Source of the DNA: an uncultured Prevotellaceae bacterium
GTDB taxonomy: Bacteria > Bacteroidota > Bacteroidia > Bacteroidales > Bacteroidaceae
DNA length: 38,870 nucleotides
NCBI GenBank assembly: GCA_900317305.1
Contig: ONGG01000053.1
Span: 1-38,870 of the forward strand
Direction of reading: 5' to 3'
Positions 1 through 38,870 of this stretch are shown one piece after another. The notes below the pieces were generated by a model. It was not told the DNA's origin, did not search any database, and worked only from the letters and a program-made list of their open reading frames with translations. Position numbers and translations under genes: made by a program. Positions within the stretch are counted from its first letter, which is position 1; each line of letters begins with the position of its first letter.

Positions 1-22
1 ACAACATTAAACAAATACAACA

Positions 23-193
23 ATGAAAGCAATGGATATCAACCCCGTCGTAGCAGTAGAGTACAGCAAGGAGGCCTTCGCCGCCAAGTGCAAGAAAGCA
101 ATATCGAAGTTCATCGACACCTACCTGGTGTTCTTCCAGATGCCCACCGGCATGATAGTGAACCCTGAGCAGCAGCAGATCTGGAAAAGATAA
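23..193 (+). CDS. Hypothetical 56-aa protein
   Basis: A short open frame starts with ATG at 23 and ends with TAA at 191-193, giving a 56-residue protein that begins MKAMDINPVVAVEYSKEAFA. It is followed about 50 nt later by a clear intrinsic terminator, which supports transcription through it. It shows no signal peptide, membrane segment or motif that I recognise; the middle is rich in Lys/Ala and the end is polar. The 22 nt in front are AT-rich as is usual for leaders in this group. The promoter lies outside the window. It could be a genuine small protein or the tail end of a larger degenerated gene; I cannot assign a function. Confidence 0.45.
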   Translation: MKAMDINPVVAVEYSKEAFAAKCKKAISKFIDTYLVFFQMPTGMIVNPEQQQIWKR

Positions 194-243
194 TAGTTAA
201 GCAATAGCAAAAACACATTACATATCTTATAGTTTGTTTCATC

Positions 244-278
244 GCCACCCAGTCGTTCATGCTGGGTGGCTTTTTTTT
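244..278 (+). terminator. Intrinsic terminator after the 56-aa ORF
   Basis: A perfect 9-bp stem (GCCACCCAG at 244-252 with CTGGGTGGC at 262-270) closes a 9-nt loop and is followed directly by eight T residues at 271-278. This is a textbook rho-independent terminator reading on the plus strand. Confidence 0.9.
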
Positions 279-515
279 CCTCTAATCTTAGAGGGGGAGG
301 AAATTACCTTGACTGCGAGTACGACATTTCGCTTCCCCTCTTTCAAGGAATGGGGATAGTTGGTATGGTTAATCTGTCCTCTCTTCTTCTAAGACGGGGT
401 CCTCTCTCATTTGAGATTCTACACCAAGTTCAGCCAGGACAAATGAGTAATGGATGGATAAAACTGTGAACGAATGTTAAATAATAGCCTTTTAGTGAAA
501 AAAAAGGGCGAAATG
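279..515. other. Gene-poor stretch with decayed palindromic sequence
   Basis: No convincing gene lies between the terminator at 278 and the promoter at 516. The stretch contains two purine/pyrimidine-asymmetric partial palindromes: CCCCTCTTTC near 335-344 facing AATGGGGA near 348-355, and CCTCTCTTC near 379 facing GACGGGG near 393. They resemble in style the C-rich/G-rich palindromes seen at 18278 and 19194. A 67-codon open frame spans the stretch but starts inside the terminator hairpin and has no recognisable product. I interpret the stretch as decayed repeat sequence, with low certainty. Confidence 0.3.
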
Positions 516-547
516 TTTGGAGCATATTCATATTTGGACTACTTTTG
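516..547 (+). promoter_or_regulatory. Bacteroidota-type promoter of the ytr-like operon
   Basis: TTTG at 516-519, a 20-nt spacer and TACTTTTG at 540-547 match the primary sigma promoter of Bacteroidota (-33 TTTG, -7 TAnnTTTG). Transcription should start near 553, about 58 nt before the ATG at 611. The operator-like inverted repeat at 549-572 begins one base after the -7 box. Confidence 0.8.
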
Positions 548-548
548 C

Positions 549-572
549 AGTGTACTATTAAGGTAGTACACT
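549..572. promoter_or_regulatory. Candidate GntR (YtrA-type) operator, perfect inverted repeat
   Basis: AGTGTACTA, six bases, then TAGTACACT: two 9-bp arms that are exact reverse complements. It covers the expected transcription start (about 553) of the operon beginning at 611. The operon contains a YtrA-subfamily GntR repressor at 3602-3979, and members of that subfamily commonly repress their own ABC-transporter operons from palindromes at the promoter. The inverted repeat and its position are seen directly; assignment to this regulator is inference from gene context. Confidence 0.7.
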
Positions 573-610
573 ATAACACTGATTTAATAATCATTTTTAA
601 AAATACAACT

Positions 611-1105
611 ATGGATATCATCATCACCGTTTTCACCGTACTGAGCATGTACCTGAACCTGTCAAGCAACCCCAACAGTGACTATTGCTACAACGCCGAC
701 ATTGAGAATGGCGTAGTGAATGCCCTCTATGTATTCGACAACAAGAGCGACTACCTGACTCCCACCTATGCCTACCAATTCACCTACGACGAGGCAGGGC
801 GCCTGTCGGAGAAAGCCACCTATAACTGGAACAAGGAGACGAAGACCTACGAGCCCTACTACAAATTGCAGTTCGACTACAACGGCCTGGGCTATGAACT
901 CTCACACTGCCTCTGGAGCAAGAACACCCAAACCTGGCAACCCGCCGACGAGTCGATGGTCTACTTCCTGGACAACAACCATCTGCGCTCGGTGACCCAT
1001 TACCAGCATGAGCAGGAAACCGACCAGACCACGGTGAGCCATCTGTTCGTGCAAGACCCCTACGAGGACTACCTGCTCACCCTGCTGGCCAATGCCAACC
1101 AATAA
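611..1105 (+). CDS. DUF3836-like protein, first gene of the ABC-transporter operon
   Basis: A 164-residue protein. The frame is open from 545, but 545 lies within the -7 box of the promoter, so the ATG at 611 (MDIIITVFTVLSMYLNL) is the only sensible start. The first ~17 residues are hydrophobic and may serve as an export signal, although the usual positively charged start is missing. The rest is rich in Tyr, Trp, Asp and Asn with recurring strands of the kind FTYDEAGRLSEKATYNWN and LQFDYNGLGYELS, which resembles the DUF3836 proteins of Bacteroides and Prevotella and, more loosely, YD-type beta repeats. Function of that family is unknown to me. It is followed 40 nt later by the ABC ATPase gene and shares its promoter and operator, so it is probably induced together with the transporter. 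Confidence 0.7.
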   Translation: MDIIITVFTVLSMYLNLSSNPNSDYCYNADIENGVVNALYVFDNKSDYLTPTYAYQFTYDEAGRLSEKATYNWNKETKTYEPYYKLQFDYNGLGYELSHCLWSKNTQTWQPADESMVYFLDNNHLRSVTHYQHEQETDQTTVSHLFVQDPYEDYLLTLLANANQ

Positions 1106-1145
1106 TGTAACCGCCATCCATAACCCATATAAAAAGACATTCATC

Positions 1146-1991
1146 ATGATAGACATCAATAACATCAGCTTCGCCTACGCAGGCCAGAAAGAGAAAGTGT
1201 TCGACCACTTCAGTCTGCAGCTCAACGCCAACAACATCTATGGTCTGCTGGGCAAGAACGGCACCGGCAAGAGCACCCTGCTCTACCTCATCTCGGGCCT
1301 GCTCCGGCCAAAAGAGGGCAGCGTGACCGTAGACGGCTACAAGTCGATAGACCGCCGTCCCGAGATGCTCGAGGAAGTGTTCATCGTGCCCGAGGAGTTC
1401 GACCTGCCCGCGATGACGCTCGACAAATACGTGAGCATCAACGAGCCCTTCTACCCCCATTTCAGCCGTGAGGTGCTGAACAACTGCCTCAACGACTTCG
1501 AACTGCCCGCCTCGCTCTCGCTGCAGTCGCTCTCGATGGGCCAGAAGAAGAAAGTGTTCATGAGCTTCGCCCTGGCCGCCGGCACCCGCCTGCTGCTGAT
1601 GGACGAGCCCACCAACGGACTCGATATCCCCTCGAAAGTGCAGTTCCGCCGCGTGGTGGCCAACAACATGACCGACGACCGCACGCTCATCATCTCCACC
1701 CATCAGGTGCACGACGTGGAGTCGCTGCTCGACCATATCCTCATCCTGAGCAAGGACAAACTGCTGCTCGACGCCTCGGTGGGCAACATCTGCGAGCGCT
1801 ACAACTTTGAGTACCGCGCACCCGGCAGCCGTACCGACGACGTGCTCTACAGCGAACCCTCGGTACAAGGCAACGCCGTGATCACCCCCCGCCAGGCCGG
1901 CACTGACGAGACACCACTCAACCTCGAGCTGTTCTTCAACGCCGTGACGCTGGGCAAGGTGAATGGCATGAACGACAACACACAATCCTAA
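1146..1991 (+). CDS. ABC transporter ATP-binding protein (YtrB-like)
   Basis: A 281-residue nucleotide-binding subunit that would power the two permeases encoded next. Walker A is GKNGTGKST (residues 36-44), the signature is a degenerate LSMGQ (normally LSGGQ), Walker B with catalytic Glu is LLLMDEP, and the switch His lies in IISTHQ. The core ends near residue 215; a roughly 65-residue C-terminal extension follows, as is common in ATPases of the antibiotic-responsive Ytr/Bcr type. The ATG at 1146 is chosen because it starts at the conserved first strand (MIDINNISFAY); the frame is open further upstream without conservation. Gene order ATPase, permease, permease, GntR, and the absence of a binding protein, point to an export or membrane-stress system rather than an importer. 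The substrate cannot be told. Confidence 0.88.
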   Translation: MIDINNISFAYAGQKEKVFDHFSLQLNANNIYGLLGKNGTGKSTLLYLISGLLRPKEGSVTVDGYKSIDRRPEMLEEVFIVPEEFDLPAMTLDKYVSINEPFYPHFSREVLNNCLNDFELPASLSLQSLSMGQKKKVFMSFALAAGTRLLLMDEPTNGLDIPSKVQFRRVVANNMTDDRTLIISTHQVHDVESLLDHILILSKDKLLLDASVGNICERYNFEYRAPGSRTDDVLYSEPSVQGNAVITPRQAGTDETPLNLELFFNAVTLGKVNGMNDNTQS

Positions 1992-2003
1992 CACCCTACT
2001 ACG

Positions 2004-2789
2004 ATGAGCAAGAATCTCAACTTCGATCGCCTGGGCAAACTGGTAAGATGGACCACGGTCACCGACCGGAGCAACATCATAAGAAGTTTTTGGATGTATT
2101 TAGCCTTACTGTGCATCATCCTACAGCTCGACAACCTAAGATTCGTAATGAACAGCGGAGTAAGAATTGGGTTCACCTATGGTTGTGTCATCGCCATGAT
2201 AGTAGGTCTGCTGGCCGGCGGCGGATCCTATTTCTTCAACTCCTTCAATCAATGGAAAGACGGCATCAGAGAGCTCTGCCTGCTGCCGGCCTCACGCCTG
2301 GAAAAATTCCTCGTGCGCTACCTGTTCAGTTGGGGCGTACAGATTGTCAGCTTCACCGTCTGTCTGCTGATCGCCGACGTGCTGCAATATATCGTGGGTT
2401 TCGTCCTAGGCCGCGAGCCACTCTTCTGGGTCACGAGCCGTGTCATCGAAACCATGAACATAGTGAACTGGGACGGCAAGACGATCTTCGTGGTCATCGC
2501 ACTGATGGCATGGAGCAACACGTTGTTCCTTTTGGGCTCAAACTTCTTCCGCAGCCTGAAATACAGCTTCGTCTACACCGGCCTCGTGCTGACTGCACTC
2601 TTTATAGGCTTCTTGCTGCTGTTGCCCTCCGGCAGTTACCAGACGGGCTTTGCTCTCGGCAGCATGGTGAAGCAGCATGGCATCGTCATCGGCTGCATCG
2701 GCATATTGCTCAGCATAGCCAACGTGATGGCAGCCTACCGCCTCTTTGGCCACCGGCCACTGATTGGCAGATTCATCAACCCCCTCTAA
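2004..2789 (+). CDS. ABC transporter permease-like membrane protein
   Basis: A 261-residue polytopic protein with about six hydrophobic segments: roughly residues 29-48, 55-75, 105-135, 160-178, 190-210 and 230-250. A basic loop around GIRELCLLPASRLEKFLVRY precedes the third segment; a 'LLPAS..EKFLVRYL' stretch like this is common in the ABC-2-like permeases of Bacteroidota. It starts 12 nt after the ATPase stop and ends 12 nt before the second permease. The second permease has the equivalent motif (TLPATNLERWTTATL), so the pair are diverged paralogues that would form a heterodimer. No substrate-specific feature is visible. Confidence 0.8.
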   Translation: MSKNLNFDRLGKLVRWTTVTDRSNIIRSFWMYLALLCIILQLDNLRFVMNSGVRIGFTYGCVIAMIVGLLAGGGSYFFNSFNQWKDGIRELCLLPASRLEKFLVRYLFSWGVQIVSFTVCLLIADVLQYIVGFVLGREPLFWVTSRVIETMNIVNWDGKTIFVVIALMAWSNTLFLLGSNFFRSLKYSFVYTGLVLTALFIGFLLLLPSGSYQTGFALGSMVKQHGIVIGCIGILLSIANVMAAYRLFGHRPLIGRFINPL

Positions 2790-2801
2790 AACAGAAAGAA
2801 T

Positions 2802-3605
2802 ATGAAGAATTTCAATATCAAAAGATTCTGGCAGACCTTCAAATGGTATTTCTACGAGAACCGCGGCATGATACTGAAATGGACCGCCAGTGTGGCACTA
2901 GTGACCGCCATCCTGGAACTGCTGTTCGTGGGCCTCGTCAGCATGAGCAAACCTTCGGAGCCGGGATTCTCGCCCTATACCCTCGGGTTGTTCGCCGCCA
3001 ACTCCATATGCGTGGTATTGATCATGTTTTCCGTCCTCTATATCAACAGCTACATCTTCGGATGGATTAAACAGAAGCAGAAGCGCATCGCCTTCCTCAC
3101 GTTGCCAGCCACCAACCTGGAGCGATGGACCACAGCCACCCTCTATGCCGCCGTCATCATCCCGGCATGCATCATCGCAGGCTATCTTGTGGGCGACGTG
3201 GTGCGCAACATCGTCTTCTACCTGCCGAGCAAGGGATGGGTCTTCGGCTTTGACGCTTTCACGAACATGGCCGGACATTACGGAGGAAACACGACAATCC
3301 TGAGCAAAATACTGAACTACGTCATTCTCATCTGGACGAGCACATTCTTTATCCTCGGTGGCACCTGGTTCAAGAAAGCGCAGTTCATCGTCATTACCGC
3401 CATCGAGTTGGCACTTACCCTCTCGCTGGGTTATCTGGCCAAAGTGTGCGACGCGCCATGGCTCAACCTGTGGAGCAACCAAGACGGCGCCACAGGCGTA
3501 GTACACCTCATCATCCTGGTGGCATTTTCCATCTTCAACCTATGGCTGAGCTACAGGATATTCAAGCGTTTCCAAATCATCACCTCTAATTGGACCAATC
3601 AATGA
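2802..3605 (+). CDS. ABC transporter permease-like membrane protein, paralogue
   Basis: A 267-residue membrane protein with about six hydrophobic segments. It shares layout and the motif LTLPATNLERW with the preceding permease, indicating an old duplication. The N-terminus (MKNFNIKRFWQTFKWYFYEN) is basic and aromatic, consistent with a cytoplasmic amphipathic start. Its TGA stop (3603-3605) overlaps the ATG of the GntR gene (3602-3604), a classic translational coupling arrangement, so permease and repressor are made together. Confidence 0.8.
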   Translation: MKNFNIKRFWQTFKWYFYENRGMILKWTASVALVTAILELLFVGLVSMSKPSEPGFSPYTLGLFAANSICVVLIMFSVLYINSYIFGWIKQKQKRIAFLTLPATNLERWTTATLYAAVIIPACIIAGYLVGDVVRNIVFYLPSKGWVFGFDAFTNMAGHYGGNTTILSKILNYVILIWTSTFFILGGTWFKKAQFIVITAIELALTLSLGYLAKVCDAPWLNLWSNQDGATGVVHLIILVAFSIFNLWLSYRIFKRFQIITSNWTNQ

Positions 3606-3979
3606 ATTTCAGCAACGACAAAGCAATATACATACAGATGGCCGACCGGCTCTGCGACGAGATCCTCTCGGGGAAATACGCCGACGACGCCCGCATACCC
3701 AGCGTGCGCGAATATGCCGTGCTGCTGCAGGTGAACACCAACACCGCCATGAAGGCCTACGACCAACTGGCACGCGACGAGGTGATCTACAACAAGCGCG
3801 GACTGGGCTACTTCGTGAAGCCTGGCGCCAAAGAGCAGATCATGACCGCCCGCCGCAGCGAGTTCCTTGAGGAACACCTGCCCGAACTCTTCCGCAACAT
3901 GCGGCTGCTGGGCATCGACATCCACGACATCGAGAAGGCGTGGACGGAATGGGAACAGAAACAGAACGAAAAAGAATGA
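3602..3979 (+). CDS. GntR-family transcriptional regulator, YtrA subfamily
   Basis: A 125-residue regulator. Residues ~5-72 form the GntR winged helix: AIYIQMADRLCDEILSGKY, then RIPSVREYAVLL, VNTNTAMKAYDQL and the wing GLGYFVKPGA. The remainder is only ~50 residues of helix (FLEEHLPELFRNMRLLGI), too short for a large ligand-binding domain, which is the mark of the YtrA subfamily. The ATG at 3602 overlaps the upstream stop codon; the frame is open for four more codons upstream but without a better start. The likely target is the 9-bp inverted repeat at 549-572 over the operon's own start point, giving negative autoregulation relieved by an unknown, probably membrane- or antibiotic-related, signal. 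Confidence 0.9.
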   Translation: MNFSNDKAIYIQMADRLCDEILSGKYADDARIPSVREYAVLLQVNTNTAMKAYDQLARDEVIYNKRGLGYFVKPGAKEQIMTARRSEFLEEHLPELFRNMRLLGIDIHDIEKAWTEWEQKQNEKE

Positions 3980-3981
3980 CC

Positions 3982-5220
3982 ATGAGAAAGAACCTGTTAT
4001 TATTAGCATTGCTGCCCATGCTTGGCCTCCATGCCCAGCAACTGGAGGGCAGTTGGAAAGGCACCCTGAATGTAGGTCTGCAGAAACTCACCATGGTACT
4101 GCATATCGACAAGGACAAGCCAAGCGTCACCATCGACATTCCGGAGCAAGGTGGCGAGAACATCCCAATGGAGGTGAAGCACCTTTCGGCCGACTCCATC
4201 CACGTGACGTTATCGAAGAACAACGCCAGTTACGAGGGAAAACTGAACGACGGCCAACTGAAGGGTGTCTTCAAACAAAACATCCTCGCCCTACCGCTGA
4301 ATTTCGAACCGGGCGACGTGGTGGTGAACCGTCCACAAGAGCCCCATCCGCCTTATCCCTACACCACCGAGGAGGTGCGCTTCGTCAACCCCGTGGCCAA
4401 CGACACCCTGGCTGGCACACTGACCTACCCCATAGGCTTCAAGAAGAAAAAGGCACCCGTGGTGCTGATGGTGACGGGCAGCGGACCGCAGAACCGCGAT
4501 GAGCAGGTGTTCAGGCACAAGCCCTTCCTCGTGCTGGCCGACTGGCTGGCCCGTCATGGCATCGCCAGCCTGCGCTACGACGACCGTGGCACGGGGGCAT
4601 CGACGGGCGACTTCGGAGATGCCACCACTGCCGACTTCGCCGACGATGCCCGTGCGGGAATCCAATTCCTGAGAAACCGCAAGGAGTTCCGCAAGGTGGG
4701 AATCATCGGGCACAGCGAGGGTGGCGCCATCGCCTTCATGCTGGGCAGCGAGGCAGTGCCCGACTTCATCGTCAGCCTGGCGGGTCCTGCCGGAAGGATC
4801 GACACCATGATGGTGGCCCAACTCAACCTGATTGGCCGCTCGCAGGGCATGACGCAAGACATGGTGAAGACCACCAAAGATGCGCGCAACTACCTGAAAA
4901 TGGCCGACAAAAGCAAATGGATGGACTATTTCATCGATATGGACCTCTCTCCCTACGTGAGAAAAACCTTCTGTCCGGTATTGGCACTGGGTGGCGAGAA
5001 AGACCTGAACGTGCCGCCTTCGTTCAATACGAAAGCCCTCGAGGATAACCTTCCCCAGAACAAGCTCAACGTCATCAAGGTATATCCCGGACTAAGCCAT
5101 CTGTTCCATCACTGCACGACTGGCAACCCCTCACTGGCGTTCAGCATCGAGGAGACCATCTCGCCGGAAGTGCTGAACGATATCTCAGGCTGGATCTTGT
5201 CGCTGGGAAAGAAGAGATAA
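3982..5220 (+). CDS. Secreted alpha/beta-hydrolase (serine esterase/peptidase-like)
   Basis: A 412-residue protein with a signal peptide (MRKNLLLLALLPMLGLHAQ) and, after an N-terminal beta-rich region of about 125 residues, an alpha/beta-hydrolase domain. The nucleophile elbow is GHSEGG with Ser245; the oxyanion region is VTGSGPQNRDE; the probable catalytic His is H373 in LSHLFHH. A conserved FRHKPF..LADWLARHGIASLRYDDRGTGAS stretch is typical of the large Bacteroidota family of periplasmic hydrolases. The ATG at 3982 lies 2 nt after the GntR stop; a GTG further upstream (3940) is inside the GntR gene and lacks a signal peptide. It is the last gene of the operon, so it may act on the same envelope stress. 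Substrate unknown. Confidence 0.85.
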   Translation: MRKNLLLLALLPMLGLHAQQLEGSWKGTLNVGLQKLTMVLHIDKDKPSVTIDIPEQGGENIPMEVKHLSADSIHVTLSKNNASYEGKLNDGQLKGVFKQNILALPLNFEPGDVVVNRPQEPHPPYPYTTEEVRFVNPVANDTLAGTLTYPIGFKKKKAPVVLMVTGSGPQNRDEQVFRHKPFLVLADWLARHGIASLRYDDRGTGASTGDFGDATTADFADDARAGIQFLRNRKEFRKVGIIGHSEGGAIAFMLGSEAVPDFIVSLAGPAGRIDTMMVAQLNLIGRSQGMTQDMVKTTKDARNYLKMADKSKWMDYFIDMDLSPYVRKTFCPVLALGGEKDLNVPPSFNTKALEDNLPQNKLNVIKVYPGLSHLFHHCTTGNPSLAFSIEETISPEVLNDISGWILSLGKKR

Positions 5221-5221
5221 T

Positions 5222-5400
5222 TAGGAGTTCAGAAGTTCAGGAGTTCAGGAGTTCAGACAATAGAACTTCTTTGGGAGTTCAGACAATAGCACTTCTTAGG
5301 AGTTCAGACAATAGCCCGATTTCACCTGTTGGGCTTTAGTTGTTGTTAACCATAGTAATGTCTGAACTCCTGAACTTCTGTAACTCCTGAACTTCTTTTT
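5222..5400. repeat. Tandem and inverted GTTCAG repeats, likely bidirectional terminator
   Basis: The gap between two convergent genes is built almost wholly of repeats. Three direct copies of GGAGTTCAGACAATAG start at 5248, 5274 and 5299, each followed by ACTTCTT or similar. GTTCAGGAGTTCAGACA at 5243-5259 is the exact reverse complement of the arm at 5359-5375. A T run follows the right arm (5394-5401), so the structure could end transcripts from the left. A related repeat lies at 25348-25386. The family is dispersed and not coding. Confidence 0.75.
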
Positions 5401-5403
5401 TGT

Positions 5404-6204
5404 TCATGGCCGTGTGAAGCCATCTTCCTCACACCGGCTCTTCAAGTGGTTGATGCGTGTATCGTAGTCGGGATGCGACGCGAACACCTTCAGCCACTTG
5501 GTGTATTTCAAGTTCTTCGATTTCGACATCTTCTTCAACTTCTCGAAGAGTTTTACCATGGCCCACGGGTTCTTGTCGTGGCGCTTGAGCAGGTCGTAGC
5601 CATAGTCGTCGGCCTCGGTCTCATGCACCTTGGAGTGGGCGGCAGAGAGCACGGCACTGCTCACCGACCCGAGGAAGGAGTCGGAGATGGTGGCCCAGGT
5701 GTCGCTGAACACCCCGATGGCATCGGATGCCGCGCTGCGCATCATCGCACTGCGCCATGCCTTCTTCGAGTGCTTCAGGGCCACATGGCCAATCTCGTGG
5801 CCGAGCACCCCCAGCAGTTCGTCGTCGGAGAGTTGGTCCATCAGTCCCGAGAACACCCTCACGCTGCCGTCGGGACAAGCGAAAGCATTGAGTTCGGAAG
5901 TCTTGTAGACCTTGAAATTGAGGGTTATGCCCTCCACGCTATTGATGCCGCTCATCACGCGCCTCAACCGCTTGGAGTAGGAATTGTTGTAGCCAAGCAC
6001 CTTGTTCTGCTGGTCCATATACGCCACCTCCTCGCTCACCATCTGGGCCAGTCGCTCATCGGTGATGGTCATGGCCTGGTGGGTCTTCCATAGGCCCGTG
6101 ATCACCTTGCCCCAGTTTTGTGCCGGGGCCGCAGAGGCCATCGTGAGGCATACCGCCAGAAGCAGGACCTTGATTATTCGCATTGGGAAATTCTTTCTCT
6201 TCAT
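5404..6204 (-). CDS. M48-family metallopeptidase, exported
   Basis: A zinc metalloprotease of the M48 (Ste24/HtpX/BepA-like) family, 266 residues. The zinc motif HEIGH gives ligands H136 and H140 with catalytic E137, and the third ligand is in HETEADDYGYDLL. A signal peptide is visible (basic MKRKNFPMRIIK, then VLLLAVCLTMASAAPAQ), so the enzyme should act in the periplasm or at the envelope, as BepA-like proteins do in outer-membrane quality control. The start at 6204 is preferred because AGGAC lies just upstream; ATG at 6180 (MRIIK) is an alternative giving a shorter signal peptide. The gene starts 8 nt after the stop of the small gene upstream and is probably co-transcribed with it. Confidence 0.88.
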   Translation of the reverse strand: MKRKNFPMRIIKVLLLAVCLTMASAAPAQNWGKVITGLWKTHQAMTITDERLAQMVSEEVAYMDQQNKVLGYNNSYSKRLRRVMSGINSVEGITLNFKVYKTSELNAFACPDGSVRVFSGLMDQLSDDELLGVLGHEIGHVALKHSKKAWRSAMMRSAASDAIGVFSDTWATISDSFLGSVSSAVLSAAHSKVHETEADDYGYDLLKRHDKNPWAMVKLFEKLKKMSKSKNLKYTKWLKVFASHPDYDTRINHLKSRCEEDGFTRP

Positions 6205-6212
6205 GTGATGTC

Positions 6213-6596
6213 CTACGCCTTCTGTCCTGAAGCCTCTCCTTTTTCCCATTCTTCCCATTGGCGCATGGCCTCCTGCCAGTCGGTCTGCTCGCCTTCGGCG
6301 ATGGCCTCCTTTTGCCGCTGAGCCTCGTCGCGGGCCTTGTCGCGGGCACGCTTGGCCTTCATCGCGGCGATGGTGGCATCGTCGAGAATCTCGATAGCCC
6401 CACGCCGGATGGCAGCCTGCAGTTCCTCCTCACCGAACGCCTTTCCGGGTTCGTTGAAGTCGGAGATATTGAACTCGTAGTTCACTCTCAGGTCGTGACG
6501 CACCAGTTTCTGCTGAGCGCGGTTGCCCGCGTTCTTCTTGCGCAGCAGCACGCCAATCTCCTTGATTTCCTGTTGTGAGAATTTGTTTCTACCCAT
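6213..6596 (-). CDS. Conserved-type hypothetical protein, charged helical
   Basis: A 127-residue soluble protein starting MGRNKFSQQEIKEIGVLLRK. It is rich in Lys, Arg, Glu and Gln, with a long predicted helix near the C-terminus (AIAAMKAKRARDKARDEAQRQ) likely to be coiled coil, and a more ordered middle (YEFNISDFNEPGKAFGEEELQAAIRRGAIEIL). There is no signal peptide or membrane segment. Proteins of this type appear as hypotheticals in Bacteroides and Prevotella; I know no function. It lies directly upstream of the M48 protease with an 8-nt gap and about 50 nt downstream of the PAP2 phosphatase gene, so all three may share a transcript. Confidence 0.75.
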   Translation of the reverse strand: MGRNKFSQQEIKEIGVLLRKKNAGNRAQQKLVRHDLRVNYEFNISDFNEPGKAFGEEELQAAIRRGAIEILDDATIAAMKAKRARDKARDEAQRQKEAIAEGEQTDWQEAMRQWEEWEKGEASGQKA

Positions 6597-6648
6597 TATT
6601 CGTTTGTTCTGGCTTGCCAGAGTCTTGGCAAGCTTTTATGGTGTGGTG

Positions 6649-7518
6649 CTATTTCACCACCACCTTCTTGTTATTCATGATGACCAGGCCACGGGCATTC
6701 TCGCCGGCCGGGGTACCGTCGATGCGATAGACACGGTTATTGCCAGAGGCGGCGGGAACGGCGGGAACGGGACGGATGGCCGACAGTTGTCCGGTCTTCT
6801 CCAGGAATTCCTGCTGTGCCTTGGCCAACTGCTCAAGGAAGGCAGGGCTGGTGTGCAGTGCGGCATACCCGATGCTTGCCCCCACTCGACTGGCGTCGAC
6901 ATCACTCTGCCAGTGGGCACCCTCTATCACGCGGCTCTCGCCATACATCCATCCACGGGCGAAGATGGTGTCGGCATTGGCGGGATTGATCTCGGCCAGC
7001 AGCAGAGCGGTGGTCCAACCACGGGAAGTGTGTCCGGAAGGATAACTGCCCTCGCCCCGCACATCCGACTCCGTATCCGGCGAGAGCAAGTGCTCGTCGT
7101 ACATCTCGAAAGGTCGCAGACGCTTATAGAAGGCCTTGGGCTCCACACGCATCTGGTCGGTGGTGGTGAGGCTGGTCTCGAGCAGTTTCCAAATCTCCGG
7201 CGTGTCCTCACGCGAGATGGTAAGTCCGAAGGGAATGTTGAACTCTGCGAAGAGATTCTCGAACGACCAGATGGCATCGCGTTGCGCGATGGCGGCTCGC
7301 TCAGGGTTGAGGCGCTGTGTCTTGCCCCACTGATAGCGCACCACATCGTTGGCGAACTCCGGGCTGTTGAAGGCCGGTGGCGGTGGCAGGCACTTGATGA
7401 GGTTGGGCAGTTCGTCTGTGGTTAAATAAGGTGTCACGGCATCTTGTGCACTCAACGAAGACGACGCACAGAAGAATGAAATGGCCAAAACGATGGCCTT
7501 GCTGAAATTCTTTTTCAT
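6649..7518 (-). CDS. PAP2-family (class A) acid phosphatase, secreted
   Basis: A 289-residue enzyme of the PhoN-like class A non-specific acid phosphatases. The three-part PAP2 signature is complete: K-x6-RP as KAFYKRLRPF, PSGHTSRGW, and SR-x5-H-x3-D as SRVIEGAHWQSD. A signal peptide (MKKNFSKAIVLAISFFCASSSLSAQ) exports it. It should hydrolyse phosphomonoesters in the periplasm or outside the cell. After the catalytic domain comes a Pro/Ala linker and a tail reading VYRIDGTPAGENARGLVIMN, then NKKVVVK, which resembles the C-terminal sorting-type tails (IYxLDGRxV...KGLYIxNGKKVVxK) of secreted Prevotella proteins; this suggests, but does not prove, type IX export or surface attachment. Confidence 0.9.
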   Translation of the reverse strand: MKKNFSKAIVLAISFFCASSSLSAQDAVTPYLTTDELPNLIKCLPPPPAFNSPEFANDVVRYQWGKTQRLNPERAAIAQRDAIWSFENLFAEFNIPFGLTISREDTPEIWKLLETSLTTTDQMRVEPKAFYKRLRPFEMYDEHLLSPDTESDVRGEGSYPSGHTSRGWTTALLLAEINPANADTIFARGWMYGESRVIEGAHWQSDVDASRVGASIGYAALHTSPAFLEQLAKAQQEFLEKTGQLSAIRPVPAVPAASGNNRVYRIDGTPAGENARGLVIMNNKKVVVK

Positions 7519-7560
7519 TTGAATTTATTTTTTTTAATTGTTTTTTAAATGATAAGGCTT

Positions 7561-7599
7561 TAAGGACTTTAGGGACTTTAGGGACCTTAGGGAGTTTAG
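7561..7599. repeat. Short tandem repeat of about 10 bp (GGACTTTAGG type)
   Basis: Four imperfect copies of a ~10-bp unit (AAGGACTTTA, GGGACTTTA, GGGACCTTA, GGGAGTTTA) lie in the 324-nt divergent gap between the PAP2 and GH3 genes. Read on the minus strand they lie in the presumed 5' leader of the PAP2 mRNA. The unit is similar in style to the GTTCAG repeats at 5222 and 25348. Non-coding; function unknown. Confidence 0.65.
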
Positions 7600-7637
7600 C
7601 CTCGCAGCCTTTGTTACGTTTTCTTGTTTTCGGCGGG

Positions 7638-7645
7638 CAAAATTA
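7638..7645 (-). promoter_or_regulatory. Candidate -7 box for the PAP2 gene
   Basis: On the minus strand 7645-7638 reads TAATTTTG, a full match to the Bacteroidota -7 consensus. A good TTTG at the expected -33 position is not visible. The resulting leader would be about 110 nt and would contain the tandem repeat at 7561-7599. Confidence 0.5.
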
Positions 7646-7769
7646 CTACATTTTTTGAAAATAGCGTGAATGACCAAACAGATTAATCCGAATTTTGATA
7701 AGACAACTGTCGGCAAAACAGACAAATAAGTGGCGCAGGACGATTCGTTGTCTGATTTTGGCGGGAAAA

Positions 7770-7802
7770 TTTGGAAGAATGGGGATAGTTTGCTTATTTT
7801 TG
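7770..7802 (+). promoter_or_regulatory. Promoter of the GH3 gene
   Basis: TTTG at 7770-7773, a 21-nt spacer and TATTTTTG at 7795-7802 fit the Bacteroidota promoter. The start point should be near 7809, about 34 nt before the ATG at 7843. Confidence 0.7.
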
Positions 7803-7842
7803 CAAAGATATTTGGAAAGACACCCATGAAACCCCTACGAAA

Positions 7843-10170
7843 ATGAAAAAAATCGCTATCATGTGTATGACAGTACTTTTGGCGGGATGCAACGCCACCG
7901 ACTTGGAACAGCAAGTCAACGAACTCTACGAGAAGATGTCGCAAGAGGAGCGCATCGCCCAGTTGAGAAGTGGATACATGAATGAGTTCTTCGACAAGCA
8001 AGGCGTGCTCGATACCGCCAAATGCCGCAAGGAGATACCCAATGGCATCGGCCACTTCTCGCAGTATGCCAGTCAGGAACCCATCGACCCCAACGTGCTG
8101 CGCGACCATGTGGCCGCCATGCAAGACTGGCTCATACACAACACCCCCAACGGCATTCCGGCCCTCTTCCACGAGGAGGTGCTGTCGGGTGTCAATACCA
8201 GCGGCGCCACCATCTATCCCCAACAGATAGGACAGGCCTGCTCGTTCAATCCCGAGCTGGCCGAGTTGAAGACCCGGCAGACGGGCACCACCCTGCGAAA
8301 GATGGGTGGCGTGCTGTCGCTCTCGCCGATGGTCGACGTGTGCCGCACGCCAAGTTTCAACCGTCTGGAAGAGTCGTATGGCGAGGATGGCTACCTCTCG
8401 GCCGTGATGGGCACCGCCTTCGTGCGCGGTCTGCAGCAAGGCGACCTGCGCAAGGGTGTGGGAGCCTGCTCGAAGCACTACCTGGGCTATGGTGGTGGCG
8501 GCGATGCCGAGGAGAAAGAACTGATGGAAGAGATCCTGCTGCCCCATGAGACGATGATACGACTCGCCGGCAGCAAGGTAGTGATGCCCGGCTACCATGC
8601 CGTGCATGGCACCAACTGCGTGGCCAACGGCGAGATACTGAACGATATCCTGCGTGGCTACGTGGGCTTCGACGGCATGGTGGTGAGCGACTATACCGCC
8701 GTCGACCAGTTGCCCGACCAGCCCGACGAGGTGCACAAAGCCGCTGCTGCCATCAATGGCGGCAACGATGTGGACTTCCCCCGCGGCGTGGACTACGCGC
8801 ATCTGCAGGAAGCCCTCGACCAGGGACTGGTGAAGCCCGAGGTGTTTGAGCGCGCCGTGAAAGACGTGCTGCGCCACAAGTTCCGCTCCGGCCTCTTCGA
8901 CAAGGACGCCTACCTCTACAGCAAGGAGCAAATCGCCCTCGACACCCCCGAGGAGCGCCAGACCGCCTACGATATCGCCACCCAGTCGGTGGTGCTGCTG
9001 CAGAACGACGGCACGCTGCCGCTGAGCAATGTGAAGAACGTGCTGCTGACGGGCCCCAACGCCAACAGCATGTGGGCCATGTGCGGCGACTACTCGTTCC
9101 CGGCCATGACCTATTTCTGGAAGATGATTACCGAAGACCTTGACCACCCTCACGTCATCAGACTGCTCGAGGGCATGACCGCCCACAAGCCCGAGGGCAT
9201 GAACATCATGTACTCACGCGGCTGCGACTGGACAGAGGAGATAGAGACCAAATTCGCCGTGGGTGGCGACGAGCGGGCATGGGAGTATGCCATGCTGCAC
9301 CGCAAGGTAGACGCTGGCGAGAAGGCCGACAAGCAAGAGGCGCTCGACATGGCCAAGGACTGCGACGTGATCATTGCCGCCATGGGCGAGAACGTGATGC
9401 TCTGCGGCGAGAACCGCGACCGGCAGGGGCTGCGCCTGCCAGGCAAGCAAGAGCAGTATGTGGAGGAGCTCATCAAGACAGGCAAGCCCGTGGTGCTGGT
9501 GATGTTTGGCGGCAGAGCCCAGGTGGTGTCGGGACTTGCCGAGCGCTGCGCCGCAGTCATCCAAGCCTGGTATCCGGGCGAGGAGGGCGGCAATGCCGTG
9601 GCCGACATTCTCTATGGCAAGGTATCGCCATCGGCAAAGTTGTCGGTGAGTTATCCCAACACCGAGATCAACGAGCCCATCTGCTACAATTACGCTGCAC
9701 AGCACGACCCACGTGTGCAATGGCCCTTCGGCTATGGTCTGAGCTATACCACGTTTGAATACAAGAACCTGGTGATACCCAACAACATGATGACCACCGA
9801 CAAGTGCGTGAACCTCACGTTCGAGGTGAAAAACACCGGCAAGGTGGCAGCCGACGAGATTGCACAGGTCTACCTCTCGCCCACTACCGACGGGCAGCAT
9901 ATCCGGCCTATCCAACTCCAAGGCTTCACCCGCGTGTCGCTCCAGCCCGGTGAGACGAAAAAAGTAAGCGTGAAACTCTACGTCGAGCAGTTTGGCTACT
10001 ACAGCAACGACGGTCAACGGCAGTGGAACATCGCTCCCGGCACGTTCACCGTCAAGATAGGCTCCTCGTCGGAAGACATCCGTCTGAAAAAGGACATCAC
10101 CCTACAGGGCGACAAGTTGACCGCACCACTGCGCACGTATTATTTCTCGGAACTTACCACCGCCCTCTAG
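7843..10170 (+). CDS. GH3 beta-glycosidase, lipoprotein
   Basis: A 775-residue glycoside hydrolase family 3 enzyme (beta-glucosidase or beta-xylosidase class). The signal peptide ends in a lipobox, LLAGC, with Cys16 as the lipidation site, so the enzyme is anchored in a membrane. The N-terminal barrel holds the family pattern KVVMPGYHAVHG and the nucleophile D283 in MVVSDYTA. The alpha/beta sandwich follows (VVLLQNDGTLPLS... VVLVMFGG), and the C-terminal fibronectin-like domain (NLTFEVKNTGKVAADEIAQVYL) completes the usual three-domain layout at usual length. It is monocistronic, and its last 17 nt overlap the 3' end of the convergent barrel-protein gene. The exact sugar specificity cannot be read; the nearby GH115 would suit xylan-derived oligosaccharides. 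Confidence 0.92.
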   Translation: MKKIAIMCMTVLLAGCNATDLEQQVNELYEKMSQEERIAQLRSGYMNEFFDKQGVLDTAKCRKEIPNGIGHFSQYASQEPIDPNVLRDHVAAMQDWLIHNTPNGIPALFHEEVLSGVNTSGATIYPQQIGQACSFNPELAELKTRQTGTTLRKMGGVLSLSPMVDVCRTPSFNRLEESYGEDGYLSAVMGTAFVRGLQQGDLRKGVGACSKHYLGYGGGGDAEEKELMEEILLPHETMIRLAGSKVVMPGYHAVHGTNCVANGEILNDILRGYVGFDGMVVSDYTAVDQLPDQPDEVHKAAAAINGGNDVDFPRGVDYAHLQEALDQGLVKPEVFERAVKDVLRHKFRSGLFDKDAYLYSKEQIALDTPEERQTAYDIATQSVVLLQNDGTLPLSNVKNVLLTGPNANSMWAMCGDYSFPAMTYFWKMITEDLDHPHVIRLLEGMTAHKPEGMNIMYSRGCDWTEEIETKFAVGGDERAWEYAMLHRKVDAGEKADKQEALDMAKDCDVIIAAMGENVMLCGENRDRQGLRLPGKQEQYVEELIKTGKPVVLVMFGGRAQVVSGLAERCAAVIQAWYPGEEGGNAVADILYGKVSPSAKLSVSYPNTEINEPICYNYAAQHDPRVQWPFGYGLSYTTFEYKNLVIPNNMMTTDKCVNLTFEVKNTGKVAADEIAQVYLSPTTDGQHIRPIQLQGFTRVSLQPGETKKVSVKLYVEQFGYYSNDGQRQWNIAPGTFTVKIGSSSEDIRLKKDITLQGDKLTAPLRTYYFSELTTAL

Positions 10171-13100
10171 CGCCACCGTAGCCACGGCCTCCGGGGCGGT
10201 CGCCCCGTGGGCCGTCGAAGCCTCCCCGTGGACCGTCGAACCCGCCACGGCCATTGCCACGGCCGCTGTCACCACTGCCGAAGAGGTTGAGCCGATAGCT
10301 CACATGCAACATGGCATAAGAGGTGATGGCATTCACCGTGCGGTCGGTCCAGCCGTTGGCGTTCACCGTGCGCGAGAAGTTGGACTGCTCGTTGAGGATG
10401 TCGTACCATTGCAACATCACCGTGAGTTTCTTGCCTTTCATGAAACTGTGCGAGAGTTGCGCGTTCCATATCAGCTCGTTGGTGTTGAGCGTGGGGTCGC
10501 TGTAGCCCCGCTTGCTGAACACATGGAAGTCGGTGGAGAGATTGGTGCCCCACGGGAACGTGATGCGCGTGTTGGCTCCATACGAGAAGTTCCAGGTGGA
10601 GAGGTTGTTGGTGGCCTGGAGCCGGTTCTCCGTGCGGGCATAAGTGACATTTGAGTTGAGCGAAACGTTGAGCCATCGGTTGCGATAAGAGAGCGACGCC
10701 GATGGCGAAACGTTATAGGTATGGGTGACATTGCGGTCGGGGGTGGCCGTACGGTTCAGGTTCACATAGCCCACATGATGGCTATAATTGCCATTCACCG
10801 ACCCGCTGACATCCCATCTGTTCAAGGTATCGAGGGCCACGTTGAGCGCCACTCCTCCGTTGGCGCTCCAGTTGCCGTTGATATTCTCAGGCCGACTGAT
10901 GCGCCCACCAGTCGACTCGTTGTAGGTGACCACGTTTCCGATGGAGTTGCGGGTGGTCTGGAAACCGCCGTTGGCGCTGAAACTCCAATGGCGCTGCGCC
11001 TTGGGGATGGAGATTCCCATGCTGTCGGTGACGAAGGTGGGGCGGCGCTGCATCTGGAAATTGACGTTCAGGTTAGACGAGAACGACGGTTTCAGTCCCG
11101 GGTTACCCATGGAGATGGAGAGCGGGTTGGTGTCGTCGTAGATATCGAGCAACTGCGTGATGGACGGTTGCGAGGAGGAACCCCGGAACCTCACCTGCAG
11201 GTTGGTCTGCTGATTGAACCGGTAACGCAGGTTGAGCGTGGGCGAGAAGTTGGTCACCGTCCGCACCGTGTCGACCGGCACACCCAGGTATTGCTGGATG
11301 AAGTGCGACCGCTGTGGCTGCATCGAGATGCCGATGTTCATATTGTATTTCTCGCGTACGAAGCGCAACTGCACGTCGGCATTATGCCCGTGCTCCGTAC
11401 GCTCGGAGTATCGGCTCAGGTTCCTCGAAAGGTAATCCTCGTAAGGATTGTCGAGAAATCCGAACAGGCGGGTCCAGTCGCGGTATTCGCGCAGCACGAT
11501 GTTGAACTCGTCGTCGGAATAGTCGGGGAAGTCGTAGGTCAGCGGGTCGCTTTTCTGGTGGCTGTAGTTGTAACGGTAGCTCAACTGCAGGAAGATGCCC
11601 TGGATGCCCCTTGTTCCTCTTCTGCCCCGGTTGCCCTGCATCGACATGGGCCGCTCGTCATCGTCGTCGTCGGGCTTCACCTCTTTTCTATGGAACACAT
11701 AAAGCGGTTCGGTATAGGTGAGTCCGAGCGAGTAGTTGAAATTGTCGTTGGGCGACGTGGTGTAGCGGTTGGTCTGATAGGTGGAGTCGTTACCCCACTG
11801 GTCGGCCACCTGATAGAGTTTCACCATCGACAGGTTGGCATTCTTGTTGTGTCCGTCGCGGTAACTGACATTGGCCGAGAAGGCCATGTTGCGCCCGTTT
11901 CGACCCATTCTCCTGACGAGTTGCAACTGCGACGAGAGGTTTTTGCTGCTGCCATAACTCATCGACTTGTTCTCACGGCCATTGACCACGATGCCCTCTC
12001 GGTCCATCGCCTCGAGGCTCGTCTTGTCGAGCGGGTCGGCATACAGCTCGAAGGGACTGACGTTGAACGAGGCCGAGTTGGAGAATCCCCTGCCGTCGTT
12101 GGTCGAGAAATTGATGTCGGGACGGAACGACAGCGTGGTGGCCGAGTCGATGGTCCATTGCAGGTTCATGTTTCCCGTCCAACTGTTTGCCCTGGAATAA
12201 TTCTGGCTGATGCTGCTCGTGAAAGCCCCGCCACGGGTATTGACAAAGCTCTCCGACCCCGTGCGGTTCCAGTTGTCGGTATTGTTGTGGTTCCATGTCA
12301 CGCGCCCACTCACCCTGAGGTTCTTGCCATTCTCGTAACTCACGTCGAGCGCCGCCGACTTGGAGTGGCGCTGTCCGCTGCCATTGCCACGGCCCCGGCC
12401 GCCACGGCCCGAGAAATTGCGGTCGTTCACGTTGTTGGCATTGCCCATGAAGGTGTAGCGCATGTCGCCGAAAGGTTTCATAGCCGTCAGACGCACGCCA
12501 TAGCGGTGGTCGGTGCCATAGCCCAGGTCGGGATTCATCTGGAGTCCCTTTCGCGCACTTTTCTTCGTGACGAACTCCAGCACGAAGTCGTCGTTGCCGT
12601 CGTCGATGCCCGTCTGCCGTGAGAGGTCGCTGGCCTCCTCATAGGCCTTCACCTGTTCGATGACATCCGAGGGCAGGTTCTTCATCACCGCACTGTTGTT
12701 GCCGGTCATGAAGTCGCGCCCGTCCATCTTGAATCGCTTCACGGTCTTTCCATTGACCGTGATTCCGCCGTTGTCGTCGATTTTCGCACCCGGCAGCGCC
12801 TCGACCAACGACTCAATGACCGACCCCTCGGGCACTCTGAAGGCGGCGGCGTTGAAGACCAGCGTGTCTTCCTTCACCACCATCTTCGGCACGTTGGCTG
12901 TGACCACCGCCTCGTCGAGCACCAGGGCGTCGGGCTCCATGGCGATGTCACGCAGCGAGGCCGTGCGTCCTTTCACTTTCGACACCATGCGGGTCTGCTC
13001 CTTGTAGCCCAGGAACGACACCTTCACCAGATAGGAACCGAAGTTCACCGAGCGGAAGGCGAAGTGGCCCTGCGCGTCGGAGAGCGTGCCACCCACATAG

Positions 13101-13282
13101 GTGGTGTCGGTCTTGCTTCGCGAGGTGTTCAACTTGTATAGTTGCACTGTGGCATGATCCATCGCCTTGCCCGAGCCTTTCTCGACGACACGCCCCGAGA
13201 GGGTCTCGTTTTGTGCCATGGCAGTCAACGAGCCCATCAGGAAGAGGATGAGCGACAACGCGATGTTTCTGTAGTTCTCCAT
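10154..13282 (-). CDS. Outer-membrane beta-barrel protein (OMP_b-brl_3-type, TonB-receptor-like)
   Basis: A 1042-residue outer-membrane protein with signal peptide (MENYRNIALSLILFLMGSLT...AQ). Residues ~27-110 form a carboxypeptidase-regulatory-like beta-sandwich (LSGRVVEKGSGKAMDHATVQ), residues ~130-240 a plug-like domain (GSVIESLVEALPGAKIDDNG, SDVIEQVKAYEEAS), and the remainder a barrel of many alternating strands rich in Tyr, Asn and Ser. This layout is that of the Bacteroidota family with TonB-receptor-like fold but usually no TonB box. The ligand is unknown. Oddities: a Gly/Arg-rich loop near residues 290-310 (SGRGGRGRGNGSGQ) and a Gly/Arg/Asp-rich tail with two GGFDGPRG repeats ending RGYGGARGRW, placed after the last strand, where most barrels end in an aromatic residue. 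The 3' end overlaps the GH3 gene by 17 nt. Confidence 0.88.
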   Translation of the reverse strand: MENYRNIALSLILFLMGSLTAMAQNETLSGRVVEKGSGKAMDHATVQLYKLNTSRSKTDTTYVGGTLSDAQGHFAFRSVNFGSYLVKVSFLGYKEQTRMVSKVKGRTASLRDIAMEPDALVLDEAVVTANVPKMVVKEDTLVFNAAAFRVPEGSVIESLVEALPGAKIDDNGGITVNGKTVKRFKMDGRDFMTGNNSAVMKNLPSDVIEQVKAYEEASDLSRQTGIDDGNDDFVLEFVTKKSARKGLQMNPDLGYGTDHRYGVRLTAMKPFGDMRYTFMGNANNVNDRNFSGRGGRGRGNGSGQRHSKSAALDVSYENGKNLRVSGRVTWNHNNTDNWNRTGSESFVNTRGGAFTSSISQNYSRANSWTGNMNLQWTIDSATTLSFRPDINFSTNDGRGFSNSASFNVSPFELYADPLDKTSLEAMDREGIVVNGRENKSMSYGSSKNLSSQLQLVRRMGRNGRNMAFSANVSYRDGHNKNANLSMVKLYQVADQWGNDSTYQTNRYTTSPNDNFNYSLGLTYTEPLYVFHRKEVKPDDDDDERPMSMQGNRGRRGTRGIQGIFLQLSYRYNYSHQKSDPLTYDFPDYSDDEFNIVLREYRDWTRLFGFLDNPYEDYLSRNLSRYSERTEHGHNADVQLRFVREKYNMNIGISMQPQRSHFIQQYLGVPVDTVRTVTNFSPTLNLRYRFNQQTNLQVRFRGSSSQPSITQLLDIYDDTNPLSISMGNPGLKPSFSSNLNVNFQMQRRPTFVTDSMGISIPKAQRHWSFSANGGFQTTRNSIGNVVTYNESTGGRISRPENINGNWSANGGVALNVALDTLNRWDVSGSVNGNYSHHVGYVNLNRTATPDRNVTHTYNVSPSASLSYRNRWLNVSLNSNVTYARTENRLQATNNLSTWNFSYGANTRITFPWGTNLSTDFHVFSKRGYSDPTLNTNELIWNAQLSHSFMKGKKLTVMLQWYDILNEQSNFSRTVNANGWTDRTVNAITSYAMLHVSYRLNLFGSGDSGRGNGRGGFDGPRGGFDGPRGDRPGGRGYGGARGRW

Positions 13283-13349
13283 TGTTTTAATGTGCTCCGA
13301 CGGGACTTGCTATGTACGGTCCGTCTATTTCAGGTTTTCTTGGATTTGG

Positions 13350-15765
13350 CTATTTCGAGAGTTCTCCAGGGAGGGTCGCCTCTGCCGGCTTCACGGGGAT
13401 GAGGTAGAACTGCCTTCCTGGCTTGGGATCGAGCATCCACTGGTCGACGACGATATGTTCGTCGAGGGCACGGATGACGAGGGTGTGGGTGCCTTTGGAC
13501 AGCGACACCTTGCTCTGCCGCAAGGCCTGCTGGCGGAGCACGTTCTGCTTCCACGGCTCCGACCGGAAGGACTCTTTGAGCGAGTAGACTGTGGGGGCGC
13601 CATCGTCGAGGGTCACAGTGTAGCGCAGGTCGCCACTGTCGTTGGGCTGTGTGGGAATCATGGCTATGGTGAGCAGGTATTCGCCCTCGTCGGCCACATC
13701 GAACCGGTAGGAGAGTTCCGCCCCCTTGGGCAGTGCCACGGCATTCATGCTGTGGCCAAGCATCTGCACGGCCTGCACCCCTTCGGAGGCCCGGTCGTAG
13801 TCGAAGGCATTGCGTGCCACCACACCGTCGGTAAGGAGCGGATGGCTGCCGTTGGCTATCGGGATGGCGAGCAGACTGTCTTGTTCGGCGCTGGTGAGCG
13901 TCACCGGGGTGAGGGGCGCCCAGAACACCGGCAGGTCGCGTGGGTGGTCGCTCATGCTGCCATGCCATTTTCCGCCCGACATCTGGTTGTTGTAATACCA
14001 TGTGAGTTGGCGCACCCGTTGCAGTAGATCCGTTGGCCAGCATCCGTGCCCGTTGCGCCTCGAGCATTTTCACGGCATGGGCAGCCGCGGCCTGCACAGG
14101 ATACTTCACGGCAGCGAAAAAGGCATCGCGAAGGGCCGGGCGCACCAGCGGCTCCACCTCGTCGACCTGCCGCGCCACCCATTGGCAGCGCTCCAGATAG
14201 CGGTCGAGTTCGCCGCCGAAAGCCTCGGTGCTGAAGGCCGTGTTGCGCACACCGCTCAGTCCACGGTCGTAGACGCGCTTGTCGAGCTCGGTCTGGCTCC
14301 ACCCCATGAACTCGGGCCTGCGGGCACCACAGAGGGCATAGAACTCATGCATCACGGGCATCAGGCGTCTGCCCGCCTCCTCGCCAAACTGCCGACTGAG
14401 CCACGAGAGGAGGTGGCCACGGAGCATGTCGCCCGAGAAATGCTCGATGTCCCAGGCCAGGTCGAGGAAGAGTTCCAGGTCGTAGCAGGCCACCTTGGGG
14501 TCGTGCACGTTGGCTATCCACAGTTTCCTCACCTGATGGTCGTAGGCCTGCCGCATCTCGTTGTAGATGAGTCCGGGCTGGGTGGTGGTGAGCCAGAGGT
14601 AGTCGTGGGGCCGTCCCCAGTAGCTCAGGTGGTAGTAGACCCCCGCCCCACCCTGCCGTTGCTGTTCGCTGGCATCGGAGAGGCGCGTCATATATCCATA
14701 GTTGTCGTCGCACCAGAGGAGCGTGGCGTAGTCGGGCACGCGCAAACCTTTCTCATAAAGTTGGAGCACCTCCTTGTAGGGCACGAACATCTGCATCAGT
14801 CTCGCGGGGTTGTCCACATACTTGCGCAGCAACTCCTGCTGGTCGTCGATGACCTGCTGGAGTGCGTCGAACTTCTCGTCGTCGGTCTGGTAGCCCTCCA
14901 TCGAACTGTCGTGGATGCCCCGCATGCCGATGGTAAAGAAGTTGTTGTCGGTGCCCTTCACCTGACGGAGCCGTTCTATCCAGTAGTCGTGCACTGCCTG
15001 GCGGTTGGTCTTGTAGTTGAACCGTCCACGCTGTGCCACGTCCCACTCTCCCACGTTGTTACGCATGAGGGGCTCGCAATGCGACGTGCCCACCACGATG
15101 CCGCAGGAGTCGGCCATGGCCTTGGCGCCATCGGTCTGGAAGAAAGCCTTCGTGCCCTCGTGCATGGCCGGCCAGATGGTGTTGGCCCTCAGCCGCAGGA
15201 GCAGTTCGAAAACCTTCTTGTAGGTCTGGGCACTGATCTCGCCATAGGGAGCCTTGCTGAAATGGGTGCAACTCCACGGTCGCAACGACCAGTCCTCATC
15301 GTTGAGGAAGATGCCGCGGTATTCCACCGAGGGAGCCTGACTGGTGGCGAAGCCATCGGCCACGACGAGCCGCTCTTTCCGTTCGGGTACCACATCGCCC
15401 CACCACACCCACGGCGACACCCCCGCCATGCGCGAGAGTTCGAGGATGCCATAGGCCGTGCCACGCGCGTTGCCACCCTCCACCACGATATGGCCGCTTT
15501 CGGTGTAGATGCGGAAAGCATCGTGACGGCCCTTTCGCTGCACGATGCGGATGGTGGCCTTTGACGATGGCTGCGGCTCCATGCCCGTGACCTGCCGCAT
15601 ATCGTCGCGCCACATCCGCAGGGCGGTAGCCACCACGGGGTCGGCATGGCCCGACAGCGAATAGGTGATGGGATGCTGTCCGTCGAACCACACGATGTCG
15701 GAGGCACAGGCGGGCATCGCCATCAGTGTGGCGAAGAGGAGGGCGAGCGTGGAAAGTATTCTCAT
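13350..15765 (-). pseudogene. GH115 alpha-glucuronidase, disrupted by a frameshift
   Basis: GH115 enzymes remove (4-O-methyl-)glucuronic acid side chains from xylan. From ATG at 15765 (signal peptide MRILSTLALLFATLMAMPACAS) the frame follows the family closely: VVEGGNARGTAYGILELSRM, GVSPWVWWGDV, YRGIFLNDEDW, RLRANTIWPAMHEGTKAF, NFFTIGMRGIHDSSM, LLWCDDNYGYMTRL. After about residue 577 (MLEAQRARMLAN) the frame turns to low-complexity Arg/Pro/His sequence. From about 14030 down to the stop at 13350 a different frame carries the rest of the protein (LLQRVRQLTWYYNNQMSGGK, DLPVFWAP, TLVIRALDEHIVVDQWMLD). A one-base frame change near 14028-14036 separates the halves; family members normally have further residues here, so a short deletion is also likely. 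Either a pseudogene or an assembly error. It is followed upstream by the epimerase gene with a 57-nt gap. Confidence 0.85.
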
Positions 15766-15822
15766 TGCGTGGATGATTTGGGGTGAGGACAAAGAAGGGG
15801 ACAAGCTATCAGCCGGCAGGGA

Positions 15823-16863
15823 TTACCGGAGCGGGTTCAGTTCCGATTGATACCACTCGATGAAGCGGCCGATACCCTCGTGCAACTGCACATGGGGCTT
15901 GTAACCAATCTCGCGCTCCAGCCGTGAGGTGTCGGCGTTGGTCATATAGACATCGCCGGGTTGCATGGGTTCCATCTGCATATTGGCCTTGATGCCGAGG
16001 GCGCCCTCTATCTCCTGGATGAAGTCGAGCAACTTCACAGGATTGGAGCAGCCGATGTTGTAGACGCGGAAAGGCACCGCATTGTCGCACTGCTCTGCTA
16101 CCGGGGCCTTGTCGAGACATTGTATCGACCCCTTGGCGATATCGTCGATGAAGGTGAAGTCGCGGATCATGTCGCCATGATTGAAGACACGGATGGGCTG
16201 ACCCTGCGAGATGGCCTTGGCAAAGAGCATGGGCGCCATGTCGGGACGGCCCCATGGACCATAGACGGTGAAGTAGCGGAGGCCGGTGGCGGGTATGCCA
16301 TAGAGTTTGCTGTAACTGTGCGCCATCAGTTCGTTCGACTTCTTACTGGCTGCATAGAGACTCACGGGACTGTCCACCTTGTCGTCCTCGGAGAACGGGG
16401 CCTTGGAATTGAGTCCGTATACCGAACTCGACGAGGCGAAGAGCAGGTGCTCTACGGGGTAATTGCGGCAGCACTCGAGGATGTTGAGGAATCCCACCAG
16501 GTTGCTCGTGAGATAGGCATAGGGATTGGTGATGGAATAGCGCACGCCAGCCTGAGCTGCCAGGTTCACCACCCGGTCGAAACGCTCGGCTGCGAAAAGC
16601 GAATCGAGTTCTTCCTTCTGTTCTATGCCAAGGCGGATAAAACGCAAGTTGCCAAATTTCTGGCTTGGCAGCATCGTGTTCCATGGCAGGTTGCACAGGG
16701 AGTCGGTGTCGATGCCCAACTGTTGCAGACGCCCGGCCTTGAGTCGCACGTCGTAATAATCGTTGATATTGTCGAGTCCAACCACCTCATCACCTCTGCT
16801 TGCAAGCATGAATGAGATTTTGGAACCAATGAATCCAGCAGCGCCAGTAACCAATACTTTCAT
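15823..16863 (-). CDS. NAD-dependent sugar epimerase, probable UDP-glucuronate 4-epimerase
   Basis: A 346-residue extended short-chain dehydrogenase/reductase. The Rossmann motif is TGAAGFIG at residues 6-13, the catalytic pair is YAASK (Y170, K174), with the Ser-rich FASSSSVYG strand before it. NINDYYDVRLKAGRL, RYFTVYGPWGRPDMAPMLF and DFTFIDDIAKG match UDP-glucuronate 4-epimerases of the CapI/GAE type, which convert UDP-GlcA to UDP-GalA for surface polysaccharides. An insertion around residues 45-75 (LQQLGIDTDSLCNLPWNTML) is common in Bacteroidota members. The ATG at 16863 is chosen because it starts at the first beta strand; the frame is open further upstream but runs into the promoter region. 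Epimerase and GH115 both concern uronic acids but act on opposite sides of metabolism. Confidence 0.87.
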   Translation of the reverse strand: MKVLVTGAAGFIGSKISFMLASRGDEVVGLDNINDYYDVRLKAGRLQQLGIDTDSLCNLPWNTMLPSQKFGNLRFIRLGIEQKEELDSLFAAERFDRVVNLAAQAGVRYSITNPYAYLTSNLVGFLNILECCRNYPVEHLLFASSSSVYGLNSKAPFSEDDKVDSPVSLYAASKKSNELMAHSYSKLYGIPATGLRYFTVYGPWGRPDMAPMLFAKAISQGQPIRVFNHGDMIRDFTFIDDIAKGSIQCLDKAPVAEQCDNAVPFRVYNIGCSNPVKLLDFIQEIEGALGIKANMQMEPMQPGDVYMTNADTSRLEREIGYKPHVQLHEGIGRFIEWYQSELNPLR

Positions 16864-16910
16864 TTTCGTCGTATTTTGGGTGTTGATAATCGTACTTTTA
16901 AAATATGTGG

Positions 16911-16918
16911 CAAAATTA
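16911..16918 (-). promoter_or_regulatory. Candidate -7 box of the epimerase gene
   Basis: Minus-strand 16918-16911 reads TAATTTTG, a full -7 consensus, about 48 nt before the ATG. No clear TTTG is found at -33; the upstream DNA is AT-rich. Confidence 0.55.
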
Positions 16919-17103
16919 CAAAAAAAGCATGAAAAACTACGATATGGAAACAAAATCCTTCAGAAAGTGCTCACAAAACACGAAAATGCATTTTTATCTA
17001 ATGAAAATGCAGAAATAACACCCAAACACTCCTATTTCGTTAATAAACGTTAACAAAATAGTGTTTTTCAATTACGATGGTGGTATTTTCGGATTTTTAT
17101 ATT

Positions 17104-17111
17104 TACCTTTG
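17104..17111 (+). promoter_or_regulatory. -7 box of the tRNA-Phe gene
   Basis: TACCTTTG fits TAnnTTTG and predicts a start near 17117, 16 nt before the tRNA. No good -33 match is seen. Confidence 0.6.
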
Positions 17112-17132
17112 CATCCGCAAAACGAAAAAAAT

Positions 17133-17205
17133 GGTGCCTTAGCTCAGTTGGTAGAGCATCGGACTGAAAATCCGTGTGTCCCCGGTTCGATTCCTGGAGG
17201 TACCA
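17133..17205 (+). tRNA. tRNA-Phe (GAA)
   Basis: A 73-nt cloverleaf. Acceptor arm GGTGCCT (17133-17139) pairs with AGGTACC (17198-17204) with one G-U pair; the D arm is GCTC-AGTTGGTA-GAGC; the anticodon loop CTGAAAA carries GAA; the T arm is CCCGG-TTCGATT-CCTGG with one G-U pair. The discriminator base is A at 17205, and CCA is not encoded. The outermost anticodon-stem pair is T-T, a small irregularity. A promoter box lies upstream and a terminator follows. Confidence 0.95.
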
Positions 17206-17221
17206 CTCCTCCTTTCATTAG

Positions 17222-17257
17222 CCCGGTAATTGGTTTCGGCCAACGCCGGGTTTTTTT
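17222..17257 (+). terminator. Intrinsic terminator after tRNA-Phe
   Basis: CCCGG (17222-17226) pairs with CCGGG (17246-17250), with inner partial pairing around GGTTTCGGCC, followed by seven T residues at 17251-17257. Confidence 0.75.
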
Positions 17258-17341
17258 GTGCCCATAGCCTTACAATAATTGCACAAAAACCCATATTTGT
17301 GCACAAACGAGGGGTGAATGTGCATTTTTACACTCATTTTC

Positions 17342-17372
17342 TTTGTAACACCATAAAAAATGAGTAATTTTG
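17342..17372 (+). promoter_or_regulatory. Promoter of the etf operon
   Basis: TTTG at 17342-17345, a 19-nt spacer and TAATTTTG at 17365-17372: the best consensus promoter in the window. The start is expected near 17378, giving a leader of about 25 nt before the etfB ATG at 17403. Confidence 0.85.
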
Positions 17373-17402
17373 CACCCCGAAATTTCACAATTATTATTTT
17401 AT

Positions 17403-18278
17403 ATGAGTTTGAAAATTGTAGTACTTGCCAAGCAAGTACCCGACACCCGAAACGTAGGCAAGGATGCCATGACCGCAGAAGGCACCGTGAACCGCGCCGC
17501 CTTGCCCGCCATCTTCAACCCCGAAGACTTAAACGCCCTGGAACAAGCCCTCCGCCTGAAGGAGCAGCACCCAGGTTCTACCGTAGGTCTCCTCACGATG
17601 GGTCCTCCACGCGCAGGGGAAATCATCCGTCAGGGTCTCTACCGCGGCGCCGACACCGGTTGGTTGCTCACCGACCGCCTTTTTGCTGGAGCCGACACAC
17701 TGGCCACCTCGTATGCACTGGCCACCGCCATCAAGAAGATTGGTGATGTGGACATCGTGATTGGCGGCCGTCAGGCCATCGATGGCGACACCGCACAGGT
17801 GGGTCCGCAGGTAGCCCAGAAACTGGGTCTGAACCAAGTGACCTACGCCGAGGAAATACTGAAGATTGAAGACGGCAAGGCCACTATCCGCCGCCATATC
17901 GACGGTGGTGTGGAGACCGTTGTTGCCCCGCTCCCCGTAGTGATTACCGTGAACGGAAGCGCTGCCCCCTGCCGTCCTTGCAATGCCAAGTTGGTGATGA
18001 AATACAAATATGCGAGCTGTCCCATGGAGCGCCCCGCCGAGATTGACGAGCGCATGGCCCGTCTGTATGCCGAGCGCGACTACCTGACCCTGAACCAGTG
18101 GTCGGTGGCCGACGTGGATGGCGATGCCTCGCAATGCGGACTTGCCGGCAGCCCCACCAAGGTGAAGGCCGTGAAGAACATCGTGTTCCAAGCCAAGGAG
18201 AGCAAGACCCTCTCGAGCAGCGATGCCGACGTGGAAGGTCTGATACAGGAATTGTTGGAGGAGAAGATAATTGGATAG
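17403..18278 (+). CDS. etfB: Electron transfer flavoprotein, beta subunit
   Basis: A 291-residue EtfB/FixA protein. It begins MSLKIVVLAKQVPDTRNVGK, the family's AMP/FAD-binding N-terminus, and carries ALNALEQALRLKE-like and GVET...PLPVVITVN segments; VDIVIGGRQAIDGDTAQVGPQ is the family hallmark. With EtfA it forms the FAD-containing heterodimer that passes electrons from acyl-CoA dehydrogenase to the quinone pool or another acceptor. The ATG at 17403 is chosen because upstream codons overlap the promoter. EtfA is normally encoded directly downstream; here 878 nt of inserted sequence separate the two genes. The stop TAG (17276-17278 counted +1000, that is 18276-18278) abuts the first base of the inserted element's left repeat. 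Confidence 0.95.
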   Translation: MSLKIVVLAKQVPDTRNVGKDAMTAEGTVNRAALPAIFNPEDLNALEQALRLKEQHPGSTVGLLTMGPPRAGEIIRQGLYRGADTGWLLTDRLFAGADTLATSYALATAIKKIGDVDIVIGGRQAIDGDTAQVGPQVAQKLGLNQVTYAEEILKIEDGKATIRRHIDGGVETVVAPLPVVITVNGSAAPCRPCNAKLVMKYKYASCPMERPAEIDERMARLYAERDYLTLNQWSVADVDGDASQCGLAGSPTKVKAVKNIVFQAKESKTLSSSDADVEGLIQELLEEKIIG

Positions 18279-18317
18279 CCTCACCCCCAACCCCTTTCCA
18301 AGGGAGAGGGGCGTGGT
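18278..18317 (+). repeat. Left terminal repeat of the DUF559 element
   Basis: GCCTCACCCCCAACCCC, then TTTCCAAGGGAGAGGGG, then CGTGG. It is internally palindromic (CCCCTTTCC against GGGAGAGGGG) and matches the reverse complement of the repeat at 19194-19233 at roughly 33 of 40 positions, so the two are terminal inverted repeats. Confidence 0.75.
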
Positions 18318-18432
18318 ATGACGGGCTTACTTGAAGCTGTTGGCACGGACGAACTATTCTGGGTGTGGAATGCACTAATGACTTTTGGTACGGACCACTT
18401 ATCCTCAGTGTGGTATGAAGCGCTTACTTGAA
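18313..18432 (+). repeat. Three degenerate ~50-bp repeats upstream of DUF559
   Basis: Units begin with GTGG(T/A)ATG at 18313, 18365 and 18410. The first and third share CTTACTTGAA 13 nt further on (18326 and 18423), exactly 97 nt apart. The first and second share TTGGYACGGAC (18340 and 18385). The stretch shows no open frame and fills the gap between the left repeat and the DUF559 start. It may be the element's regulatory or recognition region. Confidence 0.6.
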
Positions 18433-18443
18433 ATGATGTGACC

Positions 18444-18830
18444 ATGGTGAAAAAAGGGTATGAGACGGCATCTCATGAAATTTATGACCTGTTGAAGAAA
18501 AATGCTAAAAGCAACAGGCTGGAGATGACGGAAAGCGAAAAAGTGCTTTGGAATGCCCTTCGCGAAAACATTCAAGGTTATCGGTTCAGACGTCAACACG
18601 CCATAGGACAATACATCGCAGACTTCGTTTGCCTTCCAGCACGACTCGTCATTGAAGTGGATGGAGGATACCATCATTCTCCTGAACAACAAGACAAGGA
18701 CAACATACGCACCGACTACCTGGAAGGAAAAAGGTTTCATGTTGTTCGTTTCAGTAACGAGGAAGTAAAAGCCAACATCAAAGGGGTTATCCAAATCATC
18801 AAGGATGAATTGTTCCAACAAGAAGAATAA
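18444..18830 (+). CDS. DUF559 protein (Vsr/PD-(D/E)xK endonuclease-like)
   Basis: A 128-residue protein with the DUF559 pattern along its length: MTESEKVLWNALR, YRFRRQHAIGQYIADFVCL, then LVIEVDGGYHH and RFHVVRFSNEEV. The family belongs to the very-short-patch-repair/PD-(D/E)xK nuclease superfamily; the probable metal-binding acidic residues are the Glu of TESEK, the Asp of ADFVC and the Glu/Asp of IEVDG, all present, so it looks intact. ATG at 18444 is taken over GTG at 18438. It is AT-richer than etfB and etfA and has no role in electron transfer, so it is a passenger in the operon. Its C-terminus (NIKGVIQIIKDELFQQEE) is related to but clearly different from the two remnants downstream. Activity and target are unknown. 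Confidence 0.85.
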   Translation: MVKKGYETASHEIYDLLKKNAKSNRLEMTESEKVLWNALRENIQGYRFRRQHAIGQYIADFVCLPARLVIEVDGGYHHSPEQQDKDNIRTDYLEGKRFHVVRFSNEEVKANIKGVIQIIKDELFQQEE

Positions 18831-18863
18831 ACAAAGAATCAAGAACAATAAACAATCAAAATA

Positions 18864-18894
18864 ATGAATGCACAATCAAATGCGCAGAATGCAG
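18864..18894 (+). repeat. etfA: Duplicated etfA start, copy 1
   Basis: ATGAATGCACAATCAAATGC followed by GCAGAATGCAG, identical to the real etfA start at 19157. The frame from this ATG runs 15 codons and stops at TAA. The AT-rich bases in front (AACAATCAAAATA) also match those before the true start. Confidence 0.8.
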
Positions 18895-18900
18895 GTAAGT

Positions 18901-18972
18901 GCTATCATTAAGGAGATTGTCTGACTCATCCAGGATAAATTGATTCAACAAGGAATAATAAACAAAGAATAA
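18901..18972 (+). pseudogene. Remnant of a DUF559 C-terminus, copy 1
   Basis: A 24-codon stretch reads AIIKEIV-stop-LIQDKLIQQGIINKE-stop. It aligns with the C-terminus of the intact DUF559 protein (NIKGVIQIIKDELFQQEE) but differs in sequence and is longer. An in-frame TGA at 18922-18924 shows decay. It lies between two copies of the etfA start. Confidence 0.65.
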
Positions 18973-18991
18973 ACAACAAACTATCAAAATA

Positions 18992-19028
18992 ATGAATGCA
19001 CAATCAAATACGCAGAATGCAGGAGTAA
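18992..19028 (+). repeat. etfA: Duplicated etfA start, copy 2
   Basis: ATGAATGCACAATCAAATAC and then GCAGAATGCAGGAGTAA, one base different from the true start at 19157. From this ATG the frame runs through the decayed repeat as in EtfA (MNAQSNTQNAGVTTPLSSGR) and stops after 44 codons or fewer, never reaching etfA. Confidence 0.8.
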
Positions 19029-19064
19029 CCACTCCCCTCTCCTCTGGGAGAAAGGCTGGGTTAG
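19029..19064 (+). repeat. Decayed copy of the terminal repeat
   Basis: CACTCCCCTCTCCTCTGGGA, then GAAAGGCTGGGTTAG. The left half is identical to the repeat at 19194-19233, while the right half (GAAAGGCTGGGTTAG for GAGGGGCCGGGGGTGAG) has lost its palindrome. It joins directly to the second DUF559 remnant. Confidence 0.7.
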
Positions 19065-19065
19065 T

Positions 19066-19137
19066 GCTATCATTAAGGAGATTGTCCGAGTCATCCAGGA
19101 TGAATTGATTCAACAAGGAATAATAAACAAAGAATAA
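19066..19137 (+). pseudogene. Remnant of a DUF559 C-terminus, copy 2
   Basis: Twenty-four codons read AIIKEIVRVIQDELIQQGII then NKE-stop. It differs from copy 1 (18901-18972) at a few bases only and keeps its frame open. It is the tail of a DUF559 allele distinct from the intact gene at 18444. The spacer that follows (AACAACAAACTATCAAAATA) leads into the true etfA start. Confidence 0.7.
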
Positions 19138-19156
19138 ACAACAAACTATCAAAATA

Positions 19157-20248
19157 ATGAATGCACAATCAAATGCGCAGAATGCAGGAGTAACCACTCC
19201 CCTCTCCTCTGGGAGAGGGGCCGGGGGTGAGGCTGTGTTTGTATATTGCGAAATTGAAGGCTGCCTGGTGCAGGAAGTGTCCCAGGAGTTGCTGACCAAG
19301 GGCCGCAAACTGGCCAACGAGCTTGGTGTTGAATTGCATGCCGTGGTCATTGGCACCGGCATCACTGGCAAGGTGGAAGACCAGATTCTGCCCTATGGTG
19401 TAGACAAGCTCTTCGTTTTCGACGGCGAGGGACTCTTCCCCTACACTTCGGCTCCCCATACCGACATCATGGTGAACCTCTTCAAGGAGGAGAAGCCACA
19501 GATCTGTCTGATGGGCGCCACTGTTATCGGACGCGACCTCGGTCCACGCGTGTCGTCATCGCTCACCAGCGGTCTGACCGCCGACTGCACCGAACTGGAG
19601 ATTGGCGACTATGAGGACAAGAAGAATGAGAAGGTGTTCAAGAACCTGCTCTACCAGATCCGTCCCGCCTTCGGTGGCAACATCGTGGCCACCATCGTCA
19701 ACCCCGAGCACCGTCCGCAGATGGCCACCGTGCGCTCGGGCGTGATGCAGAAAGCCATTTACGAGGGCGAGTGCAAGAAAGAGGTGGTATATCCTGAGAT
19801 CTCGAAATACGTGTCGGCAGAGGCCTTCGTGGTGAAGGTGCTCGACCACCATGTGGAAGCTGCCAAGCACAACCTGAAAGGTGCCCAGATCGTGGTGGCC
19901 GGAGGTTATGGCATGGGTTCGAAAGAAGGATTCGACCTGCTGTTTGACTTGGCCAAGGTGCTCCACGCCGAGGTAGGTGCCTCGCGTGCCGCTGTGGACG
20001 CCGGTTTCTGCGACCACGACCGTCAGATTGGTCAGACGGGTGTCACCGTGCATCCTAAAGTGTACATCGCCTGCGGCATCTCCGGACAGATTCAGCACAT
20101 CGCCGGTATGCAGGACTCTGGTATCATCATCTCGGTGAACAGCGACCCCGATGCCCCCATCAACAAGATTGCCGACTACGTGATTGTCGGAACGGTGGAG
20201 GAAGTCGTGCCGAAGTTGATTAAATACTACAAGCAGAACTCGAAATAA
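19157..20248 (+). CDS. etfA: Electron transfer flavoprotein, alpha subunit, with repeat-encoded N-terminus
   Basis: A 363-residue EtfA/FixB protein. The N-domain starts at about residue 27 (VFVYCEIEGCLVQEVSQELL), and the C-terminal FAD-binding domain holds VVAGGYGMGSKEGFDLL, GASRAAVDAGF, QIGQTGVTVHPKVYIACGISG, and SVNSDPDAPI, all family hallmarks. The gene continues the etfB function. The first 26 residues are unusual: MNAQSNAQNAGV, then TTPLSSGRGAGGEA, which is the in-frame translation of the palindromic terminal repeat at 19194-19233. Ordinary EtfA proteins begin almost directly with the VFVYCE strand. The extra residues should lie at the surface and are probably tolerated. Its stop TAA abuts the ATG of the small membrane protein gene. 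Confidence 0.93.
   Translation: MNAQSNAQNAGVTTPLSSGRGAGGEAVFVYCEIEGCLVQEVSQELLTKGRKLANELGVELHAVVIGTGITGKVEDQILPYGVDKLFVFDGEGLFPYTSAPHTDIMVNLFKEEKPQICLMGATVIGRDLGPRVSSSLTSGLTADCTELEIGDYEDKKNEKVFKNLLYQIRPAFGGNIVATIVNPEHRPQMATVRSGVMQKAIYEGECKKEVVYPEISKYVSAEAFVVKVLDHHVEAAKHNLKGAQIVVAGGYGMGSKEGFDLLFDLAKVLHAEVGASRAAVDAGFCDHDRQIGQTGVTVHPKVYIACGISGQIQHIAGMQDSGIIISVNSDPDAPINKIADYVIVGTVEEVVPKLIKYYKQNSK
19194..19233 (-). repeat. Right terminal repeat of the DUF559 element, inside etfA
   Basis: On the minus strand it reads GCCTCACCCCCGGCCCC, then TCTCCCAGAGGAGAGGGG, then AGTGG, matching the left repeat at 18278. It is translated in the plus frame as TTPLSSGRGAGGEA of EtfA. The minus-strand translation, SLTPGPSPRGEG, is a peptide I remember as recurring in spurious ORFs of many unrelated genomes, which suggests a widespread repeat family. 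Confidence 0.75.
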
Positions 20249-20422
20249 ATGAAAAAAGAAGTCGTATATCTGATTCTCTATGCTGCATGCGTTGTTGTAT
20301 TGATGTATTTCTCGCTGAAAGCAGGCCACCCATTGTGGCGCAGAGTATTGGATGAGGTATTTGCAATCTTCTTTGCAATACGTTTTTACGATACCTTCAA
20401 AGACTTCATCAATAAAAAATAA
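20249..20422 (+). CDS. Small membrane protein (57 aa) in the etf operon
   Basis: ATG at 20249 follows the etfA stop directly (TAAATG), and the frame ends TAA at 20420-20422, six bases before the dehydrogenase ATG. The product is MKKEVVYLILYAACVVVLMY, then FSLKAGHPLWRRVLDEVFAI, FFAIRFYDTFKDFINKK. It has one clear membrane segment (residues 5-23) and a second, more amphipathic hydrophobic stretch (37-47), with basic ends. The tight spacing on both sides argues for real translation. I do not recognise a family. Given its place between EtfA and the acyl-CoA dehydrogenase, it may tether the electron-transfer complex to the membrane, but that is a guess. Confidence 0.7.
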   Translation: MKKEVVYLILYAACVVVLMYFSLKAGHPLWRRVLDEVFAIFFAIRFYDTFKDFINKK

Positions 20423-20427
20423 GAATT

Positions 20428-22064
20428 ATGGCAAACTATTATAGTGACCACCCAGAGATTGCGTTCCACCTGGACCATCCCCTGATGAAGCGCATCGTTG
20501 ACCTGAAAGAGCGCGGCTATGCCGACGCAGCACAATATCCCGATGCCCCCATCGACTATGAGGACGCCATCGAGAACTACAAGCGCATCCTCGACATCAC
20601 CGGCGACGTGGCCGCCAATATCCTGGAGCCCAACTCGGAGAGCGTGGACCCCGCAAGGCCGGACTTCACGGCGTGTCGATGCCCCGCCGCTACGGCGGTC
20701 TGAACCTGCCCAACGTGACTTTCTCGATGCTGAGCGAGGTGATTTCGGCCGCCGACGCCGGTTTCCAGAACATCTGGAGTCTGCAGAGCTGTATCGACAC
20801 CCTCTATGAGTTTGGCAGCGAGGAGCAGCGCCAGAAATACATCCCCCGCGTATGCGCCGGCGAGTCGATGTCGATGGACCTCACCGAGCCCGATGCCGGT
20901 AGCGACCTGCAGCGCGTGATGCTGAAGGCCACCTTCGATGAGAAAGAGAACTGCTGGCGCCTGAACGGCGTGAAGCGTTTCATCACCAATGGTGACTCCG
21001 ACATCCACTTAGTGCTCGCCCGCTCGGAGGAAGGTACCCGCGACGGCCGCGGCCTGTCGATGTTCATCTACGACAAGCGCAACGGTGGTGTGGACGTGCG
21101 CCATATCGAGCACAAACTCGGCATCCACGGTTCGCCCACCTGCGAGCTCACCTACAAGAACGCCAAGGCTGAACTCTGCGGCAGCACCCGTCTGGGACTC
21201 ATCAAGTATGTGATGGCCCTGATGAACGGCGCCCGCCTGGGCATCGCCGCACAGAGTGTGGGTGTGGAGCAGGAAGCCTACAACGAAGGACTGAAATATG
21301 CCAAGGAGCGCCAACAGTTCGGTCAGAAGATCATCGAGTTCCCCGCCGTCTTCGACATGCTCTCACGCATGAAGGCCAAGCTCGACGCCGGTCGCTCGCT
21401 GCTCTACCAGACCGCCCGCTACGTGGACATCTACAAGGCCCTTGAGGACATCCAGCGCGACACCAAACTCACTGCCGAGGAGCGTCAGGAACTGAAGAAG
21501 TATACCCGTCTGGCCGACGCCTTCACACCGCTGGCCAAGGGTATGAACTCGGAATATGCCAACCAGAACGCCTACGATGCCATCAGCATCCATGGTGGTT
21601 CGGGCTTCATCATGGAATACAAGAGCCAGCGTCTCTACCGCGACGCCCGCATCTTCTCCATCTATGAAGGCACCACACAACTCCAGGTAGTGGCAGCCCT
21701 GCGCTACATCATCAACGGCACTTACCTTTCGATTATCAAAGAGATGCTCGAGGCAGAGGTGGCCGACGACCTGAAGGCACTGAAGACCCGCGTGGAGGCC
21801 ATGGTGGCCAAATACGAGGAAGTGCTGGGCGAGGTGAAGGCAGAGAACGACCAGGAGAAGATTGACTTCGTGGCCCGCCGCCTGTATGAGATGACCGCCG
21901 ACATCATCATGTCGCTGCTCATCCTCGACGATGCCACCCGTGCCCCCGAACTCTTCGCCAAGAGCGCCAATGTCTACGTAAGGCATGCCGAGGCCGAATG
22001 CTCAGGCCACTACGACTTCATCAAGCAACTGAAGAAAGAAGACATCGAATACTATCGTGCATAA
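20428..22064 (+). pseudogene. Acyl-CoA dehydrogenase, interrupted by a deletion/frameshift
   Basis: Acyl-CoA dehydrogenases introduce the alpha-beta double bond in acyl-CoA and pass electrons to ETF. From ATG 20428 the frame reads a normal N-terminus (MANYYSDHPEIAFHLDHPLM, TGDVAANILEPNSESVD) up to about 20649, then leaves the family. From 20655 a second frame continues with KAGLHGVSMPRRYGGLNLPN and remains family-like to the stop at 22064: MSMDLTEPDAGSDLQ (FAD/substrate motif), RFITNGD, GIHGSPTC, GARLGIAAQSVG, AFTPLAKGMNSEYANQNAYD, IHGGSGFIMEYKSQRLYRDARI with IYEGTTQLQ. Members of this ~570-residue class have roughly two dozen residues between SVD and KAGLHGV; here these are missing and the frame is shifted. 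The C-terminal part has its own ATG (20673) but would lack the first helices. Pseudogene or assembly artefact. Confidence 0.85.
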
Positions 22065-22070
22065 CCCAAG

Positions 22071-22107
22071 GAATCCCTCCTGCTGAGCGGGAGGGATTCT
22101 TTCTTTT
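22071..22107 (+). terminator. Terminator of the etf operon
   Basis: GAATCCCTCC (22071-22080) pairs perfectly with GGAGGGATTC (22090-22099) across a 9-nt loop and is followed by TTTCTTTT. It lies directly behind the dehydrogenase stop codon. Confidence 0.9.
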
Positions 22108-22130
22108 ATCCCAAATCCCAACCCGCCACT

Positions 22131-23666
22131 ATGAAAAAATACCATATCAGCGACAAGGCGGCCTTCGCCTGCCTCTCTGTCTTCGCTTTCATTATCGTAT
22201 TGTTCATTTCCCCCGACTCCTATACCCACGACGTGTATTACAGAGTCGACTCGGGCTGCTTCTTCACGGCGGGAAAGGCATGGATGAACGGCATGATACC
22301 CTATGTGGACTTCGCCGACTCGAAGGGACCGTTGCTCTGGCTCATCTACGGCCTGGGCTACCTCATCAGACATGACAACTACATCGGCGTGTTCTGGATC
22401 AGTTGCGTGTTCTATGCCTTCACCTATTACCTGACGTTCAAGGCTGCCAAACTGATTGTGGGCGACAGCCAGCGCGCATTCCTCTGCGCCGTCCTCATGT
22501 CGGTCGCATTCTTCTACCCCCATGCGTTCTATGAGATGCGGGCAGAGAACTTCGGGCAACTCTTCATGATGCTCACTCTCTACCACACGCTGCGGCTCCT
22601 CCTGGAGAAGGACCTGCCCCAACGCAAGGTGAGCCGTTCGTTCTTCGCCTACGGCATTGCCTTCGGCGCCACGATGCTCATCAAATACAGTTTCACGGTG
22701 ATGCTGGCGCCCATGATGTGCTACGGACTCTACTGGCTGGTGCGTGAAAAGCGGAAGAAACTGCTCCCTATCCTCTCGGGCGTGGCAGGCGTGGCTGTGG
22801 TGGTAATGCCCTTCGTCATCTACTTCCTCGCTGTCGGCAATTTCGGTGCCTTCATTCAGGAATACTTCCTCAACACTTTCCGCACCGTTCAGACGGGAGG
22901 CAATCCACTGGTAGGCTATATCCGTGAATGGGGAATTCTACGGCTGCATTTCATTCTGGTACTCTTCGTCCTCCTGATGGCAGGTGCCGTGGCCATGAGT
23001 ATCAGCATGAGCAAATACCGTCTCTTCCCCATCATCAGCACCTTCTTCATGTTTGCCATCGCCGTGCGCCATTCCGGATACTGGTATGCATACTATTTCA
23101 CGGCTCCCAGCATCTGCCTCTTCTTCCTCGTCAGTTTCCTGGTGTCGAAGACCCATTTCAGATGGCGTCCATGGGCACTCGCAGGCACCTCCCTCCTGTA
23201 CATGATGGCATGTGTGACCTTCTGCATCAAGAGCAACCCCAACTACCACTATCTCTTCTGGGAGAACGGCAAGAGACGCTTTCACTACTACAACATGGCA
23301 CAACTCATCGCACAGGTAGACCATCCCAAAATCATCAACCTGTGCAACTGCGGAACAGGCATAGAGACACTGCCCGAAGCGCTGCCCGCCTGCAAATACT
23401 GGATCATGCAACATGGGGCGACACCGGAAATGAACGCCGCCCACAGGGCCGGACTCGAATCGAGGGAAGCCGACTTCATCTACGTGAAATTCGTGAAATG
23501 GATAGAGGATGAGGGCTTCAGTCTGAGCGAACTCGAGAGGCTGGGCTATCATATGTGCTATAATCACAATGGCATGCTCTTCACCAAACATGACGTGAGA
23601 CTGCCCGAACAGCCCCAAACGCCCTCCAACCTTGACGTCCTGCTCAAGCGCCACTGGAGGAAGTAG
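22131..23666 (+). CDS. GT-C-like integral membrane glycosyltransferase (PMT/ArnT type)
   Basis: A 511-residue polytopic protein with about 10-11 hydrophobic segments. After the first segment comes the large periplasmic loop typical of GT-C enzymes, with acidic residues in THDVYYRVDSGCFFTAGKAW and YVDFADSKGPLLWLIYGLGY; an Asp in the first loop plus the 'DxKGPL' motif are usual in the GT39/PMT_2-like families that use polyprenyl-linked sugars. A ~110-residue soluble C-terminal domain follows (VDHPKIINLCNCGTGIETLP). ATG at 22131 follows the etf terminator by 24 nt. Acceptor and sugar are unknown; similar proteins of Bacteroides act in lipid A, capsule or protein glycosylation. Confidence 0.75.
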   Translation: MKKYHISDKAAFACLSVFAFIIVLFISPDSYTHDVYYRVDSGCFFTAGKAWMNGMIPYVDFADSKGPLLWLIYGLGYLIRHDNYIGVFWISCVFYAFTYYLTFKAAKLIVGDSQRAFLCAVLMSVAFFYPHAFYEMRAENFGQLFMMLTLYHTLRLLLEKDLPQRKVSRSFFAYGIAFGATMLIKYSFTVMLAPMMCYGLYWLVREKRKKLLPILSGVAGVAVVVMPFVIYFLAVGNFGAFIQEYFLNTFRTVQTGGNPLVGYIREWGILRLHFILVLFVLLMAGAVAMSISMSKYRLFPIISTFFMFAIAVRHSGYWYAYYFTAPSICLFFLVSFLVSKTHFRWRPWALAGTSLLYMMACVTFCIKSNPNYHYLFWENGKRRFHYYNMAQLIAQVDHPKIINLCNCGTGIETLPEALPACKYWIMQHGATPEMNAAHRAGLESREADFIYVKFVKWIEDEGFSLSELERLGYHMCYNHNGMLFTKHDVRLPEQPQTPSNLDVLLKRHWRK

Positions 23667-23688
23667 TCCGCAACACCCCAACATCCAT

Positions 23689-24093
23689 ATGGACAGGACC
23701 TTTCACCAAAGAGTATCCCCGGAAATCATCGTGGGCATCATGATGATGGGAATAGCCGCTTTGTTCTGTTTCTGGCAGAGAGACACCGCCCTCGCCATAG
23801 CCGGAGCCATCGTCATGGCTGCCGACGTAGTGGCCATCGAGCGCACCATCCACACCACGTATGTGCTCACTGGCGATAGACTCGTCGTGGGGCGTGGCCG
23901 TTTCGGCAAGCCACAGACCATACTCATCGGCGACATCGTGAAAATGGAGCGGATGCCCACTTTGTTTGGCGCCTCACACTATATCCTCCTGCAGATAGGA
24001 GCCAACAAACGCATTGCCCTTCGTCCAGACAACGAGGAGGCCTTTATCCAAGAAATAAAAAAACGACAACAGCAATATGAAGATACTCCATAA
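23689..24093 (+). CDS. Small membrane protein with bacterial PH-like domain
   Basis: A 134-residue protein. Residues ~13-55 form two membrane segments (EIIVGIMMMGIAALFCFW and ALAIAGAIVMAADVVAIE). The C-terminal ~75 residues, TYVLTGDRLVVGRGRFGKPQ with ILIGDIVKMERM and RIALRPDNEEAFIQEIKKR, have the strand pattern of the short bacterial PH domains (bPH, YokE-like). ATG at 23689 is chosen, as earlier codons overlap the upstream gene. Its last 17 nt overlap the start of the PBP4 gene, so the two are translationally linked. Function unknown; such proteins are often membrane scaffolds. Confidence 0.7.
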   Translation: MDRTFHQRVSPEIIVGIMMMGIAALFCFWQRDTALAIAGAIVMAADVVAIERTIHTTYVLTGDRLVVGRGRFGKPQTILIGDIVKMERMPTLFGASHYILLQIGANKRIALRPDNEEAFIQEIKKRQQQYEDTP

Positions 24094-25336
24094 CATCATG
24101 GTTGGCCTGTGCCTCACCATCGCCCAATTAGGCATGGCCCAGGGCATCGTCGTCAACGACCCTACCGTTTCGGCACCCCCTACTTTCCCCACCAGTCAGG
24201 TGCAGACGCTGCCACTACCCGCCGCCGACAACCTCTGGCTCAACGACGTAAGGGGAAGGCTCGACAACCTGATGTACGACCGGCTGCTGCAAACCAGCCA
24301 ACTGGGACTGCTCGTCTATGACCTCACCGCCCATGAAGTGGTGTACTCGAAGAACGAGCGGCAACGCATGCGTCCCGCCTCGGTGATGAAATTGGTGACA
24401 TCGGTCACTGCCCTCGACATGCTGGGCACCAACTACTATTATCACACCAGCATCTGCTATCGTGGACACCTTGAGGGCGACACCCTTCGCGGCGACCTCT
24501 ATTTTGTTGGCGGCTTCGACCCCACCATCACCCGCGACGATCTGCGGATGATGGCCGACACCCTGAGCCGTTTTGGCATTCACCGGGTGGAGGGAATGAT
24601 TGTAGCCGACCTCACCATGAAAGACACGCTGAGCTATGGCAGTGGCTGGTGCTGGGACGATGACAACGACCGACTCATCCCGCTCCTTGTAGACAAGAAA
24701 GACCAGTTTGTCACCACCATGATGCAAGAGATGAGGGCCCGCGGTATAGAACTCGATGTCACCCTGGCCAAAGGGCGCCTGCCACAAGGCTGCACCGAGG
24801 TATACCGATACAACAGCCATATCGACAAGGTGCTTACCCGCATGATGAAGAAGAGCGACAACCTCTATGCCGAGTCGATGTTCTACCAGATAGCCAAGAA
24901 CAACACCACCCAGATTGCCAGGGCCAGCGACGCCTCGGGCGCCGTGAAACGACTGGTGAGCAAATTGGGGCTCGACCCCATCAACTACACTATCGCCGAT
25001 GGCAGCGGTCTGTCGCTCTACAACTATGTGACCGCCGAGATGATTGTGAAGCTCCTGCGCCATGCCTATCAGAACGGCCCCATCTTCGACCACCTCTACC
25101 CCTCCCTACCCATCGCCGGTGTGGACGGTACGCTGGAGAAGCGGATGACACGTGGAAAGGCCTACGGCAACGTGCATGCCAAGACCGGCACGGTATCGGG
25201 AGTGTCGACTCTGGCAGGCTATTGCCAGGCCGCCAATGGCCATACGCTGTGTTTTGCCATCCTGAACCAAGGACTGGTGAAGTCGTCGGACGGCAGGGAT
25301 TTCCAGGACAGGGTGTGTGAGGCAATATGCAGATGA
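24077..25336 (+). CDS. dacB: D-alanyl-D-alanine carboxypeptidase/endopeptidase (PBP4, peptidase S13)
   Basis: A 419-residue periplasmic penicillin-binding protein 4. Signal peptide MKILHNIMVGLCLTIAQLGM-AQ. All three active-site motifs are present: SxxK as SVMK (S102, K105), SxN as SDN (S260-N262), KTG as KTGT (K369). The large insert between motifs one and two (GDLYFVGGFDPTITRDDL, VDKKDQFVTTMMQEMRARGI) is that of family S13. It trims or cleaves D-Ala cross-links in peptidoglycan. The start overlaps the PH-domain gene by 17 nt, suggesting co-translation; together with the GT-C protein they form an envelope-related operon. Confidence 0.92.
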   Translation: MKILHNIMVGLCLTIAQLGMAQGIVVNDPTVSAPPTFPTSQVQTLPLPAADNLWLNDVRGRLDNLMYDRLLQTSQLGLLVYDLTAHEVVYSKNERQRMRPASVMKLVTSVTALDMLGTNYYYHTSICYRGHLEGDTLRGDLYFVGGFDPTITRDDLRMMADTLSRFGIHRVEGMIVADLTMKDTLSYGSGWCWDDDNDRLIPLLVDKKDQFVTTMMQEMRARGIELDVTLAKGRLPQGCTEVYRYNSHIDKVLTRMMKKSDNLYAESMFYQIAKNNTTQIARASDASGAVKRLVSKLGLDPINYTIADGSGLSLYNYVTAEMIVKLLRHAYQNGPIFDHLYPSLPIAGVDGTLEKRMTRGKAYGNVHAKTGTVSGVSTLAGYCQAANGHTLCFAILNQGLVKSSDGRDFQDRVCEAICR

Positions 25337-25347
25337 AGTAACTGAAA

Positions 25348-25386
25348 GGAGTTCGGAAGTTCAGGAATTCAGAAGTTCAGACATTA
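25348..25386 (+). repeat. Dispersed GTTCAG repeat, second site
   Basis: GGAGTTCGGAAGTTCAGGAA then TTCAGAAGTTCAGACATTA. This repeats the GGAGTTCAG / AAGTTCAGACA pattern found at 5222-5400. It lies between dacB and the small acidic gene and is not coding. Confidence 0.7.
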
Positions 25387-25408
25387 CCACAACCAACAAC
25401 CATTCAAC

Positions 25409-25681
25409 ATGATATTCAAAGACGATGATTTCTGGAACCCCGTCATCACTACCCGCCAAGTGATAGAGGGCACCGACACCGTGGCCTGCCTTACACTGGA
25501 TGAGGAAGGCGACTGGCAGGCCTTTGGTTTTGAACCGTTCACCGACGACGACCTCGACGCCATCTCGGTGGAGGAAATGCTCCAGTCCGACCCCACTCTT
25601 GCCTTTGCACCCGACATGGAATGTGGCGAAAGTGCCGTTCGCGACAGCAAAGACTCACCATGGGAGATTGTAAAAGAATGA
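25409..25681 (+). CDS. Small acidic hypothetical protein (90 aa)
   Basis: A 90-residue, strongly acidic soluble protein: MIFKDDDFWNPVITTRQVIE, TDTVACLTLDEEGDWQAFGF, EPFTDDDLDAISVEEMLQSD. The pattern of a T(V)ACLT-DEEGDWQ-F strand followed by 'LDAISVEEMLQSDPTL' resembles small proteins annotated DUF2185-like, in which a 'DGDWQ' strand precedes a 'VSLGEIVELDPSL' segment; the resemblance is from memory and weak. No signal peptide. It lies 72 nt after dacB, separated by the repeat, and converges with rmuC 19 nt downstream. Confidence 0.6.
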   Translation: MIFKDDDFWNPVITTRQVIEGTDTVACLTLDEEGDWQAFGFEPFTDDDLDAISVEEMLQSDPTLAFAPDMECGESAVRDSKDSPWEIVKE

Positions 25682-25700
25682 TATTCGTGTTCGGGTAAAA

Positions 25701-27095
25701 TCAGGAAGTCTCTTCCGTACTGTCGGTGGACTGAGGGAGACGATAGCGGCGCTTCGGATTCTCTTTCGCCCCATAGCCCAGAAGTTTGTTGGCCGCCGTC
25801 ACGATACCGGCGCCAGTGGGCGACGTGGAAGTCTTCAGTCTGTCGAAAGCCTCCTTTGTGCGACGCAACTGCTCGTCCACCCCCATGAACCGCTCGTAGA
25901 AAAGTTGCACGCGGTTCACTAGTTCATTTGCCGTCTTCATGATTTCCTCCTGGTTCTCGGCCTGCCTCACCTGTCGCCACATCATCTCGAGCACCCGCAG
26001 CATCATATACATATTCTGGCTGCCGGCAATGATGACGCCCTGCTCGTAGGCATCGCGATAGAGCGAGGGGTCGTGCGAAAGAGCCAGTTGCAAGGCACCC
26101 TCGTTATACACATACATCACCACGAAGTCGGGTTTCTGCCTGCCACTCGAGAGATACTGGCTATAGTTCTTGTGGGCCAGTTCCTTGACGTGCCCTCTCA
26201 CCGAACTGACATGTCTGCGGAGAGCCCCTTCCCGCATCGGTGCGGTGTCGGCCTGGTGATAGTCGACAAAAGCCTTCATCGACATTTTTGAGTCGATGAT
26301 CACATCGCGTTTGTCAGGGAAATGCAAGATGACGTCGGGAATCATTTTCTTCCCCATCTCCTCGCTAACCGCCCTGCCTTCGGCATCGCGCAGCATCACC
26401 TGCTCCTCATACTGCACCCCTTTCTCAAAACCCATGTTCTCGAGCAAGGTGTGCAGGCGCAACTCACCAAAATCGCCCTGGGTCTTGTTCTCGGCCGTGA
26501 GCGCCTGAGCCAACCGGTCGGCACGCTCGCCCACCTCACGGGCCTGCTCGAGATTGGCCTTGATCGAGGCGTCGAGGCGCTCCATACTGGTGGTGTGTTC
26601 GCGGTCGCTCTTCTCCACGGCCTCACGCATCAGCCTGAGGTGTTCCTGCAAGGGAGAGAGGATGGCAGAGAGTTGGTCGCTGTTGGAGGCCGACAACTCG
26701 TCGGACCGTTTCTTGAGAATTTCCTCAGAAGCCGAATTGATCTGCTCCTTGATGAGCGACGACTGCCGCTCCATCTGCGACTCCTGCAAGGACTGCAACT
26801 GGGAGAGTTGTTGCTGATAAGTCTGGCGGAGTTCCTCTTTTTGCTGCTCGGCCTGTTCCCTCAGTTGCCTGAGTTGTGTCTCCATCTGGCTGCGTATCTC
26901 GTCTTTCTGGTTTTCCATCAACGCTGTCTGCTCGTCGAGTCTCCGTCGGAGTTCCTGGGTTTTCGACTCGAGCACATCGCGGCGTGAGAGCAGACGGGTC
27001 TTCTCCTCTGCCGACAAATATCGGGCATAGAGGAAACCCACCACACATCCTAATGCCAGGCTGGCCACTACAGCGAACAAGATGACAAGGTTCAT
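25701..27095 (-). CDS. rmuC: DNA recombination protein RmuC homologue
   Basis: A 464-residue RmuC-family protein. One N-terminal membrane segment (MNLVILFAVVASLALGCVVG FLYARYL) is followed by a long coiled coil (residues ~30-190, many Gln/Glu/Arg) and the RmuC core: TQGDFGELRLHTLLENMGFE, KMIPDVILHFPDKRDVIIDS KMSMKAFVDY, with the PD-(D/E)xK-like pattern PDVI-x-HFPDKR...IDSK. It continues through GVIIAGSQNMYMMLRVLEMM. RmuC is thought to restrict inversions at short repeats. The start at 27095 is preferred because the frame upstream overlaps the preceding gene. It starts 7 nt after the C10 protease stop, thus probably on the same mRNA. Confidence 0.9.
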   Translation of the reverse strand: MNLVILFAVVASLALGCVVGFLYARYLSAEEKTRLLSRRDVLESKTQELRRRLDEQTALMENQKDEIRSQMETQLRQLREQAEQQKEELRQTYQQQLSQLQSLQESQMERQSSLIKEQINSASEEILKKRSDELSASNSDQLSAILSPLQEHLRLMREAVEKSDREHTTSMERLDASIKANLEQAREVGERADRLAQALTAENKTQGDFGELRLHTLLENMGFEKGVQYEEQVMLRDAEGRAVSEEMGKKMIPDVILHFPDKRDVIIDSKMSMKAFVDYHQADTAPMREGALRRHVSSVRGHVKELAHKNYSQYLSSGRQKPDFVVMYVYNEGALQLALSHDPSLYRDAYEQGVIIAGSQNMYMMLRVLEMMWRQVRQAENQEEIMKTANELVNRVQLFYERFMGVDEQLRRTKEAFDRLKTSTSPTGAGIVTAANKLLGYGAKENPKRRYRLPQSTDSTEETS

Positions 27096-27102
27096 GACAC
27101 GA

Positions 27103-28923
27103 CTAATCGTTAGGTTTACCGAGAATGATGTTGATGATGGAAGTGACGTCGGACATATTGATGTATCCATCCTTATGGGCATCGGCATTGGCAAAGGAGA
27201 ACGATTCGGGAACAGCGCCCAGCACATAACGGATGATTGCCGTCACGTCGGAAACGTTGATGAGGCCGTCGCCATTGGCATCGCCCAACAGGGTGACCAA
27301 GGGTTCCGGTTCAATGGTCACCTCAATCTTGGTCATCCTCACATGGTCTTTCATGGCAGAGATGAAGAACTCCTTGGCGTATCCCTCCCAAGTGCCTTTG
27401 TTGCCGCTATAGGTGAAGACGCCCAACGACGGGTAACCGAAACAACCGGGACCATAGGTGTTTCCATCTTTGCCAGAGCAAGTGAAGACCACCTTGGTGA
27501 TGACACCACTCGCCGCAGCAACCGACATCGTAGACTCTTTGAACACATAGTAGTAAGACACATTGCTGAACGACCCATGTGGCCAAACCGAGATGGTGAC
27601 GCCATCTTTCGTCACCTCATCGGATTCCACACCAGTCCGTGACTGCACACCCAGATCCTTGGAGGCCAGGAAAGTGGTGCTCTTCGCCTCGACGGGCTCA
27701 ATTTGGCTTACGGGAGGCTGAATGCCTATGACAGCATCCTGGCGGGATGTGTAGGAAGCCGTGTCGGCACCCGTGTCACCGATGCCAGTACCTCCGGGAG
27801 AGAGAGCGCTGAGCGAGAAATAGTTGTCGCAATAGCCAGCCCATCCCCAGTTGATATGATACATGTCGGTGCTGGCCTCATATCCGTCGCAGATGAACTC
27901 ATGGCCAAAGTTTTTGACTTCGTCGTGCCCACCGAGGCACACCGGGCGTCCCGCAGCCACCTCGTCGTAGATGAGCTGAGCCCACCGTTCGGCCTTCATG
28001 GTGTCGCGCTCCACCAGCCTCACATTCTTGTCGAATCCGAAGACATGGAAGAAAGCGCCTGGGATGTAGGAAGTGTATGCCCCCGAGCCATCGGGCGTGT
28101 AGTCCATTTGCAATGCCTGTCCGCAATATCGTATCAGTTGCGCTGCGGCAACTTCGTTCTCGGCTGTCCAAGGCCAACTGAGTCCGTTGTAGTAAGGGCG
28201 TCCCGGAATAATCTGGTCCCAGTCGAACTCCTTCAGCGATGGCAGGGCAGGCACATCATACTGGAGGGTTTTGGTAACATACCTGCTCAACGCCTTCGAA
28301 CCGGCACGGAAAGTATTGCCCTCAAAGCCCACTTTCGCCCAATAATACATGATCTGGCCCATCGCCGTGGCTGCGCATCCCGTGTAGCAATACTCATCGC
28401 CAAATAAGCAATCCTTGTTGTAGGGCTCATGTTGGTCGAAGAACGTAGGCACGAGATATGGCACATCCGACTTGCCTGTACCCCCCGCGTTCAGCCGAGT
28501 AGAAGGAGCCTGCAGGCCATGGGCTTGCGCCCATGCTATCTCGTCGGCATAGCCATTGAGCCACACCTGCATGTTGCGTGGCATCTTGTTGTAGTCGGCG
28601 CTGCCCTGTGTGCCATACCCCAAGATGGTCTTGGCCGCATCATCGCCCGCCACCACCACGAACCCGTCGGTGCCGCTGATGCCAAAGACATAGACCATGG
28701 GGGCTTGTGCCCCGGTCCTGCGAGGATCGCGGTCGAGCGTGAAAGCGAGGTGTAGTTGCCGGTTGCCTTTGAGTTGCCTGGTCTGTGCGCCAGCCATGAA
28801 TTCCTGGGCATGACGCAGCGCCATTTGCGGAGTGACAGGGTTGGAAAAGGCTCGTAGATGGCCCAATACCAACCCCATCAGCACAAATAATGCACCGACA
28901 AGGCTATTATTACATATTCTCAT
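27103..28923 (-). CDS. C10-family (streptopain-like) cysteine protease with dockerin-like repeats
   Basis: A 606-residue secreted protease. After the signal peptide (MRICNNSLVGALFVLMGLVL) comes a Spi-type inhibitory propeptide (~residues 30-150: PQMALRHAQEFMAG, VVVAGDDAAKTILGYG). The catalytic domain has Cys183 in YTGCAATAMGQIMYYW and His341 in NFGHEFICDGYE, with YHINWGWAGYCDNYFSL as the usual closing motif, so both catalytic residues are present. The last 60 residues hold two calcium-loop repeats, DANGDGLINVSDVTAIIRYV and ADAHKDGYINMSDVTSIINI, in the manner of dockerin type I modules. Such proteases of Prevotella and Bacteroides resemble interpain and streptopain. The rmuC gene follows 7 nt downstream. 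Confidence 0.93.
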   Translation of the reverse strand: MRICNNSLVGALFVLMGLVLGHLRAFSNPVTPQMALRHAQEFMAGAQTRQLKGNRQLHLAFTLDRDPRRTGAQAPMVYVFGISGTDGFVVVAGDDAAKTILGYGTQGSADYNKMPRNMQVWLNGYADEIAWAQAHGLQAPSTRLNAGGTGKSDVPYLVPTFFDQHEPYNKDCLFGDEYCYTGCAATAMGQIMYYWAKVGFEGNTFRAGSKALSRYVTKTLQYDVPALPSLKEFDWDQIIPGRPYYNGLSWPWTAENEVAAAQLIRYCGQALQMDYTPDGSGAYTSYIPGAFFHVFGFDKNVRLVERDTMKAERWAQLIYDEVAAGRPVCLGGHDEVKNFGHEFICDGYEASTDMYHINWGWAGYCDNYFSLSALSPGGTGIGDTGADTASYTSRQDAVIGIQPPVSQIEPVEAKSTTFLASKDLGVQSRTGVESDEVTKDGVTISVWPHGSFSNVSYYYVFKESTMSVAAASGVITKVVFTCSGKDGNTYGPGCFGYPSLGVFTYSGNKGTWEGYAKEFFISAMKDHVRMTKIEVTIEPEPLVTLLGDANGDGLINVSDVTAIIRYVLGAVPESFSFANADAHKDGYINMSDVTSIINIILGKPND

Positions 28924-29039
28924 TCCTCTTTATTGTATCGATATTATTGACCCATACGGTCAGCCTACCCGCTCGTCATCACTGTCACCATCCGAGCCGT
29001 CGCTCTAAGAGCCACAGTGAGCATACGACGTAGGCGCAA

Positions 29040-29071
29040 CAAAGTTACGTTTTTTTTCTTTTTTCCGCAAC
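29040..29071 (-). promoter_or_regulatory. Candidate promoter of the C10 protease-rmuC unit
   Basis: Minus-strand 29047-29040 reads TAACTTTG (full -7 match), and GTTG lies 20 nt upstream (29071-29068), close to TTTG. A start near 29034 gives a ~110-nt leader, which contains a small hairpin (GCTCT-AA-GAGC inside CGTCG...CGACG). Confidence 0.6.
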
Positions 29072-29125
29072 AATTTAAGCACTATTTATTCAAGCACAAA
29101 AAGTCGGTGAAAAACAGCATAGAAT

Positions 29126-29157
29126 TTTGCAAACTCGCTGAAAAAAGTGTATCTTTG
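29126..29157 (+). promoter_or_regulatory. Promoter of the AAA_14 ATPase gene
   Basis: TTTG at 29126-29129, a 20-nt spacer and TATCTTTG at 29150-29157. The expected start near 29163 leaves a ~74-nt leader before the ATG at 29237. The first AAAAAGTGT repeat lies between the two promoter boxes. Confidence 0.8.
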
Positions 29158-29215
29158 CAGAAAATGTCGCTTTAAAAAGTGTGGTGCAATAAAAAAAAGT
29201 CACCTAAAAAAGTGT
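29142..29215 (+). repeat. Iterated AAAAAGTGT motifs in the AAA_14 leader
   Basis: Exact AAAAAGTGT occurs at 29142, 29174 and 29207, and a variant AAAAAGTCA at 29194. Spacings of the exact copies are 32 and 33 nt, about three helical turns, so a protein could bind all on one face. The first copy touches the -7 box. They may be regulatory sites for the gene that follows. Confidence 0.6.
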
Positions 29216-29236
29216 AATCGTAAAATGTAAGTGCTT

Positions 29237-30574
29237 ATGTTTAAGCGGAAAATAGAGAACACTCTTCTTCGATGGAAATTGAAGGAAGGTCACAAGCCTT
29301 TAGTCATCAAGGGCTGTCGCCAATGTGGCAAAACCAGTTCTGTGGTTAGTTTTGTCAAACAGAACTACGAACATATGGTTTATCTGGACTTTCATGAACA
29401 TAAAGAATACAAGACTTTTTTTGCGGGAGCGCTGGATGTTGACACCTTGACACTGAACATATCTGTAGGCATCAAGAATGCGCGGTTTGTACCAGGCAAG
29501 ACGTGCATTGTTTTTGATGAAATACAGGATTGTCCAAATGCCCGTTCCTCGCTGAAGTTCTTCAAACTGGATGGCCGTTACGATGTCATCTGTACAGGTT
29601 CGTTGCTGGGTGTCAATGGTTATAAGACCAAAGAGGAGGAGGAAGAAGAACGGAACGCATCTATCCCTGTGGGGTTCGAGGAGATTGTCAATATGTATCC
29701 GATGGATTTCGAGGAATGGCTTTGGGCCAATGACATACTGCCCCAGCATTTCGAATATCTTCGCAACTGTTTTGAAAGAGAAGAGCCCGTCAACGAGGCA
29801 ATCCACCAGCGGATGCGACAGTTGTTGCTACGATATGTTGTTGTTGGAGGAATGCCAGAAGGAGTTGACACCTTTTTCAAGACCAACAACATGAACGATG
29901 TGCAGCAAGTTCAACATAGCATTATTGACACCTACAAGTCGGATATGCTGAAATATGCACGTCAAGAGGATAAGCCACGCATCCGTGAATGCTTTGACTC
30001 CATACCAAAACAGTTGGCCAAAAACAACAAGAAATTCCAGTATGCTGTTATTCGAAAAGGAGCTCGGTCAAGTGATTATCGTGGCAGTTTGCAGTGGATA
30101 GAGGATGCTGGTATCGTGCAGCGTTGTTACAACACGTTGATTACGGAACTGCCACTCAGCGGGAATGCCATTGCCGATAGTTTCAAGGTGTATATGACGG
30201 ATATCGGCCTACTTGTCAGCATGCTCGACGAGGGTACGGCATGGGATATCATGCAAGGCAATATGCTAGGCTATAAAGGAGCCATTTTCGAGAACTTGGC
30301 AGCGGATATCTTAACAAAGATGGGCCGCAAACTTTTCTATTTCCATAAAGAAAGTGGCTTGGAACTGGATTTTCTCATTCGGCACAAAGGAGAGTGCATG
30401 CCTTTGGAGTGTAAGGCCAAAACAGGTAATGCCAAATCATTGCAGACGGTATTGAAGCATCCTGAGCACTATCATGTGTACCATGCACTGAAGGTAGGCG
30501 ATTACAATGTAGGGCGCAATGGTCCACTTCTCACCTTGCCCTTTTACATGGCATTTATGCTAACAGAGGTGTAA
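29237..30574 (+). CDS. AAA_14/DUF4143 ATPase
   Basis: A 445-residue ATPase of the archaeal-like AAA_14 group. Walker A is a variant GCRQCGKTS (residues 26-34), Walker B is CIVFDEIQD, sensor 1 is VICTGSLLG. The C-terminal DUF4143 domain ends in a PD-(D/E)xK-like core (GLELDFLIRHKGECMPLECK AKTG). An unusual Glu-rich run (KTKEEEEEERN) follows the sensor. ATG at 29237 is preferred over the GTG at 29231. Base composition is clearly more AT-rich than in neighbouring genes, and such genes occur in many divergent copies in Bacteroidota, which suggests horizontal gain. The cellular role of the family is not established. Confidence 0.88.
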   Translation: MFKRKIENTLLRWKLKEGHKPLVIKGCRQCGKTSSVVSFVKQNYEHMVYLDFHEHKEYKTFFAGALDVDTLTLNISVGIKNARFVPGKTCIVFDEIQDCPNARSSLKFFKLDGRYDVICTGSLLGVNGYKTKEEEEEERNASIPVGFEEIVNMYPMDFEEWLWANDILPQHFEYLRNCFEREEPVNEAIHQRMRQLLLRYVVVGGMPEGVDTFFKTNNMNDVQQVQHSIIDTYKSDMLKYARQEDKPRIRECFDSIPKQLAKNNKKFQYAVIRKGARSSDYRGSLQWIEDAGIVQRCYNTLITELPLSGNAIADSFKVYMTDIGLLVSMLDEGTAWDIMQGNMLGYKGAIFENLAADILTKMGRKLFYFHKESGLELDFLIRHKGECMPLECKAKTGNAKSLQTVLKHPEHYHVYHALKVGDYNVGRNGPLLTLPFYMAFMLTEV

Positions 30575-30704
30575 GCATTGTTATGACCTCTGTATCAGAA
30601 TATGAAGAATCTCTAATTCAGACATATACTTATAGGTACAAGGATGAGCATACCCCCATCCATCAATAATCACCAAAAGGGTTGTGCCATTCGGAAAAAA
30701 AAGA

Positions 30705-30712
30705 TATCTTTG
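30705..30712 (+). promoter_or_regulatory. Promoter -7 box of the ABC exporter gene
   Basis: TATCTTTG at 30705-30712 with TTGT at 30682-30685 (19-nt spacer) as an imperfect -33. Start near 30718, 20 nt before the ATG. Confidence 0.6.
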
Positions 30713-30737
30713 CTACCAACTCAACGACGACCACAAT

Positions 30738-32570
30738 ATGGAGAACAAGAACGTGACCGCAGGAGAGAAGATGAACCTGCTAGACCTGCTGAAGAATATC
30801 ATTCCCTTCGTGCGGCCCTACAAATGGCTTATCGGCATCACGCTGGTGCTTACCCTCGTGGGGTCGCTGATGGCCCAGGTGAACGCCGTGGTGCTCGACC
30901 GCGCCGTCGACGCCATCAACGCCCTCATCCAGCAGCCGACGTTCGAATGGAGCAGTGCGCTGCGCATTCTCACCACCATCAGCATCATCCTGCTGGGCAA
31001 AGAGGTGGTGGGTTCGCTCGTCACCTTCTTTCAGCGCTACTACGGTGAGCGCATGCGCATCCTCGTGAGCCGCGACTTGTCGCTTCGAGTGGTGGAGAAG
31101 ATGCTCTCGTTCCGCATGTCGTTTTTCACATCCGAAGGCAACGAGACCGGTAAGTTGCAGTCGCGCATCGACCGGGGCATCATGAGTCTGAGCAACACCG
31201 TGAACAACTTCTTCATCGAGATTCTGCCCCTCTTCACCAGCGCCATCCTTGCCCTCGCACTCATGTTCATGGCCAATGTCTATGTGGGACTGGTGGCCCT
31301 ATGCATCGTGCCCATCTACTTCTGGGTGACCTACATACAAGCCAACCGCATGAAAGGCGGGCGCAGGGGCATCTTCGGCGGCCACCAGGCTGTGAGCCAA
31401 GGTATTCTGGGCATCATCGAGAGCATCACTGTCATCAAGTCGTTCAACCGCGAGCAGACGGAGGCCGACCGCCAGGCAGGCATCCAGCGCACGATGACTG
31501 ACCTGCAGTTGAACACCCGCAAGCAGAGCTATATGTTCAATGGTCTGAAGAGTTTTCTGGAGCAGATAGGCACGGTGCTCATCATCATCCTCACCGCCTA
31601 CCTGGTGCTCATCGACTACCCCGGAATGACGATTGGAAAAATCATGTACCACGTGATGCTCTTCGCCAACGTGAGCGCCCCCATCAGACAGTTGCACCGC
31701 ATCTACGACGACATGAACGACGCACTCATCTATGCCGAGGGATTCTTCGGCATCCTGCATGCCGAGGACGAGGTGGAGGACACTGGCACCCACCACCCCG
31801 ACGTGGTGAGAGGCGACTTCGAACTTGAGGGAGTGGACTTCACCTACAGCAACGGCACGCAGGCCCTCCACAATGTGTCGATGCACATCGAGAGCGGGAA
31901 AATCACCGCCCTGGTGGGTCTGAGCGGTGCGGGAAAGAGCACCATCGTGAGCCTGCTCGACAAGTTCTACCACCCCGGGAAAGGCAGCATACGGCTCGAC
32001 GGCGTGGAGCTGCGCGACTGGGACACCCACTGGCTGCGCGACAACGTAGGCTTGGTGCTGCAGAAGAACCACATCTTCGACGGCAGCATAGAAGACAACA
32101 TCAAGTATGGCTGTCCCAATGCCACGCACGACGATGTGGTGGAAGCCGCCAAGAAAGCCTACATCTACGACCAGGTGATGCAACTGCCCCATGGATTCGA
32201 CACCCACGCCCTGCAGTTGAGCGGCGGACAGCAGCAACGCATCGCCATCGCCAGAATGTTCATCAAGAACCCACCCATCATTTTCCTCGACGAGCCCACA
32301 GCAAGTCTCGACGCCATCGCCACCGAGCAAATCAAGTCGAGCATCGACGCCATCAAGGCCGGGCGCACCGTGATCATCATCTCGCACAACATCGGTCAGA
32401 TCATCGATGCCGACAAGATCTACGTGCTGCAGGAAGGCCGTGTGGTGCAAGGCGGCACACCCGATGAGGTATACAAGCAAGGGGGCATCTACAAGGACAT
32501 CTTCGATGCAAGCGCGCGGAGCATGAACGTAGACAAGATAGCCCACACCATGGACAGCCGACCCACATAA
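30738..32570 (+). CDS. ABC exporter half-transporter (MsbA/MDR type)
   Basis: A 610-residue fused membrane and nucleotide-binding protein. Six membrane helices span residues ~25-310 (WLIGITLVLTLVGSLMAQVN; ILPLFTSAILALALMFMANV), with the coupling-helix motif GNETGKLQSRIDRGIMSL. The ATPase domain holds Walker A GLSGAGKST, Q loop (VGLVLQKNHIFDGSIEDNI), signature LSGGQQQR, Walker B IIFLDEPTASLD and switch H in IISHN. The ATG at 30738 is chosen since upstream codons include the promoter. Half-size exporters form homodimers for lipid or drug export; the substrate is unknown. It is transcribed alone or with the NYN gene downstream (73-nt gap). Confidence 0.9.
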   Translation: MENKNVTAGEKMNLLDLLKNIIPFVRPYKWLIGITLVLTLVGSLMAQVNAVVLDRAVDAINALIQQPTFEWSSALRILTTISIILLGKEVVGSLVTFFQRYYGERMRILVSRDLSLRVVEKMLSFRMSFFTSEGNETGKLQSRIDRGIMSLSNTVNNFFIEILPLFTSAILALALMFMANVYVGLVALCIVPIYFWVTYIQANRMKGGRRGIFGGHQAVSQGILGIIESITVIKSFNREQTEADRQAGIQRTMTDLQLNTRKQSYMFNGLKSFLEQIGTVLIIILTAYLVLIDYPGMTIGKIMYHVMLFANVSAPIRQLHRIYDDMNDALIYAEGFFGILHAEDEVEDTGTHHPDVVRGDFELEGVDFTYSNGTQALHNVSMHIESGKITALVGLSGAGKSTIVSLLDKFYHPGKGSIRLDGVELRDWDTHWLRDNVGLVLQKNHIFDGSIEDNIKYGCPNATHDDVVEAAKKAYIYDQVMQLPHGFDTHALQLSGGQQQRIAIARMFIKNPPIIFLDEPTASLDAIATEQIKSSIDAIKAGRTVIIISHNIGQIIDADKIYVLQEGRVVQGGTPDEVYKQGGIYKDIFDASARSMNVDKIAHTMDSRPT

Positions 32571-32606
32571 CACAACCACAAACACGCCCCGTGTCAAAAA
32601 CGGCAT

Positions 32607-32614
32607 CATTTTTG
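32607..32614 (+). promoter_or_regulatory. Weak candidate -7 box before the NYN gene
   Basis: CATTTTTG differs from TAnnTTTG only in the first base. It also forms the right arm of an inverted repeat, CAAAAA...TTTTTG (32595-32614). The start would be near 32620, 24 nt before the ATG. No good -33 box. Confidence 0.35.
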
Positions 32615-32643
32615 CAGGGGAAGAATGTATTCAGAATAAGAAA

Positions 32644-33402
32644 ATGGAAAAGAAAGACTTCAATATGGCCGTTTTGTTCGACGCCGACAACGTGCCATCC
32701 TCTCAAGTGCAAGAAATGCTCAACGAGATTGCGAAATATGGCGTCCCCACCATCAAGAGAATTTACGGCGACTGGACCAAGCCCAACTTGGCCGGATGGA
32801 AGAGCGTGCTGCTCGAGAATGCCATCACGCCCATACAACAATATAGCTACACCACAGGCAAGAACGCCACCGACTCGGCGATGATCATCGACGCGATGGA
32901 TATCCTGCACAGCAACAAGGTAGACGGGTTCTGCATCATCTCGAGCGACAGCGACTTCACCCGTCTGGCCACCCGCCTGCGCGAGTCGAGCAAATATGTC
33001 ATCGGCATGGGCGAGCGGAAAACACCCCGCCCCTTCATCGTGTCGTGCGACAAGTTCATCTACATTGAGAACCTGGGCAACGACGACGAGGAGACACCTA
33101 CAAAGAAAGAGGCCAGCGAGACCGAGGAGGTGAAGCCCAAGTCAGCCCCGAAGGAGAAGATCAGTTATGCGCTCATCAAACTGCTGCGCCATACCATCAA
33201 CGACCTGGCCGACGACAACGACTGGGTGTCGATGGCCGAGGTGGGCAGCCTCATCATGAAGAAACGACCCGACTTCGACCCCCGCAACTATGGTTTCCAG
33301 CGGCTCACTCCGCTCATTGAATCGTGTCCGAAATACTTTGAGATAGAGAAGCGGAAGGTGGAGAACAGCCATGTGAAACACGTGTTTGTGAGACTGAAAT
33401 AG
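32644..33402 (+). CDS. NYN-domain (PIN-like) protein with OST-HTH/LOTUS-type C-terminus
   Basis: A 252-residue protein. The N-terminal ~140 residues are a NYN (LabA/Limkain-type) nuclease-like domain with the acidic triad in VLFDADNVPS, KNATDSAMIIDAMDIL and CIISSDSDFTRLATRLRE. A charged linker (TPTKKEASETEEVKPKSAPK) leads to a C-terminal winged-helix of the OST-HTH/LOTUS kind: ISYALIKLLRHTINDLADDN DWVSMAEVGSLI, then RPDFDPRNYGFQRLTPLIES. In eukaryotes LOTUS domains bind RNA or RNA helicases; NYN domains are RNases. The acidic residues are intact, so a ribonuclease role is plausible but unproven. Confidence 0.88.
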   Translation: MEKKDFNMAVLFDADNVPSSQVQEMLNEIAKYGVPTIKRIYGDWTKPNLAGWKSVLLENAITPIQQYSYTTGKNATDSAMIIDAMDILHSNKVDGFCIISSDSDFTRLATRLRESSKYVIGMGERKTPRPFIVSCDKFIYIENLGNDDEETPTKKEASETEEVKPKSAPKEKISYALIKLLRHTINDLADDNDWVSMAEVGSLIMKKRPDFDPRNYGFQRLTPLIESCPKYFEIEKRKVENSHVKHVFVRLK

Positions 33403-33465
33403 GAATTGGAAGGGAAATGGCAGGATTTTTTCGCACGAACAGTAGGGTTTTTGAATAAAAAAAAG

Positions 33466-33473
33466 TAATTTTG
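33466..33473 (+). promoter_or_regulatory. Promoter -7 box of the antiporter gene
   Basis: TAATTTTG at 33466-33473 predicts a start near 33479. This excludes the GTG at 33479 as a normal start codon and supports ATG at 33524 with a 45-nt leader. No proper -33 TTTG at the expected distance. Confidence 0.6.
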
Positions 33474-33523
33474 CCATTGTGGTGACCGCCAGTCTGGCCC
33501 TAGCCCAAAAACCTTGTGTTCAC

Positions 33524-35656
33524 ATGCCTGACCTATCGCACTACTTCCCCATTGCCAACCCGACGCTGATCTTCTTCGTCGTACTGTGCATCATCCTTCT
33601 TGCTCCCATCATCATGGGCAAGTTGCGCATACCCCATATCGTGGGCATGGTGCTGGCCGGTGTGGCGATAGGCGAATATGGCTTCGACATCCTGCAGCGC
33701 GACGACTCCTTCGAGCTCTTTGGAAAGGTGGGCATGTTCTACATCATGTTCCTGGCCGGACTGGAGATGGACAAGGAGAGCATGAAGAAGACCAAGGACC
33801 GACTGCTCACTTTCGGACTGCTCACCTTCATTGTGCCTTTCGTTATCGCCTATCTGCTGTCGACATGGGCCCTGGGATATTCCACTTTCGCCTCGCTGCT
33901 GCTCAGCTGTATTATGGCATCCAACACCCTGGTGGCCTACCCCATCGTGTGCAGGTATGGCCTGCAACAACATCCCAGCGTGGCGCTGAGCGTGGGGTCG
34001 ACGATGGTCGCCCTGTTTCTCTCGCTCACCACCCTCGCCGCCGTCGTGGGGGCTTTCTCGGGCAAGGGAGACGCAATGTTCTGGGTGCTGTTTCTCATCA
34101 AGATCGTGGTATTCTGTGCCATCCTCTTCTTCCTCATCCCCCGGCTCACCCGATGGTTCCTGCGCCGCTACTCCGACGCGGTGATGCAGTTTATCTTCGT
34201 GCTCTCGATGATGTTCCTCTGTGCCGCACTCGCCGAGTTCGCCAATCTGGAGGGCATCCTGGGCGCCTTTATCTGCGGACTAATCCTCAACAGGTTCATC
34301 CCCCGGCTCTCGCCCCTGATGAACCGCATCGAGTTCATCGGCAACGCACTTTTCATACCCTATTTCCTCATCGGTGTGGGCATGCTCATCAACGTGCGCG
34401 TGCTCTTCAACGGAGGCGACATCGTGTGGGTGGTGCTCTTCATGGTGCTTGTGGGTACTGTGGGAAAAGCTTTGGCCGCCTACATGGCCAGTTTCCACTT
34501 CAGGATGCCGATGAAGTGGGGACACATGATGTGCGGTCTCACATCGGCCCATGCCGCCGGTGCCATCGCCATGGTGATGGTGGGCATGAAGACCGAGGTG
34601 TCGCCCGGTGTGCAACTGGTGGACGACAACATGCTCAATGGTGTGGTGATCATGATTCTATTCACCTGCATCATCAGCACCATCATCACCGAGCATACCG
34701 CCAAGCAAATCGTGATTGACGACAAGCCACAACAAGCGACTGAGGACATCGACGACGAGAAGATATTGCTGCCCGTGAAATACCCTGAACTGGCAGAAGG
34801 TCTGGTGAGCGTGGCCCTGATGATGCGCAACGAGAAGCTGAACCGCGGACTGGTGGCGCTCAACGTGGTCTACGACGATGACAAACGGCAGGAGAACCAA
34901 GAGCGCGGACGCCAACTCCTCAGCCACCTGGTGAAGACGGCTAGCGCCGCCGACGTGAGGATGCAGACCCAGGTGAGGATAGCCGCCAACATCGCCAACG
35001 GCATCAAGCACGCCTTCAAGGAATTCGACGCCTCGGAAATCATCATGGGCCTACACATCCACCATGAGATCTCGCCCAAGTTCTGGGGTGAGTTCGCACA
35101 GAGCCTCTACAACGGACTGAGCCGTCAGATTATCTTCGTGAGGCTGAAACAACCCATCAACACACTGAGGTGTATCAGGGTGGCCGTGCCATCGAGGGCA
35201 GAGTTCGAGGCAGGGTTTCACCGATGGCTGGAGCGCCTGGTGAGGATGGCCGAGAACCTCGACTGCCGCATCGTGTTCCATGCCCGCCACGACTGCAGCG
35301 ACCTGATACGCGACTTCATCCGTTTCCGTCATCCCAGCGTGAGAGACGAGTACGAGCCGATGGAGCACTGGAACGAGTTGCCCCACCTGGCCACACACAT
35401 GAACGACGACCACATGATTGTGTTCGTGACATCGCGTAAGGGCAACATCTCCTACAAGACCGCCTTCGAGAAACTGCCGTTCGAGATAGAGCATTTCTAC
35501 CAGGGGAAGAGTCTGATGATCGTGTTCCCCGACCAGTATGGCGACCTGATGGACTCGATGTCGTTTGCCGAGCCACAGCATACCGAGGAGAAGAGTGCCT
35601 ACAACATCCTTATCGACTGGTTTCGCAAGAAGAAGAAAACAAAAGAAACGTCATAA
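33524..35656 (+). CDS. CPA2-type cation:proton antiporter with Usp-like C-terminal domains
   Basis: A 710-residue protein. Residues ~10-400 form the Na+/H+-exchanger fold with about 12-13 helices: KLRIPHIVGMVLAGVAIGEY, GMFYIMFLAGLEMD (the usual acidic site), LEGILGAFICGLILNRFI, GLTSAHAAGAIAMVMVGM. The remaining ~300 residues are soluble and read as two universal-stress-protein-like units: KILLPVKYPELAEGLVSVAL ...ASEIIMGLHIHH, and LRCIRVAVPSRAEFEAGFHR ...HMIVFVTSRKG. This layout is frequent in Bacteroidota antiporters, where the tail may sense a nucleotide. Start as argued from the promoter position. The LolD-like gene follows 12 nt downstream. Confidence 0.88.
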   Translation: MPDLSHYFPIANPTLIFFVVLCIILLAPIIMGKLRIPHIVGMVLAGVAIGEYGFDILQRDDSFELFGKVGMFYIMFLAGLEMDKESMKKTKDRLLTFGLLTFIVPFVIAYLLSTWALGYSTFASLLLSCIMASNTLVAYPIVCRYGLQQHPSVALSVGSTMVALFLSLTTLAAVVGAFSGKGDAMFWVLFLIKIVVFCAILFFLIPRLTRWFLRRYSDAVMQFIFVLSMMFLCAALAEFANLEGILGAFICGLILNRFIPRLSPLMNRIEFIGNALFIPYFLIGVGMLINVRVLFNGGDIVWVVLFMVLVGTVGKALAAYMASFHFRMPMKWGHMMCGLTSAHAAGAIAMVMVGMKTEVSPGVQLVDDNMLNGVVIMILFTCIISTIITEHTAKQIVIDDKPQQATEDIDDEKILLPVKYPELAEGLVSVALMMRNEKLNRGLVALNVVYDDDKRQENQERGRQLLSHLVKTASAADVRMQTQVRIAANIANGIKHAFKEFDASEIIMGLHIHHEISPKFWGEFAQSLYNGLSRQIIFVRLKQPINTLRCIRVAVPSRAEFEAGFHRWLERLVRMAENLDCRIVFHARHDCSDLIRDFIRFRHPSVRDEYEPMEHWNELPHLATHMNDDHMIVFVTSRKGNISYKTAFEKLPFEIEHFYQGKSLMIVFPDQYGDLMDSMSFAEPQHTEEKSAYNILIDWFRKKKKTKETS

Positions 35657-35668
35657 CATCAACACAAG

Positions 35669-36412
35669 ATGATAGAGATCAAATCCATCACCAAGAGTTT
35701 CGGCTCGCTGCAAGTGCTCAAGGGCATCGACCTGAGCATCAACAAAGGCGAGATCGTGAGCATCGTGGGGCCCAGCGGCGCCGGAAAGACCACCCTGTTG
35801 CAGATTATCGGCACACTCGACCGGCCCGACACTGGCGACATCATCATCGACGGCACCAACGTGGAGCAGCTGTCGACCGACAAGTTGTCGGTATTCCGTA
35901 ACCAGCACATCGGCTTCGTGTTTCAGTTCCACCAACTGCTGCCAGAGTTCACTGCCATCGAGAACGTGATGATTCCAGCCTATATCGCAGGGAAATCGCA
36001 GTCGGCAGCCAAGAAAAGAGCCACTGAGCTGTTGGAGTTCATGGGACTGACCGACCGTGCCTCGCACAAGCCCAACCAGCTGTCGGGTGGCGAGAAACAG
36101 CGCGTGGCCGTGGCAAGAGCACTGGTCAACGAACCATTTGTCATCCTTGCCGACGAGCCTTCGGGAAGCCTTGACAGCAAGAACAAAGCCGAACTCCACC
36201 AACTCTTCTTCGACCTGCGCGAGAAATACGGCATGACGTTCATCATCGTGACCCACGACGAAGGTCTGGCCCAACTCACCGACCGCACCATACGGCTGAA
36301 AGACGGCCAGATCGTAGGCGAGACGCGCAAGGCCTCTCCCAGCACTCCAGAGAATGCCCAAGGTGATTTCACCGCGACCACAGCAACCTCAGAACCCACT
36401 GAAAATGAATAA
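35669..36412 (+). CDS. lolD: LolD/MacB-type ABC ATP-binding protein
   Basis: A 247-residue ATPase. Walker [10 protein letters not shown] (residues 34-42), Q-loop [19 protein letters not shown], signature [15 protein letters not shown], Walker [14 protein letters not shown], switch THDEGL. The [16 protein letters not shown] pattern is that of LolD, which drives lipoprotein release from the inner membrane. Partner permeases (LolC/E) are not in the window. The last ~30 residues are a polar extension ([20 protein letters not shown]) beyond the usual end. Its stop overlaps the next gene's ATG by 8 nt, and it follows the antiporter by 12 nt, so the three genes probably form one operon. Confidence 0.85.
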
Positions 36413-37253
36413 GATATTACTTGGCGACTACAACCGCCTGAAAGTGTTGAGATTGGTGGACTTTGGCGCCTATCTTGACGGTGGCGAAGAAGGAGACATC
36501 CTTTTGCCAGAGAGATACCTGCCCGAAGGCACACAGCCCGGCGACGAACTGACCGTGTTTGTCTACCTCGACCAGGAAGAGCGCCTGGTGGCCACCACTG
36601 AGCGTCCACTGGCCAAGGTGGGCGAGTTTGCCTGGCTGAAAGTAGCATGGGTGAACCAATATGGTGCCTTTCTCGACTGGGGCCTGATGAAAGACCTGTT
36701 CTGTCCGTATGCCGAGCAGAAGAAGAAAATGTCGGTAGGCGAGCACCATGTGGTGCATTTGCACATCGACGAGGAGAGCTACCGCATCGTGGCTTCGGCA
36801 CGAGTGGAGCGATATCTCTCGCACGACCATGCCGACTACTACCACAACGAAAGTGTGGACCTGTTGGTGTGGCAACGCACCGAAATGGGCTACAAAGTGA
36901 TTGTCGACAACCAATATGCGGGTCTGGTGTACAACAATCAGATATACCGGAACATCCACACGGGTGAACGTCTGAAAGGCTACATCGACCTAGTGAGGGA
37001 AGATGGAAAGATTGACGTGATGCTCCAGCCATCGGGCCGGCAGCAGACGAAGGATTTCGCCGACACCCTCACCGACTGGCTCATTGCCCACGACGGGGTG
37101 TGCGAATATGGCGACAAGACCGATGCCGAGACCATCAGGCAAGTGTTTGGCGTGAGCAAGAAAACATTCAAGCGAGCCATTGGCGACCTATACAAGCACA
37201 GGGTGATTATCATCGAAGACGATGGCATACGTCTCACGTCAACGGATAATTGA
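36405..37253 (+). CDS. cvfB: CvfB-like S1 RNA-binding protein
   Basis: A 282-residue protein of the CvfB/YitL family: three S1-like OB folds and a C-terminal winged helix. S1-like strands are seen as [20 protein letters not shown] near residue 14, [20 protein letters not shown] near 84, and [20 protein letters not shown] near 166; the winged helix is [20 protein letters not shown]. CvfB binds RNA and affects virulence factor expression in Staphylococcus; in Bacteroidota its role is not known. The ATG at 36405 overlaps the lolD stop and is preferred over the upstream ATG at 36354, which lies inside lolD and adds non-conserved residues. Confidence 0.87.
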
Positions 37254-37337
37254 CAAGAAATGAGAAAATTTGTCGCATAAATGTGACCATTTAGAAAAAA
37301 AAGAGCTAAAAGCAGTCACGGTTTAGACAAAAATGGT

Positions 37338-37345
37338 TATATTTG
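37338..37345 (+). promoter_or_regulatory. -7 box of the candidate small RNA
   Basis: TATATTTG is a full match to TAnnTTTG. It predicts a start near 37352 and a transcript of about 110 nt to the terminator at 37464. The -33 region is not consensus. Confidence 0.6.
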
Positions 37346-37369
37346 CGCAGTAATATCACCCTACAATAT

Positions 37370-37444
37370 ATGGCAAAGACAACGCCCTCTATGAGAGTTA
37401 ATGCCATATCTATCCGACAGAGGGCATACGGGGGCACTCCGTGA
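37370..37444 (+). CDS. Possible 24-aa peptide inside the small RNA
   Basis: ATG at 37370 opens a frame of 24 codons, MAKTTPSMRVNAISIRQRAY then GGTP, stopping with TGA in the loop of the terminator hairpin. The start codon is within the first paired segment, so the fold could hide it. There is no clear ribosome-binding site, but this group seldom uses one. Could be chance. Confidence 0.25.
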   Translation: MAKTTPSMRVNAISIRQRAYGGTP

Positions 37445-37464
37445 GGAGTGTCCCCAATTTTTTT
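37430..37464 (+). terminator. Terminator of the small RNA
   Basis: GGGGGCACTCC (37430-37440), loop GTGA, GGAGTGTCCCC (37445-37455), eleven pairs with one G-U, then AATTTTTTT. Strong rho-independent terminator on the plus strand. Confidence 0.9.
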
Positions 37465-37491
37465 CCATTCCGGGCACCCACAGTCTTGTCA

Positions 37492-37521
37492 AACAAAAAA
37501 GGCTCCCACTAAGGAAGCCTT
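37492..37521 (-). terminator. Terminator of asnS
   Basis: On the minus strand AAGGCTTCC (37521-37513) pairs with GGGAGCCTT (37507-37499) with one mismatch, followed by a T run (37500-37492 as A's on the plus strand). It lies 8 nt after the asnS stop. Confidence 0.8.
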
Positions 37522-37528
37522 CTTATGA

Positions 37529-38870
37529 TTAGAACTCTGCATTCTTCGGAGTGCGGGGGAAGGGGATGACATCGCGGATGTTCTGCATTCCCGTGACAAA
37601 GAGGATCAGTCGCTCGAAGCCGAGGCCGAAACCAGCATGCGGGCAAGAGCCGTACTTACGGGTATCAAGATACCACCAGAGTTTATCGGTCTCCATCTGC
37701 CGACTGTTAATCTCAGCCATCAGTTTGTCGTAGTTCTCCTCGCGCACGCTGCCACCGATAATCTCTCCAATCTGCGGGAAGAGTACATCGGTGCCCTGCA
37801 TGGTGGGACCAGGAGCCACACAGCCTTGATAGCCCACCGAGCCATTGCCCTGCGCCTCGTTCTGCTTCATATAGAAAGCCTTGATGCTGGCAGGATAGTC
37901 GGTCATGATGACAGGTTTCTTGAAATGCTCCTCCACCAGGTAGCGCTCGTGCTCGGAAGCCAGGTCGTCGCCCCAGTTGCAGGGGAACTCGAACTTCTTT
38001 CCATTCTTGATGGCCTCCTGCAGGATCTCTATACCCTTTGTATAGGGCAAGCGGACGAAAGTCTCCTTGAGCACACCTTCCAGACGTGGAATCAGGTCGT
38101 GCTTCGGTGTGATGAACTTGTTGTCGTTGATGAACTCAAGGTCGTCCTTGCATTTCTCCAAGGCCCATCTCACGCAATACTTGATGAAATCTTCCTCGAG
38201 GTCCATCAGTTCCTCCTGGTTGAGGAATGCCACTTCAGGCTCCACCATCCAGAACTCTGCCAAATGTCGAGGCGTGTTGGAGTTCTCGGCACGGAATGTT
38301 GGTCCGAAGGTGTAGATGGCACCTAATGCCGTGGCACCCAGTTCGCCTTCGAGCTGTCCAGAAACCGTGAGCGAAGTCTGCTGTCCGAAGAAGTCATCGT
38401 CGTAGATGATTTTTCCATCCTCGTCTTTCTTCAGGTCATAGAGATTCTTGGTGGTGACCTGGAACATATTTCCTGCTCCCTCACAGTCGCTGGCCGTAAT
38501 CAGCGGTGTATGGAAATAGTAGAAGCCATGCTCGTGAAAATAGGTATGGATGGCCATGGCCATGTTGTGGCGGATACGCATGATGGCACCGAAGATATTG
38601 GTGCGCAGACGCATATGAGCATGCTGGCGCATATACTCAAAGCTCTGGCCCTTCTTCTGCATCGGATAATCGGCACCACACATACCATAGACCTCAATGT
38701 TCTCGCACTGAAGTTCCACAGCCTGTCCGCCACCCTGGCTCTCCACAAGCACGCCATCGACACCGATACAAGCACCGGTGGTGACTTGCTTGAGCAAGGC
38801 AGCATCGAATTTCGAGGGGTCGACAACAATCTGAACGTTCTTGATGGTAGAACCGTCGTTAAGGGCGATG
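37529..38870 (-). CDS. asnS: Asparaginyl-tRNA synthetase, 5' end outside window
   Basis: A class II aminoacyl-tRNA synthetase that charges tRNA-Asn. The frame is open to the right edge of the window (reading [20 protein letters not shown] upstream), so the true start lies beyond; about 447 codons are present out of a usual ~465. Motif 2 is [20 protein letters not shown], motif 3 [10 protein letters not shown], the C-terminus ends [14 protein letters not shown] as in bacterial AsnRS. The N-terminal OB-fold anticodon-binding domain is partly visible ([20 protein letters not shown]). It converges on the small-RNA unit, with back-to-back terminators. Confidence 0.96.

What the first reader, a model, noticed from the sequence alone, without database searches (positions are those of the whole stretch)
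18278..19233. DUF559 element bounded by palindromic terminal inverted repeats splits etfB from etfA
A passenger gene of the Vsr/PD-(D/E)xK-like DUF559 family stands between two ~40-bp repeats in inverted orientation. The left repeat starts on the last base of the etfB stop codon and the right one ends inside the etfA coding region. Each repeat is also an internal palindrome. The unit has the form of a mobile element (terminal inverted repeats, one nuclease-like gene, AT-rich cargo, insertion in an otherwise tight operon) yet has no recognisable transposase. If the DUF559 protein is itself the mobility enzyme, this would be an unnamed class of element using a Vsr-like nuclease.
Basis: partly seen in the sequence, partly recalled or inferred. 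Interest (0 to 1): 0.85.

Follow-up and report, generated by a model that had tools for sequence, protein, structure and literature searches.

The report
Palindrome-bounded selfish element with Vsr-like nuclease
A short piece of DNA, made of one small DNA-cutting-enzyme gene between two mirror-image hairpin repeats, appears to be a selfish mobile element that recurs at the same sites in different bacteria and can sit in frame inside other genes.

Summary
Window 18277-19234 holds a DUF559 gene (PF04480) between two ~40-nt palindromic repeats in inverted orientation, between etfB and etfA; in the closest relatives these genes abut. The arrangement is general: inverted repeat pairs flank 55 of 70 and 67 of 80 Bacteroidales DUF559 loci (control ORFs 5 of 145) and 33 of 60 in two proteobacterial classes (mismatched flanks 24 of 400). 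Arm sequence follows the DUF559 phylogeny, and arm geometry changes with the DUF559 clade. Gene-free doublets of uniform size occur, as REPINs do. At shared sites, 9 of 191 alignable species pairs have an element more alike than any flanking stretch; in one, in frame inside a helicase gene, four-fold sites agree 30 of 30 inside and 113 of 230 outside. The protein is related to the homing endonuclease I-Bth0305I. Best reading: a palindrome-ended, homing-like element with REPIN-like derivatives. That DUF559 is the mobility enzyme is inferred, not shown. Against it: 169 of the 191 pairs have an element less alike than the median flank, and four palindrome-bearing genomes have no DUF559 hit.

The parts
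18277..18317 (+). left palindromic arm (tail CCTCACCCCC, then hairpin), starting on the etfB stop codon
18313..18432 (+). 23-nt direct repeat (18313-18335 and 18410-18432); most of this stretch is absent from the relative L134 (DUF559 gene 95% alike), so probably a local duplication
18438..18830 (+). DUF559 nuclease gene, 130 aa, single domain (PF04480; relatives Vsr and I-Bth0305I), invariant D62, E73, D75, H79, D88 kept
18825..19223 (+). tandem-duplicated tail: 71-nt unit x3 and 165-nt unit x2, repeating the DUF559 C-terminus, the etfA start region and (in the longer unit) the palindrome
   Evidence: the second 165-nt unit is missing in L134 (alignment)
19028..19058 (-). damaged extra copy of the right palindrome
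19193..19234 (-). right palindromic arm, in frame in the etfA N-terminal extension
17403..18278 (+). etfB, upstream neighbour
19157..20248 (+). etfA, whose start codon and first 26 residues now come from the element

Best explanation
The feature is one copy of a widespread minimal selfish element: a single Vsr/EDxHD-type PD-(D/E)XK nuclease (DUF559) between two inverted hairpin repeats. SHOWN by comparison: the two arms and the gene form a coupled unit; the unit is absent from close relatives; it recurs at the same sites in different species; some copies at the same site are far more alike than the genes around them, with the change near the arms; gene-free doublets of uniform size exist; insertions can be in frame inside genes. 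INFERRED: the DUF559 protein recognises the palindromes and/or the site and nicks or cuts DNA, and repair copies the element (or a doublet) into the empty allele (homing-like), more rarely into a new site. In the cases read (etfA, helicase) the arms are translated without a stop, which would explain why insertion at operon junctions and in loops is tolerated. In the window the element supplies the etfA start codon, and its tail was then tandemly duplicated.
For: Unit: inverted repeat pair in 55 of 70 loci (window included) and 67 of 80, against 5 of 145 control ORFs (4 distinct) and 6 of 427 random places; Proteobacteria 33 of 60 against 24 of 400 mismatched flanks; of 12 plasmid or phage loci, 9 have an inverted hit at E <= 1e-3 (6 at <= 1e-4), 7 of the 9 by eye C/G-rich palindromes, from Cyanobacteria, Deinococcota and Alphaproteobacteria. 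Coupling: arm similarity follows DUF559 similarity between different sites (rho 0.34, 0 of 300 permutations); geometry follows the clade, tail-out 88 and tail-in 0 in the main clade, 0 and 6 in the other. Empty sites. Same-site excess of likeness; helicase pair L185/L208, four-fold sites 30/30 in the element, 113/230 outside. Doublets: 26 '+-' neighbours (2 of them are DUF559 elements) against 9 in the other three orientations; spacings 93 x4 in G032, 101-104 x7 in G016. More palindromes in DUF559-bearing genomes (mean 15.0 against 2.4, p 4e-4). Homology to I-Bth0305I (3r3p, E 6.2e-6).
Against: Of 191 alignable same-site pairs, 169 have an element less alike than the median flank and 44 less alike than every flank window, so vertical persistence, fast divergence or repeated independent insertion is commoner than recent homing; eight further close pairs tested at four-fold sites show no clear excess, the window's own pairs among them. 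G022, G027, G032 and G066 have 11-20 palindromes and no DUF559 match. The own genome has one DUF559 and four further exact palindromes that look single. Own left and right arms also match each other better than arms of other sites (81 of 116 best, 111 of 116 in the top 5%), but the arms were found by that very match, so this is biased. Target-site duplications and excision products were not sought systematically; none is evident at the etf junction, where the right border varies by a few nucleotides between lineages. The hairpins are not stronger than shuffles. DUF559 loci without an inverted pair: 15 of 70, 13 of 80, 27 of 60. Some of the pairs counted in Proteobacteria are not C/G-rich palindromes. 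No biochemistry.
Confidence: 0.62

Rival explanations
1. The palindromes are a REP-like repeat family moved by another enzyme, and DUF559 (a repair or defence nuclease) is a passenger caught between two repeats.
For: Palindromes and doublets occur in four genomes without a DUF559 match; a DUF559 protein of Caulobacter (VsrA) is tied to DNA damage and proposed as a repair enzyme (PMC12907096, section 12 read); 15 of 70 DUF559 loci lack an inverted pair.
Against: Arm sequence and arm geometry follow the DUF559 phylogeny; pairs flank it in several phyla; Y1/HUH transposases (RAYT/IS200) are no commoner in palindrome-rich genomes (11 of 17) than in palindrome-free ones (8 of 12) of the 31 checked. 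Other possible movers were not searched for.
Confidence: 0.2
2. Ordinary horizontal transfer and homologous recombination: the element is an old vertically inherited insertion, and the very similar same-site pairs are short recombination tracts.
For: 169 of 191 same-site pairs have an element less alike than the median flank; slightly raised identity beside some elements, e.g. L191/L193 and L168/L172; two of the nine excess pairs are marginal (L143/L144, L144/L145).
Against: L185/L208: 97% in the element against a flank median of 76%, with the change near the arms, flanks that diverged being poor substrates for a tract so short; four-fold sites 30/30 against 113/230; all eight of the nine pairs tested at four-fold sites go the same way, one-sided binomial p 1.6e-7 to 0.049 in the six for which it was computed, uncorrected.
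Confidence: 0.13
3. A classical small transposon with terminal inverted repeats, moved by DUF559 as transposase, without homing.
For: Terminal inverted repeats; 146 elements at 65 distinct sites; two different positions in the same hpa operon in two Deinococcus plasmids; two copies without shared flanks in one genome, L018/L046 88% and L044/L044b 89%.
Against: No target-site duplication evident at the etf junction; site labels cluster on the DUF559 tree (19 changes, 62 when shuffled), i.e. lineages keep their sites; only these two same-genome pairs without flank likeness were seen above 78% identity.
Confidence: 0.12
4. The palindromes are only transcription terminators or mRNA hairpins of the etf operon.
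For: They sit at gene borders and fold as hairpins.
Against: 40 of 50 junctions lack them by eye; they also lie in frame inside genes; no Rfam match; fold energies not unusual.
Confidence: 0.03

Closest known systems
REP/REPIN repeats with RAYT (TnpA-REP)
   Same: Short palindromes in inverted pairs around a nuclease gene; gene-free doublets of uniform size; location at gene ends, sometimes inside genes (PMC3733652, abstract and passages; REPIN literature otherwise recalled or seen as listings).
   Different: Nuclease is PD-(D/E)XK/Vsr-like, not HUH tyrosine; repeat tail in the window is CCTCACCCCC, not the GTAG tag; elements recur at the same site across species.
EDxHD homing endonucleases (I-Bth0305I, 3r3p)
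   Same: Detectable sequence relation to DUF559; likeness at the cognate site beyond that of the flanks. A DUF559 gene is already called EDxHD in PMC9403480 (passage).
   Different: Those in the review passages read (PMC3943268) are largely phage enzymes with extra DNA-binding regions; here a 130-aa single domain, no intron or intein, palindromic ends and gene-free doublets.
Rickettsia palindromic elements (RPE)
   Same: Palindromic elements inserted in frame in protein genes (recalled; search listing only).
   Different: No associated nuclease gene known to me (recalled); sequence not compared here.
Vsr mismatch endonuclease / Caulobacter VsrA
   Same: Same nuclease superfamily (NCBIfam vsr 7.6e-5, below its cut-off); VsrA carries DUF559 (PMC12907096).
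   Different: Immediate neighbours here are etfB and etfA, not a cytosine methyltransferase; linked to palindromes and mobility.
CGTC-tagged REPs
   Same: Palindromic repeats said to lack a dedicated transposase (PMC3733652 abstract).
   Different: Different tag; whether any are DUF559-linked was not tested.

Membership tests
REP/REPIN-RAYT | Y1 HUH transposase gene between the repeats | tested here: not met
   The only gene-like ORF between the arms is DUF559; no Y1_Tnp match at E <= 0.001 in the own genome, 93% complete
REP/REPIN-RAYT | inverted palindromic repeats around the gene | tested here: met
REP/REPIN-RAYT | GTAG tag at the foot of the hairpin | tested here: inconclusive
   Absent from the window's arms as read; some other elements read GGGGAGTAG after the hairpin; not tested systematically
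REP/REPIN-RAYT | dispersed gene-free doublets of uniform size | tested here: met
   In relatives G016 and G032; not seen in the own genome, where the four other exact copies look single
EDxHD homing endonuclease element | nuclease domain related to I-Bth0305I | tested here: met
   3r3p E 6.2e-6 with a DUF559 profile
EDxHD homing endonuclease element | encoded in an intron or intein | tested here: not met
   Free-standing ORF; no Rfam match in 17900-19600; intein domains not searched for
EDxHD homing endonuclease element | super-Mendelian spread into the cognate empty site | tested here: inconclusive
   Indirect support from 9 of 191 same-site pairs and from four-fold sites; no cross or cleavage assay possible
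DDE transposon / insertion sequence | transposase ORF between the ends | tested here: not met
DDE transposon / insertion sequence | target-site duplication | tested here: inconclusive
   None evident at the etf junction against relatives, which are other species
Vsr very-short-patch repair | gene coupled to a cytosine methyltransferase | tested here: not met
   Immediate neighbours are etfB and etfA; the rest of window and genome was not searched for a methyltransferase
DUF559 (PF04480) | profile match over the curated cut-off | tested here: met
   114.7 bits, cut-off 20.6

The most novel reading that the evidence does not exclude
DUF559 proteins are the dedicated mobility enzymes of a very widespread palindromic repeat type of bacteria (CCTCACCCC-NN-CCCTCTCC...GGAGAGGG and its variants). 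Together they form an unnamed class of element that combines homing into fixed sites, REPIN-like non-autonomous doublets and in-frame residence in host genes, and that arose independently of RAYT.
Probability: 0.5. Interest if true: 0.92.

Novelty: categorically new. Interest (0 to 1): 0.84.

Why it matters
GC-rich palindromes of this form occur in many bacterial genomes without a mover known to me, and DUF559 is a large family still listed as of unknown function. Linking the two would give the repeats an enzyme and the family a function. It would show a second, independent origin of the REPIN-like way of life with a nuclease of the restriction-enzyme fold, and a homing-type element that needs no intron or intein because its ends can be translated. 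It makes clear predictions that can be tested with a 130-aa protein and about 500-950 bp of DNA.

Tried and rejected
The first palindrome pattern had a wrong spacing and found nothing useful; replaced by the tail pattern. Rfam (none) and PADLOC (only DpdF 7.8e-4) gave no other identity, so a known RNA or a listed defence system is not supported. E. coli ycjD was tried as a clean presence/absence case: 3,362 of 5,426 genomes hold a place covering at least 80% of the ycjD region, but in the three strains without it that I opened the fabI side carries an efflux adaptor and a TetR gene instead (eefRABCD in PMC12817139, passages), so it is a swap, not an empty site; by eye ycjD has such palindromes downstream only, and the inverted-pair test on it was negative (L217). 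RAYT/Y1 as mover: no association in the 31 genomes checked (I chose these partly by their palindrome counts). Terminator reading rejected. Footprint idea (GAGGCT before VFVYC in the G009 clade as a scar) left open: it may equally be the target. The tail that carries the new etfA start codon looks selected after insertion, but I could not date it. Structure prediction and fold search were not run, as PDB sequence hits already placed the fold. Literature: searches on DUF559, LTPGPSP, ycjD, Vsr with palindromic or terminal-repeat words, COG2852/PF04480, EDxHD/homing endonuclease/Vsr, REPIN/RAYT/Vsr/DUF559, RPE words, homing endonuclease/REPIN/MITE showed no title or abstract start that links DUF559 to palindromes; several listings were capped (e.g. 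25 of 94, 15 of 19). Of the 14 DUF559 papers two were opened, for passages and one section; four other papers were opened for an outline or passages. The I-Bth0305I paper and the 'fractured genes' paper (recalled) are not held, so prior description there cannot be excluded. Output was cut; counts were redone from the saved table.
Full report
What is in the window. Between etfB (17403-18278) and etfA (19157-20248) stands a 130-aa DUF559 gene (18438-18830 +, PF04480 2.4e-33). It lies between two palindromic arms in inverted orientation at 18277-18317 and 19193-19234 (86% alike; repeat core found twice where 0.01 is expected). The left arm begins on the etfB stop. The right arm is read in frame as part of an N-terminal extension of EtfA. 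The copy is worn: compared with the relative L134 (DUF559 gene 95% alike) it carries a local duplication left of the gene and a second 165-nt unit of the tail, with a damaged third palindrome.

Empty sites. I read 50 etfB-etfA junctions of the genus: the 30 best EtfA hits (window included) and 20 that I picked from the rest of the list, about half of them because their EtfA start or open frame looked odd, so not a random sample. By eye, forty have neither GC-rich palindromes of this kind nor DUF559 (some have AT-rich repeats). Four have the DUF559 element (window; L090; L116; L084, of which only the gene's end, tail and right arm lie on the contig). Four have an inverted palindrome doublet without the gene (L089, L099, and two of other sequence, L117 and L128). 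Two could not be read (L119, L122). In the closest relatives (L085-L088) the etfB stop and the etfA start touch, and EtfA starts MEAVFVY; most others start MNNVFVYC or a near variant. In the four filled sites and in L089 and L099 the spacer before the right arm supplies a start codon, in frame through the palindrome.

The association is general. In Bacteroidales, an inverted repeat pair (E <= 1e-4 within 500 nt) flanks 55 of 70 DUF559 loci (window included; 2 more dropped for short flanks). The same test on 145 other ORFs of the same contigs gives 5 (4 distinct, one of them a palindrome pair), and on 427 random places 6. A scan of named genomes, of which the best 80 of 252 loci are returned, gave 67 of 80; six of these are the same contigs as in the first set. 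In two proteobacterial classes it is 16 of 28 (3 dropped for short flanks; 31 of the 32 places found) and 17 of 32 (of the 43 places found), against 24 of 400 mismatched flanks. Twelve DUF559 loci from plasmid and phage records (of 44 records found) were chosen for diverse hosts before their flanks were seen. At E <= 1e-3 nine have an inverted hit (six at <= 1e-4). Seven of the nine are by eye C/G-rich palindromes: two Deinococcus, three cyanobacterial (two of these only at 2.6e-4 and 7e-4), Sphingomonas and Sinorhizobium meliloti. The Neisseria locus has mainly direct repeats and the phage hit a non-palindromic one. Sinorhizobium K101, Azospirillum and Photobacterium fail the test and have palindromes on one side by eye.

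Arms and gene evolve together. Arm similarity follows DUF559 similarity between elements at different sites (rho 0.34, 0 of 300 permutations, 6,293 pairs). Within an element the two arms match each other better than any arm from another site in 81 of 116 cases and in the top 5% in 111 of 116, but the arms were found by that match, so this number is biased upward. The side of the hairpin on which the C-rich tail lies also follows the gene tree: 88 tail-out and 0 tail-in in the main clade (16 unclear or without a clear hairpin), 0 and 6 in the 23-row group on the other side of the midpoint root (6 unclear), 5 and 12 in the proteobacterial loci (16 unclear).

Gene-free relatives. With one palindrome pattern, 42 of 72 genomes of the genus have copies. 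The reversed control pattern gives 0-2 per genome except in G003 (31) and G026 (48). The 41 genomes with a clear DUF559 match (E below 1e-15) have more (30 with at least one, mean 15.0) than the 31 with none or only a weak one (12, mean 2.4; p 4e-4). Among neighbours within 700 nt in the listed places of six genomes (lists capped per genome), 26 are in the inverted outward-tail orientation, two of them DUF559 elements, and 9 in the other three orientations. Spacings cluster at 93 nt in one genome and 101-104 nt in another; two doublets in G032 share nearly the same spacer. These are REPIN-like. G032, G022, G027 and G066 have 11-20 such repeats but no DUF559 match, which counts against a strict need for a resident gene. 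HUH Y1 transposases do not track the palindromes (11 of 17 rich genomes, 8 of 12 palindrome-free ones).

Same sites again and again. After removal of six duplicate contigs, 146 elements fall at 65 sites defined by likeness of both flanks. The largest group, 23, splits into etfB|etfA (12) and etfA|acyl-CoA dehydrogenase (11). Labels of sites cluster on the DUF559 tree (19 changes, 62 when shuffled, least possible 12), yet well-supported branches force at least three gains or losses of the label at each of the two etf sites. The sample leans towards relatives of the window's protein.

In-frame residence and horizontal return. In three species (L185, L208, L174) the complete element lies in frame inside one loop of a helicase (after GPPGTGKT). 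The 29 other helicase loci that I read, the best hits of 121 genomes with one, have a short variable loop without DUF559. A fourth genome, L080, shares the flanks but was not read there. L185 and L208 differ by a quarter of the bases in the flanking helicase gene, but their elements are 97% identical, with the change of identity near the arms. Four-fold sites agree 30 of 30 inside and 113 of 230 outside. Of 316 same-site pairs, 191 remain after 32 with gapped elements and 93 with poorly alignable flanks are set aside. In 9 the element is more alike than every flank window of equal length within 3.5 kb (two of these marginally, L143/L144 and L144/L145). But 169 are below the flank median and 44 below every window, so most copies look old, fast-evolving or independently inserted. 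Eight of the nine were tested at four-fold sites of the DUF559 gene, and all exceed their flanking genes; in the six for which a one-sided binomial p was computed it runs from 1.6e-7 to 0.049, uncorrected. Eight other close pairs, three with the window's element among them, show no clear excess.

Enzyme. A DUF559 profile finds a DUF559 structure (3hrl, 1.3e-32) and then the mobile-intron protein 3r3p (6.2e-6), which I know as I-Bth0305I (recalled). NCBIfam's Vsr model matches below its cut-off (7.6e-5). Residues D62, E73, D75, H79 and D88 are invariant among 19 sequences. PMC9403480 (passage) already places a DUF559 gene in the EDxHD homing family. PMC12907096 (section 12) shows that a DUF559 protein of Caulobacter is responsible for an SOS response in cells that lack a methylase. 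PMC1189080 (passages) lists YcjD as PD-(D/E)XK, near Vsr.

Verdict. What is shown is a coupled, palindrome-ended unit with empty sites, gene-free derivatives, recurrence at fixed sites and, in some pairs, horizontal return. What is inferred is that its nuclease drives this by cutting at palindromes or empty sites, with repair copying the element. It works like a cross of REPIN/RAYT and homing endonuclease systems and fails a defining feature of each (HUH enzyme; intron or intein), so I file it under neither. In the library searched no listing links DUF559 to palindromes (several capped), but the founding EDxHD papers were not available.

Noticed in passing
window 20428-20703 and 20673-22064: The acyl-CoA dehydrogenase downstream of etfA is split in two overlapping frames: a frameshift, real or from sequencing.
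   Followed up: no
L085-L088, junction etfB-etfA: The G009 clade starts EtfA with ATGGAGGCN before the conserved VFVY; GAGGC(T) equals the element's outer end, so it may be an excision scar or the target.
   Followed up: partly
L133 4160-4440 and L217 (E. coli ycjD): Downstream of E. coli ycjD a stretch like the C-terminus of the gene and palindromes are repeated, as in the window; the 791-nt query has a median of four places per matching E. coli genome, so part of it is a dispersed repeat.
   Followed up: partly
L223 and L226: Two Deinococcus plasmids carry a palindrome-flanked DUF559 gene at two different positions of the same hpa operon; the junction filled in one is a 4-nt gene overlap in the other.
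   Followed up: partly
L269 (G032:C34): Palindrome doublets with an almost identical spacer lie in apparently open coding frames, one just before a sequence that reads by eye like the start of carbamoyl-phosphate synthase.
   Followed up: no
G003 and G026: Very many palindromes (92 and 109) and also many hits of the reversed control pattern (31 and 48): a second C-rich repeat family may be present.
   Followed up: no
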